This document shows, piece by piece, positions 1-55,960 of a DNA stretch of 55,960 bases. Made by a program: the position numbers and the translations under genes. The notes beneath the pieces are model-generated. The model saw nothing but the letters and a program-made list of their open reading frames with translations. It searched no databases and was not told the origin of the DNA. The first letter of the stretch is position 1. Each line of letters begins with the position of its first letter. Origin of the DNA: Aromatoleum evansii (GTDB lineage Bacteria; Pseudomonadota; Gammaproteobacteria; Burkholderiales; Rhodocyclaceae); the NCBI RefSeq assembly GCF_012910805.1, contig NZ_WTVK01000038.1, positions 1-55,960 on the forward strand, written 5' to 3'.

Positions 1-1
1 T

Positions 2-34
2 TCGTCGGCAGCGTCAGATGTGTATAAGGGACGG
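2..34 (+). other. Sequencing adapter remnant (Nextera transposase Read 1)
   Basis: The bases agree with the standard 33-nt Nextera Read 1 transposase adapter at 31 of 33 positions, including the 19-bp mosaic end with two A-to-G differences. It sits at the very edge of the window. This is library contamination at a contig end, not genomic DNA, and the ATG at position 20 that opens the first long ORF lies inside it. Confidence 0.93.
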
Positions 35-120
35 GGTTTGGCGGCGGCTTTGGCGGAGGCGGTTTCGGTTCGGGCGGAGGCGGCAGTTTTGGCGGCGGAG
101 GCGCGTCGGGGCGATGGTAG
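35..120 (+). CDS. C-terminal end of a Gly-rich TPM-domain (YgcG-like) protein, 5' truncated
   Basis: The reading frame ending in TAG at 118-120 encodes only a tail of Gly, Phe and Ser repeats (GFGGGFGGGG and similar) ending in GASGRW. Such Gly/Phe/Ser-rich tails are typical of the C-terminus of YgcG/TPM-domain membrane proteins, and the next gene is itself a TPM-domain protein, a common pairing. Only about 28 residues remain because the contig starts here, so the TPM domain cannot be checked. The exact 5' boundary is blurred by adapter sequence. Confidence 0.6.
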
Positions 121-151
121 CGAGAATGAACGCCATCACGGAGGGGCAGCG

Positions 152-691
152 ATGAGCGCCCTCCCCCGCCTGTTCCGTCACCTTTGGCTGGACGCCGGCG
201 ACGCCCGACGGGCCATCGGGCCGGACGCGATGCAGCGCCTGGAGGTGCGCGTGCGCGACAGCGAACGGCAGCACACGGGAGAGATCTGCCTGTGCGTGGA
301 GGCAAGTCTACCGTTGAGCTATCTGTGGCGCCATGTGAGGGGGGCTCCGATCGCCGCGGTCGTGCGCGAACGGGCGGTGACCCTGTTCGGAAAACTGCGC
401 GTGTGGGATACCGAACTCAACAACGGCGTCCTGATCTACCTGCAACTCGCCGAGCACCGCATCGAGATCGTGGCCGACCGCGCCGTGGCACGGACCGTGG
501 GCGCAGCCGAGTGGCAGCGCATGGTCGACGAGGCCACCCCGGAATTTCGCACCGGCCGCTACGCGGAAGGCTTGGAGCGCACGATCGACGCAGTGAATGC
601 GGTGCTGCGCGCGGCTTTTCCCGCTGTGGAAGCCGGTGGCGAAGGCGGCGAGCGTGCAAACCAGTTGCCGAACCAACCCGTGGTGCGCTGA
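152..691 (+). CDS. TPM-domain protein
   Basis: This 179-residue protein without an obvious signal peptide resembles the short TPM-fold proteins that pair with YgcG-like genes. It opens with LFRHLWLDAGDARRAIGPDAM and contains the typical stretch on oxidation/acid-shock-like 'TGEICLCVE' followed by RERAVTLFGKLRVWDTELNNGVLIYL and later IEIVADRAV. The ATG at 152 is preceded by GGAGGGGC, a good ribosome binding site, whereas the in-frame upstream ATG at 20 is in adapter sequence. The gene lies 31 bp after the Gly-rich partial gene, which suggests one operon. The biochemical role of this family is poorly defined. Confidence 0.8.
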   Translation: MSALPRLFRHLWLDAGDARRAIGPDAMQRLEVRVRDSERQHTGEICLCVEASLPLSYLWRHVRGAPIAAVVRERAVTLFGKLRVWDTELNNGVLIYLQLAEHRIEIVADRAVARTVGAAEWQRMVDEATPEFRTGRYAEGLERTIDAVNAVLRAAFPAVEAGGEGGERANQLPNQPVVR

Positions 692-700
692 ACGGCGTAC

Positions 701-1057
701 CTATCCGCGCAGAGCCCGCCACGCGAGAAGCAGCCAGCCGGCAATCATCAACGTGCCGCCAATCGGGGTGATCATCCCCAGCATTCGCCAGCCGCTCAGC
801 GCCATCACGTAGAGGCTGCCCGAAAAGACGACCGTGCCGAGCACCAGCAGGACCGCGGCAAGGCCCGTGTTCGGCAGCCGCCAGGCGCCGAGCGCAAGCA
901 GGCCGGTCGCGTGCCACATCTGGTATTGCACTGCGGTATTCCACCACCCGAGCTCGGCAGCGCCGAGCACATTGCGCAGACCATGGGCGCCGAAGGCCCC
1001 GAGCGCTACCCCGAGCCCTGCGAGCAGGCTTCCCGCGATCAGAATGAATCGATTCAT
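701..1057 (-). CDS. DUF423 family small membrane protein
   Basis: A 118-residue protein with four predicted membrane segments. The N-terminal segment reads MNRFILIAGSLLAGLGVALGAFGAHGL, and the GAFGAHGL signature is typical of DUF423 (YgdD). It also has the conserved WNTAVQYQMWHA stretch near residues 39-50. An in-frame upstream ATG at 1165 would add 36 residues rich in Arg and Cys with no family similarity, so the start at 1057 is preferred. It converges on the TPM gene with a 9-bp gap. The function of the family is unknown. Confidence 0.88.
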   Translation of the reverse strand: MNRFILIAGSLLAGLGVALGAFGAHGLRNVLGAAELGWWNTAVQYQMWHATGLLALGAWRLPNTGLAAVLLVLGTVVFSGSLYVMALSGWRMLGMITPIGGTLMIAGWLLLAWRALRG

Positions 1058-1388
1058 GGTTCCGTGATGAGTCGGTTTTCCGCACGGCACGCACCGCGCG
1101 GCTGAAGAGGGACCGATGCGCGGACATCGAACGCTCCGGAGGCCGATAGTGTCTGCCGGCCTCATCGTCGGCGCAATGCCCTGTGCGTGGCGGGCTGCTC
1201 TCGAATCACGAAGAGTGGCGTCGTATTGCGGATTGCCGGCATCGACAAACGCCCTGACGCACCGATACGGGATTCGGATACAGCTTACAAAAATGTAATT
1301 TGGCCGTCAGGGTCCCGTTTGTGCCCGGCAATCATGATCGCCCCTCAGATCCACGCCTGCGCGGAACGGCCGCGTTCGCCCTGCCGTG
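1058..1388. other. Intergenic region upstream of the RND efflux operon
   Basis: This 331-bp stretch separates the divergent DUF423 gene and efflux operon. No convincing gene was found: short ORFs here have no recognisable content. It holds an AT-rich patch around 1275-1300, unusual for this GC-rich DNA, which contains the dyad described separately and is the most likely promoter/operator of the efflux operon. Confidence 0.5.
1285..1298. promoter_or_regulatory. Dyad TTACA-N4-TGTAA, candidate operator of the efflux operon
   Basis: A perfect 5-bp inverted repeat with a 4-nt A-only spacer sits about 90 bp before the first efflux gene in a locally AT-rich patch. Metal-responsive two-component regulators often bind such short dyads in front of RND efflux operons. 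No regulator gene for it is present in the window, so the assignment is inference. Confidence 0.35.
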
Positions 1389-2663
1389 ATGCCATTGCAT
1401 TCCCCTTTCTCCCCCGGTTCGCACTCCCGACGCCCACTGAATCTCATGCGCTGGGGCACGCTCGGTGCAATCCTGCTTTGGTCGTCGTTGGCCGCCGCAC
1501 AGCCGGATCCCAGCCCCGAAAGCGATGGCTCAGTGACGATCCGTTCGGTCGTCGCAGCCGCATGGGAGCGCAGCGCCGCATCGCGTGCGACCGGAGCACG
1601 GCGGGAACTTGCGCAGGCAAGACGCAGTGCGGCGGATGGCTGGATGGCGACCCCGCCGAGTCTCACTCTGCTGCACACGACCGATCGCCTGAACCGTAAC
1701 GACGGAGCGCGCGAAGTCGAAGCCGAGCTCGAAGTGCCGCTGCGCACGCCAGGCGTACGTGCCGCCGGAGCGGCGACAGCCGAAGCGGAAGCAACGGTGC
1801 TCGAAGGCGAGCTCACCGCCGCCCGCCTCGGCGTTGCCGGCGAGGTGCGCGAGGCCATCTGGAAGCTGCGACTTACCCACACCGAGGTCGAGGCGAACGA
1901 GCGACGGGTGGCAGACGCGGAAGCGCTCGCCGCGGATGTCGAACGCCGTGTTCGCGCCGGCGACCTGGCTCGCGTCGACGCCAACAACGCACGGGCGTCG
2001 GTGCTGATCGCCAGGGTCGCGCTGGCCGACGCGGTGGCGCGCGTGCAGCGCGAACAGCGGCTCTATGCGGCGCTTACGGGAAACGCGCCGATTCCCGGGG
2101 ATACGGAGTCGCCCCCCGCAAGCGCCGAACTCGACGCGCACCCGCTGTTGATTGCGGCTCGCGCGGCGGCGGACCTCGCACGCGCCCGACTGCACGAGGC
2201 GAGCACCGCGACGCGCGACCACCCGGAGCTGATCCTGGGCGTCAAACGCGAACGCGGCGAATTCGGCGAGCACTACGCGAACACGACCAGTGTCGGTGTG
2301 CGTGTGCCCTTCGGTTCGGAAGCACGCAACCGCCCGCTGATCGGCGCTGCGAACGCGGAAGTGATTGAGGCCGAGACGACGGCCACGCAGCAGCGCGAGC
2401 GCCTGCGTGCGGAAGCCGAGGCGGCCCGCGCCGAAGTGGAGCAGGCGCAACAGGCAGAGGCCTTTGCCGCCGAGCGGGCGCGTCTTGCCGCCGACAGCCG
2501 GCAACTCCTCGCGAAGGCCTTCGAACTCGGGCAGATCGACCTCCCCGCGCGCCTGCGTGCCGAAAGCGAGGCATACGACGCCGATCTCGCTCTCAGCCGC
2601 GCGCGCCTCGACTCCGGCCGAGCGGCGTCCCGACTGAAACAAGCCTACGGACTGCTTCCATGA
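1389..2663 (+). CDS. TolC/CzcC-type outer membrane efflux factor
   Basis: A roughly 424-residue protein with a signal peptide (hydrophobic LGAILLWSSLAAA, cleavage near AAAQ) followed by long Ala/Glu/Arg-rich helices, including RERLRAEAEAARAEVEQAQQAE and LSRARLDSGRAASRLKQAYG. This is the alternating coiled-coil and strand pattern of outer membrane factors. It would form the outer-membrane exit duct of the RND pump encoded downstream. GTG 1386 and ATG 1389 are adjacent, and an ATG at 1446 directly before the signal peptide is an equally plausible start. The stop overlaps the next gene by 4 bp, so it is the first gene of the operon. Confidence 0.85.
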   Translation: MPLHSPFSPGSHSRRPLNLMRWGTLGAILLWSSLAAAQPDPSPESDGSVTIRSVVAAAWERSAASRATGARRELAQARRSAADGWMATPPSLTLLHTTDRLNRNDGAREVEAELEVPLRTPGVRAAGAATAEAEATVLEGELTAARLGVAGEVREAIWKLRLTHTEVEANERRVADAEALAADVERRVRAGDLARVDANNARASVLIARVALADAVARVQREQRLYAALTGNAPIPGDTESPPASAELDAHPLLIAARAAADLARARLHEASTATRDHPELILGVKRERGEFGEHYANTTSVGVRVPFGSEARNRPLIGAANAEVIEAETTATQQRERLRAEAEAARAEVEQAQQAEAFAAERARLAADSRQLLAKAFELGQIDLPARLRAESEAYDADLALSRARLDSGRAASRLKQAYGLLP

Positions 2664-3220
2664 TCCCTGTATCCCATCCCTTCACACGGCACCTGCGATC
2701 GTTCGCGCTGGCCGGCACCGTCGTTTTCGCGACGGCCGTCTTCGCCGGCCCCGGGCACGAGGGCGGACACGAGCATGACGAGGCCGCGCCCGTTGGGGCC
2801 GGCCCGGCGGTTCCGCGCTTCGAGACGCACTCGGAGTTGTTCGAAGTGGTCGGTGTCGTTTCGCGTGGTGCCTTGACGCTCGCGCTCGACCGCTACGCAA
2901 GCAACGAACCCGTGTCCGACGCACAGATCGAACTCGAATCGGGCAGTTTCAAGGCGCTCGGGGAATACGTCCCCGAGCGCCAGGTGTATCGCTTCACTTC
3001 CGAGCCGTTTGCCGCCCCGGGGAGCTATCCGGTCACGCTCACCATCACTGCCGGCGAGGAGATCGACCTGCTCGCGGCGGATCTCGTCGTGCCGCAAGTC
3101 GAGGCGACGCCCTCCGCCGGCGCGCCTCGTCCCTCGACCGCACTGTGGTGGGGGGCCGGCAGCGCCGCCGCCGTCATCGCACTCGCCCTCGGCCTGCGTC
3201 GCCGCCGCCCGGCGTCATGA
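2660..3220 (+). CDS. His-rich periplasmic/membrane-anchored protein of a metal efflux operon
   Basis: A 186-residue protein with a signal peptide (residues 1-29) immediately followed by the His/Asp/Glu motif GPGHEGGHEHDE (30-41), a beta-rich middle region and a C-terminal hydrophobic segment ending in RRRR, which suggests a membrane anchor. The gene begins inside the stop of the outer-membrane factor (ATGA overlap), so the two are translationally coupled. An almost identical His motif opens the mature part of the next protein, the RND adaptor. I infer periplasmic metal binding or delivery to the pump. No named family was recognised. Confidence 0.75.
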   Translation: MIPVSHPFTRHLRSFALAGTVVFATAVFAGPGHEGGHEHDEAAPVGAGPAVPRFETHSELFEVVGVVSRGALTLALDRYASNEPVSDAQIELESGSFKALGEYVPERQVYRFTSEPFAAPGSYPVTLTITAGEEIDLLAADLVVPQVEATPSAGAPRPSTALWWGAGSAAAVIALALGLRRRRPAS

Positions 3221-3242
3221 GAACCGCCCTCCCGGAAAGACC

Positions 3243-4397
3243 ATGAAGAACGTTCCCCGCCCCGCGCACGGCCGTGCGACGACGTCCCGCCAGATTCTCG
3301 CTATCCTCACCCTCGTCTTCGCCGCACCGTCCTTCGCTGGGCCAGGCCACGATGGCGGCCACGATCACGATGAAGCACCTGTGGTGACCAATCCCGATGC
3401 GCCCAAGCGCCTGCCCGACGGTTCGGTGTTCCTGCCCAAGCTGTCGCAGCGCCAGTTGGGTATCCGCACGGTCGTCGCCGAGACACAATCCCTTCCGCGG
3501 ACCTGGCAATGGGTCGGCAAGGTCGTCATGGATCCAAACGCCGGCGGCAGGGTGCAGCCGACCATCGATGGCCGCATCGAAGCCGGCCCGCGCGGGCTGC
3601 CGGTACTCGGCCAGGCCGTGCGCAAGGGAGAAGTGCTCGCGCGCGTACGCCCGTCGGCCAATCCCATCGAGCGCGCCGGCCAGCGCGCACAGGCCGCCGA
3701 GTTGCGCGCCAGCCTGGAAATTGCGAAGAAGCAGCTCGCCCGCCTGCAGGAGCTGGAAGGCAGCGTACCGCGCAAGGAGATCGAGGCCGCGCAGGCCGAA
3801 GTTCGCAGCCTGGACGAACAGCTCGCCGCGGTCGGAAGCAGCCTGAGCACCCCCGAGGCGCTCGTCACCCCCGTGTCGGGCGTCATCGCCGCAAGCAATG
3901 TCGTCGCCGGCCAGGTCGTGGAGGCACGCGAAGTGCTGTTCGAGATCGTCGATCCGGCCCGCCTCCAGGTCGAAGCGATAGCGCACGACGCCACCCAGGC
4001 GAACGGCGTCGCGCAGGCCTCGGCCTCGGTCGATGGCGGCCAGACGGCCTTTCCGCTCGCCTGGGTCGGCGCCGGCCGGGCGCTGCGCGAACAGAGCCTG
4101 CCGGTACTGTTCCGAACCGTCGAGGGCACGGCGCCGCCTCTCTCGGTCGGGCAGCCGCTCCAGGTCGTGGTGCAGACGCGCGAACAGATTACCGGCATCC
4201 CCGTACCCGGAGCGGCTCTGGTCAAGAATCCCGCGAATCAGGAGATCGTCTGGGTGCACACCTCTGCCGAGCGTTTCGTGCCGCGCACCGTGCGGCACCG
4301 CCCGCTCGATGGCGCGACCGTCACCATCACCGACGGTCTAGCCGCTGGCGACCGGGTCGTCGTGCAGGGCGCCGCCCTCGTCAACCAGGTACGCTGA
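3243..4397 (+). CDS. RND efflux periplasmic adaptor (membrane fusion protein, CzcB/CusB type)
   Basis: A 384-residue adaptor with a signal peptide (1-32), a His-rich motif GPGHDGGHDHDE (33-44), a barrel-sandwich hybrid (around GRVQPTIDGRIEAGPRGLPVLGQAVRKGEVLA), an alpha-helical hairpin with Ala/Glu/Arg-rich helices, the returning lipoyl half (LVTPVSGVIAASNVVAGQVVEAREVLFEIVD) and a C-terminal beta domain ending in ITDGLAAGDRVVVQGAALV. It would link the inner-membrane pump to the outer-membrane factor. The frame is open back to 3009, but ATG 3243 follows a GAAAGACC leader and starts the signal peptide. The pump starts 9 bp later. Confidence 0.9.
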   Translation: MKNVPRPAHGRATTSRQILAILTLVFAAPSFAGPGHDGGHDHDEAPVVTNPDAPKRLPDGSVFLPKLSQRQLGIRTVVAETQSLPRTWQWVGKVVMDPNAGGRVQPTIDGRIEAGPRGLPVLGQAVRKGEVLARVRPSANPIERAGQRAQAAELRASLEIAKKQLARLQELEGSVPRKEIEAAQAEVRSLDEQLAAVGSSLSTPEALVTPVSGVIAASNVVAGQVVEAREVLFEIVDPARLQVEAIAHDATQANGVAQASASVDGGQTAFPLAWVGAGRALREQSLPVLFRTVEGTAPPLSVGQPLQVVVQTREQITGIPVPGAALVKNPANQEIVWVHTSAERFVPRTVRHRPLDGATVTITDGLAAGDRVVVQGAALVNQVR

Positions 4398-4406
4398 GGG
4401 CGATCC

Positions 4407-7400
4407 ATGTTCGACTGGCTCGTCAATCAGTCCCTGCGCAACCGCCTGCTGGCGCTCGCCCTCGCCGCCGTGATGATGCTCTACGGTGGTCTCACCCTCG
4501 TGCGGACGCCGGTCGACGTCTTCCCCGACCTCAACCGCCCTCAGGTCACACTGCAGATCGAAGCCGGAGGCATGGCGCCCGAAGAGGTCGAGCAGCTCAT
4601 CACCATCCCGCTCGAAGTCTCGATGAGCGGCCTGCCCGGCGTGAGCGCGGTGCGCTCCGTGTCCTCGGTCGGTCTGGCTTTCGTATATGTGAGCTTCGAC
4701 TGGGGCGTGGATATCTACCGCGCGCGGCAGATGGTGAACGAACGCTTCACCACGGTGCGCGACCAGCTTCCGCCGGGCATCGAGCACGCCGCGATGGGGC
4801 CGATCAGCTCGATCATGGGCGAGATCCTGCTGATCGCGATACCCATCGACCCCGCGAAGATCGACCCGATGGCGACGCGCGAATATGCCGACTTCGTGCT
4901 GCGCCCGCGCCTGCTGTCGGTTCCCGGCGTCGCCCAGGTGATTCCCATCGGCGGCGAGGTGCGCCAGTACCAGGTGCAGCCCGACACCGCTCGCATGGCC
5001 GCACTCGGTGTCACCATCGACGACATCGCCGGCGCGCTGAAGGGCTTTTCCGCCAACACCAGCGGCGGCTTCCTTGAACTCAATGCGCGCGAATACCTGA
5101 TCCGCCACATCGGCCACACCACGCGACTGGCGGACCTCGAGCGCCTGCCGGTCGCCGCCCGCGACGGCCGCAGCATCCTGCTCAAGCAGGTCGCCGCTGT
5201 GAGCTTCGCGCCCGCGATCAAGCGCGGCGACGCCGGCTTCAACGGCCAGCCGGCGGTGATCCTGTCGGTGCAGAAGCAGCCTGACGCCGACACCGTGAAG
5301 CTCACGCGCGAGATTGAAACCGCGCTCGACGAGCTGAAGAAATCGCTGCCCGCGGGGATGGACGCGCCGCGCGTGACCTTCCGCCAGGCCAATTTCATCG
5401 AGTCCTCGATCGGCAACCTGCAAGGCAAGCTCGTCGCCGCGTCGGCGATCGTCGCGGTCGTGCTCTATCTCTTCCTCGCCAACCTGCGCACGACGCTGAT
5501 CTCGCTCGTCGCGATCCCGGCCTCAATCCTCACGACGGTGCTGGTGTTCCGCTACTTCGGCATGTCGATCAACACCATGACGCTGGGTGGGCTGGCGATC
5601 GCGATCGGCGAACTCGTGGATGACGCGGTCGTCGGCGTCGAGAACGTGCTGCGCCGGCTCAAGCAGGAACGCCAGCGCGGCGCCGAGGGCCACGCCCGCT
5701 TGAACCCCCTCGAACTGATCGGCAAGGCGACGCTGGAGGTGCGCTCCGCGATTGTCTACGCGACCTTCATCATCGTGCTGGTGTTCGTGCCCTTGTTCGC
5801 GCTACCCGGTATAGAAGGCCGCCTGTTCATGCCGCTGGGCGTCGCCTACATCACCTCCATCCTTGCCTCGATGCTGGTGTCCGTGACCCTCACGCCGGTC
5901 ATGGCCTATTACCTGTTACCGCGCATGAAGAGCCTGGACCACGGCGACACGCGGCTAGTCCAGTGGCTCAAGCGCCGCTATGCGGCGGCGCTGGAGTGGA
6001 GCTTCGATCACGCCCGCGTGCTGCTGGCGGCCGCGGCCGTTGCGGTGGCCGCCGCGCTGGCACTGGTGCCCTACTTCCCGACGACCTTCCTGCCACCCTT
6101 CAACGAAGGCACGGTGCTAGTCGGCCTGCGCCTGAACCCCGGCACCACGCTCACCGAGTCGGTGCGCATCGCGACGCAGGCCGAGCACCTCATCCGTGAA
6201 GTGCCGGAGGTGGTCCATGTGGGCCGCCGCTCCGGCCGGGCCGAAATGGACGAACATGCCGAAGGCGTGCATTCGTCAGAACTGGACATCGCGCTGCGCG
6301 CCGGGGAACGCCCGCTCGAGGCCGTGTATGCGGACATCCGCCAACGCCTCGCGAGCCTGCCGGCGGCGATCGGCATCGGCCAGCCGATCAGTCATCGCAT
6401 CGACCACCTGCTCTCGGGCGTGCGCGCGCAGATCGCGATCAAGGTGTTCGGCGACGACCTCGACACGCTGCGCGCGCAGGCCGATGCCCTGCGCGGCCGC
6501 CTCGCCGGCATCAAGGGCCTAGCGGATCTCGAGATCGAGAAGCAGGTGCTCACGCCCCAGATCAAGGTGCGCGTCGACTTCGACGCCGCCGAAGCCTATG
6601 GCCTGCCGCCATCGAAGTTGCTGGAAGAATTGAAGATGCTCGTCGACGGCGAGCGCATCACGCAGGTCATCGAAGGCAACCGTCGCTTCAACCTCGTGCT
6701 GCGCCTGCCGGACGCTGCGCGCTCGGTCGACGGCCTCGCCAACGTCCTGATCGATACGCCGGGCGGGCGAGTTCCCCTGTCCAAGCTCGCGCACATCGAC
6801 GAATCCGACGGCCCCAACCAGATCGCCCGCGACGACGGCAAGCGCCGCATCGTGCTCTCCGCCAACGCGTCGCAGCGCCCCCTGTCGGACGTCATCGTCG
6901 ATATCCGCAAGGTCATCGCCGACACGCCACTGCCTGAAGGCTATTTCATCGACCTGGGTGGCCAGTTCGAAGCGCAGGAGGAATCCAGCCGACTGATCGG
7001 CTTGTTGTCCCTGATCTCCGCCGCGATGGTCTTCCTCGTGCTGTACAGCCGGTACAAGAGCACCGCGCTCGCGCTGATGATCATGGCCAATATCCCGCTC
7101 GCGCTGGTCGGTTCGGTGATCGGCCTGTGGTTGTCGGGCCAACCCTTGTCGGTTGCCGCCCTGATCGGCTTCATCACGCTCGCAGGCATCTCCACGCGCA
7201 ACGGCATCCTCAAGATCAGCCACTACATCAACCTGTGCGCATTCGAGGATGAGAGGTTCGGACGCCGCATGCTCGTGCGCGGATCGCTCGAGCGCTTGAC
7301 GCCCGTGCTGATGACGGCGCTCGTCGCCGCCTTCGCCCTCGCGCCGCTGCTGTTCGAGGCCGAACAGCCCGGAACCGAGATTCTTCATCCTGTTGCGGTG

Positions 7401-7526
7401 GTGATCTTCTCGGGCCTGATCAGCTCGACGCTGCTCGACACTTTCGTGACGCCCGCAATGGTCTGGATCTTCGGGCGCAAGCCCCTTGAGCGCCTCGTTG
7501 CCGAATCGGGCGGAGAGGCATACTGA
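4407..7526 (+). CDS. CusA/CzcA-family heavy-metal RND efflux pump
   Basis: At 1039 residues this is the full length of an HME-RND permease. An N-terminal membrane helix is followed by a porter domain (PVDVFPDLNRPQVTLQIEAGGMAPEEVEQL is the hallmark start), a second porter half and two six-helix membrane bundles. The proton-relay segment in TM4 is GELVDDAVV (401-409), with paired Asp 405-406. This matches neither the classical CzcA motif (DFGxxVDGA) nor the CusA motif (GAMVDAA), so the exported ion cannot be assigned. It is the third part of the tripartite system with the adaptor and outer-membrane factor upstream. Confidence 0.92.
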   Translation: MFDWLVNQSLRNRLLALALAAVMMLYGGLTLVRTPVDVFPDLNRPQVTLQIEAGGMAPEEVEQLITIPLEVSMSGLPGVSAVRSVSSVGLAFVYVSFDWGVDIYRARQMVNERFTTVRDQLPPGIEHAAMGPISSIMGEILLIAIPIDPAKIDPMATREYADFVLRPRLLSVPGVAQVIPIGGEVRQYQVQPDTARMAALGVTIDDIAGALKGFSANTSGGFLELNAREYLIRHIGHTTRLADLERLPVAARDGRSILLKQVAAVSFAPAIKRGDAGFNGQPAVILSVQKQPDADTVKLTREIETALDELKKSLPAGMDAPRVTFRQANFIESSIGNLQGKLVAASAIVAVVLYLFLANLRTTLISLVAIPASILTTVLVFRYFGMSINTMTLGGLAIAIGELVDDAVVGVENVLRRLKQERQRGAEGHARLNPLELIGKATLEVRSAIVYATFIIVLVFVPLFALPGIEGRLFMPLGVAYITSILASMLVSVTLTPVMAYYLLPRMKSLDHGDTRLVQWLKRRYAAALEWSFDHARVLLAAAAVAVAAALALVPYFPTTFLPPFNEGTVLVGLRLNPGTTLTESVRIATQAEHLIREVPEVVHVGRRSGRAEMDEHAEGVHSSELDIALRAGERPLEAVYADIRQRLASLPAAIGIGQPISHRIDHLLSGVRAQIAIKVFGDDLDTLRAQADALRGRLAGIKGLADLEIEKQVLTPQIKVRVDFDAAEAYGLPPSKLLEELKMLVDGERITQVIEGNRRFNLVLRLPDAARSVDGLANVLIDTPGGRVPLSKLAHIDESDGPNQIARDDGKRRIVLSANASQRPLSDVIVDIRKVIADTPLPEGYFIDLGGQFEAQEESSRLIGLLSLISAAMVFLVLYSRYKSTALALMIMANIPLALVGSVIGLWLSGQPLSVAALIGFITLAGISTRNGILKISHYINLCAFEDERFGRRMLVRGSLERLTPVLMTALVAAFALAPLLFEAEQPGTEILHPVAVVIFSGLISSTLLDTFVTPAMVWIFGRKPLERLVAESGGEAY

Positions 7527-7577
7527 GCAATACTGCCGCCTTGATCCACCCCAGCATAGCAATCAAAGGAGAAACCG

Positions 7578-7958
7578 ATGAAATCCCTCAAGGCCCTCGC
7601 CGCAGCCCTCGCCATCCTGTCCGCCCCCGCCGCCTTTGCCGGCGCGGGTCACGACCTGACGCCCAAGCACGGCGGTGCCGTGGTCGAGGTCAAGGAGGTC
7701 GTGTATGAGCTGGTCGCGACGCCCGAAACCCTGACGCTGTATCTCGACGATCACGGCAGGAAGGTCGACACCACCGGCGGCAGCGCGAAGCTCACCCTGC
7801 TGAACGGCAGCGAAAAATCCGAAGCCACCCTTGCCCCCGCCGGCGACAACAAGTTCGAGGCCAAGGGATTGCACAAGGTCGCTTCCGGCACAAAGGCCGT
7901 GGCTGTGGTCACTCTTGCCGGAAAGGCGCCCGCAACGGCCCGGTTTACGGTCAAGTAA
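7578..7958 (+). CDS. Small periplasmic protein of the efflux operon
   Basis: A 126-residue protein with a clear signal peptide (1-21, cleaved at AFA-GAG) and a predicted all-beta mature part. The mature N-terminus, GAGHDLTPKHGG, echoes the His motifs of the two upstream proteins. It is 51 bp downstream of the pump with a good ribosome binding site (AAAGGAGAAACC), so it is probably cotranscribed. Its position and His residues suggest periplasmic metal binding or sensing, but no named family was recognised. Confidence 0.72.
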   Translation: MKSLKALAAALAILSAPAAFAGAGHDLTPKHGGAVVEVKEVVYELVATPETLTLYLDDHGRKVDTTGGSAKLTLLNGSEKSEATLAPAGDNKFEAKGLHKVASGTKAVAVVTLAGKAPATARFTVK

Positions 7959-7991
7959 AGGCTCGTCCGGAGCCCTGGTCCGCGACCGAAG

Positions 7992-8018
7992 GCGCCCGCA
8001 CCGATCCCGGGCGGGCGC
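7992..8018. terminator. GC-rich hairpin between convergent genes
   Basis: A perfect 8-bp inverted repeat (GCGCCCGC and GCGGGCGC, 11-nt loop) lies between the stop of the efflux operon and the stop of the MFS permease. It has no T tract on either side, so it is only a possible bidirectional or factor-assisted terminator. Confidence 0.4.
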
Positions 8019-8029
8019 TCGTCACGGTC

Positions 8030-9388
8030 TTACTCTGTCACGACACCGATTTCCCCGGCGAAGGCGAGCGGCTCCTCCTCGTCGGGCGCATGCAGCGCAT
8101 TGCGCGCGATCAGCGACACCGCGAACGCTGCGATCGCTCCGGGAATCGCGAAGAACAGAAAGTTGAAGTGCAGCGGCATCGCCATGGCGAGCAACGTGCC
8201 GCCGACAATCGGGCCGAGGATCGCGCCGCTGCGGCCTACGCCCGAGGCCCAGCCGATGCCGGTCGAGCGGATCGCCATCGGATAGAACTGCGCCGCATAC
8301 GCGTACAGCAGGATCTGGGAACCGATGGTGGTCGCTCCGGCAAGCGCGACGAGCACGTACAGCACCGAGGTGGGGCTCTTGTAGCCGAGCAGGCTGATCG
8401 ACACCGAGCCGATCACGAAGAAGATCATCAGCACCGTCTTCAGGTGCAGGCGATCCGCCACGACGCCGCCTCCCACCGCACCGAATATCGCTCCGAGGTT
8501 CAGCACCAGCAGGAAGGACAGGCTGGAGCCGAGACCGTAGCCTGCCTGCGTCATCAGCTTGGGCAGCCACGATGCCAGCGCATAGACCATCAGCAGGCAC
8601 ATGAAGAAGGCCAGCCAGAACATCACCGTGCTGAGTGCGCGGCCGTGCTTGAACAGCGCCACCAGCGGGACGTGACCGGTCTTGCCGGTCGGGAAGTCAT
8701 AGCGGTCGCCAGGCTGCGGAACGAAGCTTCCTTCGACGCGTGACAACAGGATGGCCGCTTCTTGATCGCGCTTGGCATGCAGCAGGAAACCGATCGATTC
8801 CGGCAGCAGATACAGGATCGCGGGCAGCAACAGCAGCGGCAGCCCCGCGACGAAGAACACCGAGGACCAGCCGTACGCCGGGATCAGGTACATGCCCAGT
8901 CCCGCCGACAGCATGCCGCCCACCGAGTAACCGCTGAACATGATCGCGACCAGCGTGGTGCGCAGCTTCTTCGGCGAATACTCGGTCATCAGGGCGACAA
9001 CGTTGGGCATCACCCCCCCTATCCCCAAGCCCGCCAGGAAACGACAGACCGCGAACTCGGTGACGTCGCGTGCGAAGCCGTTGAGGAAGGTGAACAGGCT
9101 GAAGAGGATCACGCATAACGCGATTACCTTCTTGCGTCCGAAACGGTCGGACATCGGGCCGAAGATCAGTGCGCCGAACATCATGCCGAACAAGGCATAG
9201 CTGCCGAGCGTCCCGGCCTGGATCGGCGTCAGTCCCCACTCCTTCATCAGCACCGGCAGCACGACGCCGTAGATCACGAGGTCGTAGCCGTCGAAGATGA
9301 TGATCAGGGCACACCAGAACAGCACCTGCCAGTGGAAGCGATTGAACTTCGCTCCGTCAATCAGCTTATGTACATCGATGTTTCTCAT
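8030..9388 (-). CDS. bzdK: Aromatic acid:H+ symporter (AAHS family MFS), probable benzoate permease
   Basis: A 452-residue, 12-helix transporter. The first-helix motif DGYDLVIYGVVLP is the signature of aromatic acid:H+ symporters (BenK/PcaK), and the MFS loop GPMSDRFGRKK follows helix 2. It would import benzoate or a related aromatic acid with a proton. It is the distal gene of the long minus-strand bzd run, after a complete ABC transporter, so the cluster carries two uptake routes. The symbol follows my memory of the Azoarcus CIB cluster, which ends with a permease, and is less certain than the family call. About 70 bp separate it from the next gene upstream. Confidence 0.85.
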   Translation of the reverse strand: MRNIDVHKLIDGAKFNRFHWQVLFWCALIIIFDGYDLVIYGVVLPVLMKEWGLTPIQAGTLGSYALFGMMFGALIFGPMSDRFGRKKVIALCVILFSLFTFLNGFARDVTEFAVCRFLAGLGIGGVMPNVVALMTEYSPKKLRTTLVAIMFSGYSVGGMLSAGLGMYLIPAYGWSSVFFVAGLPLLLLPAILYLLPESIGFLLHAKRDQEAAILLSRVEGSFVPQPGDRYDFPTGKTGHVPLVALFKHGRALSTVMFWLAFFMCLLMVYALASWLPKLMTQAGYGLGSSLSFLLVLNLGAIFGAVGGGVVADRLHLKTVLMIFFVIGSVSISLLGYKSPTSVLYVLVALAGATTIGSQILLYAYAAQFYPMAIRSTGIGWASGVGRSGAILGPIVGGTLLAMAMPLHFNFLFFAIPGAIAAFAVSLIARNALHAPDEEEPLAFAGEIGVVTE

Positions 9389-9461
9389 GCCGCCGTGTCT
9401 CCAGATATCGTTTTAATACCGCAAGACTCCTCGCGGAGTCGCGCAGTTCGGTGATGGGCGA

Positions 9462-10178
9462 TCAGCTCACGCCCAGATGTTTGTGCAGCAGTTCCGGATT
9501 CGCGCGCAGTTCGGCGCTGCTGGCCTCGTGGGCGACCTTGCCCTTCACGAGGATGACGTTGCGATCGGAGATTGACGTGACTGCCGCTTGGTTCTTGTCG
9601 ATGACGATGGTGGCGATGCCGGTGGCGCGAATCTGGCGGATGATGTACCAGATCTCCTTGGCGATCAGCGGGGCCAGGCCCTCGGTGGCCTCGTCGAGGA
9701 TCAGCAGATCCGGGTTCGTCATCAGCGCGCGACCGATCGTCAGCATCTGCTGCTCGCCCCCCGAGAGCTGGTTGCCGCCGTTGTTGAGCCGTTCGCCCAG
9801 CCGCGGGAAGGTGTCGAGTACGCGCTGGTAGGTCCAGTCGCGACGGCCGTCCACTCCCGGTTTTGCGCCCATGACTAGGTTCTCGCGCACGGTGAGGTTC
9901 GGAAAGATGCCCCTGCCCTCGGGCACGTAGGCGATGCCCTTGCGTGCGATGAGATAGGGCCGCGCGCCGGTCATCGTCTTGCCGCGCACCGCGACGCGGC
10001 CGTGGCGCGGGCGCACGTGACCGAGCATGCTGCGGATCAGCGTGCTCTTGCCCATGCCGTTGCGCCCCATCAGGCCGACCGTCTCGCCGCGGCTGATGCG
10101 GAAATCGATGCCGTGCAGAATGTGGCTGCTGCCGTAGAAGGTATGCAGCCCTTCCGCTTCCAGGAGTACATCACTCAT
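9462..10178 (-). CDS. ABC transporter ATP-binding protein, LivF type (aromatic acid uptake)
   Basis: A 238-residue ATPase with Walker A GRNGMGKST, signature LSGGEQQMLTIGRALM and Walker B DLLILDEATEG. The length and the IAYVPEGRGIFPNLTVRENL stretch are typical of LivF of the branched-chain (HAAT) family. The start at 10178 is chosen because GGGGAG lies 7 nt upstream and it overlaps the LivG-like stop by 8 bp; an in-frame ATG at 10196 is less well placed. It is part of a five-gene ABC system within the bzd operon, so the substrate is probably benzoate or another aromatic acid rather than leucine (inference from context). Confidence 0.88.
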   Translation of the reverse strand: MSDVLLEAEGLHTFYGSSHILHGIDFRISRGETVGLMGRNGMGKSTLIRSMLGHVRPRHGRVAVRGKTMTGARPYLIARKGIAYVPEGRGIFPNLTVRENLVMGAKPGVDGRRDWTYQRVLDTFPRLGERLNNGGNQLSGGEQQMLTIGRALMTNPDLLILDEATEGLAPLIAKEIWYIIRQIRATGIATIVIDKNQAAVTSISDRNVILVKGKVAHEASSAELRANPELLHKHLGVS

Positions 10179-10932
10179 CGCCCGGCTCCCCTTCACCCAG
10201 GTAGGCTTCCTGAACGGCTACGCTGTCGCGGATCTGCTCCGGGGGGCCGCTTTCGAGCACCTGCCCCGTCACCATCACCGTGATCACGTCGGCGACCGCA
10301 AAGACCGCATCCATGTCGTGCTCGACGAGCAGGATGGCGTGATCCGGCGTGAGCTTCTTGAGCAGTGCGACCATCGACTGCGATTCCTCGGGGCCCATGC
10401 CTGCAAGGGGCTCGTCGAGCAGCAGCACCGAAGGCGAGGTCGCGAGCACCATCGCGATTTCCAGCTGGCGCTGTTCGCCATGACTGAGGGTCGCCGCGAC
10501 CGCGTCGCGCCGCGCGGCAAGGCCGGCCTGCTCGATGGCGCGGTCGGCAGCGTCGCACAGGTCGGCGAACGATACGGCTTTCGAGAAGACGCGCAGCGCC
10601 CGCGGTGCCCGCGACTGTGCGGCAAGGCGACAGTTCTCGAATACCGTGAAGGCTGGAAAGATATTGGTGCGCTGGTAGCTGCGGCCGATGCCGGCACGCG
10701 AACGCTTGTCCGGACTCCAGCCCGAGATGTCCTGGCCGCGGTAGAGGATCTGCCCCGCCGACGGGGGCAGGTCGCCGGACAGCAGGTTGATCAGCGTCGA
10801 CTTGCCCGCGCCGTTCGGCCCCAGCACGGCGTGCAGCATGCCCTTGTGCATGTCCAGCGAGACATCGCGGTTGGCGTACAGACCGCCGAAGCGGCGCGAC
10901 ATCCCGCGCGCCGAGAGAACGAGCTCAGCCAT
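10171..10932 (-). CDS. ABC transporter ATP-binding protein, LivG type (aromatic acid uptake)
   Basis: A 253-residue ATPase with Walker A GPNGAGKST near residue 40, signature LSHGEQRQLEIAMVLA (SHGEQ instead of SGGQ), Walker B VLLLDEPLAGMG and switch His in LLVEHDMDAV. LivG-type proteins carry the longer Q-loop region seen here (GIGRSYQRTNIFPAFTVFEN). It overlaps the LivM-like stop by 8 bp and the LivF-like start by 8 bp, so the three are translationally coupled. Confidence 0.88.
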   Translation of the reverse strand: MAELVLSARGMSRRFGGLYANRDVSLDMHKGMLHAVLGPNGAGKSTLINLLSGDLPPSAGQILYRGQDISGWSPDKRSRAGIGRSYQRTNIFPAFTVFENCRLAAQSRAPRALRVFSKAVSFADLCDAADRAIEQAGLAARRDAVAATLSHGEQRQLEIAMVLATSPSVLLLDEPLAGMGPEESQSMVALLKKLTPDHAILLVEHDMDAVFAVADVITVMVTGQVLESGPPEQIRDSVAVQEAYLGEGEPGDE

Positions 10933-11902
10933 TTCGGTTGCCTCCGCCGATCAGCAAGCCCTTGAGGCGTTGCGGCAGGCTCGAGAGCCCGCCCGGCAGC
11001 ACCATCACCACGGTCACGATGACGGCCCCCATCAGCAGCTGCCAGTGCTTCGTCAGCGCGGAGAACAGCTCCTGCAGCACGACGAAGGCGAAGGCTCCGA
11101 TCGCGGCGCCGTTGAGCGTGCCCATGCCACCCAGGATCACCATCAGCAGCACATTGCCCGACTGGTGCCAGGAGAGGATTTCCGGAGTAACGAAGCCGTA
11201 CTGGCAGGCGGAGAAGAAACCGGCAAGCCCGGCGATTCCGCCCGCCGTCACGAAGCCGGCGAGCTTGTACAGGAATACCGGAAACCCCAGCGACAGCATG
11301 CGGTGCTCGTTGCTGCGGATGCCCGCCAGCGCGTGCCCGAGCGGCGAACGCAGGAGGACGCGCAGGAACACGTAGGCGACGACCAGGAAGGCAAGCACGA
11401 TGTAGTAGAACTGCATCGGCTCGTTGAGGTCCAGCAGCACCGTTTCCCCGATGCGCAGCTCCGGCTTCACGTTGAGGAAGGCCCCGTCCGAGCCCCCGCC
11501 CAGCGGCGTGTCGTGAAACACGAAATAGATCATCTGCGCGAAGGCGAGCGTGACCATGATGAAGTAGATCCCCTTCGTGCGCAGCACGAAGAGCCCCACG
11601 ACAAAGGCGACCGCAGCGCCGGTGAATACGGCCGCGGGCAGCACCAGCCACAGATTTGCCGGATCGTACTTCGGCGACAGCAGCACCACGCTGTAGGCGG
11701 CCACACCGAAGAACGCCGCGTGGCCGAAGCTGACAAGCCCGGTGAAACCGACCAGCAGGTCCAGGCTCATCGCGAAGATCGTCATGATCATGATCTTTGC
11801 GATCAGCTCGTTGTAGTAGCCCGAGCCGAACATTGGGAACAGTGCCAGCACCAGCAGCACGAGCGGCAGGTAGTTGCGCTTCTTCCTTGCAGGCAGCGGC
11901 AT
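10925..11902 (-). CDS. ABC transporter permease, LivM type (aromatic acid uptake)
   Basis: A roughly 325-residue permease with about ten membrane helices and the family motif SLDLLVGFTGLVSFGHAAFFGVAAY. The conserved ABC-contact region reads GHALAGIRSNEHRMLSLGFPV, and the C-terminal GGMGTLNGAAIGAF is also typical of LivM. Start 11902 (MPLPARKKRNYLP) lies 2 bp from the LivH-like stop; the longer open frame upstream is a shadow within LivH-like coding sequence. Confidence 0.88.
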   Translation of the reverse strand: MPLPARKKRNYLPLVLLVLALFPMFGSGYYNELIAKIMIMTIFAMSLDLLVGFTGLVSFGHAAFFGVAAYSVVLLSPKYDPANLWLVLPAAVFTGAAVAFVVGLFVLRTKGIYFIMVTLAFAQMIYFVFHDTPLGGGSDGAFLNVKPELRIGETVLLDLNEPMQFYYIVLAFLVVAYVFLRVLLRSPLGHALAGIRSNEHRMLSLGFPVFLYKLAGFVTAGGIAGLAGFFSACQYGFVTPEILSWHQSGNVLLMVILGGMGTLNGAAIGAFAFVVLQELFSALTKHWQLLMGAVIVTVVMVLPGGLSSLPQRLKGLLIGGGNRNG

Positions 11903-11904
11903 GG

Positions 11905-12771
11905 TCAGATCCTCCGGAAGATGCCTTCGGGCCGCCACAGCAGCACCGCGGCCATCAGTACATACACGGCAAGGCCGGCATAATCGGGCGCGATCACCTT
12001 GCCGAAAGTGTCGGCCAGGCCGATCAGCAGCGCCGCCACCAGCGCCCCCCATACGGACCCCACGCCGCCGATCACGACGACCACGAAGCAGATGATGAGC
12101 ACCTGATTGCCCATGCCGGGATAGACCGAGGACACCGGTGCCGCGAGCATCCCGGCGAACGCTGCGAGGGTGACGCCGAGTCCGAACACGATGCGGTAGA
12201 TCAGGTCGATGTTGATGCCCAGCGCCTGCACCATTTCGCGGTTCGAACTGCCCGCGCGGATCATCATCCCGAGGCGCGTGTAGCGAATCAGCCAGTACAT
12301 CACGATCGCAAGCAGGATGCAGACGGCGGACATGAACAGCCGATACACCGGATAGCTCAGCGTCTCGCTGAGCTGGATCGAGGCCGAGAGGAGTTCGGGG
12401 ATCGGTACGCCGTGCACATCGTCGCCGACGATCAGGCTGCGCAGCTCCTCGAAGATCAGGATCAGGCCATAGGTGAGGAGGACCTGGTCGAGGTGGTCGC
12501 GCTTATAGAGCCTGCTGAACAGCGCCCATTCCAGCAGGAATCCGATCAGCACGCTGAGCGCGATCCCCACCACGATCGCGACGAGGAGGTTGCCCGAGAG
12601 GGCGGTGAGCGAGAACGCCATGTAGGCGCCCATCATGTAGAAGCTGCCATGGGCGAGGTTGATGATGCCCATGATTCCGAAGATCAGCGTGAGTCCGCTG
12701 GCAACCAGGAACAGCAGCAGCCCGTATTGAAGCGAGTTCAGCAGCTGGATCAGGAAGGTCGAGAAATCCAT
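11905..12771 (-). CDS. ABC transporter permease, LivH type (aromatic acid uptake)
   Basis: A 288-residue permease starting MDFSTFLIQLLNSLQYGLLL with the LivH signature GLTLIFGIMGIINLAHGSFYMMGAY. The EAA-like contact loop is GMMIRAGSSNREMVQALGIN, and GGVGSVWGALVAALLIGL closes the protein. Start 12771 follows a GGAGGGATACGGCG leader; the open frame up to 12918 is Arg-rich and not family-like. It lies 175 bp after the substrate-binding protein gene, the largest gap in this ABC unit. Confidence 0.88.
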   Translation of the reverse strand: MDFSTFLIQLLNSLQYGLLLFLVASGLTLIFGIMGIINLAHGSFYMMGAYMAFSLTALSGNLLVAIVVGIALSVLIGFLLEWALFSRLYKRDHLDQVLLTYGLILIFEELRSLIVGDDVHGVPIPELLSASIQLSETLSYPVYRLFMSAVCILLAIVMYWLIRYTRLGMMIRAGSSNREMVQALGINIDLIYRIVFGLGVTLAAFAGMLAAPVSSVYPGMGNQVLIICFVVVVIGGVGSVWGALVAALLIGLADTFGKVIAPDYAGLAVYVLMAAVLLWRPEGIFRRI

Positions 12772-12945
12772 CGCCGTATCCCTCCGGGCACCGTTCGCGC
12801 CCGAGTGAAGGTGAAGCGGAGCGGGCGTTCGCCGATGATGGCGATCGCCTGCCGAAGCAGTGGTGCCGCGCCGGCGGGGCTTGCGCTGCGCGGGGGCGCG
12901 CCTGACGCACACCCGCACATTCCCCGCCGGGGCAGGCGACCTGGG

Positions 12946-14133
12946 TTACATCCGGCAGCCGCGCGCCGGATCGGCCAGTGCCTTCGCGGCGACCGAAACA
13001 AGCTTGTTCTGCTTCGCCTCCACCTTGCGGAGATAGATGTCCTGCACCGGGTTGTGCGCCTTCGACAGCGTGAAGCGTCCGCGGGGGCTGTCGACCGTCG
13101 CCTTCTCCATCGCCGCGATCAGCGCCTCGCGCTTCGTGACGTCGCCACCGACCCCGGCCAGGCCCGCCGCGAAGAGCTGGGCCGCGTCATAGCCCTGCAC
13201 GGCATACACGTCCGGCTGCATCTTGAACGCCATCGCGTAGGCCGTACGGAAGGCCTTGTCCTTCGCGATGTCGAGCCCGTCCGCGTAATGCAAGGTGGTC
13301 AGGATGCCTTCGGCGGAATCGCCCTGCGCCTCCAGCGTGCCGTCGGTGAGGAAGCCTGAGCCGTACAACGGGATGGTCTTCTTGAGTCCGGCCGCGTCGT
13401 AGTCCTTCACGAACTTGACCGCTCCACCACCCGCGAAGAACACGAACACGGCGTCGGGCTTGAGCGCAGCGATTTCGGTCAGGTAGGGCTGGAATTCGAC
13501 GTTCGGGAAGGGCAGGTACATTTCCTTCACGACCTTGCCGCCCGCCTTCTCGAAAGCCTCCTTGAAGCCCGCGACCGACTGCTCGCCGAAGGAGTATTTC
13601 CAGCTCAGGGTGACGACGTTCTTGTGCTTCCTCTCGGCCATCACCTGCCCCATCGCGTAGGCGGGCTGCCACGCGGAGAAGGAGGTGCGGAAGATGTTGG
13701 GCGCGCACAGCGGTCCCGTGATCTCGTCGGCGCCGGCGTTCGGAATGATCAGCAGCGTCTTGGTCTCGCGCGCGACGCGCGTCATGGCCAGCGCCACGCC
13801 CGAGTGCACGGTGCCGATGAGGACGTCGACGTTGTCGCGCTTGATCAGCTTGTTGGCGTTCTCGGGCGCCTTCGCGGCATCCGACTCGTCATCGACGGTG
13901 AAGTACTCGATCTCGCGCCCACCGAGCTTGCCCCCGCCCTGCTCCACGGCGAGTTTGAACCCATTGGTGATCGCATTTCCCAGTGCCGCGTAGGTTCCCG
14001 TGTACGGCAGCATCAAGCCGACACGAATCTTGTTGGCGCTCTGGGCGAACAGTGGTGCTCCGGGAAGGGCGAGGCCCCCCGCGATACCGGCAGTGGACAG
14101 CAGGAAACGACGGCGATTGAATCCTTGCTCCAT
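12946..14133 (-). CDS. ABC substrate-binding protein (type I periplasmic, aromatic acid/branched-chain class)
   Basis: A 395-residue protein with an N-terminal NRRRFLLS followed by a hydrophobic run and a cleavable ALPGAPLFAQ, which resembles a Tat signal. The mature part has the HAAT binding-protein pattern (IRVGLMLPYTGTYAALG, then GGGKLGGREIEYFTVDDESD). It lies 63 bp after bzdA and before LivH/M/G/F-type genes, so the likely ligand is benzoate or a related aromatic acid; this is inferred from position. It shares only general family features with the LivK-like protein at 45469-46566. Confidence 0.87.
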   Translation of the reverse strand: MEQGFNRRRFLLSTAGIAGGLALPGAPLFAQSANKIRVGLMLPYTGTYAALGNAITNGFKLAVEQGGGKLGGREIEYFTVDDESDAAKAPENANKLIKRDNVDVLIGTVHSGVALAMTRVARETKTLLIIPNAGADEITGPLCAPNIFRTSFSAWQPAYAMGQVMAERKHKNVVTLSWKYSFGEQSVAGFKEAFEKAGGKVVKEMYLPFPNVEFQPYLTEIAALKPDAVFVFFAGGGAVKFVKDYDAAGLKKTIPLYGSGFLTDGTLEAQGDSAEGILTTLHYADGLDIAKDKAFRTAYAMAFKMQPDVYAVQGYDAAQLFAAGLAGVGGDVTKREALIAAMEKATVDSPRGRFTLSKAHNPVQDIYLRKVEAKQNKLVSVAAKALADPARGCRM

Positions 14134-14196
14134 TACACACTCCTCCTTTGGTGAGGCCGCTCAAGCGGCTCTGGTTGTGTCGTTTTCGCGCGGGAT

Positions 14197-15798
<1,602 letters not shown>

Positions 15799-15847
15799 TT
15801 GCTCCTCCTCTCCTTATGGTTCTTGCCGGCGTGCCGCTGCGGATCTT

Positions 15848-16594
15848 TCAGTGGATCGTCATTCCGCCATCGGCCGCCAGGATCTGTCCGGTCACATAGC
15901 TCGACGCATCGGAGGCGAAGAACACGAACACCGGCGTGATCTCCTCCGGCTCGGCCCAGCGTCCGAGGGGAATCCGGTCGAGGTACTTTTCCTTGAAGCG
16001 CTCATCGGTGCGGATCGTCTCGGTCATCGGCGTTGCCGCTCCCGGTGCGATCGCGTTCGCGGTGATGCCGTAGCGCGCGAGCTCCTTCGCCGTGCTCTTG
16101 GTCATGCCGAGCACGCCGGCCTTCGCGGCGCTGTAGTTGATCTGGCCGATCGTGCCGAGCACGCCGGCGGTGGAGGTCACGTAGATGATGCGGCCGTACT
16201 GACGCTCGATCATGCCGCCGACCACTGCCTGCAGACAGTTGAACGCACCGGTGAGATGGACGGCCAGCACCTGGTTCCACTGCTCGGGCGTCATCTTGTT
16301 GAGCATCGCCGTGCGCGTGATGCCGGCGTTATTGACGAGGATGTCGATGCGGCCCCATTCGGCATTCACCTTGGCTGCCATCGCCTCGACGTGATCGCGA
16401 TCCGCGACGTTGCACGCCACACCGATCGCCTGTCCGCCGGCCTCGACGATCTGTCCGGCCATACGGTCCGCGGTCGCCTGATCGATATCGATCACCGCGA
16501 CCTTCGCGCCCTCTCGCGCGTAAGCCCTTGCAACGGCCGCGCCGATGCCCTGCCCTGCGCCCGTCACCACTGCAACCTTGTCCTTCAACTGCAT
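15848..16594 (-). CDS. bzdZ: Short-chain dehydrogenase of the bzd cluster
   Basis: A 248-residue classical SDR. The NAD(P)-binding motif is TGAGQGIG (11-18), NNAG is at 88-91, and the catalytic Ser141, Tyr154 and Lys158 are in place. In the Azoarcus CIB cluster the gene in this position is bzdZ, an SDR whose step is not firmly established; a 3-hydroxyacyl-CoA-type oxidation of ring-opened intermediates is plausible. Start 16594 begins at the core fold (MQLKDKVAVV) after an AGGGGACTCGC leader; the open frame continues upstream to 17032 only as a shadow. A strong hairpin precedes the gene. Confidence 0.88.
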   Translation of the reverse strand: MQLKDKVAVVTGAGQGIGAAVARAYAREGAKVAVIDIDQATADRMAGQIVEAGGQAIGVACNVADRDHVEAMAAKVNAEWGRIDILVNNAGITRTAMLNKMTPEQWNQVLAVHLTGAFNCLQAVVGGMIERQYGRIIYVTSTAGVLGTIGQINYSAAKAGVLGMTKSTAKELARYGITANAIAPGAATPMTETIRTDERFKEKYLDRIPLGRWAEPEEITPVFVFFASDASSYVTGQILAADGGMTIH

Positions 16595-16669
16595 GCGAGT
16601 CCCCTTCAACTGCGCGGCGACCAACCAGCCGCCGGTGAACTGCAAATGCTCCCCCCGGTTGCGAAAAGG

Positions 16670-16712
16670 CCGGGGTGGGAAGAAGCGGCCGATGCCGCGT
16701 CCACCACCCCGG
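16670..16712 (-). repeat. Intercistronic nested hairpin between bzdY and bzdZ
   Basis: Perfect 9-bp arms (CCGGGGTGG at 16670-16678 and CCACCCCGG at 16704-16712) enclose a smaller GCGGC/GCCGC stem (16685-16689 and 16694-16698). It lies in the 158-bp gap after the bzdY stop. There is no T tract, so it is more likely an mRNA processing or stability element or a partial, factor-dependent terminator than an intrinsic terminator. Confidence 0.55.
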
Positions 16713-16752
16713 GAAGGGAGAGACCTTATGAAACTGTTTGAAGCGCGGTGCG

Positions 16753-17883
16753 TCAGGCCTTCGGTTTGCCCAGCACCTGCTCGGCGAAGTTCTCGTCGAA
16801 CATCGCGCCTTCGGCGATCAGTTGACGGTACTTGATGAAGTCGATGACGTCCTTGCCCGTCTGCTTCTTGCTGTCGAACGCCGTGAAGCCGAGGTAGGCC
16901 TCGTGGTTCATGTTCGCAGCCAGCCAGTGGCGGTTGGCGACCTTGAGCTGGTCCCAGAAGAACTTCTTCTTGCCGCGGATGCCCTCGATCGTCTTCACCA
17001 GGCAGTGCGGGAAGAGGTTCGTGAACTTCCACACCAGCGCATTGACCGCTTCATCGAGCTTCGAGAAATCGGTCGTGCATTGGGCGATCAGCTCCTTCGC
17101 CGCCTTGGCCTGCTCCGGGGAGACCGGCTCGCCGTACACCAGCTCGCCGTCATCGACGTACGCATCGGTGCGCACGAGCGGGTTGCGCACCCACTGGCCG
17201 TCCTTCTTCAGCACCGGCACGACCTTCGTGACGAGGTTCTTGGCCTTCATCTTGTACGCGCTCCACGGCTCGCACGAGATGCAGTTGTACATAGCGTCTT
17301 CCATGTTCAGCATCCACGGCAGGAAGTCGGTCGAACCGCCGTCCGGCGCGCTGCCGTGCTTCGGGCCGGCCTGGCCGAACACCGCCATGTCGGACGTGAT
17401 CGTCAGGTCCGTCGCCATGCCGATTTCCTGGCCGCCGCCGACGCGCATGCCATTCACGCGGCAGATCACCGGCTTCTTGCAGTTCAGGATGCCATCGACC
17501 ATGGCGTTGAACAGGTCCATGTACTCGCCGTATTCGTTCGGGCGCTTCGAGTAGTAGGCGGCGTACTCGGCGGTGTTGCCGCCGGTGCAGAATGCCTTGT
17601 CACCGACTGCGGTGAACACGGCGGCGACGACCGAGCGGTCCGACGACGCGCGCTGGAAGCCCGCGATCACTGCCTTGACCATCTCGGTGGTGTAGGAGTT
17701 GTACTGCGTCGGGTTGTTCAGGGTGATCCAGGCCGAGTACAGGCCGGGAACCTGGTTGCCCTGGGGATCGGTCACCGGGCGCTTCTCGAAAATCACCGAA
17801 GGCGCTTCGGTGCCGAAATGCTCTTCTCCGAGCAGGGCGTGATCCTTGATGTGGTTGTCGCGGCGCAGCCAGTCGAGTGACAT
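16753..17883 (-). CDS. bzdY: 6-oxocyclohex-1-ene-1-carbonyl-CoA hydrolase (ring-opening)
   Basis: A 376-residue crotonase-superfamily enzyme (Oah/BzdY, typically about 377 residues). It adds water and cleaves the alicyclic ring C-C bond to give 3-hydroxypimelyl-CoA. It is longer than ordinary enoyl-CoA hydratases, with an N-terminal extension MSLDWLRRDNHIKDHALLGEEHF and an oxyanion region VNGMRVGGGQEIGMATDLTI. A second conserved patch is FGQAGPKHGSAPDGGSTDFLPW. Start 17883 follows AGGAGACATCTC; the very long frame upstream is a shadow across bzdX. It sits 35 bp after bzdX. Confidence 0.93.
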   Translation of the reverse strand: MSLDWLRRDNHIKDHALLGEEHFGTEAPSVIFEKRPVTDPQGNQVPGLYSAWITLNNPTQYNSYTTEMVKAVIAGFQRASSDRSVVAAVFTAVGDKAFCTGGNTAEYAAYYSKRPNEYGEYMDLFNAMVDGILNCKKPVICRVNGMRVGGGQEIGMATDLTITSDMAVFGQAGPKHGSAPDGGSTDFLPWMLNMEDAMYNCISCEPWSAYKMKAKNLVTKVVPVLKKDGQWVRNPLVRTDAYVDDGELVYGEPVSPEQAKAAKELIAQCTTDFSKLDEAVNALVWKFTNLFPHCLVKTIEGIRGKKKFFWDQLKVANRHWLAANMNHEAYLGFTAFDSKKQTGKDVIDFIKYRQLIAEGAMFDENFAEQVLGKPKA

Positions 17884-17918
17884 GAGATGTCTCCTGTTAT
17901 ATGCAGTGTTGCGTTTAA

Positions 17919-18986
17919 TCAGAAATCGGGCGTCAGGATGACGCGACGCTTGAGCTTGCCGTGGTGCGCCTCGTCGAACACCTGTTCGATCTGGCTCATC
18001 GGGCGGGTTTCGACGAAGGGGCCGAGCTTGATGCGCCCGTCGAGGCACATGTCGCGCACGGCGGCGTAGCGGTCCGGCGGGCAGCCCCAGGTGCCGATGA
18101 TCTCGGCATCGAAAGCCATCAGCTTGGAGAGCATGTAGGTCGTCTCCGCCGTGCCGTAGCCGACGATGACGAGCTTGCCGGTGAAGGACAGCAGCGACAG
18201 CGCCAGCTCCTGGCCGGGCTTGCTGCCGGTGACCTCGAAGATCTTCCAACCGTAGTTCGACGGCAGGCCGCGCTCCTTGCAAAAGCCCTTGAAGAGCTCC
18301 TTGATGTCCTTCGCGCTCTTGTCCTTCGGGTTGATGACGAAGTCGGCACCGAAGTCCTTCATCATCACGAGTTTTTCCTCGTTGATGTCGATGCCGATGA
18401 CGGCCTTCGCGCCCATACCCTTGGCGGTCTGCACCATGAAGCTGCCCACGCCGCCCGCAGCGCCGATGACGATCACGAGGTCGTCCTTCTTCAGGTCGGC
18501 GCGCACGGCAGCCTGGTAGGGGGTCGTCACCGCATCCGCGACCACCGCGAGATGCTCGAGCGGGGTGCCGCCGCGGTTCTCGACCACGCACAGGTACTTG
18601 GACTGCGCGACGATGTGGCTCGAATACCCGCCGTAGATGCCCATCGAGTTGCCCGGCATCTTCTGCGACAGACAGCGGTTGCCGCGACCCGTGTTGCACA
18701 GCTCGCACTCGCCACAGGGGATGACGGCCGGAACGATCACTTCCTTGCCGATCATCGACGCTTCGCCGCCGATCACCGTGCCCGAGATCTCGTGGCCGAG
18801 CGACAGCGGGGGCTTCTGTACCGTCGGCACGCCCATGTAGAAGTACGACAGGTCGGTGTGGCACACGCCGCAGCCGGCGATCTTCACCACCACGTCGCCA
18901 GGCCCCAGCTCGGGCATCGGCACGCGGGTCTTCTGCAGCTTGCCCGGTTCGGTCATCTGCCAGGTATCGATGAATTCAGGAATCAC
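17919..18986 (-). CDS. bzdX: 6-hydroxycyclohex-1-ene-1-carbonyl-CoA dehydrogenase
   Basis: A 355-residue Zn-dependent alcohol dehydrogenase-like enzyme (Had/BzdX). Catalytic zinc ligands are Cys42 (GVCHTD) and His65-Glu66 (GHE). The structural zinc is held by Cys91, 94, 97 and 105 (CGECELCNTGRGNRC), and a GAAGGVG Rossmann motif binds NAD+. It oxidises the hydroxy intermediate formed by BzdW to the 6-oxo compound that BzdY opens. Gene order bzdW-X-Y matches the modified beta-oxidation steps. Confidence 0.93.
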   Translation of the reverse strand: MIPEFIDTWQMTEPGKLQKTRVPMPELGPGDVVVKIAGCGVCHTDLSYFYMGVPTVQKPPLSLGHEISGTVIGGEASMIGKEVIVPAVIPCGECELCNTGRGNRCLSQKMPGNSMGIYGGYSSHIVAQSKYLCVVENRGGTPLEHLAVVADAVTTPYQAAVRADLKKDDLVIVIGAAGGVGSFMVQTAKGMGAKAVIGIDINEEKLVMMKDFGADFVINPKDKSAKDIKELFKGFCKERGLPSNYGWKIFEVTGSKPGQELALSLLSFTGKLVIVGYGTAETTYMLSKLMAFDAEIIGTWGCPPDRYAAVRDMCLDGRIKLGPFVETRPMSQIEQVFDEAHHGKLKRRVILTPDF

Positions 18987-19063
18987 GCTTCGTCTCCCAC
19001 TCTTGATTTCGGATCTTCACAACCTTCACTACAGGCTCGGCTCACGGCATCCGCCGGCAGCAG

Positions 19064-19138
19064 CCCCCCGACGGGGGGTGTTTCGTGCCGAGGCGTCCGC
19101 TTGCGCCAACGAGGCGCGGAACACCCCTCGGCGGGGGG
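19064..19138 (-). repeat. Long imperfect hairpin between bzdW and bzdX
   Basis: Two 22-nt arms (19064-19085 and 19117-19138) pair at 19 of 22 positions around a 31-nt loop, in the 175-bp gap after the bzdW stop and before the bzdX start. Both arms contain runs of six C or G. There is no T tract. As with the bzdY-bzdZ element, mRNA processing or partial termination is the most plausible role; a repeat-family (REP-like) origin is also possible. Confidence 0.55.
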
Positions 19139-19161
19139 CGGGTCGCAGGCACAAGCGCCCG

Positions 19162-19941
19162 TCAGCTGTTCCGCCACACCGGCTTCCGCTTCTCCAGGAA
19201 GGCAGCCAGCCCCTCCTTCGCGTCGTCGGTGTTCATCAGTTCCTTCAGATAGATGTTCTCTGCGGTGTCGAGCGCCGCGCCGAAGGGCTTATCGGCCACG
19301 GCACGAATGGTCTTGCGGGTGCTGGCGAGCGCGGCACGGCTCAGCCCCATGAAGGGGGCCACGAAGGTCTGCACGTCGGCGGCGAAGGTCTCCTTCGCGA
19401 ACACGCGGTTCACCAGCCCGATCGCCTTCGCCTCGTCCGCGCCGATGTTCTCGCCACCGAGCAGCAGCTCCAGCGCACGGGCCGGCGGCACCAGGCGCGG
19501 CAGCAGCACTGCGGCGATCGGCGGGAATACCGCCAATTTGATCTCCGGCTGGCCAAACTTCGCGTTCGACGCCGCGACCAGCATGTCGCACGCGATCGCC
19601 ACTTCCATGCCGCCGCCCAGCGCGACGCCATTCACCGCGGCGAGCGTCGGGATCTGCAGCTGCTGCATGCGGCGGAAGATGCCGTGGAAGACTTCGATCA
19701 TCCGATCGACCTTGTCCGGCGTATGGTCCGCGACCTCGACGCCGGCCGAGAAGGCCTTCTCGCCCGCGCCGGTGATCATCAGCAGCTTCACGCTGTTGTC
19801 GGCGAGGCACCGGTCCAGCGCGACATTCATCTCCTCCATCGTCGGGATGTCGAGGACGTTGAACGGCGGGCGGTTGATCGTCAGCGTTGCCAGGCCGTCG
19901 GCCACGCCATAGGTGATGAACTGGAATTGCGCACTACTCAT
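19162..19941 (-). CDS. bzdW: Cyclohexa-1,5-diene-1-carbonyl-CoA hydratase
   Basis: A 259-residue crotonase-fold enzyme (Dch/BzdW) that adds water to the dienoyl-CoA produced by benzoyl-CoA reductase. The oxyanion-hole segments AGEKAFSAGVEV (~58-69) and NGVALGGGMEVAIACDM (~104-120) are intact, and FGQPEIKLAVFPP follows. It lies 45 bp downstream of a small Cys-rich ORF and is followed by bzdX after the hairpin-containing gap. Confidence 0.92.
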   Translation of the reverse strand: MSSAQFQFITYGVADGLATLTINRPPFNVLDIPTMEEMNVALDRCLADNSVKLLMITGAGEKAFSAGVEVADHTPDKVDRMIEVFHGIFRRMQQLQIPTLAAVNGVALGGGMEVAIACDMLVAASNAKFGQPEIKLAVFPPIAAVLLPRLVPPARALELLLGGENIGADEAKAIGLVNRVFAKETFAADVQTFVAPFMGLSRAALASTRKTIRAVADKPFGAALDTAENIYLKELMNTDDAKEGLAAFLEKRKPVWRNS

Positions 19942-19986
19942 CTCGTGTCTCTCCTCGTTCTCGTTCGCTCTGCGCGCTTTCGTACT

Positions 19987-20169
19987 TCAGTTCTCGTTCT
20001 TCATCTGCAGCCGGTACGGGCAGACCGCATCGCAATCCGCACAGCACACTTCGCCGTCGCAGCGGATGTGCCACAGGTCTGCACCGCAATTGGTGCACCG
20101 GCACTTGGCCTCGGGCTTGATGGCCGGGCGGACTTCCTCCGCCGACCAGAAATCGATGACCTGTCCCAT
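19987..20169 (-). CDS. 60-residue Cys-rich protein of the bzd operon
   Basis: A 60-residue protein with eight cysteines (23, 25, 28, 37, 42, 43, 46 and 50), including CTNCG and CADCDAVCP, a zinc-ribbon or rubredoxin-like pattern. It lies 12 bp after bzdV and 45 bp before bzdW in the same direction, with a GGGGGCGGAC leader, so it is very likely translated as part of the operon. It may be a small metal- or Fe-S-binding accessory or an electron carrier next to the reductase electron-supply genes. No named family was recognised. Confidence 0.65.
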   Translation of the reverse strand: MGQVIDFWSAEEVRPAIKPEAKCRCTNCGADLWHIRCDGEVCCADCDAVCPYRLQMKNEN

Positions 20170-20181
20170 GTCCGCCCCCGA

Positions 20182-22731
20182 TCAGAACAGGTCGTCGAGT
20201 TCGTCGGACCCTCCGCCCGGCATCTTCCCGTACTGCTGCAGGTAGGCCTGGATCATCTGGCTCTCGCGGGACGTGAAGAGCGCCGCCTCCTCGAACACGA
20301 AATTCGTTGCGTCGCCGCCGCGCTCGAGCTGCTCCATCAAGCCCTCGCGCAGGTTCTCCACGCCTTTGATCATCAGCACGTTCTTGTCGCCATCGAGCAG
20401 CTGGAACACGCCCGACTCGGTCGGCACGGACGCGATCGTCGCTTCGTCGAACTTCAGTGAGGACTCCGGGGGCAGGATCGCGTCGGCGATCTTCGGCGCC
20501 AGGTTGCACTTGAAGCAGCGAGCCGCCTCCGCACGCGCCGTCGCATCGTCGAAGCCCAGTTCCACCTCGTCCCAGCCCGTGCGCTGCTCGGGCGCCAGCA
20601 TGATCGGATGGAACTTGCGGATCTTGTTGAAGCCTTCCTTGCGGCCGATGCACGGGTTGGTCTCCCAGCCGGTGCGCAGCAGCACTTCGGAGATGTCGCC
20701 GTCGCCGCCGAGCACGATGTCCATCGCGGACGCCGCCACACGTCCCTGCGCGACCGACTCGATCAGCGTCGAAGGTCCGAGCACGCAATCGCCGCCGGCA
20801 TACACCTTGGGCCGGCTCGTCAGCATCGAATCCTCGCGCACCGTGATGCGGCCCTTGCGATCGGTCTCGACGCCGAAACCTTCGAAGCGGTTCGGGAACT
20901 GGCCGATCGCGGCGATCACCAGATCCACGCCCTCGACGACTTCCTCGCCGGTCTCGACCGGCTTGCGGCGACCGGATGCGTCGGGCTCGCCCAGCGCCAT
21001 CTTCGCGTAGGTGATCTGCAGGCGGAAACCGTTGGTGCCCGGCTCGATCTTCTTCGGCGCGAGCAGGTAGCGGATATTCACGCCCTCCTCCACGCAGCCC
21101 TCGAACTCCTCCAGGCGTGCCGGCATCTCCTCGCGGGTGCGGCGGTACACCATGTCGACCTCGGCGCCGAAGCGGCGCGATGAACGCGCGTTGTCGGTCG
21201 CGACGTTGCCGCCGCCGATCACCGCGACCTTCTTGCCGGTCTGGATGCCCTCAGGGGTATTCACGAGGCCCATCGTCACGGCCTTGAGGTAGGTCGGGCT
21301 GTCGACCACGCCCGGCAGGTCGTCGCCGGGGATGCCCAGCTTGTCGCCGCCCTGCGCGCCGATGCCGACGAACACGGCGCCATAGCCGTCATTGAAGAGC
21401 GTATCGACGTTCTCGACCTTCGCACCGAAGCGGAACTCGACGCCCAACGCCGACACTTCGGCAACCTCGTTGTCGATCACTTCGGCCGGCACGCGGTAGG
21501 ACGGGATGCCGTAGCGCGCCATGCCGCCTGCGGCCGGCTGTGCGTCGAACACCGTGACACCATGGCCCTGCTTGGCGAGGTAGTACGCGACCGTCAGGCC
21601 GGCCGGGCCGGCGCCGATCACCGCGGCCTTCTTGCCGGTCGCCGGCAGCTTCTTCGCATGCTCGCGCCAGACCCCCGTGTCGTTGTCCGCGGCGATGCGC
21701 TTCAGGTTGCGGATCGACAGCGGATCGTCCAGGTCCTTGCGGCGGCAGGCCGATTCACACATCGCGAAACAGGCGCGACCGAGGATGCCCGGGAAGGGAA
21801 GCCGTTCGCGCACTACCGCGATCGCCTCGCCGTACTTGCCTTCGGCGGCGAGCTGCACGTAGCGCGGCACGTCGATACCCGCCGGACAGGCGTTCTTGCA
21901 CGGCACCATCGACTCCTCGCGTTTGGCAGGGTCGAGCGTGCGGTCCATCAGCGCGCCGGTCGGGCAAACGGTCACACAGGCCTGGCAGAAGGTACAGCCG
22001 GATTCGATCAGCGTCGGCGCGATCGTGCCGACATAGGTGCGCTTGCCCTGCGGCGTCTCGACTTCCTTGACCTCGAGACAGCCCACCCCGCGCACGTCAT
22101 TACAGGCGACCAGGCAGCGGCGGCAGTCGATGCACAGGTTGTAGTCGCGGTCGAAGAAGGGCTCGTCGAGCACGACCGGCAGCTGCGCGGGCTTGTACGG
22201 CGGCGTCGTGTTCGGGATGCCGATGTAGTCGGAGACCTTGCGCAGCTCACAGGACGAGAAGATCGTGCAGCAGCGCGTTTCCTGCGGGTTGCCGTAGGAG
22301 CACTGCGAGCGCGAACAGCCGTCGCGCTGCGGACAGGTCAGGCAGACATGGGGATGCGGGCCGAGGATCTTGGCGAGGCTGGCCTGGCGCACTTCCTGGA
22401 TCGCCGGCGACTTGGTCGTCACGACCATGCCGGCCGTGACGGTCGTCGAACAGGCCTTCACAACGCCATCAACACCGTCGATCTCGACCATACAGAGATT
22501 GCAGCCGCCCTCTCCCGCCCCACGCTGGCCGGCGGGCGGCAGATCGGGGTGCGCACACAGGGCCGGAATGTAGAGGCCTGCGGCGGTGGCGGCATTCAGG
22601 ACCGACGCGCCGGCGGGCGCCTCGACCTCAACGCCGTCGATGCTCAGCTTCACGGGCGCGCCGAACTCGGCCATGCCGGCCGGCTTGCTCGCCTTCCACC
22701 ACCTGATTTCCGATGTCTGTACGGCTTCCAT
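20182..22731 (-). CDS. bzdV: Multi-cluster Fe-S flavoprotein, probable NAD(P)H:ferredoxin oxidoreductase
   Basis: An 849-residue electron-transfer protein built from a plant-type [2Fe-2S] domain (Cys59, 77, 80, 94), a NuoG-like His/Cys cluster (His126, Cys130, 133, 139), two [4Fe-4S] sites (Cys200-210 and 246-256) and a GltD-type half with Cys278, 282, 321, 325. The FAD motif GAGPAG is at 373-378 and a second nucleotide motif GGGNVATDNA follows. It probably links NAD(P)H and the ferredoxin BzdM that drives benzoyl-CoA reductase. No 2-oxoglutarate:ferredoxin oxidoreductase subunits (korAB) lie in the window. The C-terminus ends DELDDLF, an ending shared with BzdN and BzdS. Confidence 0.88.
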   Translation of the reverse strand: MEAVQTSEIRWWKASKPAGMAEFGAPVKLSIDGVEVEAPAGASVLNAATAAGLYIPALCAHPDLPPAGQRGAGEGGCNLCMVEIDGVDGVVKACSTTVTAGMVVTTKSPAIQEVRQASLAKILGPHPHVCLTCPQRDGCSRSQCSYGNPQETRCCTIFSSCELRKVSDYIGIPNTTPPYKPAQLPVVLDEPFFDRDYNLCIDCRRCLVACNDVRGVGCLEVKEVETPQGKRTYVGTIAPTLIESGCTFCQACVTVCPTGALMDRTLDPAKREESMVPCKNACPAGIDVPRYVQLAAEGKYGEAIAVVRERLPFPGILGRACFAMCESACRRKDLDDPLSIRNLKRIAADNDTGVWREHAKKLPATGKKAAVIGAGPAGLTVAYYLAKQGHGVTVFDAQPAAGGMARYGIPSYRVPAEVIDNEVAEVSALGVEFRFGAKVENVDTLFNDGYGAVFVGIGAQGGDKLGIPGDDLPGVVDSPTYLKAVTMGLVNTPEGIQTGKKVAVIGGGNVATDNARSSRRFGAEVDMVYRRTREEMPARLEEFEGCVEEGVNIRYLLAPKKIEPGTNGFRLQITYAKMALGEPDASGRRKPVETGEEVVEGVDLVIAAIGQFPNRFEGFGVETDRKGRITVREDSMLTSRPKVYAGGDCVLGPSTLIESVAQGRVAASAMDIVLGGDGDISEVLLRTGWETNPCIGRKEGFNKIRKFHPIMLAPEQRTGWDEVELGFDDATARAEAARCFKCNLAPKIADAILPPESSLKFDEATIASVPTESGVFQLLDGDKNVLMIKGVENLREGLMEQLERGGDATNFVFEEAALFTSRESQMIQAYLQQYGKMPGGGSDELDDLF

Positions 22732-22789
22732 GTCTCTCTCGTCCTCTGTTTTGCTCCGGGCTTAGCGTTTGCCCGGTCCAAGCCGTTTC

Positions 22790-23431
22790 TTACGCCGCCT
22801 GCGCAAGCTGCAGATAGCCCGGGTAGTAACTCCCCTGGCAGGCTCCCGCGCGCACAGCGGCGATGAAACTCGCCATGTCGGTGACGGGCTGCGAGAACTT
22901 CGTCGCGCACCGCCCGACTGCAATCGTCTTGTGGCAATCGCTGCCGCCCAGCGCTGGCAGGGCCATGTGGCGAGCGGCACTGATTGCCAGATCGTTGTCG
23001 CTGTCGAGATTGCCGCCGTTATGGGTTTCCACGGCAGCGATCCCGGTGATGTCCAGCAGCCCGTGCAGCAGGCTCGCGACCCCGACCTCGCGGAACGGAT
23101 GGGCCGGCACGCAGATTCCGCCGATGCTGTTGATATGCTCGATGACTTCGTTGATCGGGAGGTAGTTGTCGCGCCCCCAGATGTTCCAGCCGTCATCCTG
23201 CATACCGTACGCCAGCATGTGTCCGCGATCGGTTGCGATCTCCACCCCGCGCAGCACCAGGAAACCCTCGTCGCGCCCCACCTGCTCAACCGGCAGCGAA
23301 GCTTCGTACGAGTAATGCTCGGTGATGCACACCCCGTCGAGTCCCAGCTCCTTGGCGCGGCGGATCAGATCCACCGGCTCCAGCCAGTTGTCGTAGGAGT
23401 ACTTGGTATGGCAATGGCAATCGATCCACAT
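22790..23431 (-). CDS. bzdU: PHP-domain metal-dependent phosphoesterase-like protein
   Basis: A 213-residue PHP (polymerase and histidinol phosphatase) fold protein. The first metal-binding motif is CHCHTKYSYDN (residues 5-15). A second region reads GLDGVCITEHYSY, a third CVPAHPF, and GGSDCHK near residue 165 completes the set, so the active site looks intact. It occupies the bzdU position of the cluster. A hydrolytic role on a phosphate or CoA-related side product is possible but not shown; no pathway step needs it. The gap to bzdT is 30 bp. Confidence 0.82.
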   Translation of the reverse strand: MWIDCHCHTKYSYDNWLEPVDLIRRAKELGLDGVCITEHYSYEASLPVEQVGRDEGFLVLRGVEIATDRGHMLAYGMQDDGWNIWGRDNYLPINEVIEHINSIGGICVPAHPFREVGVASLLHGLLDITGIAAVETHNGGNLDSDNDLAISAARHMALPALGGSDCHKTIAVGRCATKFSQPVTDMASFIAAVRAGACQGSYYPGYLQLAQAA

Positions 23432-23461
23432 CGGACGGACTCCGCGCGCCGGCCTGGCCGC

Positions 23462-23914
23462 TCAGGAAACGGTGTACTCGAGGTTGATGCGCTTGGACGG
23501 CGCGAAGCGCTGGCGCGAGAAGAACTTCTCCAGCGCGAAGTCGTCCCAGTTCACCAGCGTGTAGACCTTCTTCACGCCCGCCGCCTTCATGTTCATCATG
23601 AACTGGTCGAGCAGCTCGCTCGCCACGCCGCGGTTCTGGAAGCGCGGATCGACGCCGATGGTGTCGATCGTCGCGGTCGACTCGGGGATGCCGAACTCGC
23701 CGAAATACACGTCGCCCATCACGAAGCCGGCGATCTTGCCGTCGATCTCGCACACCAGGGAGGAGTTGATGTTGTGCTGCGGATTGAGCACCCCTTCCAG
23801 CTTCCGCTCGTAGTACTCGCGACGGTTTTGCTTGGAGCCTGCCGCGTCGATCTCGACGATCGCGTTCAGGTCTTCCTTCTTCAGCACCCGCATCACACGC
23901 TTCTGGTCAGACAT
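23462..23914 (-). CDS. bzdT: GNAT-family N-acetyltransferase of the bzd cluster
   Basis: A 150-residue GNAT-fold protein. The acetyl-CoA binding loop is IGVDPRFQNRGVASELLDQFM (around residues 92-112, the Q/RxxGxG-type motif with QNRGVA), preceded by the beta-4 strand containing ATIDTIGV. Its place between bzdS and bzdU matches the Azoarcus CIB order. Acetylation of a cluster protein or a small molecule is possible, since CoA-linked regulation by acetylation is known for some acyl-CoA ligases; a link to BzdA is inference only. Confidence 0.82.
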   Translation of the reverse strand: MSDQKRVMRVLKKEDLNAIVEIDAAGSKQNRREYYERKLEGVLNPQHNINSSLVCEIDGKIAGFVMGDVYFGEFGIPESTATIDTIGVDPRFQNRGVASELLDQFMMNMKAAGVKKVYTLVNWDDFALEKFFSRQRFAPSKRINLEYTVS

Positions 23915-23965
23915 TTACCTATCTCCTTTGGTTGGCAGTTCCGCGTCCGTTCGCGTCACCGCCTC

Positions 23966-24295
23966 TCAGAACAGTTCGTCTTCCTGCTGAGGCTTCGTCG
24001 AGCGGCGGGTGTACACCGTGCCGATGACCTTCCCCATTTCCTGGTCGGTGTCGAGGCAGGTCGTGCAGCCATCGCCCTCGGTCTGGTAGCTCTCGACGTG
24101 CACCTCGAACCCCATGCCCCGGTACGCTTCGGCGATTTCCGACAGCCGCGGCTCGCCGATCGTCGTCAGGCGCTTCCAGCCTTCCCGCAACAGGCGATCC
24201 TCGACGTCCTCTTCACGGGTGGCCGAGCCGGCCAGCTTGATCGGGATCGTCTTCTTCGTGCTCATCTTGGAACCCTCCGTCATCGCCGGGAACAT
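23966..24295 (-). CDS. bzdS: Conserved small bzd-cluster protein of unknown function
   Basis: About 109 residues with no recognised domain. Core residues are charged and helical (REEDVEDRLLREGWKRL), with one CTTC pair and the C-terminus QQEDELF. Start 24295 (MFPAM) is preceded by AAGGAG at 6 nt; ATG 24265 (MSTKK) also has a good GGAGG site at 8 nt, so either is possible. It sits 10 bp after the ferredoxin gene. In Azoarcus CIB the gene at this position is bzdS, also of unknown role. The acidic Leu-Phe end is shared with BzdN and BzdV. Confidence 0.75.
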   Translation of the reverse strand: MFPAMTEGSKMSTKKTIPIKLAGSATREEDVEDRLLREGWKRLTTIGEPRLSEIAEAYRGMGFEVHVESYQTEGDGCTTCLDTDQEMGKVIGTVYTRRSTKPQQEDELF

Positions 24296-24305
24296 GGCTT
24301 GCTCC

Positions 24306-24590
24306 TTACCAGGAATGCTTGATCGCGCCCGGCGTGCAGGCAGTGGTACAGGGCAGGCTGGTGTAGCCGCCGGCCGGCTTGCACTCGGCACAGTCATAGG
24401 CCAGTGCCCGGGTCTTCTCCTTCCTCACCCACGCCACTTCATCGTCGTAGTCGTCGGTGATGATTTCGAACATCTGCTGCGGACAGGCCTTCAGGCACGC
24501 GCGTTCCGCGGCACAGTCGATGCACTTGTCCGTGTCGATGCTGATGTAGTACTCGCCGGAACCGTCCTTGTAACCGTAGTTCGCGATCAT
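24306..24590 (-). CDS. bzdM: 2[4Fe-4S] ferredoxin, electron donor to benzoyl-CoA reductase
   Basis: A 94-residue ferredoxin. The first cluster motif is Cys23-X2-Cys26-X5-Cys32-X3-Cys36-Pro and the second Cys67-X2-Cys70-X10-Cys81-X3-Cys85, so both inter-Cys gaps are longer than the classical CX2CX2C. Similar long spacings are known from very low-potential ferredoxins, which would suit the reductive step at benzoyl-CoA reductase. It is encoded 62 bp downstream of bzdQ, the second ATPase subunit, as in the reference cluster. The family call is safe; the partner is inferred from position. Confidence 0.88.
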   Translation of the reverse strand: MIANYGYKDGSGEYYISIDTDKCIDCAAERACLKACPQQMFEIITDDYDDEVAWVRKEKTRALAYDCAECKPAGGYTSLPCTTACTPGAIKHSW

Positions 24591-24652
24591 TTCCCTCTCC
24601 TGGAATCTATGTGCCGCGGCGCCCTTGCGGATCGCCGCGGCCCTTGCGCCAA

Positions 24653-25558
24653 TTACTTGGCGGCCTGCTTCTGCATCAGCGTGTAGCCGAACAGCGCAGC
24701 ACCCAGCGCGCCGGCGATCTGGCTGTCGATCTTGGTCTCGAGCTGCTTGATGCCCAGCAGACGCTCGATGCGCTTCACGACGCCCGGGTTCTTCGCGATA
24801 CCGCCGGTGATGAAGAAGCCCTCTTCCACGCCGATCCGCTCCAGCAGGCTCACCACGCGCTCGGCCATCGCCTGGCAGTAAGCCGCGATCACCATGTTCT
24901 TGGTGTAGCCGGCCTTCAGCAGGCCCAGCGCCTCGGACTTCGCGAACACCACGCAGATCGACGACACGGCTTCCGGTTCGGTCTCGACGTCAAAGGAGCG
25001 CGGGCCCAGTTCGGCGATGGGGATCTGCATCAGGTCGGAGATGACTTCCATGCCGCGGCCGGTACCGGCTGCGCACTTGTCGTTCATCAGGAAGTTCGTG
25101 ACCTTGCCCTTGTCATCGCAGTGGATGGCCTTGCAGTCCTGGCCGCCCATGTCCAGGATGGTGCGCACCTTGTTGCCACCCATGTAGTTCGCGCCGCGGG
25201 CATGGCAGGCGATCTCGGTGATCGCCTTGTGGGCGAAGGGCACGTTCACCCGGCCGTAGCCGGTGCCGACGACATAGTTGATGTCCTCGAGCTTCATGCC
25301 GATCTTGTCCATGATGCCCTGCAGGGCGTTCTTGGCCGAGTCCGGCGAATTGTTGCCGGTGCGCATGCTGTTGTAGCCATACAGCTCACCGTCACAGACC
25401 AGCACCGCCTGCGAGGACACCGAGCCGACGTCGATGCCGCAGGTGATGATCTTGGCGTCCTTCCAGTTCTTCGTCTCGTCGTACCAGGTGTTTTCCTGCC
25501 AGCGCCAGAATTCCTTCTTCTCGGGGGCGGCGGTGGCGGCAGCAACTTCTGCATTCAT
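24653..25558 (-). CDS. bzdQ: Benzoyl-CoA reductase ATPase subunit BzdQ
   Basis: A 301-residue ASKHA/BadF-BcrA-type ATPase that couples ATP hydrolysis to electron transfer into the active-site subunits. The nucleotide-binding motif GIDVGSVSSQAV is at ~41-52 and DMGGQDCKAI at ~136-145. Cysteines in EIACHARGAN (Cys118) and NDKCAAGTGR (Cys162) match the bridging [4Fe-4S] ligands known from HgdC-type activators. ITGGIAKNPGVV ends the phosphate-binding site. At 301 residues it fits the Azoarcus-type BzdQ. Start 25558 is the Met before NAEVAAAT; the upstream frame overlaps bzdP and is a shadow. Confidence 0.92.
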   Translation of the reverse strand: MNAEVAAATAAPEKKEFWRWQENTWYDETKNWKDAKIITCGIDVGSVSSQAVLVCDGELYGYNSMRTGNNSPDSAKNALQGIMDKIGMKLEDINYVVGTGYGRVNVPFAHKAITEIACHARGANYMGGNKVRTILDMGGQDCKAIHCDDKGKVTNFLMNDKCAAGTGRGMEVISDLMQIPIAELGPRSFDVETEPEAVSSICVVFAKSEALGLLKAGYTKNMVIAAYCQAMAERVVSLLERIGVEEGFFITGGIAKNPGVVKRIERLLGIKQLETKIDSQIAGALGAALFGYTLMQKQAAK

Positions 25559-25596
25559 TTGATCGCTCCTTAATCCGTATCTGTTCGCGTGTCGGT

Positions 25597-26406
25597 TCAG
25601 TGCACTCGCTCGGCTGCAATCAGCGCGCAACCCAGGGCGCTGACGAACTCGGGCAGTTCGGGCAGGAGAACCTGATCGACGTCCATGGCGGTCTTCAGCG
25701 ACTGGACGAAACCGGGGTTGTGGCCCATGCCACCGATTAGCACGACGTTGCCTTCGATACCGACGCGACGGACCATCGCGCACACACGGCTCGCCACCGC
25801 GTCCAGCACCGCCTTGGCGATGTCTTCCTTCGGCGTCGAGGAGTGGATCAGCGACACCACTTCCGACTCCGCGAACACGGTGCATTGCGCGTTCATCGGG
25901 ATACTCTTGTCCGAGCGCAGGCTCGCCTCGCCGAACTCCTTGAGCGAGAGCTGCAGCGCGCGGCTCATCGCCTCGGCGAAGGAGCCGGCGCCGGCGGCGC
26001 ACTTCTCGTTACCGGCGAAGTCGATCGCCTTGCCGTCCGGATCGGTCTTGATGCCGCGCCCTTCCTCGGCGCCGACGTCCACCACGGTGCGGGCCTGCGG
26101 ATACATGAACACCGCACCACGCGCCCCGGCGGTCATCTCGGTGATGCCTTCGGTCGCGAAGGCCACCTGGCCGCGGCCGGCGCCGGTTGCGAAAACCGAC
26201 TTCACCTGGTCGCGGGTCACGCCAGCCTCGGCCAGCGCGGCGTCGAAGGCCTTCTCGGCAGCCTGATCGGCGTCGAGGTCGCCCGGCAGCATCAGGTGAG
26301 CCTTCTTGACCGCGAAGCTCGGCGCCTTGGCGCCTTCAACCTTGATTTGTTCCAGCAGCACCACCTTGACGCTGCGGGAGCCCATATCGATTCCAGCGGT
26401 AATCAT
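25597..26406 (-). CDS. bzdP: Benzoyl-CoA reductase ATPase subunit BzdP
   Basis: A 269-residue paralogue of BzdQ. The N-terminal GIDMGSRSVKVV and the C-terminal IGGMGHNPGFV are intact. Compared with BzdQ, the DxGGQD element is DVGAEEGRG (110-118), and the first cluster-ligand position is TEMTAGARG, with Ala93-Gly94 in place of Cys-His; Cys136 (NEKCAAGAG) is kept. The heterodimer therefore has three rather than four of the usual cluster cysteines. The short length (BcrA of Thauera is much longer) is part of the evidence for the Azoarcus type. It follows bzdO after 28 bp. Confidence 0.92.
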   Translation of the reverse strand: MITAGIDMGSRSVKVVLLEQIKVEGAKAPSFAVKKAHLMLPGDLDADQAAEKAFDAALAEAGVTRDQVKSVFATGAGRGQVAFATEGITEMTAGARGAVFMYPQARTVVDVGAEEGRGIKTDPDGKAIDFAGNEKCAAGAGSFAEAMSRALQLSLKEFGEASLRSDKSIPMNAQCTVFAESEVVSLIHSSTPKEDIAKAVLDAVASRVCAMVRRVGIEGNVVLIGGMGHNPGFVQSLKTAMDVDQVLLPELPEFVSALGCALIAAERVH

Positions 26407-26434
26407 TCTCGTCTCCTCTTGGCTCTGTTACCGA

Positions 26435-27760
<1,326 letters not shown>

Positions 27761-27765
27761 TCAGT

Positions 27766-28905
27766 TCAGAACAGCTCTTCTTCGCTCAGCGTCTCGAGGA
27801 ATGCCTCGATACGAATGCGGAAGGGCCCGATCGGATTGGTGATGTCGAATTCCAGGAACAGCGTCGGAATCCCGTTATCTTCGAGATGACGCTTCAGATC
27901 CGGGTAATCGCCCTCGTGCGGGTCGCAGAACTTCTGCTGCAGGAAGATCGCGCCTTGAACGCCGTAGTCCTTGGCCAGACCGAGAACATGGTCGAAACGG
28001 GTGTGCGCCGGGTAATCCTTGGTCGGACAGGCCGGGCGGTCGCAGTAACGCTCGGCAATCGCCTTGATCACATCGCCTTCGGACTTCGAGGCGTTCCAGA
28101 AGTAGCGGCTGCCCGAGCACTGGTCATCAATGACGATGGTCGCGCCGACCGACTCCACCATGCCCATGAACGCGATGTCGTCGTTCTCGGAACCGATGGT
28201 CATGAAGCGCGCGCCGGTCTTGCGCTCGACCTTGCGGGTCGGCAGCGCAGCGAGGGTCTTCTTCAGCATCTCGTTGTGCTCGCGCTTGTCGATGAACTGC
28301 GCGGTCAGCGATGCATACAGGGCTTCGACGCCGGTGACCTTCGGGTCGGCTTCCTTGCGGTACTCGTACAGTTCGCGCAGCAGGCGGCGGTTCTCGTCGC
28401 ACACGGCGAGCGCATCCTTCAGCATCGCGTCGGTGATTTCCTTGCCCGTCAGCGTCTGCAGGAACACGCGGAAGGACTGCACTTCCTCGTAGTGGGCCTT
28501 GCGGGAATGCTGCGACTGGACTTCGTTGGGCATCGGCACGTAGTAGTCCCACTTCACGGTGGGGACGTGCAGGCGCCAGGAACCGAAGGTCTGGCGATAC
28601 TGGATACACGATTGGGTCAGCGTGACGCCTTCCGCGTAGTCGAAGCGGCCGAGCAGGCCCTGTGCGAGCGAGTCGCGGCAGAACGGGCAGAACATGCCGA
28701 AGATGTGCGGCTCGGTCACGTTCTGCGGCTCGTGCGCGCCGAGGACGCGCACCGGCAGCATGCCGGCCGCAATCAGCAGCTCTTCCGGCGTGTAGGTGCA
28801 CATCGTTGCCACCACCTGGCCACCTGTCCGCGCCTTCCAGTCGCGTGCATAATCGTGGCGCTTCTCGTACCAGGTCTTGAACTGGTCGAACAAACCATCG
28901 CTCAT
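27766..28905 (-). CDS. bzdN: Benzoyl-CoA reductase active-site subunit BzdN
   Basis: A 379-residue HgdB-like subunit. Cys36 (MCTYTPEELL), Cys73 and Cys76 (FCPFC) and Cys100 are in the positions of cluster ligands, and QQKFCDPHEGDYPDLKRHL and IPTLFLEFD near the C-terminus are family hallmarks. The protein ends LSEEELF. It is the first gene of the operon, starting at 28905 after AGGAGATAGTTCG; an in-frame ATG at 28962 is further from a ribosome binding site. It is expected to be transcribed from the PN promoter under BzdR and FNR-type control. Confidence 0.92.
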   Translation of the reverse strand: MSDGLFDQFKTWYEKRHDYARDWKARTGGQVVATMCTYTPEELLIAAGMLPVRVLGAHEPQNVTEPHIFGMFCPFCRDSLAQGLLGRFDYAEGVTLTQSCIQYRQTFGSWRLHVPTVKWDYYVPMPNEVQSQHSRKAHYEEVQSFRVFLQTLTGKEITDAMLKDALAVCDENRRLLRELYEYRKEADPKVTGVEALYASLTAQFIDKREHNEMLKKTLAALPTRKVERKTGARFMTIGSENDDIAFMGMVESVGATIVIDDQCSGSRYFWNASKSEGDVIKAIAERYCDRPACPTKDYPAHTRFDHVLGLAKDYGVQGAIFLQQKFCDPHEGDYPDLKRHLEDNGIPTLFLEFDITNPIGPFRIRIEAFLETLSEEELF

Positions 28906-28957
28906 CGAACTATCTCCTCTGATGTGTTGCGGATCCCGTCCCTGAGTCCGCCTTTGC

Positions 28958-29125
28958 TGCATTATTGTGCCGTTACTGCATGATTTCGCATGTTACGCAC
29001 TGCAGTGCAGTCGTTGTTGACCTAAGTCAAATGAGCGGCACCTTTACATGCATTTGATTGCATTTTGAGTGCGCCAAACTGCACTTTTATTCGTTGCGGT
29101 GCACAAATAAATGCATTGCGTTGCA
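28958..29125 (-). promoter_or_regulatory. bzdN promoter region with FNR-like box and BzdR-type TGCA repeats
   Basis: On the minus strand a FNR-type dyad TTGAC-CTAA-GTCAA lies at 29017-29030 (centre 29023.5) and a -10-like TAACAT at 28990-28995. This places a start near 28982, so the box would sit at about -41.5, the class II position known for FNR-type activation of this promoter. TGCA occurs at least ten times between 28958 and 29125, including the run TGCAGTGCAG at 29001-29010, where chance would predict less than one. TGCA direct repeats are the described BzdR operator elements. Exact start and -35 are not proven. Confidence 0.75.
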
Positions 29126-29334
29126 TCGCAGCAAGCGTACAGCCGTCGCCTGGGAGGGATCAGTGGCAAACCGCCCCCGCCTCGATTGCCTGCAACGGCC
29201 GGGCTTCAGGGATGATCAGCGGAATGAGAAGAGAGAGAGAATGAAGGCTGCATGCAGGATGCTGCAGCGCAATAGCCGCTATTCCTGCAATTTGGTCGGC
29301 AAGAAATATCCGGGGGGAGGATGCTTCCGGAATT

Positions 29335-29359
29335 GTTCCGCGCCAGAGGGGCGCGGAAC
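29335..29359 (-). terminator. Hairpin after bzdR
   Basis: A perfect 10-bp stem (GTTCCGCGCC with GGCGCGGAAC, 5-nt loop) begins 26 nt downstream of the bzdR stop in the direction of bzdR transcription. It is followed by an AATT stretch rather than a long U run, so it is a plausible but weak intrinsic terminator. Confidence 0.6.
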
Positions 29360-29385
29360 GGTACGGGCGCGATGCAGGGAGCCTT

Positions 29386-30282
29386 TCAGCGCGACAGGAC
29401 TTCGAGGATGTCCAGGAAGGATTGCTCGACCGTTCGGCCGGAAGTGTCGATGATGGCGTCGGCCTTGCTGTACATGGCCGTCCGGCCGGCCAGGATGCGC
29501 TTCAGGTCTTCCATCGCCTCCTGGTTGCCGTGCATGGGGCGGTAATCCCCCTGTGCCATGACGCGGGCCATGTGTTCCTCGGGCGAAGCGCACAGCCAGA
29601 TCGTGAAACACGATGACAGCAGGAGGTCGAAGTTCGCCGGTTCGGAGACGATGCTGCCGCCAGCGATCAGCACGAAGGCTTCGTTGTGTGCGACCACCGA
29701 CTCCAGCCCGCGGCGCTCGTAGCGCCGGTAAGCCGACTGCCCGTAAAGCGAAAAAATTTCGGACAGGTCGGCGCCCGCCTCCTGCTCGATGACCTTCGCG
29801 AGCTCGAGGAAAGGGACGCCCAGGTGCTCGGCGAGCATCGTGCCCAGCGTAGTCTTCCCGGCCCCGCGCAGGCCGATGAAGGCGATGCGCTGCCTGCGCG
29901 CGCTCCGCCCGGACGATTCGAGTTCGTTCTGCAGCAGCCGGCGCGCCCACTCATGCGTCTTGGGCGGAAATCGGCTCAGGTACTGCATCAGCAGCGTCAG
30001 CTCGGGCGACTGCTCCGCCTCTTCGCGCACGAGGTCGACGATGGGAAAGCCGAGTCCCTGCGCGATCTGCCGCAACAGGATGATGGAGATGTTCCCGTGC
30101 CCCGTTTCGAGCTGGGCAAGGTAGCGCTCCGACACCCCGGACTGATGCGCCAGCATCTTGCGCGTCATTCCCCGTTGCGCCCGCAGGTCGCGAATGCGGT
30201 CGCCGAGCATCAGCAGGTAATTGTTCTCTTCCAGCGACAGGTCAGGGCGTTTCAGCCGTGACGAGTTCTCATCGTTGGACAT
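29386..30282 (-). CDS. bzdR: BzdR, benzoyl-CoA-responsive repressor of the bzd operon
   Basis: A 298-residue regulator, the length described for BzdR of Azoarcus CIB. Residues ~28-84 form an XRE helix-turn-helix (LGDRIRDLRAQRGMTRKMLAHQSGVSERYL). A linker (~88-131) leads to a shikimate-kinase-like domain (~132-298) with Walker A GLRGAGKTT (137-145), thought to bind benzoyl-CoA as inducer rather than phosphorylate shikimate. Start 30282 is the Met before SNDENSSRL; the open frame continues upstream to 30444 but that part is not family-like. The gene is transcribed toward bzdN with a 480-bp gap. Confidence 0.94.
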   Translation of the reverse strand: MSNDENSSRLKRPDLSLEENNYLLMLGDRIRDLRAQRGMTRKMLAHQSGVSERYLAQLETGHGNISIILLRQIAQGLGFPIVDLVREEAEQSPELTLLMQYLSRFPPKTHEWARRLLQNELESSGRSARRQRIAFIGLRGAGKTTLGTMLAEHLGVPFLELAKVIEQEAGADLSEIFSLYGQSAYRRYERRGLESVVAHNEAFVLIAGGSIVSEPANFDLLLSSCFTIWLCASPEEHMARVMAQGDYRPMHGNQEAMEDLKRILAGRTAMYSKADAIIDTSGRTVEQSFLDILEVLSR

Positions 30283-30322
30283 TGGGGCTACCCCTATTTG
30301 AGCGGCAATAAAGTGCCGGTGA

Positions 30323-30344
30323 ATTATAGTGCTCAAGCTTGAGC
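30323..30344 (-). promoter_or_regulatory. Candidate bzdR promoter with a 14-bp palindrome
   Basis: Upstream of bzdR on the minus strand a TATAAT (30323-30328) is adjacent to a perfect 14-bp palindrome GCTCAAGCTTGAGC (30331-30344) where the promoter spacer would lie. TGCA tetramers occur just upstream (30350 and 30357). Autoregulation by BzdR through TGCA elements is known; whether the palindrome also binds a regulator is open. The -35 element is not clear. Confidence 0.45.
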
Positions 30345-30481
30345 GGGATTGCAACATGCAGTTGCGTCGCCCGGCATTCGTAGTAACCGCAAAAAAAGCG
30401 CAAGAGCCTTCGTGATCGGGCGCACGCGACGCCTGATAATGCATATGGCATCATGTGGAATTTCATCAATCCACTACCGTC

Positions 30482-30949
30482 ATGAGCCGGAGAAACCTGC
30501 ACGCAATAGCCGTCGTCGCGACGGCGTTCACCCTTGTTCCCGCCGCCGGCCAGGCGCAAGTATTCAAGTGTGCACCAGCCAACGGACAAACTAGCTATCA
30601 AGCGCTCCCGTGCAATGACGAGGGGGCGCGCATCGATCTCCCGGTGCACGCCCCCACCCCACGGGAACGGGTAGCCGCGCAGGCGCGCGCACGCAAGGAG
30701 CAGGGTTTCGTCTCGGAAATCGAGTCCGCGCGGGAAACGGCGAAGCGCAGCGCGCGCGCGGAACTCAAGCGGCGCGACGACGAGCGCGAGGCACACGCCG
30801 CTCGCTGTGCGAGCTATCAGGAACGCGCCGACCGGGCTGATGCCGACGCCAGGATGCATCTGCGACGAAACCGTTACAAGCGCGACCATGAAGCGCGTGC
30901 GCGCGCCCTGCGGGACCGCTACTTCAGCGAGTGTTTCGCCGCCGACTGA
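30482..30949 (+). CDS. DUF4124 domain-containing secreted protein
   Basis: A 155-residue protein with a signal peptide (MSRRNLHAIAVVATAFTLVPAAGQA) followed by the DUF4124 opening VFKCAPANGQTSYQALPCNDEG. The rest is an Arg/Ala/Glu-rich, predicted long helical region with two C-terminal Cys-containing segments (RCASYQER, SECFAAD). ATG 30482 is at the signal peptide start; an upstream ATG at 30455 would add nine residues. It diverges from bzdR with 199 bp between starts. The family has no established function. Confidence 0.8.
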   Translation: MSRRNLHAIAVVATAFTLVPAAGQAQVFKCAPANGQTSYQALPCNDEGARIDLPVHAPTPRERVAAQARARKEQGFVSEIESARETAKRSARAELKRRDDEREAHAARCASYQERADRADADARMHLRRNRYKRDHEARARALRDRYFSECFAAD

Positions 30950-31115
30950 GCACCGGCCGTCACCTGGCGGGGATGCCCTGCCCCGCGCTGCGCAAGCGCA
31001 CTCCCTATAACAAGCGGTGCCCGAGAGGCTGCATTCGCGGACCGGCAGCGTCACCGCATTGCTGCGAACGAATCCTTCGGTCGATATTTGCGGCGAGGAC
31101 TCGTCGCCGCCGGAT

Positions 31116-32186
31116 CTATTTGGAGGTCCGCTCCTCGACGATGCGCCAGCTGCCTGCCACGCTGCCGAACACGACAGTTTTCCGGTCCACCGATTGCAGC
31201 GCGTCGCTGCGGTAATCCTGGCGGAATTGCGCGACCGCACGCGTTCCATCCACCTGGATCTTCACTTCCGCGAGCTTGACGTCGATTGACGACGCTCCGC
31301 CGATGCGCTCCCGCCGCACGGTGCGCCACTGCTCGAGCGGCCGGCCGTCGGCGGGACGGAAATCGGGCGCGTAGTGGCCGAAATATGCATCGATATCGCG
31401 TGCGGACCACGCCCGGGCCCAGGCCTCCAGCGCCTCGCGAACGGAAGTTTCGGCGTCCTGCGGATCGGCCGCTGCGTTCGCTCCGGAGGGAGGCTCGCCG
31501 CCTGTGCTCGCAACGGTCGCGGAAACCTGGCCCTCGACCGGCTGGTCGCCCGCGTGCGGCACGACCTTCACAGGCCCCTTGGCCTCCGCCTCGTCGAGCA
31601 TGCTGCCGATCGGTTCCACGCCGACGCGCACGGGGTCGATGCCGTATGCCGTGAAATTCATCAACTCGGCAAGCGCCGTACGCCCCTTCGCGTTGCGCAG
31701 ACGAGCGTCCGCGCCGGCCCTGATCAGCGCCTCGACGATTGCGACGTCAGCATCCTTGCGCGGGCGCATGGCCACGAGATGCATGGGGGCATTGCCCGCA
31801 GCGTCTGCCGCATCGGGACGCGCGCCGGCGGCCAACAGTGCATCGAGTGCCTCCCGGTCGCCACGCTGGACGGCGTGATGGAGCGCGGTGCGCCCCCGAA
31901 GCGGATTGCGCGAATCGGTAGCTGCAAGGTCCGCCCCCTCGGCAATGCGGGCGCGCAGGCGGACCGTGTCGCCACAGGCCGCCGCGTCGATCAGGTTTCG
32001 CGGCAACGATCCCGATTGCGGGCAGGTCACACGGGCGACGGGATGAAACTCGAGCCGGAACGGTTTGACGAACGTGGCGTTGCCGGTGGTCGCAAGCGCC
32101 AGACCGTTGAATCCGAACAGGGCGATACCGGCGAACACCCCGAGTGGACGCAGGTTTGCGCGACGATGCAAGGCTTTGGGTTGCAT
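31116..32186 (-). CDS. Secreted ankyrin-repeat protein with C-terminal NTF2/Cds6-like domain
   Basis: A 356-residue protein with a signal peptide (MQPKALHRRANLRPLGVFAGIALFGFNGLALA, start 32186). It then carries three ankyrin-type repeats (~60-150: DSRNPLRGRTALHHAVQRGDREALDALLAAGARPD and AGNAPMHLVAMRPRKDADVAIVEALIRAGADARLRNAKGRTAL). The C-terminal ~110 residues (VREALEAWARAWSARDIDAYFGHYAPDF) form an SnoaL/NTF2-type fold like the C-terminal domain found with some L,D-transpeptidases. The combination of the two domains is uncommon. No operon partner is evident. Confidence 0.78.
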   Translation of the reverse strand: MQPKALHRRANLRPLGVFAGIALFGFNGLALATTGNATFVKPFRLEFHPVARVTCPQSGSLPRNLIDAAACGDTVRLRARIAEGADLAATDSRNPLRGRTALHHAVQRGDREALDALLAAGARPDAADAAGNAPMHLVAMRPRKDADVAIVEALIRAGADARLRNAKGRTALAELMNFTAYGIDPVRVGVEPIGSMLDEAEAKGPVKVVPHAGDQPVEGQVSATVASTGGEPPSGANAAADPQDAETSVREALEAWARAWSARDIDAYFGHYAPDFRPADGRPLEQWRTVRRERIGGASSIDVKLAEVKIQVDGTRAVAQFRQDYRSDALQSVDRKTVVFGSVAGSWRIVEERTSK

Positions 32187-32335
32187 TTTGTTACCGATAG
32201 CGGGAGGGGCGGATTCTAACAAATGCCGGAGCACCTCCAGCATGCGCGAACGACCCGATGCGCTGCATGGCCCCGGGAAACTGCCGACATTTTGATCGTC
32301 GTCAACCGTGTCGCGCGCAGCCGCCCGGTACAGCG

Positions 32336-32364
32336 CAACGGGGGCGCACCTGGCGCCCCCGTTG
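32336..32364 (-). terminator. Strong hairpin downstream of gltX
   Basis: A perfect 11-bp stem (CAACGGGGGCG / CGCCCCCGTTG, 7-nt loop) lies 57 nt after the gltX stop. There is no U-rich tail, so it would act with Rho or as an RNA end-protecting element. Confidence 0.5.
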
Positions 32365-32420
32365 GAGAGATGACGGTTCGCGGGGGCAGCCGGTTCATCG
32401 GCTGCTTCCGCGGGCAGGCG

Positions 32421-33818
32421 TCAGATGTAGCGTGCCATGCGCGCTAGCACGCGCTCGCGCCCGAGGACCTCGAGCACTGCGTCGATCGCCGGGGTCTGCG
32501 CAACGCCCAGGGTCGCCACGCGGAGCGGAATCGCCACTTGCGGCATCTTCAGGCCGTGCTCGGCCATCGTGTCCTTGATTGCCTGGCTGAGTGCGGCCTT
32601 TTCCCACGCCACCGCCTCCAGGCGCGCCTTGAGCGCGGCAAGCGCGGGACGCGCCACGTCCGTCAGGTGCTGGGCCACAAGTTCGGGCGCCGGATGTAGC
32701 TCGACGCAATACAGCTCCACGGAGTCCGCCAACTCATTCAGGTTGGCGACGCGGTCCTTGTAGAGGGCGATGACCGCCTCGATGGCGGGCCCCGCCTCCG
32801 GATCGACCCCGCGATGCGCGAGCCGGCGCGCGACCTCGGCCGCGAGACGCGCGTCGTCGGCCTGCTTGAGGTAGTGGGCGTTGAGCCAGTTGAGCTTCTC
32901 GGTGTTGAACTGCGCGGCCGAAGGCGTGATGTGGTCGAGATCGAACCACTCGACGAACTGTTCGCGCGAGAAGATCTCGTCGTCGCCGTGACTCCAGCCC
33001 AGACGGCCAAGGTAATTCACGACCGCCTCGGGCAGATAGCCGTCGTCGTCGTACTGCATCACGCTCACTGCACCATGCCGCTTCGACAGCTTGGTGCCGT
33101 CGTCGCCGAGGATCATCGACAGATGGGCGTACAGCGGCACCTGGGCGCCGAGCGCGCGCAGGATGTTGATTTGTCGAGGCGTGTTGTTGACGTGGTCGTC
33201 GCCGCGGATGACGTGGGTGATGCCCATATCGAGGTCATCGACCACGACGCAGAAGTTGTAGGTGGGGGTGCCGTCGGCACGTGCAATCACGAGATCGTCG
33301 AGCTCGGAGTTGGCGATCTCGATGCGCCCCTTGACGAGATCGTCCCATGCGACGACGCCGTCCGCCGGGTTGCGGAAACGCACGACCGGATTCACGCCTT
33401 CCGGCGGTGTCGGCAGCGCCTCGCCTGGCTCGGGCCGCCAGCGGCCGTCATAGCGCGGCTTCTCGCCCCGTGCGCGCTGTTCCTCGCGAATACGGTCGAG
33501 TTCCTCGGGCGAGGTGTAGCAGTAGTATGCGGTGCCGGCAGCCAGCATCTGCCGGATGACTTCCTTGTAGCGGTCCATCCGCTGCATCTGGTAGAACGGG
33601 CCTTCGTCGGCGTCTAGCCCCAGCCACGCCATGCCGTCGAGGATTGCCTGCACCGCTTCGGGGGTCGAGCGCGCCACGTCGGTGTCCTCGATGCGGAGGA
33701 TGAACGTGCCGCCGTGGCGACGCGCAAAGGCCCACGAGAAGAGCGCGGTACGCGCGCCGCCGATATGGAGGTAGCCGGTGGGGCTGGGGGCGAAACGGGT
33801 GCGAACGTTGGAAGCCAT
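32421..33818 (-). CDS. gltX: Glutamate--tRNA ligase
   Basis: A 465-residue class I aminoacyl-tRNA synthetase. The HIGH-type motif is [19 protein letters not shown] near the N-terminus and the KMSKS-type motif [11 protein letters not shown] is at ~240. It also has the discriminating-type [14 protein letters not shown] region and the anticodon-binding C-terminal half. It charges tRNA-Glu. Start 33818 gives the normal [15 protein letters not shown] beginning; an upstream open frame to 33923 is not family-like. The ribosome binding site is weak. It lies near, but separately from, the two tRNA-Val genes. Confidence 0.95.
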
Positions 33819-33910
33819 CGATGAGGACTCTGGGCCGGATCTAAAGACGCGGATTCTACGCCATCGCCCCTCCTTCGCTGCGCGAAGACGGTGACCGCGA
33901 TAATCCGCAC

Positions 33911-33952
33911 GCGAAAAGAACAAAGGCCCTGAAACCGAAGCTTCAGGGCCTT
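33911..33952 (-). terminator. Intrinsic terminator after the tRNA-Val pair
   Basis: An 11-bp stem (AAGGCCCTGAA at 33923-33933 and TTCAGGGCCTT at 33942-33952) is followed on the minus strand by TTGTTCTTTT, a good U-rich tract. It begins just after the 3' end of the second-transcribed tRNA-Val. Confidence 0.8.
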
Positions 33953-33958
33953 GAACTG

Positions 33959-34033
33959 TGGTGGGCGGTACTGGGATCGAACCAGTGACCCCTGCCGTGT
34001 GAAGGCAGTGCTCTACCGCTGAGCTAACCGCCC
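33959..34033 (-). tRNA. tRNA-Val (CAC), copy 2 in transcription order
   Basis: The minus strand folds into a complete cloverleaf: acceptor GGGCGGT/ACCGCCC, D arm with TAGCTCAGCGGTAGAGC, anticodon stem CTGCC/GGCAG around the loop TTCACAC (anticodon CAC, reading GUG codons) and T arm ending in GGTTCGATCC. CCA is encoded. It is identical to the copy at 34061-34135. Confidence 0.95.
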
Positions 34034-34060
34034 GGAATTCCGTGCGTCTTCGTCATCGAC

Positions 34061-34135
34061 TGGTGGGCGGTACTGGGATCGAACCAGTGACCCCTGCCGT
34101 GTGAAGGCAGTGCTCTACCGCTGAGCTAACCGCCC
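34061..34135 (-). tRNA. tRNA-Val (CAC), copy 1 in transcription order
   Basis: Same 75-nt sequence as the copy at 33959-34033, 27 bp apart, in the same orientation. Anticodon CAC, encoded CCA. The two are probably one transcript ending at the terminator at 33911-33952. Confidence 0.95.
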
Positions 34136-34335
34136 AGTGTGGCGAAGAGGCGAGATTGTAGAGGGACGCGAATTCCTTCGTCAAGCATGGCGCGAGACTT
34201 TCCGCATTGCCGGCGACCGGAGCCCGGCCTGAGGCATCCCGCCACCGGCAACTCTCGCTGCATGGACAGAAGTCATGCCAGAATCGCGTTGCGCCCCTCG
34301 ACGGACGTTGCACACAGAATAAACAGGAGACATTG

Positions 34336-34845
34336 ATGGGAGTGGTATTCGCCAAGACCGAGAAAGGGCAAGAGGAGATCGCCAGCCGAAGCGGGGAACT
34401 CTCGCCCCGCGTGCGCCGAGTCCTGATTCTCGTGGATGGTCGCAGGACGGTGTCCGAGCTGCGCGACCTGGTCTCGGCCAACGATTTGACGCACACGCTC
34501 GGTACGCTGGAAGAGCTGGGCCTCATCGAGGTGAAGAAGCTCCGTGCGGCCGACGGTGCCGAGGCAGAGCCGTCCGGCCCGATGCCGTCCATCACGGCAT
34601 TCCGGTCACTGCCGACGCCCCCCAATCCCAAGGAGCTGGAGATGGCGCGCAATTTCATGCTGAACACGCTGAAGACGTTCAGCAGCATCCACGCGCCGGT
34701 CTCGCTGATGACCAGCATCAACGGGGCACGAACGCATGAGGAGTTGCGCGCGCACTACCCCGCGTGGTTTCGCATGATCATGGAGAGCCGCTCCGGCCAG
34801 CGGCGTGCGGAAGACCTCCGCACCGACCTGCTGAAAGTTCTCTGA
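34336..34845 (+). CDS. Conserved hypothetical protein with winged-helix-like N-terminal half
   Basis: A 169-residue cytoplasmic protein. Its N-terminal half (SPRVRRVLILVDGRRTVSELRDLVSANDLTHTLGTLEELGLIEV) resembles the small winged-helix-type region of betaproteobacterial proteins that precedes response or PilZ-like parts; the second half is helical with no recognised domain. Start 34336 follows CAGGAGACATTG, a clear ribosome binding site; the longer open frame from 34207 is not. It converges with the HDOD gene at a 9-bp gap. Confidence 0.7.
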   Translation: MGVVFAKTEKGQEEIASRSGELSPRVRRVLILVDGRRTVSELRDLVSANDLTHTLGTLEELGLIEVKKLRAADGAEAEPSGPMPSITAFRSLPTPPNPKELEMARNFMLNTLKTFSSIHAPVSLMTSINGARTHEELRAHYPAWFRMIMESRSGQRRAEDLRTDLLKVL

Positions 34846-34854
34846 GCCGGCCGG

Positions 34855-35790
34855 TCAATCCACCCAGGAAGATGGCAGGGCCGTGATCGTGGGCTTGGGC
34901 AGGCGCACGAGATCGGTCCACATCGGCAGTTCGGCGAGGGCATCCATTGCGAGCTTGCGCGTCTCTTCCGGCGTGAGGTCGAGGATCGCGGCGCGCAGGT
35001 AGATCGTCGCCACCGAATCCGGATCGGGTTGCGCGGCAAGGCAGGTATCGGCGAGCTTGGTCGCCAGCTGCAGGCCGCAAGCGAGACGATAGGAACGGGA
35101 ATCGGGCTCGAAGCCGCCCCCTTCTGGATCGCATTGCCAGTACACGACGTCGGCGAGCGAGGTCGGCAGCCCCCAGTCGGCCAGCAGGACCGCGGACAGT
35201 TCGTGACGATCGAAGCCGAAGGTGGCGATTTCCACCGTTTCGACCGGCTCGGCGCCGCGCGCAGCCTGCTCCAGCGTCAGGTCGTAGGTTGCCGGGGCCC
35301 CCGTGGCGAACGCAAGCGTTCCGATCTCGCTCAGCAGGCCCAGCGTGAATGCTTCCGCCGCCGGGAGGTCGCCGCGGTGGCGGGCCAGCGCTTCCATCAC
35401 GGCCGCATTGAGCAGCGACGAGGTCCAGAAGGCGTTGTAGTTGAAGCGCTTCGATGTGACCTTCGGCCGGTTCGTGACCAGCGACAACGCGACTGCATGC
35501 GCACGTACGATGTTCATGCCCAGCCTGATCACTGCCTGCTGCAGGTCGAGCGAACGCTCCGTGCGGCCGAAACGTGCGGCGGACGCGGCGCGCAGGACGA
35601 AGCCCGACAATGCAGGATCGGATCGGATCACGCGCACGACGGCGTCGATGCGCACGTCGGGATCGCGCGCGAGCTCGATGAGCTGCAGCGCGGCGCCGCG
35701 CGGACTGGGCAGTTCGTCGGCAGCGAGCAGGAAGTCGCGGATGTTTCCGGTCACCTGGCGGCGGTCTCGCTGGTTGCTGGCTGAATTCAT
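34855..35790 (-). CDS. HDOD domain protein
   Basis: A 311-residue protein. The HDOD region (~15-210) opens with LPSPRGAALQLIELARDPDVRIDAVVRVIRSDPALSGFVLRAASAA and contains LQQAVIRLGMNIVRAHAVALSL. HDOD proteins are catalytically inactive HD-domain relatives that act in signalling. No GGDEF or EAL output domain is attached. Start 35790 follows GAGGTAAAGGGA; the open frame to 36444 is a shadow over DUF1631 coding DNA. It lies 113 bp after DUF1631 in the same direction. Confidence 0.88.
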   Translation of the reverse strand: MNSASNQRDRRQVTGNIRDFLLAADELPSPRGAALQLIELARDPDVRIDAVVRVIRSDPALSGFVLRAASAARFGRTERSLDLQQAVIRLGMNIVRAHAVALSLVTNRPKVTSKRFNYNAFWTSSLLNAAVMEALARHRGDLPAAEAFTLGLLSEIGTLAFATGAPATYDLTLEQAARGAEPVETVEIATFGFDRHELSAVLLADWGLPTSLADVVYWQCDPEGGGFEPDSRSYRLACGLQLATKLADTCLAAQPDPDSVATIYLRAAILDLTPEETRKLAMDALAELPMWTDLVRLPKPTITALPSSWVD

Positions 35791-35903
35791 TCCCTTTACC
35801 TCTCGTGCAGCGCAGTCGGGCGAGTGTTTCCGTGATGTCGCCGGCTTGATTGCCCGCCTGCTGGATTCTGTTTGATTTCGTCCCGGTTCGGACGCTCCCC
35901 GGA

Positions 35904-38036
35904 TCAGCCCCGCAATTCGTCGAGGACGTCGTCCACGACGCGATCCAGGAGGGGTTCCTGATCGGCGGTCGATGCTTCGCCGCTCGCGAAACGCCGCGCC
36001 AGCTCCGTCCGCGTCAGGGCAAGCGCGCGCTGCCCCTGCCGGTTGGCAAACAGGTACATGGTGCGTGCGGGACTGATCCACGTCAGGCGCACTCGCCGCA
36101 CCTCGCCCGACTCGTCCCTGAGTTCCAGCCAGCTGCCACGGGTGAGCAGATCGAGCTCCAGCATTTCCGGCGTGGGCTCCTCGCCGATCGGCTGCAGACC
36201 GGGCAAGGGGCCGGATGGTCGTGCCGGCGCATTGGGCGCGGAACGAACCGGCGCCGGAACGGGCGCGACCGGGGCTTTCAGCGCTGCCGCATGGCATTTG
36301 ACGAGTTCCGAGAAGAACGCCTTCTGGCTTGCTTCCTCGATCCCCGCGCCGGTCATGCTCGCCTTCAGGTTGCGCAGGATCACCGGGAGCTGCTTCACCA
36401 TGCGCTGGCGCTCTTCCATGCTCTGCTTCGGAAGGACGCTCCAAACGAGCTCGTCGACTGCGGCCATCGCGCCGGCCCAGCGTTCGCTCCTGACGGGAGC
36501 TGTCGTAGCGCCGACCTCGAGGGCGGCGTGCCCCAGCACGCGCGTCCAGGTGTCGCGGATGAAGTCGCGCACCACATCGGGTATGTCCTCGTTTCCGAGA
36601 TGCGCGGACAGCGCGTCTTCGCCGAGCTTGCGCGCGAGATCGATGCGCTCGCGCTCCCGCAGGCGCTCCGTCAGCGTGGCCGCCCGCGCATCCGCATAGC
36701 GCTCCTGCTCGACGAGATAGTTCTCGAATTCCTGCAGGCAGCCCGCGAAGATGCTCGGCTCGTCCGCGAACTGGTTCTGGATGCGGACGACAATGCCCTC
36801 GGCGATGCGGTATAGGGAACTGTCCTCGCTCAGCGGACCGTCCCAGGTGACGCTTGCCTGCGCCAGCAGATTGATCAGCCTGCGGGCCGGATGAGTGCGA
36901 TTGGAGAAGAAGCCGTGATCCATCATCGCCAGCTTCAGGACGGGGATCTGCAGGCGGCCGATCAGCCCCTTCATGGCGTCGGGAACGCGCGAGTCGTCGA
37001 AGATGTAGTCGAACAGGGTGGCGACGACGTCGATGACGATGCCGTCCACCGAACTCGCCTGCTTGCTGAGACCGGCTTCGATGAGGGCGTTGATGACGTT
37101 ACCGGAGATCTGACCATCGGACGGGAGGGCGAAATTTTGCCCGCCGAACTCCATGTCTCCGCGCCCCTGCTGCAGGCCATCGAGCAGCTGCATCAGCTCG
37201 ACCGTGCCCGCGCGCTGCCGCCAGCCGGCCCTTTCCGCCGCTGCGGCGCGGGCGGTGAAGATCTCCTTCACGACGTCGGACGGATCGGGTTCGCCGGGAA
37301 GCGTTGCGCTCTTGCGCACGGCCATGCGCTCCGATGCTTTGCCCCGTCGCGCGCGCGGCCGGACGTTGGGCATCACACGACGCGCGACGAGCAGCGAATT
37401 GACATCGTGGTAAACCGTGGAGAGTTCCCCGGCCAGTCGACCGATGAGCAGTTCGAGCGCCGTGGCGCGCAGGCCTCCGGACGCCTCCTGCCCCCAGCAG
37501 ATATCCTTGAGCGCCTCGCAGATTGCGGTCGGGCCGATCGGGTTGGTGGCATTGTCGATGTCGCTTTCGCCCAGCATGAAGGCGACACGTGTCTGCAGAT
37601 CCTGGTTTTCGGCCTCGCAGGCCCGTTCCAGGCGGGTGGCCAGGTTCTTGACTGCCAGGGTTTCGTCGATCTCGGTTTCGTCGACGAGCGAGAGTTCCGG
37701 AAAGAAGCCGTTTTCGCCCTCGTAGAACGAGCCGCCGACGTTCGAGGTCTTGGCGCGCTCCTGGAACTGATCCTCGAAGCCGGCGCTGAAAGCCCGGTCG
37801 ATGTCGGCCCCGATACCGCGCAGAAGCGCCTGCAACTCGATCAGTTTCTGTGCTTCGTCGGCGGTTTTCGCGCCCAACCGCCGGGCCTTGAGTTCATCGC
37901 CGAGTTCGCCGACAGCCCGGGCGAGCGCTTCGCGTACGCGCTGGCTGACGAAGTCGCGGCATTCGAGCAACACCCCCTGATGCGGACGAAACGCATCGGG
38001 AGCTCCGGTATGGCGCGATGGTTGTAGGGTGGTCAC
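35904..38036 (-). CDS. DUF1631 family protein
   Basis: A 710-residue cytoplasmic protein with the DUF1631 pattern: N-terminal LLECRDFVSQRVREALARAVGELGDEL, then a central region with FLLEWF-like helical segments and the block DSRVPDAMKGLIGRLQIPVLKLAMMDHGFFSNRTHPARRLINLLAQASV. The C-terminal ~100 residues (LLTRGSWLELRDESGEVRRVRLTWISPARTMYLFANRQG) look PilZ-like. Proteins of this family in betaproteobacteria are linked to c-di-GMP or stress regulation, but the role is not settled. No enzyme motif was seen. Confidence 0.88.
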   Translation of the reverse strand: MTTLQPSRHTGAPDAFRPHQGVLLECRDFVSQRVREALARAVGELGDELKARRLGAKTADEAQKLIELQALLRGIGADIDRAFSAGFEDQFQERAKTSNVGGSFYEGENGFFPELSLVDETEIDETLAVKNLATRLERACEAENQDLQTRVAFMLGESDIDNATNPIGPTAICEALKDICWGQEASGGLRATALELLIGRLAGELSTVYHDVNSLLVARRVMPNVRPRARRGKASERMAVRKSATLPGEPDPSDVVKEIFTARAAAAERAGWRQRAGTVELMQLLDGLQQGRGDMEFGGQNFALPSDGQISGNVINALIEAGLSKQASSVDGIVIDVVATLFDYIFDDSRVPDAMKGLIGRLQIPVLKLAMMDHGFFSNRTHPARRLINLLAQASVTWDGPLSEDSSLYRIAEGIVVRIQNQFADEPSIFAGCLQEFENYLVEQERYADARAATLTERLRERERIDLARKLGEDALSAHLGNEDIPDVVRDFIRDTWTRVLGHAALEVGATTAPVRSERWAGAMAAVDELVWSVLPKQSMEERQRMVKQLPVILRNLKASMTGAGIEEASQKAFFSELVKCHAAALKAPVAPVPAPVRSAPNAPARPSGPLPGLQPIGEEPTPEMLELDLLTRGSWLELRDESGEVRRVRLTWISPARTMYLFANRQGQRALALTRTELARRFASGEASTADQEPLLDRVVDDVLDELRG

Positions 38037-38277
38037 GAGATGCTCCGCTTCGATGGCGGTACGGGACGAGGGCGATCACCGTCGCCGGGCTAAGGGCGAA
38101 TCTCAAACATGATCAGTTTGACACATTTCTGGCGCCCCTTCGATGCTTCAAACGACGGTACGGCGGGGCATTCCGACGATCGGCCCGCATTGCGGCGTGA
38201 ATGGCGGGCGCGTACCGGCACACCGGTGCTTTCTTTATACTTACGGCTCCGCAAGCGATCTCTTTAGCCATTTCCCC

Positions 38278-38706
38278 ATGCCACGAATCAAAGTCGAACT
38301 ACCCGAGCGTTTCATCTTCGAGACCCGGCTTCCCATCCGGGCCCAACACGTGAATCGCGCCGGCCACGTCGACAATGCGCAAATGGTGGTGCTGATTTCG
38401 AATGCGCGCGAGGCGTTTTTCGTCGGCCTGGGTTACACGCATATCGAGGTGGAAGGGGTCGGGACCGTGATTACCGACGCCGCATTCCAGTACATCTCGG
38501 AGTCCTTCGAGGGCGAGACGCTGGTGTTCCGGTTCGCGGTCAACGATTTCAACAAGTACGGCGGGGATATCGTCTGCCAGGTCAGCGAGCACGACTCCGG
38601 GCGTGAGGTCGCGCGGGCGAAGCTGGGTTTCGTGTTCTTCGATTACACGACGCGCAAGGTGGCGCCCATTCCGCCGCGTTTCCTCGAGCGACTCGCTGCC
38701 GCGTGA
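38278..38706 (+). CDS. Acyl-CoA thioesterase, hot-dog fold
   Basis: A 142-residue single hot-dog domain protein. The N-terminal PIRAQHVNRAGHVDNAQMVVLISNAREAF is the typical YbgC/4HBT-type start; the Asp in GHVDN lies where the catalytic acid of this family is expected. The start 38278 lies at the end of a 241-bp gap with the divergent DUF1631 gene, and the open frame to 38143 is not family-like. It may hydrolyse an aromatic or short acyl-CoA; the substrate is unknown. Confidence 0.82.
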   Translation: MPRIKVELPERFIFETRLPIRAQHVNRAGHVDNAQMVVLISNAREAFFVGLGYTHIEVEGVGTVITDAAFQYISESFEGETLVFRFAVNDFNKYGGDIVCQVSEHDSGREVARAKLGFVFFDYTTRKVAPIPPRFLERLAAA

Positions 38707-38721
38707 CGCGGCACCCCGGCA

Positions 38722-39912
38722 TCAGCCCGGATCGAGGCGGAGGATGCGCCCCTCGCTCTCGTCGAGGAGGTAGAGCTTCCCGTCGGGGCCCTGGCGAACG
38801 TCGCGGATGCGGCTGCCCAGCTCCGTGAGCAGGCGTTCTTCGCGGACGAATTTTTCGCCGTCCAGCTCGATCCGCACGAGAGTCTGCCCGCGCAGGGCGC
38901 CGACGAAGAGGTTGCCCTTCCACTTCGGGAAGGCGTCGCCCGTATAGAAGCTCATCCCCGAGGGCGCGATCGAAGGGATCCAGTAGCGCACCGGGGCGAC
39001 GACGTCGGCCCGCTGCGTTCCCTCGCCGATGCTGAATCCGGTGACGTATTCCTTTCCGTACGTGATCACCGGCCAGCCGTAGTTGGCGCCGGCCCGCACG
39101 ATGTTGACCTCGTCGCCGCCCTGCGGCCCGTGTTCGTGGGCCCACAGCTTTCCGCTCACCGGGTGCAGCGCCGCACCCTGGACGTTGCGGTGGCCGTAGG
39201 ACCAGATCTCCGGCAAGGCGCCGCCTTTGCCTACGAACGGATTGTCGTTGGGAATGCTGCCGTCGGGTGCGATCCGCACGATCTTGCCGAGATGGCTGCC
39301 CACGTCCTGCGCACTGTCGCGATAGGACTGGCGGTCGCCCAGCGTGACGAAGAGTCTGCCCTCGCGGTCGAACACGAGGCGAGATCCCCAGTGATTGCGT
39401 CCGTCCGGATCTTCGCGCTGCGCGAAGACAATCTCGACGTTCTGCAGGCTCGCGCCCGCCTGGTCGAGGCGCGCGCGGGCGACCGCGGTGCGGGCGCCTT
39501 TCTGCGTCGGTTGGGCGAACGAGAGCCAGATCAGGCGGTCGCGGGCGAAATCCGGTCCGACGACGACGTCGAGCAAGCCGCCCTGCCCTGTCGCATGGAC
39601 TCGCGGGACGTTCTGGATCGGCGGCGAGAGCTTGCCGTCCGGGGTCACCACGCGCAGCCGGCCCGGCCTTTCGGTGACGAGCATGTTGCCATCGGGGAGG
39701 AAGGCAAGCGACCACGGGGTGTCGAGACCGCGCGCGACCTCGGTCACGCGGACCGGCCCCGCTTCGCTGCGGACCACCGTCTGTGCCGAAGCTGCAGCTG
39801 AAAGGCAGCCGACGGACGCGATCAGGGCCAGGGCCATGCGGCGTGCGATGTGCGTTGCGTAGCGGGAAGCAGCGGCGTCGGCCAGGGCCGGCGGCGTGGA
39901 GAAGCGCGTCAT
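38722..39912 (-). CDS. PQQ-dependent sugar dehydrogenase-like protein (Asd/GdhB type), secreted
   Basis: A 396-residue protein with a signal peptide (hydrophobic MALALIASVGCLSAAASAQ, from about residue 26) and a six-bladed beta-propeller of the soluble aldose sugar dehydrogenase type. Landmarks are GLDTPWSLAFLPDGNMLVTERPGRL, GQGGLLDVVVGPDF, WSYGHRNVQGAALHP, EHGPQGGDEVNIVRAGANYGWP and FVGALRGQTLVRIEL. It oxidises aldoses in the periplasm with PQQ as cofactor if the family call holds. Start 39912 follows GGGAGATTT. The stop is 16 bp from the convergent thioesterase. Confidence 0.87.
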   Translation of the reverse strand: MTRFSTPPALADAAASRYATHIARRMALALIASVGCLSAAASAQTVVRSEAGPVRVTEVARGLDTPWSLAFLPDGNMLVTERPGRLRVVTPDGKLSPPIQNVPRVHATGQGGLLDVVVGPDFARDRLIWLSFAQPTQKGARTAVARARLDQAGASLQNVEIVFAQREDPDGRNHWGSRLVFDREGRLFVTLGDRQSYRDSAQDVGSHLGKIVRIAPDGSIPNDNPFVGKGGALPEIWSYGHRNVQGAALHPVSGKLWAHEHGPQGGDEVNIVRAGANYGWPVITYGKEYVTGFSIGEGTQRADVVAPVRYWIPSIAPSGMSFYTGDAFPKWKGNLFVGALRGQTLVRIELDGEKFVREERLLTELGSRIRDVRQGPDGKLYLLDESEGRILRLDPG

Positions 39913-40104
39913 GAAATCTCCCGATCGATTCGATCAACCCGCAACCGCCCGACCGCGAACGCGGACCGCCGGTTGACGGACATCAATGAGACGACTGCAG
40001 CCTTGTTGAGATCCTTGCGCGATGCAGGAAGTTGCTCCACTGCGCCCCGGCGGTGAGTGCGCCGGACGGTGGTCGTCGCAAAACGCAAGGATAAGAGGTC
40101 TGAA

Positions 40105-40716
40105 ATGAGGTTCCCGGATTTTTTTGCCGATGTGCGCCGCATCGAGCTGCACGACCCGCTCGCAGCCCTTCTGGGTGCCAGCGAGGGGGGCATCATCGAC
40201 TATGGCTACGAGGATGCGGTGAAGCTCGCCGGTCATTCGTGCCCGACGGTCGCGTCGGCGTACATGGTGTGCGTGCATGCGCTGCGTGCGCTCTACCCGG
40301 ACCAGTTGCCCGAGCGAGGCGGCTTGCGGGTCGAGTTCCGCGGGCGCCAGGACGAGGGCGTGACGGGCGTGATCGCAAGCGTGATCACCTTGCTGACCGG
40401 CGCGGCGCATGACGGCGGTTTCAAGGGGCTGGGCGGCCGCTTCGTGCGACGGGGCCTGCTCGACTTCGCGACCGAGCTGCCGCTGGCGATGCGTTTCACG
40501 CGCCTCGACTCCGCGACGTCCGTCGACGCGCAGGCGGATCTCTCGTCGGTTCCTGCCGATCCCGAAATGCCCGAGCTACTGGGGCGGTGCCTGCAGGCGC
40601 CGGACGATCTCGAACTGTCCGCCCGCTTCGGCCGGCTGTGGCAGGAGCGGGTACGCAGGATCCTGATCGAGCACGGCGACGACCCCGCGGTCTTTCGCAT
40701 CGAAGCGGCGAGCTGA
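40105..40716 (+). CDS. FmdE-like domain protein
   Basis: A 203-residue cytoplasmic protein. The stretch KLAGHSCPTVASAYMV near residue 45 is the conserved His-Cys motif of FmdE-type proteins (subunit E of formylmethanofuran dehydrogenase and related bacterial proteins), followed by VEFRGRQDEGVTGVIASVITLLTGA. Start 40105 follows AAGAGGTCTGAA; the upstream frame from 40057 is less likely. It is the first gene of the stretch that leads to the cupin and methyltransferase cluster, with 105 bp between. Redox- or metal-linked function is possible but unknown. Confidence 0.72.
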   Translation: MRFPDFFADVRRIELHDPLAALLGASEGGIIDYGYEDAVKLAGHSCPTVASAYMVCVHALRALYPDQLPERGGLRVEFRGRQDEGVTGVIASVITLLTGAAHDGGFKGLGGRFVRRGLLDFATELPLAMRFTRLDSATSVDAQADLSSVPADPEMPELLGRCLQAPDDLELSARFGRLWQERVRRILIEHGDDPAVFRIEAAS

Positions 40717-40746
40717 GGCGCTACCCGACTACCTCGCCGGCGGGCT

Positions 40747-40773
40747 GGAACCGTCCGGCCGGGTTCTGCGTCC
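40747..40773 (+). promoter_or_regulatory. Candidate ECF-type promoter upstream of the cupin gene
   Basis: GGAACC (40747-40752), 16 nt of spacer and CGTCC (40769-40773) match the usual ECF (-35 GGAAC, -10 CGTC/GTC) layout, about 50 bp before the cupin start. The nearest sigma gene is the ECF factor at 42178-42831, so autoregulation of the cluster is plausible. Such short motifs also occur by chance in GC-rich DNA. Confidence 0.4.
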
Positions 40774-40821
40774 TTTGGGCAAAACACAGGGAGGCCCCCA
40801 ACCCCGAAGGAGCAGTCGATC

Positions 40822-41277
40822 ATGAAAACCAACCGCACCCTGTTGACCGTGGCGGCCTTGGCTGCCGTCCAGCTGTTCGCATCCCCCCTCGCCGCCCAGG
40901 ACAAGAAGATCGAAACGGCGAACCTCGACGCGGCGGTCGCCGCCAACCCGCTGCCTGCGGGCGGTCCCACGGCCAAGGTCATCTCGTCGACCCGTGCCGG
41001 CAACAGCGAGCTGCAAATCATTCGCATGAGCAAGATCCGCCTGCACCATCATGCGCAGGAAGATCACGTGGTGTATGTGGCGCGCGGCAGCGGCACCGCA
41101 CGGCTGGAGAACGACGCCGGACAGATCGAAAGCCGTCCGGCCAAGCCCGGCGACATCTTCAACCTTCCGCGCAACAAGAAGCATGCCTTCGAGCGAAGCG
41201 GCGCTGAGGATCTGGTCCTCCTGGTCGTCGCGACGGCCGGATGGAAGCCGCTCGAGGACACCGTCTTTCACGAGTGA
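40822..41277 (+). CDS. Periplasmic cupin-domain protein
   Basis: A 151-residue secreted protein with a signal peptide (1-25, cleaved at LAAQ). The cupin domain has metal ligands in the expected order (His75-77, Glu80, His82, then His121), with KPGDIFNLPRNKKHAFE as the second half of the motif. It starts after GAAGGAGCAGTCG. It lies 105 bp after the FmdE-like gene and 120 bp before the methyltransferase-sigma unit, and a candidate ECF promoter lies just upstream. Function unknown; a binding or oxygenase role is possible for cupins. Confidence 0.8.
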   Translation: MKTNRTLLTVAALAAVQLFASPLAAQDKKIETANLDAAVAANPLPAGGPTAKVISSTRAGNSELQIIRMSKIRLHHHAQEDHVVYVARGSGTARLENDAGQIESRPAKPGDIFNLPRNKKHAFERSGAEDLVLLVVATAGWKPLEDTVFHE

Positions 41278-41286
41278 GAAGTCGCC

Positions 41287-41339
41287 TGCCCGCCGGGCGG
41301 GCACGGGCGCGTCACCTGCCCTTCGCGGGTGACGCGCCC
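41287..41339. terminator. Two stacked hairpins between the cupin and methyltransferase genes
   Basis: TGCCCGCC-G-GGCGGGCA (41287-41303) is followed by a perfect 12-bp stem GGGCGCGTCACC / GGTGACGCGCCC (41305-41316 and 41328-41339). No U tract follows. This can act as a partial or factor-dependent terminator that lowers read-through into the methyltransferase-sigma operon. Confidence 0.5.
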
Positions 41340-41397
41340 CTTGCGCGGCCCCGCGCGGGCGGGGCGGCGTTCGAACACATCCGATGGAGGACCGAAC

Positions 41398-42174
41398 ATG
41401 ACAGCGACGACCGTTTTCGATCCGCGGGAGCTCGAATCGCGGGTCAAGTCCATGTATTGCGCGGTTGCGGAGAATCCTCACGGCGCGTTCCATTTCGAAA
41501 TGGGGCGCGGACTCGCCGAGCGTCTCGGCTATCCCGCCGACGAACTCGATCGCATCCCCGTCGAGGCGATCGAATCGTTCGCCGGGGTCGGTCATCATTT
41601 CGATCTCGCCGCGCCGGTCGCCGGCGAGACCGTACTCGACCTGGGAAGCGGCTCGGGGATGGACACCTTCGTCGCCGCGCTGCGTGTCGGCCTGCAGGGA
41701 CGCGTGATCGGCATCGACATGACCGACGCGCAGCGGGCGAAGGCCGAGCGCCTGCGCGACGCACATGGTTTCGGCCAGATCCGCTACCTGAAGGGCTATA
41801 TTGAGGAAGTGCCCCAGCCCGATGCATCGGCCGATGCGGTGATCAGCAACGGCGTGATCAACCTTTCCGCCGACAAGCCTGCGGTGTTCCGCGAGGCCGC
41901 CCGCGTGCTGAAGTCCGGCGGACGCCTTGCGATCTCCGACATCGTCGCGGAGCGGGCCTTGCCCGAGGGCATCGTGTGCAATGCAACGCTGTGGGCCGCA
42001 TGCATCGGCGGCGCCGCGCAGCAGGACGAGTATCGCGAGATGATCGCTTGCGCAGGCCTGCGCATCGTGGAGATGCGCGACAACCCCGCGTATCGCTTCC
42101 TCTCCGAAAATGCGCAGGCGGCTTGCCGCAAGTACGGGGTGAAGAGCGTTTCGGTGCTCGCGACGAAGGCATGA
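41398..42174 (+). CDS. SAM-dependent methyltransferase, ArsM-like
   Basis: A 258-residue methyltransferase. The SAM-binding motif DLGSGSGMD is at 81-89 and [33 protein letters not shown] (~151-183) is the characteristic ArsM-like central region; [10 protein letters not shown] (59-68) is also typical. Cysteines at 21, 194, 202, 218 and 243 include one (LWAACIGG) that lines up with a catalytic ArsM Cys, but the full four-Cys set is not clear. Start 41398 follows GGAGGACCGAAC. It precedes the ECF sigma gene by 3 bp, so the two are one transcript. Confidence 0.82.
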
Positions 42175-42177
42175 CAG

Positions 42178-42831
42178 ATGGAACATGGGGCGTTTCAATC
42201 GTCGCTGCAGCGGAGCCGCTCCGGATGCGACCCACCTGCCCCGACGACCGAAGACCGCAGCTTCTTTGCGCTGCGCATCGGGGAACTGGCTGACCGGCTC
42301 TACGGCGTTGCGCTGCGCTTCACCCGCAACGGCGCAGCCGCCGAGGATCTCGTATCGGAGGCCGTCGTCAAGGCGTGGGCGCATCTGCCGCAGCTCGAAG
42401 ACCGCGCCTGCTTCGAGAAGTGGATCTTCCGCATCCTGGCGAACACCTTCTTCAGCCAGTGCCGACACGAACGCGAAGAGCTCCTCGACGCTGACGAGGA
42501 CGAGGATGGCTTTTCGCTGTTCGATCGCCTGCACCAGCCCTTCCTGCTGTGGTGGGGCAATCCCGAACAGGAATTGATCCACAAGCTGCTGTGCGAGGAC
42601 CTCGACCGTGCGCTGGGGGAGTTGCCCGACTGCTATCGCGCCGTCGTTGTCTCCGTCGACCTGCTCGGCCACTCGTATACCGAGGTCGCGGCGATGCTCG
42701 GCGTACCGGTCGGGACGGTTCGCTCGCGACTCAATCGCGCACGCTCGCGGCTGCAGCGCGCGCTGTGGCAGCAGGCGCTGGCGGCGGGGCTGGTGCAGGG
42801 CAAGTCCGCGGAGGACAACACTCATGACTGA
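42178..42831 (+). CDS. ECF-type RNA polymerase sigma factor
   Basis: A 217-residue group IV sigma factor. Sigma-2 region: [37 protein letters not shown] (~34-70) and [22 protein letters not shown]. Sigma-4 region: [49 protein letters not shown] ~35-residue insert, acidic with aromatic patches ([23 protein letters not shown]), separates the two. It lies 3 bp after the methyltransferase and overlaps the anti-sigma gene by 8 bp, so its partner is clear. Trigger unknown. Confidence 0.9.
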
Positions 42832-43063
42832 GCAGGAACGGATGCATTGCGATGAGGTGGTCGCCAGCCTGCTGGAGTACCTCGACGGCGAGATCGACGA
42901 CGCAAGAAGAGCGCTGATCGACGACCATCTGGCCGAATGCCGCGGGTGCTTCTCACGCGCCGAGTTCGAGCGCGCGCTGCGCGATCGCATGCGCTCATTG
43001 GCGAGCGCGCCTCCGCCCGACTCCCTCAGGCGCAGGCTGAAAGCGATTATCGACGAGTTCTGA
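42824..43063 (+). CDS. Zinc-binding anti-sigma factor (ZAS, zf-HC2)
   Basis: A 79-residue soluble protein with the ZAS signature His35-X3-Cys39-X2-Cys42 (HLAECRGC) plus an upstream Cys (MHCDEVVASLLEYLDGEI). It is short enough to be just the sigma-binding domain, without the membrane helix seen in many anti-sigma factors. Its start overlaps the sigma stop by 8 bp (translational coupling). Zinc release upon thiol oxidation is the known way such proteins free their sigma factor. Confidence 0.88.
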   Translation: MTEQERMHCDEVVASLLEYLDGEIDDARRALIDDHLAECRGCFSRAEFERALRDRMRSLASAPPPDSLRRRLKAIIDEF

Positions 43064-43086
43064 GCGGATACACGCGGGAGGAGACC

Positions 43087-43878
43087 ATGGTCGCGATCGC
43101 CGGACTCCGGAAGGAGCAGATCTTCGAGGCCGTGCAGCAGATGTACACGGACGTCGCCAACCAGCCGCAAAGGCGCTTCCACTTCCCGACCGGACGCGCA
43201 GCCTGCATTTTCGTCGGCTATCCGGAGAGCTGGCTGGAGCGGGTTCCGGACACCGCGCAGGAATCATTCGCGGGCGTCGGCTTTCCTTTCGCGGCGGAGG
43301 TGATTCGCCGCGGCGACACGGTGCTCGACGTGGGATCCGGGTCGGGGACGGATACGCTGATCGCGGCTGGACTCGTCGGCACGGACGGTCGCGTGCTGGC
43401 GCTCGACATGACGCAGGCGATGATCGACAAGCTGCGCGCGAACGCCACCCTTGCGGGCGCCTGCAACGTCGAGCCGATCGAAGGCAATGCGGAAGCCATC
43501 CCCATTCCCGATGCGTGCGTCGATGTCGTCACGAGCAACGGCGTGCTCAACCTCGTGCCCGACAAGCCCAGGGCCTTCGCGGAACTTCACCGCGTGCTCC
43601 GCCCAGGCGGGTGGGTGCAGCTTGCCGACATCGTGGTGTCGCAACCGATCGGCGAGAAGTCGCGCAGCAACCCCAGGCTGTGGGCCGAGTGCGTAGTAGG
43701 TGCAGTCATCGAGGAAGCCTATCTCGACGCCTTCCATCAAGCGGGTTTCGACGAGATCCGGATCCTGCGCCGCTTCGACTACTTCTCGGGCAGCAGCAGC
43801 GAGGACACGCGGCGGATCGCTGCCGCACTGGGCGCTCACGCCCTGGAACTCGTCTTGCGCAAGCCGCGGGCGGGCTGA
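43087..43878 (+). CDS. Second SAM-dependent methyltransferase, ArsM-like
   Basis: A 263-residue paralogue of the gene at 41398-42174, with the same architecture: SAM motif DVGSGSGTD (81-89), ESFAGVGFPF (59-68), NGVLNLVPDKPRAFAELHRVLRPGGWVQLADIV (~151-183) and LWAECVVGA with Cys202 at the same residue number as in the paralogue. Cysteines 40, 126, 144 and 202 differ partly from the first protein. It starts 23 bp after the anti-sigma gene behind GGAGGAGACC. The pair flanking sigma and anti-sigma genes suggests a shared, regulated task. Confidence 0.85.
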   Translation: MVAIAGLRKEQIFEAVQQMYTDVANQPQRRFHFPTGRAACIFVGYPESWLERVPDTAQESFAGVGFPFAAEVIRRGDTVLDVGSGSGTDTLIAAGLVGTDGRVLALDMTQAMIDKLRANATLAGACNVEPIEGNAEAIPIPDACVDVVTSNGVLNLVPDKPRAFAELHRVLRPGGWVQLADIVVSQPIGEKSRSNPRLWAECVVGAVIEEAYLDAFHQAGFDEIRILRRFDYFSGSSSEDTRRIAAALGAHALELVLRKPRAG

Positions 43879-43988
43879 GCCGGCCCCCGGCGCTGCGGAC
43901 GCCGGGGCAGCAAGATGCGGGGTGGGCATGGGTGTGCCGTCGTGCCGGATGTGCTAGCCTCGGGCCGCCCGCTTACGAATCTCTTCCG

Positions 43989-44387
43989 ATGAACGCCCTG
44001 TCGCTACCCGAACTGCTTGTCGTCTGCCTATGCGCCGAATGGTGCGGCACGTGCCGCGAATACCGCGCCGGATTCGAGGCGCTCGCGGCGCAGTGGCCGC
44101 AGGCCGGCTTCCATTGGGTGGATGTCGAGGACGATGCGGAGGTCGTGGGCGACCTCGACATCGAGAACTTCCCCACGCTGCTGATCCAGCGCGGTGACCT
44201 GGTGCTCTTCTTCGGCACCATGCTGCCGCAACATGTCTTCCTCCAGCGCACGCTGGAAACACTCACGGCCCTCGGCGATGACGAGGCGCGTGCGTATGCC
44301 TTCGCCAATGAGGAGCGGCGCTCCTGGCAGCGGGAGTGCAATCTCCGCCCTGCGCTGGCGGAGCATCTCGGGCGCAAGGCGGCCTGA
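43989..44387 (+). CDS. Thioredoxin-fold protein
   Basis: A 132-residue cytoplasmic protein. The active site is WCGTC (18-22), a CXXC with Thr, preceded by VVCLCAE and followed by a short thioredoxin body (FPTLLIQRGDLVLFFGTMLPQHVF). The cis-Pro is in NFPTLL. There is no signal peptide. It begins 110 bp after the second methyltransferase, so it may be separate. A thiol-disulfide partner for the adjacent zinc anti-sigma factor is a natural hypothesis but is not shown. Confidence 0.82.
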   Translation: MNALSLPELLVVCLCAEWCGTCREYRAGFEALAAQWPQAGFHWVDVEDDAEVVGDLDIENFPTLLIQRGDLVLFFGTMLPQHVFLQRTLETLTALGDDEARAYAFANEERRSWQRECNLRPALAEHLGRKAA

Positions 44388-44432
44388 GTCGGCGGCGCCC
44401 TCCTCTCCTTCCCCCCCTTCCGCCTCGCTTCA

Positions 44433-44645
44433 ATGCCCGTCCAGCCCGCCGATCGCAAGCGCTGCGTTTCCTGCAAGCGTTGGGGTGGTGCGCGCAAGCC
44501 AGGCGCCAACCCGGGCGAAGTGGAATACGAAGACGACGCCCGCGGCCCGTGCAACGAGGGACCGTGGCACGGCACCCTGCGCAGCCCGCGCAATGCCTGC
44601 GGCCAATGGGTCATGTGGGCCGAACTGAAGCTTCCCGAAGACTGA
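44433..44645 (+). CDS. Small Cys-containing conserved protein
   Basis: A 70-residue protein with four cysteines (CVSCKRW near the N-terminus, then PCNEGPW and NACGQW), suggesting a small metal site. It follows the thioredoxin-fold gene by 45 bp in the same direction. No named family was recognised. Its length and regular Cys spacing make a chance ORF unlikely, but expression is unproven. Confidence 0.62.
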   Translation: MPVQPADRKRCVSCKRWGGARKPGANPGEVEYEDDARGPCNEGPWHGTLRSPRNACGQWVMWAELKLPED

Positions 44646-44689
44646 TCCGCCCCGCCGCGCCGCGCGCTGACGGAGGCAAATTTCCTTAT

Positions 44690-44705
44690 TGCAGTGCAGC
44701 TTGCA
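44690..44705 (+). promoter_or_regulatory. TGCA cluster upstream of gntR-liv, candidate BzdR-like site
   Basis: Three TGCA tetramers (44690, 44695 and 44702) lie within 16 bp, and the first ten bases (TGCAGTGCAG, 44690-44699) are identical to a run in the bzdN promoter (29001-29010). This suggests, but does not prove, that BzdR or a related regulator also controls the second ABC operon. Confidence 0.35.
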
Positions 44706-44739
44706 TTCCCTTGCGGGTGGCGGTATTTTCGCGCCTCTC

Positions 44740-44754
44740 CGTATAACGTATACG
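44740..44754 (+). promoter_or_regulatory. Inverted repeat, candidate GntR operator
   Basis: CGTATA-ACG-TATACG has perfect 6-bp arms with a 3-nt spacer, 20 bp before the GntR-family start. FCD-type GntR regulators commonly bind such short dyads near their own promoter. It is in an AT-rich patch that may also be the -10 region. Confidence 0.5.
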
Positions 44755-44773
44755 ATCTTACACAAGACCATCC

Positions 44774-45472
44774 ATGGCATTGCCACTCGAGCAACTCGCA
44801 GTCCCGCGTGTCTTGCGTCTCTCGGCATCCGACCAGATTGCCGGTTCGCTGCGCGACGCGATTGTCGGGGGGCACCTCGCGACCGGCGTGGTGCTCCGCC
44901 AGGATGAGATCGCATCCCGCTTCCATGTCAGCAAGATTCCGGTGCGCGAGGCGCTCAAGCGGCTGGAGGCGGAGGGCCTGGTACGCTTCACGAAGAACCG
45001 TGGTGCAGTGGTGGCCGGCCTGTCGCCGGCCGAGATCCTCGAATACATGGACATCCGCGCGATGCTCGAAGCACGCGCGGCCGGGCTGGCTGCAGCCCGC
45101 ATCAGCGACGAACGCCTGAACGAAGCCCGCCAGAAGCTGGCCGAATTCGGTGCGTCGCAGGACCCCGGACGCTGGGGCGAACTGAACTGGCTGTTCCACT
45201 CGACGCTGTACGCGGACGCCGACCGGCCGATCCTGCTCGTCGAGATCCGGTCGCTGTACGACAAGCTCGAACGCTACGTACGCGCCCTTCTTGCGATGAC
45301 CTCGCAGACCGAAATGCCCAAGACGCAGAGCGAACACGGCGCGATCCTCGACGCGTTCGCAAGGCGCGACCCCGACGCTGCGGCGTCCCTGACGCGGGCC
45401 CATGTGCTCGAGGCGGGGGCCTCGCTCGTGCAGTACCTGAAGGACCACAGACACCACGGAGGAAACACATGA
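44774..45472 (+). CDS. GntR-family regulator (FadR/FCD subfamily)
   Basis: A 232-residue regulator. The winged HTH (~15-80) reads ASDQIAGSLRDAIVGGHLATGVVLRQDEIASRFHVSKIPVREALKRLEAEGLVRF. The C-terminal FCD domain (~95-225) contains MDIRAMLEARAAGLAAARIS and the metal-site His residues in LFHSTLY and EHGAILDAF. It probably responds to an acid ligand and controls the ABC transporter. It is in the same transcript: its stop overlaps the binding-protein start by 4 bp. No clear ribosome binding site was seen. Confidence 0.88.
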   Translation: MALPLEQLAVPRVLRLSASDQIAGSLRDAIVGGHLATGVVLRQDEIASRFHVSKIPVREALKRLEAEGLVRFTKNRGAVVAGLSPAEILEYMDIRAMLEARAAGLAAARISDERLNEARQKLAEFGASQDPGRWGELNWLFHSTLYADADRPILLVEIRSLYDKLERYVRALLAMTSQTEMPKTQSEHGAILDAFARRDPDAAASLTRAHVLEAGASLVQYLKDHRHHGGNT

Positions 45473-46566
45473 AGAAGACCCTGATTGCGACCGCCTTCCT
45501 CGCGCTCGGCGCGCAGGCCCAGCTCGCCCACGCCGACCTCGCGGTGGCGATTGCGGGCCCGATGACCGGCCAGTACGCCTCGGCCGGCGACCAGATCCGC
45601 CGCGGTGCGGAGATGGCGATCGCCGACATCAACGCCAAGGGCGGTGTGCTCGGGCAGAAGCTGAAGCTGGAAGTCGGCGACGACGCCTGCGATCCGAAGC
45701 AGGCCGTCTCGGTCGCGAACACGATGGTGAACAAGAAGATCGTGTTCATGCACGGCCACTGGTGCTCGAGCTCGACGATCCCCGCGTCGGAAGTGTATGT
45801 CGAGGCCGACATCCCGATGGCGACGGTGTCGACCAACCCGCAGGTCACCGAGCGCGGCCTGAAGAACATCTTCCGCATCATGGGTCGTGACGACCAGCAG
45901 GGCATGGTCGCCGGCGGCTACATCGCCGACAAGTTCAAGGGCAAGAAGGTCGCCGTGCTCGACGACAAGAGCGCCTACGGCAAGGGCCTCGCGGACGAGA
46001 TGGCCAAGGCGATGACCGCCAAGGGCCTCAAGCCGACGCTGCGCGAGTCGATCACCGCGGGCGAGAAGGACTACTCCGGCATCGTCACCAAACTCAAGCA
46101 GGCCGGCGTCGAAGTGCTGGCCTATGGCGGCTACCACACCGAAGTCGCGCTGATCCTGCGCCAGGCGCAGCAGGCCGGCCTGAAGCTGACCGTGATGGGC
46201 GGCGACACGATGACCAACTCGGAACTCGTCACCGCCGCCGGCGCCGCCGCCGACAACGTGATGTTCACGTTCTCGCCCGATCCGCGCAAGAACCCGGATG
46301 CGGCGCCGATCGTGAAGCGCTTCCGCGACGCCAAGGTCGAGCCCGAAGGCTACGTGATGTACGCCTACGCCGCGATGCAGCTCTTCGCCGACGCCGCGAC
46401 CCAGGCCAAGAGCACCAAGTTCGCCGACCTCGAGAAGACGATGCGCGGCAACTCGTTCAAGACCGTCATCGGTGAGCTCGCCTTCGACGCCAAGGGCGAC
46501 CAGAAGCAGCCCGGCTTCGTCGTGTATCAGTGGAAGGGCGGCCAGTACGACTACGCCGCCAAGTAA
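45469..46566 (+). CDS. livK: ABC substrate-binding protein, LivK type
   Basis: A 365-residue periplasmic protein with a signal peptide (1-23, cleaved at HADLAV). The mature part has the HAAT type I fold: GPMTGQYASAGDQIRRGAEMAIADINAKGGVLG, DDACDPKQAVSVA and HGHWCSSSTIPAS (the Cys is in a common disulfide of LivK). The likely ligand is a branched-chain amino acid, with aromatic or dicarboxylic acids possible given the paralogue in the bzd operon. It is translationally coupled to the GntR gene. Confidence 0.88.
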   Translation: MKKTLIATAFLALGAQAQLAHADLAVAIAGPMTGQYASAGDQIRRGAEMAIADINAKGGVLGQKLKLEVGDDACDPKQAVSVANTMVNKKIVFMHGHWCSSSTIPASEVYVEADIPMATVSTNPQVTERGLKNIFRIMGRDDQQGMVAGGYIADKFKGKKVAVLDDKSAYGKGLADEMAKAMTAKGLKPTLRESITAGEKDYSGIVTKLKQAGVEVLAYGGYHTEVALILRQAQQAGLKLTVMGGDTMTNSELVTAAGAAADNVMFTFSPDPRKNPDAAPIVKRFRDAKVEPEGYVMYAYAAMQLFADAATQAKSTKFADLEKTMRGNSFKTVIGELAFDAKGDQKQPGFVVYQWKGGQYDYAAK

Positions 46567-46605
46567 TCCTCCGTTTCAAATGACCGGGTAACCAGCCCGG
46601 CCTGC

Positions 46606-46634
46606 GCGCCGCCGGTCCAAAAGACCGGCGGCGC
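46606..46634 (+). repeat. Hairpin between livK and livH
   Basis: Perfect 12-bp arms (GCGCCGCCGGTC / GACCGGCGGCGC) with the loop CAAAA follow the livK stop by 39 nt. No U tract follows. Such structures often protect the binding-protein part of an ABC transcript and limit read-through to the permease genes, which would fit higher livK expression. Confidence 0.55.
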
Positions 46635-46723
46635 ACTCGCGCCGAACGGTTCCCGGCACGGGCTGCCGCCCTGCCCGTCTGCGCCGCTCGCGCGATACAC
46701 GCAAAACGACAAAGGAGACTGCT

Positions 46724-47637
46724 GTGGCATATGCATTGCAACAGCTCATCAACGGCCTGACGCTGGGGGCCGTGTATGGCCTGATCGCGATCGGCTACAC
46801 GATGGTGTACGGCATCATCGGGATGATCAACTTCGCCCACGGCGACATTTTCATGGTGAGTGCGTTCATCGCGGTCACCGCCTTCACGCTGCTCGCCGCA
46901 TTCGACATCACGTCGCTGCCGCTGGCGCTCACCGCGGTGCTGATCACCGCGATCTTCTTCACCTCGGCCTACGGCTGGGCGGTCGAGCGCATGGCCTATC
47001 GGCCGCTGCGCGGCTCGACCCGACTGGCGCCGCTGATCTCCGCGATCGGCATGTCGATCTTCCTGCAGAACATGGTGCAGCTCACGCAGGGCGCGCGCGT
47101 CAAACCGATCCCGCCGGTGCTCGAAGGCGGCATCGAGATCTGGCAATCCGGCGGCTTCACAGTGCAGATCTCGTGGACGCAGATCATGATCGTCGTCGTG
47201 ACCGTCGTGCTGATGGTGGCCTTCACTTACCTCATCACGCAGACCGCGTTCGGCCGCCAGCAGCGCGCGTGCGAGCAGGACAGCACGATGACCGCACTGC
47301 TCGGGATCAACGTCGACCGCACGATCTCGGCGACCTTCATGCTCGGTGCGGCGCTGGCCGCGGTCGCCGGGGTGATGGTGACGGTGTATTACGGCGTGGT
47401 CGACTTCTTCATCGGCTTCGTCGCCGGCATCAAGGCCTTCACCGCGGCGGTGCTGGGCGGGATCGGCTCGCTGCCGGGCGCGATGCTGGGCGGGCTGATC
47501 ATCGGCCTGATCGAGGCCTTCTGGGCGGCCTACCTCTCGCCCGAGTACAAGGACGTCGCGACCTTCGCGATCCTGATCCTGGTGCTGATGTTCCGCCCCA
47601 GCGGACTTCTCGGCCGTCCTGAAGTGGAGAAGGTCTG

Positions 47638-47638
<1 letters not shown>
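46724..47638 (+). CDS. livH: ABC transporter permease LivH
   Basis: A 304-residue permease starting with GTG 46724 behind AAAGGAGACTGCT. The signature GLIAIGYTMVYGIIGMINFAHGDIFMVSAF is that of LivH, with the contact loop RACEQDSTMTALLGIN and the end region AAVLGGIGSLPGAMLGGLIIGL. It overlaps the livM start by 1 bp. Confidence 0.92.
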
Positions 47639-48935
<1,297 letters not shown>

Positions 48936-48939
<4 letters not shown>

Positions 48940-49766
48940 GCGCCGCGACCCTGCTTTCCGTCGAGAGCCTGACGATGCGCTTCGGCGGCCTGACGGCGAT
49001 CGACGACCTGTCGGTGTCGGTGCCGGCGGGCAAGATCACCGCGATCATCGGCCCCAACGGCGCCGGCAAGACGACCTTCTTCAACTGCCTGACCGGCTTC
49101 TACAAGCCGACTGTCGGCAGCGTGCGGCTCGCACATCCGAACAAGGGCGAGATGTGCCTGGAGACGATGACCGGCCACCGCGTCGCTCGCGATGCACAGG
49201 TCGTGCGCACCTTCCAGAATATCCGCCTGTTCCCGAAGATGACGGTGCTGGAGAACCTGATCGTCGCGCAGCACAACTTCCTGCAGAAGGCGTCCGGATT
49301 TTCGCTCGCGGGCATCTTCCGCCTGCCAGGCTACCGCAAGGCCGAGGCCGAGGCCTTGAAGAAGGCCGCGCACTGGCTCGAACGCCTGGGCCTGACGGAC
49401 ATTGCCGACGTCGCAGCAGGCGACCTGCCCTACGGCACGCAGCGGCGCATCGAGATCGCGCGCGCGCTGTGCGTCGATCCGGTGCTGCTGTGCCTGGACG
49501 AGCCGGCCGCGGGCCTCAACCCGCGCGAATCGGCCGAGCTCAACACGCTGCTGCTGTCGCTGTGCCGCGAGGAAGGCATCGCCATCCTGCTGATCGAGCA
49601 CGACATGAGCGTCGTGATGAACGTCTCCGATCACATCTGCGTGCTGAACTACGGCCGCAAGATCGCCGAAGGCACACCGGAGGAAATCCGCAACGACCCG
49701 CAAGTCATCAAGGCCTATCTCGGCGAGGATGACGAGGACACCGCATCCGGGGAGAAAGCCGCATGA
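48936..49766 (+). CDS. livG: ABC transporter ATP-binding protein LivG
   Basis: A 276-residue ATPase: Walker A GPNGAGKTT (~38), Walker B VLLCLDEPAAGLNP and switch His in LLIEHDMSVV; the signature region is LPYGTQRRIEIARAL, with PYGTQ for the usual SGGQ. The long Q-loop insert and C-terminal tail fit LivG. The start overlaps the livM stop (ATGA). Confidence 0.92.
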
Positions 49767-50476
49767 TGCTGCACATGGAGGGCGTGCACGCCCATTACGG
49801 CCATATTCACGCGCTGCGCGGCGTCGATGTCACGGTGCAGGTCGGCGAGATCGTCACCCTGATCGGTGCCAACGGTGCCGGCAAGTCGACGCTGATGATG
49901 AGCCTGTTCGGCAAGCCTGGGGCCTCCTCGGGTCGCATCGTGTTCGACGGCGAGGACATCACGCGCGTGCCGAGCCACCTGATCTCGCGCCGCGGCATCG
50001 CGATCGTGCCCGAGGGCCGGCGCATCTTCCCGCGCATGACGGTGCTGGAGAACCTGCTCATGGGCACGGCCTTCGCCGACCCGGCGAACTTCAACGCCGA
50101 CATCAAGCGCGTGTATGCGATGTTCCCCATCCTCGAGGAGCGTGCGTCGCAGCGCGCGGGCACCTTGTCCGGCGGCGAACAGCAGATGCTGGCGATCGGG
50201 CGCGCACTGATGAGCCGGCCCAAGCTGCTGCTGCTCGACGAGCCCTCGCTGGGCCTCGCGCCGATCTACATCAAGCGCATCTTCCAGATCATCCGCGAGC
50301 TCAACACCGAGCACGGCATGACGGTACTGCTCGTCGAGCAGAACGCCCACCACGCACTGCGTGTCGCCCATCGCGGCTACGTGCTGCAGCACGGCGAGAT
50401 CGTGCTGGCGGGGACGGGACAGGAACTGCTGGAGAGCCCGGAAGTGCGCGCGGCCTACCTCGAGGGCGGGCACTGA
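49763..50476 (+). CDS. livF: ABC transporter ATP-binding protein LivF
   Basis: A 237-residue ATPase: Walker A GANGAGKST, RRGIAIVPEGRRIFPRMTVLENLLMG, signature LSGGEQQMLAIGRALM and Walker B LLLLDEPSLGLAP. It overlaps livG by 4 bp at its start and the EamA permease by 1 bp at its end, so all six genes from livK onward read as one operon. Confidence 0.92.
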   Translation: MMLHMEGVHAHYGHIHALRGVDVTVQVGEIVTLIGANGAGKSTLMMSLFGKPGASSGRIVFDGEDITRVPSHLISRRGIAIVPEGRRIFPRMTVLENLLMGTAFADPANFNADIKRVYAMFPILEERASQRAGTLSGGEQQMLAIGRALMSRPKLLLLDEPSLGLAPIYIKRIFQIIRELNTEHGMTVLLVEQNAHHALRVAHRGYVLQHGEIVLAGTGQELLESPEVRAAYLEGGH

Positions 50477-51378
50477 TGAATGGCGTCGCCGCCCCGCCGC
50501 GCTGGATGCCCTTCGTCGTGCTGGGCGTCGGGCTGATGGCGGTCTCCTTCGGTTCGATCTTCGCGCGCCTCGCGCAGGCCGAGGGGGTGCCTTCGCTCGC
50601 CGTGGCGTGCTGGCGGCTGGGGCTGGCGGCGCTGGTCGTGACGCCGATCGCGCTGTGGCAATCCGGTCACGCGCTGGCGCGGCTCGACCGTCGCCAGGGC
50701 TTGCTCGCACTGGCGGCGGGTTTCTTCCTCGCGCTGCATTTCGGCACGTGGATCACCTCGCTGGAATACACCTCGGTCGCCTCCAGCACCGCCCTCGTCA
50801 CCACTAACCCCCTGTGGATCGGGCTGGCGTCCTTCGTGCTGTTCGGCGAGCGCCCGAGCCGGATGATGCTGGGCGGAATCGCGCTGTCCTTCGGCGGCAG
50901 CCTGCTGATTTTCTGGAGCGACAGCCAGAACGCCGGCGCCGGCTCGAACCCGATGCTCGGCAACCTGCTCGCGCTGATCGGTTCGTGGTGCTTTTCCGCC
51001 TACCTGCTGATCGGGCGGCGGCTGCGCGCGGGGCTGCCCCTGCCTGCCTATGTGTGGCTCGCCTACGGTGTGGCCGCGCTGTTCCTCGCCGTCGTGAGCG
51101 GCGGTAGCGGCTCACCGCTCAGCGGCTTCAGCCTGAGCGCGTGGATCGTGCTCGCCGGCATGGCACTGGGCCCGCAGCTACTCGGGCACACGGCCTACAA
51201 CTGGTCGCTGCGCCATGTCTCGGCGACCTTCGTCGCAGTCGTCACGCTCGGTGAACCCGTAGTCAGCGCGGCGATGGCCTTCGTCATTTTTGGCGAGGGT
51301 TTCGCGCCGCTTCAGTTCGGCGGTTTTGCGTTGCTGCTTGCAGGTATCTATCTCGCGGCGCGCGGCGAGAAGTCCTGA
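50476..51378 (+). CDS. EamA/DMT-family permease
   Basis: A 300-residue protein with about ten membrane helices in two EamA repeats. The first repeat contains FGTWITSLEYTSVASSTALVTTNPLWIGLASFVLFGERPS and the second HTAYNWSLRHVSATFVAVVTLGEPVVSAAMAFVIFGE. It would export or exchange a metabolite; the substrate is unknown. It begins at the TGATG junction with livF, so it is the last gene of the liv operon. The frame upstream to 49729 is a shadow. Confidence 0.88.
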   Translation: MNGVAAPPRWMPFVVLGVGLMAVSFGSIFARLAQAEGVPSLAVACWRLGLAALVVTPIALWQSGHALARLDRRQGLLALAAGFFLALHFGTWITSLEYTSVASSTALVTTNPLWIGLASFVLFGERPSRMMLGGIALSFGGSLLIFWSDSQNAGAGSNPMLGNLLALIGSWCFSAYLLIGRRLRAGLPLPAYVWLAYGVAALFLAVVSGGSGSPLSGFSLSAWIVLAGMALGPQLLGHTAYNWSLRHVSATFVAVVTLGEPVVSAAMAFVIFGEGFAPLQFGGFALLLAGIYLAARGEKS

Positions 51379-51393
51379 GTTTCCTCCCCGCCG

Positions 51394-52038
51394 CTAGCCC
51401 CTGATCCAGCCGCGCTTCAGCGCATAGCTCGCGAGCCCCGCCGCCGTCTCGATGCCGAGCTTGCGGCGCAGATTGAGGCGGTGCGTCTCGACGGTGCGCA
51501 CGCTCACGTCGAGCTTCTGCGCGATGCGCTTGTTGCTGTCGCCCTGGGCGACGAGGATCAGCACTTCACGCTCGCGTTCCGTCAGGGCCGCCGCGTCGTC
51601 CGCCTGCGTCGACAGGGCGGTGGTCAGTGCGCCGCTGAAGTAGGCGCCGCCGGCGGCGACCGCCCGGATTGCCGCAATGATCTCGACCGATGGTGCGTCC
51701 TTGAGCACGTATCCGCGCGCGCCGGCACGCATCGCCGACATCACGTAGCCCTGGCTGTCGTACATGCTCAGGATCAGCACGCGCAGCTCCGGACGCCTTT
51801 GCGCGAGTGCCGTCGTCAGTTCGATGCCGTTGATGTCGGGCAGGCCGACATCGACCAGCGCGAGATCCGGACGCAGGGTTTCCGCGGCGGCCAGTGCCTG
51901 TTCGCCGTTGGCCGCCTCCCCGACGATGTCGATCTCCGGGATATCCCCCAGCCGCGCGCGCAGGCCGTCGCGGACCAACTGATGATCATCGACCAACAGC
52001 AGACGAATCCGCGCGACGGGATCGGTGGTATCGCTCAT
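51394..52038 (-). CDS. NarL/FixJ-type response regulator
   Basis: A 214-residue response regulator. The receiver domain has acidic residues Asp17-Asp18 (LLVDDHQ), phospho-acceptor Asp63 (LVDVGLP) and Lys in GYVLKDAP. The C-terminal LuxR-type HTH is LTEREREVLILVAQGDSNKRIAQKLDVSVRTVETHRLNLRRKLG. The start at 52038 overlaps the kinase stop (ATGA), so the pair is cotranscribed; an ATG at 52068 lies inside the kinase gene. It probably controls cstA, encoded divergently. Confidence 0.92.
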   Translation of the reverse strand: MSDTTDPVARIRLLLVDDHQLVRDGLRARLGDIPEIDIVGEAANGEQALAAAETLRPDLALVDVGLPDINGIELTTALAQRRPELRVLILSMYDSQGYVMSAMRAGARGYVLKDAPSVEIIAAIRAVAAGGAYFSGALTTALSTQADDAAALTEREREVLILVAQGDSNKRIAQKLDVSVRTVETHRLNLRRKLGIETAAGLASYALKRGWIRG

Positions 52039-53411
52039 GAGAAGCTTCCTTTCTTCGCATTCGGGCACGGCAGCAGCGCACTGAGCTCGGTATGGCCGGG
52101 CACGGAACTGACCGCGAGTTTGCCGCCATGATGCTCGATGCGCTCGCGCATGTTGCGCAGGCCGATGCCGCCGCTACGCGGGTGGTCGATCCGGGACGAG
52201 TCGAAGCCACACCCGTCATCGGCGATCACGAGCCGGACGGCCCCGCCCCCCGACGCGAGCGTGAGACGGACGTGATGGGCGTCGGCGTGACGCTCGATGT
52301 TCGTCAATGCCTCCTGCGCAATGCGATACAGGGTGGTCGCGCCCGCCTCGTCGGCGAGCAGGTCGACCTTGCCGATGTCGGCATCGACGACGATGCCGGT
52401 GCGCAGGTGAAACTCGTCGAGCAGCTGTCGCAGGGCAGCGGAAAGGCCGAGGTTGTCGAGCAGCGAGGGGCGGAGGTTGTGCGAGATGCTGCGGATCTCG
52501 CCGATCGCCACCCCCAGCCCGTCCAGCCCCTTGGTGATGTGCTCCGCGACGTCGTCACGCCCGGCAAGCGCCCGCTCCCTGGCCAGTTCGAGGTGGAACT
52601 TGACCGAAACGAGCAACTGGCTGAGGCCGTCGTGCAGGTCGCGTGCGACGCGCGTGCGCTCCTCCTCGTGCGAGGTCACGATGCGCTGCGCGAGCGCCTT
52701 CAGCCGGCGGTCGGCGAGCTGGTGTTCGCTGATGTTCAGTGCCATGCCGCCGGCAAACACGATGAGCGCCGCAACGATGCCCACGACGGTGAAGCCGACG
52801 ACTGTCGTCGTGATGCGCGACGACATCCGCTCGCGCAACTTGCTGCGGATGCTCTCGACATCGTCGAGGTAGATGCCGGTCCCGAGCACCCAGCCCCAGC
52901 GGTCGAGCTTGACGACATAGCCCAGTTTGGCGGTTTCCCTGCCCGTCGAAGGCTTGTTCCATTTGTACTGGAGGAACCCGTCGCCGGAAACGGTCGCGGC
53001 GATCAGGCGCTGGATGACGGGGAGCCCCTCGGAATCCTGCTTGTCCCAAAGGTTGCGGCCGACGAGTTCTGACTGTCGCGGATGCACGACGTTGAGGCCG
53101 GTGATGTCGTAGGCGAAGAAGTAGCCGTCGTCGCCGTAGTTCATCTCGCTGAGGATGCGCTTCGCCTCCGCCTTGGTCGCCTCGTCATCCCGCCCCGCCG
53201 AATACAGGTGGTCGATCGAGGTCTGCGCGAGCTGGACGTAATGCTGCAACTCCGCGCGCTTTGCCGCGAGCATCGCCTCGTTCAGCACACTTTCCTGTTG
53301 CCGCTCGAGGTCGCGCGCCTGCATCGCAACGAGGATCGCAATCGCCGCCACGGCCGCGATGAGCGGCAGCACGGCCAGGACGATCACTTTGTGCTTGAGC
53401 CGCAAGCCCAT
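52035..53411 (-). CDS. Cache-domain sensor histidine kinase (HisKA_3, NarX-like)
   Basis: A 458-residue membrane sensor. TM1 is at ~8-30, a periplasmic single Cache domain at ~35-200 (NYGDDGYFFAYDITGLNVVHP, GYVVKLDRWGWVLGTGIYLDDV), TM2 at ~202-225, the dimerisation helix has His260 (RVARDLHDGLSQLL) and the HATPase domain lies at ~350-450 (IAQEALTNIERHADA, GGIGLRNMRERIEHHGG). Cache domains of this kind bind small carboxylates such as pyruvate, which would fit the neighbouring cstA. Start 53411. Confidence 0.9.
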   Translation of the reverse strand: MGLRLKHKVIVLAVLPLIAAVAAIAILVAMQARDLERQQESVLNEAMLAAKRAELQHYVQLAQTSIDHLYSAGRDDEATKAEAKRILSEMNYGDDGYFFAYDITGLNVVHPRQSELVGRNLWDKQDSEGLPVIQRLIAATVSGDGFLQYKWNKPSTGRETAKLGYVVKLDRWGWVLGTGIYLDDVESIRSKLRERMSSRITTTVVGFTVVGIVAALIVFAGGMALNISEHQLADRRLKALAQRIVTSHEEERTRVARDLHDGLSQLLVSVKFHLELARERALAGRDDVAEHITKGLDGLGVAIGEIRSISHNLRPSLLDNLGLSAALRQLLDEFHLRTGIVVDADIGKVDLLADEAGATTLYRIAQEALTNIERHADAHHVRLTLASGGGAVRLVIADDGCGFDSSRIDHPRSGGIGLRNMRERIEHHGGKLAVSSVPGHTELSALLPCPNAKKGSFS

Positions 53412-53475
53412 TCTCCCCAGCTTTTCACCCGTTTCCCGCCCGCGATTGTAGTGCCGCGCGGCAGTCCCCCGACAT

Positions 53476-53497
53476 GTCTGCGTAGTACTACGCAGAC
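53476..53497. promoter_or_regulatory. 22-bp perfect palindrome, candidate response-regulator operator
   Basis: The core TCTGCGTAGTACTACGCAGA (53477-53496) is a perfect palindrome, extended by one G-C pair on each side. It lies 65 bp upstream of the kinase start and 149 bp upstream of cstA in the shared divergent region, with another AGTAGTAGT stretch at 53503-53512. It is the best site for the adjacent NarL-type regulator. Confidence 0.65.
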
Positions 53498-53645
53498 GCG
53501 GAAAGTAGTAGTGCGAATGGTTCGGCAGGCGCCGTTCCGCGACATTACCTGGTGATTCCCGGCACAGCTTTGCCGGGCCCCGGAACCAAATCCGGTAAGA
53601 CCAGAGCCTGATTCAACGGCCTATCCGGAGAGAGGAGGAGTATAG

Positions 53646-55715
53646 ATGGCCACGCTGTCGAGACACGCGCTGTGGGCGCTTGTCGGCATCTTCGGCGCTT
53701 TCGCGCTCGCATATATCGCACTCAATCGTGGTGAAACGATCAATGCCTTGTGGATCGTGGTCGCCGCAGTGTCCGTATACCTCATCGCGTTTCGCTATTA
53801 CAGCCTGTTCATCGCGAAGCGGGTGATGTCGCTGGATCCCGAGCGCATGACCCCGGCGACGCGCCACAATGACGGTCTGGACTACGTGCCGACCAACAAG
53901 TACGTGCTGTTCGGCCATCACTTTGCCGCCATTGCCGGTGCCGGCCCGCTCGTCGGCCCCGTGCTTGCGGCGCAGATGGGCTACCTGCCTGGCATGTTGT
54001 GGATCCTGGCGGGCGTCGTGCTCGCCGGGGCGGTGCAGGACTTCATGGTGCTGTTCGTATCCACGCGCCGCGACGGTCGCTCGCTCGGCGATCTGGTGAA
54101 GTCCGAGCTCGGCCCGATTCCTGGAGTGATCGCGCTGTTCGGCACCTTCATGATCATGGTGATCATCCTCGCCGTGCTCGCGCTGATCGTCGTGAAGGCC
54201 CTGGCCGAAAGCCCGTGGGGCACCTTCACGGTCGCCGCGACCATCCCGATCGCGATCTTCATGGGCATCTACACGCGCTACATCCGCCCGGGCCGTATCG
54301 GCGAAATCTCGGTGATCGGCTTCGTGCTGCTGATCTGGGCGATCGTGGGTGGCGGCAAGGTCGCTGCCGATCCCGCGCTGGCGGCGCTATTCACCTTCTC
54401 GGGCACGCAGCTCACCTGGATGCTGATCGGCTACGGCTTCGTCGCCTCCGTGCTCCCCGTGTGGCTGCTGCTCGCGCCGCGCGACTACCTGTCGACCTTC
54501 CTCAAGATCGGCGCGATCCTCGCGCTCGCGGTCGGCATCCTGTTCGTCGCGCCCGACCTCGAGATGCCGGCAGTCACGCGCTTCATCGACGGCACCGGCC
54601 CCGCCTGGTCGGGCAGCCTGTTCCCCTTCCTCTTCATCACCATCGCCTGCGGCGCGGTATCCGGCTTCCATGCACTGATCTCTTCCGGCACCACCCCGAA
54701 AATGATCGAGAACGAGTCGCACATGCCCCTGATCGGCTATGGCGGCATGCTGATGGAATCGTTCGTGGCGATCATGGCGCTTGTTGCCGCGTCCATCATC
54801 GATCCGGGCGTATATTTCGCGATGAACAGCCCGCTCGCGGTGCTCGGACCGACGGCCGAAAGCGCCGCGCAGGTGATCTCGAACTGGGGCTTCGTGGTGA
54901 CGCCGGAAACGCTCACCGGCACCGCGGCCGCGGTCGGCGAGAACACGATCATCGCCCGTGCCGGCGGCGCACCGACCCTCGCGGTGGGCATGGCGCAGAT
55001 CTTCTCGAAGATGTTCGGCGGCACCGCGATGATGGGCTTCTGGTACCACTTCGCAATCCTGTTCGAGGCGCTCTTCATCCTCACCGCGGTCGATGCCGGC
55101 ACGCGTGCGGGACGCTTCATGCTGCAGGACCTGCTCGGCACCTTCGTACCGGCGATGAAGCGCACCGACTCCTGGGCCGGCAACGCGATCGCAACCGCGC
55201 TGTGCGTCACGGCATGGGGCTACTTCCTCTACCAGGGCGTGGTCGATCCGTTGGGCGGCATCAATACCTTGTGGCCGCTGTTCGGTATCGCCAACCAGAT
55301 GCTGGCCGCCGTTGCGCTGATCCTCTGCACGGTCGTGCTGTTCAAAATGAAGCGCGAGCGCTTCGCGTGGGTGACGGTCCTGCCTATGGTGTGGCTGCTC
55401 GCCTGCACGCTGACGGCCGGCTGGCAGAAGGTGTTTGACGCCAACCCGAAGATCGGCTTCCTCGCCCAGTCGTCGCGCTATCAGGACGCCCTCGCCCGCG
55501 GCGAACTGCTCGCACCGGCGAAGTCGCTGGACCAGATGCACCAGATCATCCTCAACAACCAGATCGATGCCGGACTGACCGCGTTCTTCATGCTCGTCGT
55601 CCTGAGCATCCTGGTGTTCGGCGCACGCACCTGCTACCAGGCCTACCGCGTGGCGCATCCGACCACGCAGGAAATCGGCGCGCCGGGCACGGGCTCGCAG
55701 GGCGCCGCGGCGTAA
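53646..55715 (+). CDS. cstA: CstA-family carbon starvation/pyruvate transporter
   Basis: A 689-residue protein with ~16-18 membrane helices, near the 701 residues of E. coli CstA. Landmarks are [71 protein letters not shown] and the last [14 protein letters not shown]. CstA/BtsT proteins import pyruvate and are linked to peptide uptake. A GGAGAGAGGAGGAG run precedes the start. A ybdD-like gene follows, and a two-component system is divergent, so control by pyruvate is likely (inference). Confidence 0.93.
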
Positions 55716-55719
55716 GCCC

Positions 55720-55914
55720 GTGTTCAACGACCTGACCAAGCTCGGCAAGTATCTCGGGCAGGCCGCCCGCCTGATGGTAGGCCTGCCCGACTACGACACC
55801 TACGCCGCGCACATGAAGGCGACGCACCCGGATCGGCCGGTGATGAGCTACGAGGAATTCTTCCGCGAGCGTCAGGAAGCGCGCTATGGCGGCGGCACCG
55901 GCCGCTGCTGCTGA
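55720..55914 (+). CDS. ybdD: YbdD/YjiX-family small protein (CstA accessory)
   Basis: A 64-residue protein with GTG start 55720, 4 bp after cstA. It shows the DUF466/YbdD pattern: [52 protein letters not shown] and a Cys pair at the end. YbdD-type proteins are encoded immediately after CstA/BtsT and are needed for its transport activity in E. coli. Confidence 0.9.
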
Positions 55915-55937
55915 GACACTACCAAAAGGTGCCGGAC

Positions 55938-55960
55938 ATGAGCGCCCCCAACCCCAACCC
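55938..55960 (+). CDS. Start of a further gene, truncated at the window edge
   Basis: ATG 55938 is preceded by AAGGTG at 8 nt and opens MSAPNPN. Only eight codons are visible, so the product cannot be identified. In some genomes a CobW/YjiA-type GTPase gene follows ybdD/yjiX; that would be one candidate. Confidence 0.4.

Follow-up and report, generated by a model that had tools for sequence, protein, structure and literature searches.

The window, by which we mean the whole 55,960-nucleotide stretch of Aromatoleum evansii DNA under analysis, contains two genes for methyltransferases resembling the arsenite methyltransferase ArsM, which flank the genes of an ECF sigma factor and a zinc anti-sigma protein (ZAS), raising the questions of where this gene set begins and ends, what switches it on, and what its enzymes methylate. 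The reading preferred here, to which roughly even odds (about 0.5) are given, is that of a self-inducing detoxification operon, in which thiol stress would induce the methylation of a soft nucleophile, most likely reactive sulfur species. A fuller version is put forward more tentatively, namely that the two enzymes may represent an undescribed single-cysteine (or selenocysteine) methyltransferase class, sister to ArsM, which would detoxify reactive sulfur or selenium by methylation within a mobile, self-inducing stress island with its own ECF sigma factor, a MerC-like domain on one enzyme bringing in the substrate in many hosts.

Extent and recurrence of the island

All features of the locus lie on the forward strand. 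A predicted ECF promoter, GGAAC-N16-GCGTCC, spans positions 40747–40773 (−35 element at 40747–40751, −10 element at 40768–40773) and stands 48 bp 5' of the first gene of the unit, which encodes a cupin of 151 aa (40822–41277; Cupin_2 match at 9.5e-8) with an N terminus that, judged by eye, resembles a signal peptide. It is followed by the first ArsM-like class I SAM methyltransferase, MT1 (41398–42174), assigned from family profiles, ArsM structure matches, alignment and tree, by the ECF sigma factor (42178–42831), by the CHCC-type ZAS of 79 aa (42824–43063; zf-HC2), and by the second ArsM-like methyltransferase, MT2 (43087–43878; 263 aa). The tight packing described in the sequence-only reading is borne out by the coordinates, with 3 bp between MT1 and the sigma factor gene, an 8 bp overlap of the sigma factor and ZAS genes, 23 bp between ZAS and MT2, and the cupin gene ahead of them.

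Two further genes that had been counted as members of the cluster, a thioredoxin-like WCGTC protein (Trx, 43989–44387; thioredoxin family) and a small cysteine protein of 70 aa (44433–44645), are better regarded as flanks, since all 17 genomes of the genus have Trx, whereas the MT1 ortholog that marks the island is present in four, and both genes also occur at island-less sites. On the other side lies an FmdE-like protein (40105–40716, in a reading frame open from 40057), a label taken from the A. tolulyticum ortholog, whose match (0.0043) is below the cut-off; the family search with the window's own protein returned no family match. In seven of the 12 island-less genomes whose Trx locus was examined, Trx directly follows the FmdE-like gene, and the small cysteine gene comes 3' of Trx wherever the locus reaches that far, as it does in genomes with the island. 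This empty site was read over 12–13.5 kb in four genomes (G009, G015, G012 and G002) and from short loci in three more (G001, G013 and G014). Comparison of occupied and empty sites thus identifies the cupin, MT1, sigma factor, ZAS and MT2 genes as one island, inserted as a block between the FmdE-like and Trx genes, and the unit runs from the promoter at 40747 to the end of MT2 at 43878.

The same neighborhood, whose conservation elsewhere had been proposed as a check, recurs widely. MT1 relatives were collected at 80 loci. An ECF sigma factor gene accompanies 38 of them, in every case together with ZAS and MT2, and these 38 comprise 16 co-directional and 22 divergent layouts across genera, orders and classes, so that the cluster is not a chance assembly; the ECF-ZAS-MT2 set was also reached through MT2 in three further genomes. 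At 27 of the 37 sigma-bearing loci checked for it, a cupin gene belonging to any of three query families is found no more than 3 kb from MT1. On the Chelatococcus plasmid pCO-6, the gene order is the same as in the window, MT1 being shortened and the remaining cluster genes intact, a point that counts against the preferred reading. The earlier impression that no named system has this composition agrees with a literature search, which returned no description of the cluster. Relatives of the methyltransferases are also found in haloarchaea, and the hosts include soil, saline and groundwater bacteria.

Two methyltransferases beside ArsM

Both enzymes resemble ArsM closely in fold, in the SAM motif and in the third active-site cysteine (Cys224 in CmArsM). 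The closest PDB entries by sequence and by fold are ArsM structures (6cx6 and 4fr0), the sequences being 34–35% identical where CmArsM matches best by structure, and the best curated models are those of arsenite methyltransferases. The AGVG motif and the Cys202 layout noticed earlier as common to MT1 and MT2 reappear in the alignment, where the position equivalent to Cys224 is cysteine in all 137 rows, one TGA codon, in genome G070, having been entered as Cys. This TGA occupies the place of Cys202 in a genome with a tRNA-Sec, and apparently encodes selenocysteine. The other two arsenic-binding residues are replaced: in MT1, Cys202 is kept, while the positions equivalent to Cys72 and Cys174 (CmArsM numbering) are Val64 and Gly152, and Val and Gly occupy these sites in every MT1 and MT2 row covering them (77 MT1 rows; 37 and 38 MT2 rows), as opposed to cysteine in 21 of 21 ArsM-type rows. 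One study (PMC3877260) reports that the C174A variant of CmArsM is inactive on iAs as well as on MMA.

The scores and the tree agree with this difference. Against the NCBIfam arsenite methyltransferase model NF008823 (cut-off 263), MT1 reaches 208.2 bits and MT2 198.4 bits, both below the cut-off, and in a tree that took in ArsM-type enzymes only, MT1 and MT2 form branches apart from the 21 ArsM-type rows, with support of 96/92. The phylogeny against ArsM suggested earlier therefore places them on branches of their own beside ArsM, and the grouping with a known metabolite enzyme that had been considered did not occur within that set. Judged on these comparisons, MT1 and MT2 are sisters of ArsM and not ArsM itself, having lost the arsenic site of that enzyme, which makes 'arsenite' look an unreliable label for a branch without Cys72 and Cys174.

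It is accordingly very improbable that MT1 and MT2 are simply ArsM enzymes methylating arsenite under an unusual regulator, and arsenic, one of the substrates first proposed, is disfavored by the missing cysteines and by the surroundings alike. A tblastn search that used three ACR3 sequences and two of ArsC, covering up to 9 kb per side, gave no match around any of the 80 loci, though ACR3 scored above the cut-off in 30 of the 49 genomes searched. In addition, of the four genomes of the genus with the island, three contain a further sequence matching MT1 (46–48%); L029 in G016, which was the one examined, belongs to the ArsM type. In favor of arsenite, besides the structural and model matches, are two reviews that place a Sec-bearing arsenite methyltransferase, WP_011987699.1, ahead of their 'predicted' entries. 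One of the two, citing Fomenko 2007, gives it the motif UxxG and the heading 'experimentally verified'; as this motif is the same, selenocysteine at the place of Cys202 does not speak against arsenic.

The UxxG motif, which a review lists for ArsM-like selenoprotein families, fits the presumed selenocysteine of G070, and NCBI models exist for three such groups, ArsM/AhpD (NF041537), ArsM/DUF2284 (NF041536) and MTase/UXPK-star (NF047649). NF041537 is the top-scoring model for both MT2 (205 bits, from the methyltransferase part alone) and the G070 protein (192 bits), but the window scores are far below the cut-offs of these families (510, 575 and 460 bits). The window enzymes further differ in having Cys rather than Sec, in leaving the AhpD, DUF2284 and UXPK parts unmatched, and in their probable control by a sigma factor.

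Probable regulation by a sigma factor and its anti-sigma protein

The sigma factor matches Sigma70_r2 (5.1e-13) and Sigma70_r4_2 (1.8e-15), and the family search gave no match to sigma-70 region 3, which is the domain layout of an ECF factor. In 1.31 Mb of related loci, GGAAC-N16-GCGTCC gave 55 matches, mostly directly 5' of cluster genes, against one for a reversed control. The exact motif is present at 28 of the 38 sigma-bearing loci, an exact form with N15 at three, a form with one mismatch at five, and neither at two; at the 42 loci without a sigma factor, where the exact form alone was sought, it occurs in three. Depending on the locus, it stands 5' of MT1, the cupin, DsrE or the divergent sigma factor gene. 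Since the motif precedes the window's operon and recurs upstream of cluster genes elsewhere, the sigma factor very likely drives its own cluster from this promoter, the pairing of the two being deduced from their co-occurrence. The window's genome as a whole holds three exact matches (11 for the reversed pattern), and the regulon therefore seems to be the operon itself, which offers a concrete regulon to probe, with one sigma factor, one promoter word and five genes.

A likely partner in sensing is the ZAS, whose ligands Cys9, His35, Cys39 and Cys42 are kept in 34 of 34 aligned rows with the same spacing as C11/H37/C41/C44 of RsrA. RsrA is also the source of the nearest NCBIfam model (TIGR03988; 53.7 bits, below the cut-off of 62.5) and of the better of the two matches in a PDB search (6.8e-4). 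SigR of Streptomyces, the partner of RsrA, serves disulfide stress through a global regulon that involves the thioredoxin system. The SigR-RsrA pair is thus alike in its CHCC motif, and the window's sigma and anti-sigma genes overlap; the window differs in a ZAS that falls below the RsrA model, in its promoter, and in what appears to be a single operon with methyltransferases. According to an RsrA study (PMC4960319), the first cysteine of the CHCC motif is what makes a ZAS redox-sensing. Of the earlier proposal that the ZAS releases the sigma factor on thiol stress, the fit of the motif to thiol or redox release stands, and the trigger itself is a likely one deduced from that motif. A CHCC-type ZAS can also answer electrophiles, metals or NO.

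Candidate substrates and rival explanations

Under the preferred reading, the ZAS would keep the sigma factor bound for as long as the zinc thiolates of the ZAS are intact. Once a thiol-reactive stress had oxidised or otherwise modified them, the freed sigma factor would read the GGAAC-N16-GCGTCC promoter and transcribe its own cluster, yielding two methyltransferases and a periplasmic cupin, with a DsrE-like sulfur protein as well in relatives. With SAM as methyl donor and a single essential cysteine, apparently replaced by Sec in one relative, MT1 and MT2 would then transfer methyl groups to a soft nucleophile. The likeliest such nucleophile is reactive sulfur, whether as sulfide, persulfide or thiol, with selenide or telluride as possible others, and the methylated product would be volatile and less toxic. 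The choice of substrate is uncertain, and the roles of the cupin and DsrE are guesses.

Support for sulfur comes from the neighbors of relatives. Among 130 neighbors in MT1 operons, 23 match DsrE and nine OsmC, neither of which appears in the list of 25 families obtained for 121 control genes. DsrE lies within 3 kb of MT1 at 27 of the 80 loci, and genes resembling persulfide dioxygenase or ArsR-rhodanese lie within 4.5 kb at nine, two loci (L107 and L070) resembling sulfide/persulfide operons. Eight of the nine persulfide-type loci and five of the six OsmC loci are without a sigma factor, so that for the form with a sigma factor the connection to sulfur depends on DsrE (12 of 37 sigma-bearing loci); no DsrE, OsmC or rhodanese gene is among the genes called at the window's own locus. 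Taken together, the candidates are sulfur, selenium, tellurium or an organic electrophile or thiol, and the neighbors elsewhere favor sulfur chemistry, with a MerC-like fusion and a few mer loci keeping a soft-metal link in play.

In that soft-metal alternative, Hg(II) or an organometal would be imported or bound by a MerC-like domain of MT2, and the role of the methyltransferases would be to shield thiols or to modify a ligand attached to the metal. A C-terminal membrane extension is present in 26 of 35 complete MT2 relatives, with four long helices in the predicted model and a Cys301 invariant in 24 rows, and all seven extensions scanned match MerC (E of 5e-10 to 0.025). In addition, merB lies near MT1 in Salinirubellus, mer genes occur near MT1 in L042 and L051, with a mer operon adjoining MT1 in the latter, and a separate MerC-like gene follows MT1 in L065 (2.6e-5, below the cut-off). 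The fusion domain and the mer genes of L042 and L051 point away from sulfur toward a soft metal. However, the window's MT2 is without the extension, only four of the seven fusions (L050, L062, L077 and L092, but not L055, L095 or L110) reach the gathering score of MerC (PF03203), MerA-like matches occur at two of 80 loci, and SAM delivers CH3+, which is unsuited to Hg(II), so this alternative appears unlikely. A response to photooxidative stress (singlet oxygen) of the RpoE-ChrR sort, in which a lipid, quinone or thiol would be the target of the methyltransferases, seems slightly less probable still. The ChrR regulon (Rhodobacter, ECF11) likewise combines an ECF factor and a zinc anti-sigma protein with a cupin and methyltransferases as a single stress unit, and Cupin_7, the ChrR cupin, is matched by 21 of the 130 neighbors. 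Against this, the window's ZAS (zf-HC2 only) and cupin are separate proteins, its motif is CHCC rather than HHCC, the cupins examined start with what by eye resembles a signal peptide and would be kept apart from a ZAS in the cytoplasm, and the methyltransferases, with their invariant cysteine, resemble ArsM rather than lipid-type enzymes. Similarly doubtful is the idea that the system answers a toxic organic electrophile, or nitrosative stress in denitrifying hosts, and methylates a thiol conjugate. In its favor are the reactivity of CHCC zinc thiolates with such agents, several hosts that are presumably denitrifiers by name or reputation, and globin genes at four MT1 loci, all without a sigma factor. 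An aldehyde-dehydrogenase-like gene about 3 kb away at nine loci, mostly in sigma-bearing halomonads, could also hint at an electrophile, as could an alcohol-dehydrogenase-like gene a few kb away at five loci (both labeled by eye), but these genes lie outside the cluster operons, come largely from one family, may reflect gene order shared by descent, and are absent from the window's locus.

If the sulfur reading holds, the H2S/methanethiol S-methyltransferases MddA, MddH and MddM1/M2 would be functional counterparts of MT1 and MT2. MT1 and MT2 are set apart from them by the published description of MddM1/M2 as proteins of 210 and 204 aa of the UbiG and UbiE kind. Were the chalcogen reading true, a new enzyme class would be added to biological sulfur and selenium methylation, and hence to volatile emissions and reactive-sulfur tolerance, in soil, saline and groundwater bacteria. 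The annotated records examined for this group name its proteins only as methyltransferase.

Composition and limits of the island

The gene order derived from the sequence alone was upheld. A cupin gene (40822-41277), the ArsM-like methyltransferase genes MT1 (41398-42174) and MT2 (43087-43878), and between these an ECF sigma factor gene (42178-42831) and a zinc anti-sigma factor gene (ZAS, 42824-43063) all lie on the forward strand. MT1 ends 3 bp before ECF, ECF overlaps ZAS by 8 bp, and ZAS and MT2 are 23 bp apart. In family searches, the cupin matched Cupin_2, both methyltransferases were ArsM-like class I enzymes, the sigma factor was of the ECF type, and the ZAS matched zf-HC2. MT1 orthologs with 81-92% identity were found in three further genomes of the genus (4/17 counting the window's own), the closest among named genomes being that of Aromatoleum tolulyticum (92%).

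The sequence-only reading had also included the thioredoxin-like WCGTC protein (Trx, 43989-44387) and the 70-aa small Cys protein (44433-44645) in the cluster. These are instead considered ancestral flank, since the Trx gene is present in all 17 genomes of the genus and both genes persist in cluster-less loci. The Trx locus was examined in 12 of the 13 cluster-less genomes (all except G010). In four of them (G009, G015, G012, and G002; 12-13.5 kb each), the genes run 4HBT, PQQ-type sugar dehydrogenase (a label assigned by eye), FmdE-like, Trx, small Cys, and GntR, with the FmdE-like gene immediately preceding Trx; the two likewise adjoin in G001, G013, and G014, where the loci examined are short, and about 1 kb separates the FmdE-like match from Trx in G011 and G007. 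An FmdE-like match was not found within 3.4 kb around Trx in G006, G008, and G004. Because the FmdE-like gene adjoins Trx in cluster-less genomes and Trx occurs throughout the genus, the island is delimited as cupin to MT2. The FmdE-like gene itself (40105-40716), whose position between the sugar dehydrogenase gene and Trx is conserved within the genus and whose ortholog weakly matches PF02663, was rejected as a member, as it is located 5' of the promoter and retained in genomes lacking the island. The cluster, the island, its recurrence, and its promoter are regarded as solid. Elsewhere in the window, a tandem pair of tRNA-Val(cac) genes occupies 33959-34135 on the minus strand.

Recurrence and predicted promoter

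Relatives of MT1 were sought in one genome per species across 84,980 species, using an alignment of eight MT1 proteins as the query; 258 of the 296 pattern matches were relatives, and the best 80 loci of these were analysed with a home-made codon-usage gene caller that may miss small genes. Of these 80 loci, 69 carry a Pseudomonadota label. Conservation of the neighbourhood in other genomes, on which the sequence-only reading depended, was established by tblastn, with the ECF gene present in 38 of these best 80 loci and ZAS and MT2 in all 38. No MT2 without ECF was detected among the 80, the apparent exceptions L094 and L116 being MT1 cross-matches, and L117 was rejected as an ECF-bearing locus with a match of only 24%. 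MT1 and ECF are co-directional, as in the window, in 16 of the 38 loci and divergent in 22, and most of the 37 ECF-bearing loci considered by label fall in Oceanospirillales (16), Hyphomicrobiales (9), and Rhodocyclales (3). A search of 398 Pseudomonadota genomes with MT2 returned four past E 1e-60, the window's own included, and the other three also carry ECF-ZAS-MT2. The cupin, a shortened MT1, ECF, ZAS, and MT2 are found on the Chelatococcus plasmid pCO-6, while MT1 proteins of 54-61% identity occur on eight haloarchaeal plasmids, three of which were read and show an OsmC gene followed by MT1, with no sigma factor annotated. A DNA-level search of plasmids gave no match, and no description of this cluster was recognised in searches of open-licence PMC papers.

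A predicted promoter, GGAAC-N16-GCGTCC, is located at 40747-40773, 48 bp 5' of the cupin gene. The exact motif occurs 55 times in 1.31 Mb of loci versus once for the reversed pattern, the spacer-length test gives a sharp maximum at 16, and in divergent loci the ECF-MT1 gap contains outward-facing copies. Among the best 80 of the 258 relatives, the exact motif is present in 28 of the 38 ECF loci and in 3 of the 42 ECF-less loci (L074, L105, and L076), the contigs of L074 and L105 stopping just 5' of MT1. Variant forms, looked for in ECF loci only, comprise exact copies with N15 (L048, L054, L072) and copies with one mismatch (L049, L055, L082, L101, and L123, the last with N17); L062 and L066 have no motif at up to one mismatch. 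The genes 3' of the motif are MT1, cupin, DsrE-like (L057, L059), and, in divergent loci, ECF, and autoregulation of the cluster by its sigma factor is very likely on this pattern. A wider regulon was rejected, with no further targets nameable, as the exact motif was not enriched genome-wide in four island-bearing genomes (3, 4, 8, and 5 copies versus 11, 10, 18, and 8 copies of the reversed control); given this lack of enrichment, the sigma factor appears to control no more than its own operon. At L076:8885 (Rhodoferax), the motif stands 5' of MT1 in a locus without ECF, ZAS, and MT2, which may reflect control in trans. A third class I methyltransferase family (family 18) is found beside MT1 at L043:9801-10619 and in L051, L062, L095, and L118; the sigma promoter motif also precedes a methyltransferase gene of 272 aa in L095.

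Relationship of the methyltransferases to ArsM

The solved structures best matching the MT1 model (pLDDT 91.8, 40 rows) are CmArsM, CrArsM, and human AS3MT. The arsenic ligands of CmArsM are given as Cys72, Cys174, and Cys224, with C174A and C224A reported as inactive on iAs and MMA and C72A as inactive on iAs (PMC3877260). Across 137 aligned rows, including 77 MT1 and 21 ArsM-type sequences (five with an arsenite methyltransferase annotation, the other sixteen without a name), Cys occupies the Cys72 and Cys174 places in all 21 ArsM-type rows, whereas Val and Gly occupy them in 77/77 MT1 rows and in every MT2 row reaching them (37 and 38, respectively). The third Cys (the Cys224 place, Cys202 in the window's MT1) is conserved across the alignment, with TGA at this place in genome G070. 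The phylogeny against ArsM that the sequence-only reading had proposed, built from 67 of the 137 rows, placed MT1 (98/98), MT2 (100/100), and ArsM-type (96/92) on separate sides; the G070 row has a long branch, and its place beside MT2 is therefore unsure. By their sequences, MT1 and MT2 are classed as ArsM sisters without the ArsM arsenic site.

The G070 gene (L036:7092-7874), 43% identical to MT1, has an in-frame TGA exactly at the active-site Cys of the ArsM-like methyltransferase. Its genome contains a tRNA-Sec over the gathering score, adjoining a stretch that resembles the C-terminal half of SelB, and SelB falls below every curated cut-off in G070. A SECIS-like fold 3' of the TGA is weakly supported: windows of 40-60 bases fold at 0.6 to 2.3 SD lower than sequences with simply shuffled bases. 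The enzyme is likely a selenoprotein.

Trigger and candidate substrates

Cys9, His35, Cys39, and Cys42 are kept in 34/34 ZAS rows, with the same spacing as the RsrA ligands Cys11, His37, Cys41, and Cys44, the first Cys of which is reported to confer redox sensing on such an anti-sigma factor (PMC4960319), and RsrA is the better of two matches in a PDB search with ZAS (6.8e-4). From this spacing and match we infer that the ZAS likely senses thiol stress, by analogy with RsrA.

Arsenic, which the sequence-only reading had listed among possible substrates, is placed low, given the replacement of the two ligand residues, the separate tree branches, and the lack of ACR3 or ArsC matches by tblastn within 9 kb of MT1 in any of the best 80 of 258 loci, many of whose contigs extend less than 9 kb a side. 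In its favour, the Sec-bearing protein WP_011987699.1 appears as an arsenite methyltransferase before the predicted entries in two reviews (PMC13188914, PMC9312934), one of which has it under an experimentally verified heading with the motif UxxG and reference to Fomenko 2007. If that protein lacks Cys72 and Cys174 and is active on arsenite, the case against arsenic is weaker; the functions in the selenoprotein list that includes arsenite methyltransferase are described as mostly uncharacterised in one review (PMC13188914). An arsenic cluster of ACR3, ArsC, and ArsM on the Sulfuricella plasmid pSCD (L167:2869-5594) also has a sigma-70 family gene.

A soft metal would also fit as the target of the cluster, as mercury genes lie near MT1 in two loci: in L042:8441-12883, on a plasmid of the haloarchaeon Salinirubellus, MT1 adjoins OsmC with merB about 2.6 kb away, and in L051:1975-8872, a betaproteobacterial MAG, a mer operon with MerA over the cut-off is near MT1. 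MerA-like genes were found within 9 kb in 2 of the best 80 of 258 loci, and Hg(II) is chemically an improbable acceptor for a methyl group from SAM, which counts against this reading. Among the same 80 loci, 26 of 35 complete MT2 rows (L092:6597-7838 and 25 others) carry a C-terminal extension of 3-5 hydrophobic segments, so that the methyltransferase is fused to a MerC-like four-helix membrane domain with one invariant Cys. The extension matched MerC in 7/7 scanned at E <= 0.025, four over the Pfam cut-off; all 24 rows aligned have Cys301, and the model of the extended protein has four long helices (pLDDT 83). The window's MT2 is without this extension, and we know of no other source for a methyltransferase-MerC fusion.

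Reactive sulfur or selenium is ranked first among the candidate substrates of the cluster. The 130 MT1-operon neighbours from 65 loci (same strand, gaps <=250 bp, within 1.3 kb; excluding methyltransferase and sigma genes as well as loci L033 and L047) include DsrE (23), ChrR-type cupin (21), Cupin_2 (19), OsmC (9), and UPF0047 (9), while 121 control genes 5-9 kb off, unmatched in strand or operon, include three Cupin_2, with DsrE and OsmC not among the 25 families listed, the lowest of which have one member. By tblastn within 3 kb of MT1, DsrE was detected in 27/80, OsmC in 6/80, and cupins in 32/80 of the best 80 of 258 loci; nine of the 80 have a gene resembling persulfide dioxygenase or ArsR-rhodanese within 4.5 kb. 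Counted against the sulfur reading, ECF is absent from 8 of the 9 persulfide-type loci and from 5 of the 6 with OsmC. Sigma-bearing loci have a cupin in 27/37, DsrE in 12/37, and either one in 35/37. In L107:5640-12963 (an Actinomycetes MAG), DsrE-MT1, a CsoR-family regulator, a rhodanese-like gene, a rhodanese-fused MBL protein, a TauE-like gene, and ArsR-rhodanese would form a cst-like cluster for sulfide/persulfide that includes a methyltransferase, and in L070 MT1 occurs with YeeE/YedE-like genes, ArsR-rhodanese, MBL, and DsrE. In these loci, TauE and YeeE/YedE are labels given by eye, and neither the MBL genes nor the regulator genes pass any sulfur-specific cut-off.

The divergent form of the cluster in halomonads (for example, L102:3857-6559 and L089:11421-13166) is surrounded by aldehyde- and alcohol-dehydrogenase-like genes, SulP- and BCCT-like transporter genes, and UPF0047, all labelled by eye except UPF0047. 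SulP-, BCCT-, aldehyde-dehydrogenase-, and alcohol-dehydrogenase-like genes recur 1-3 kb off in halomonad loci, perhaps through shared descent.
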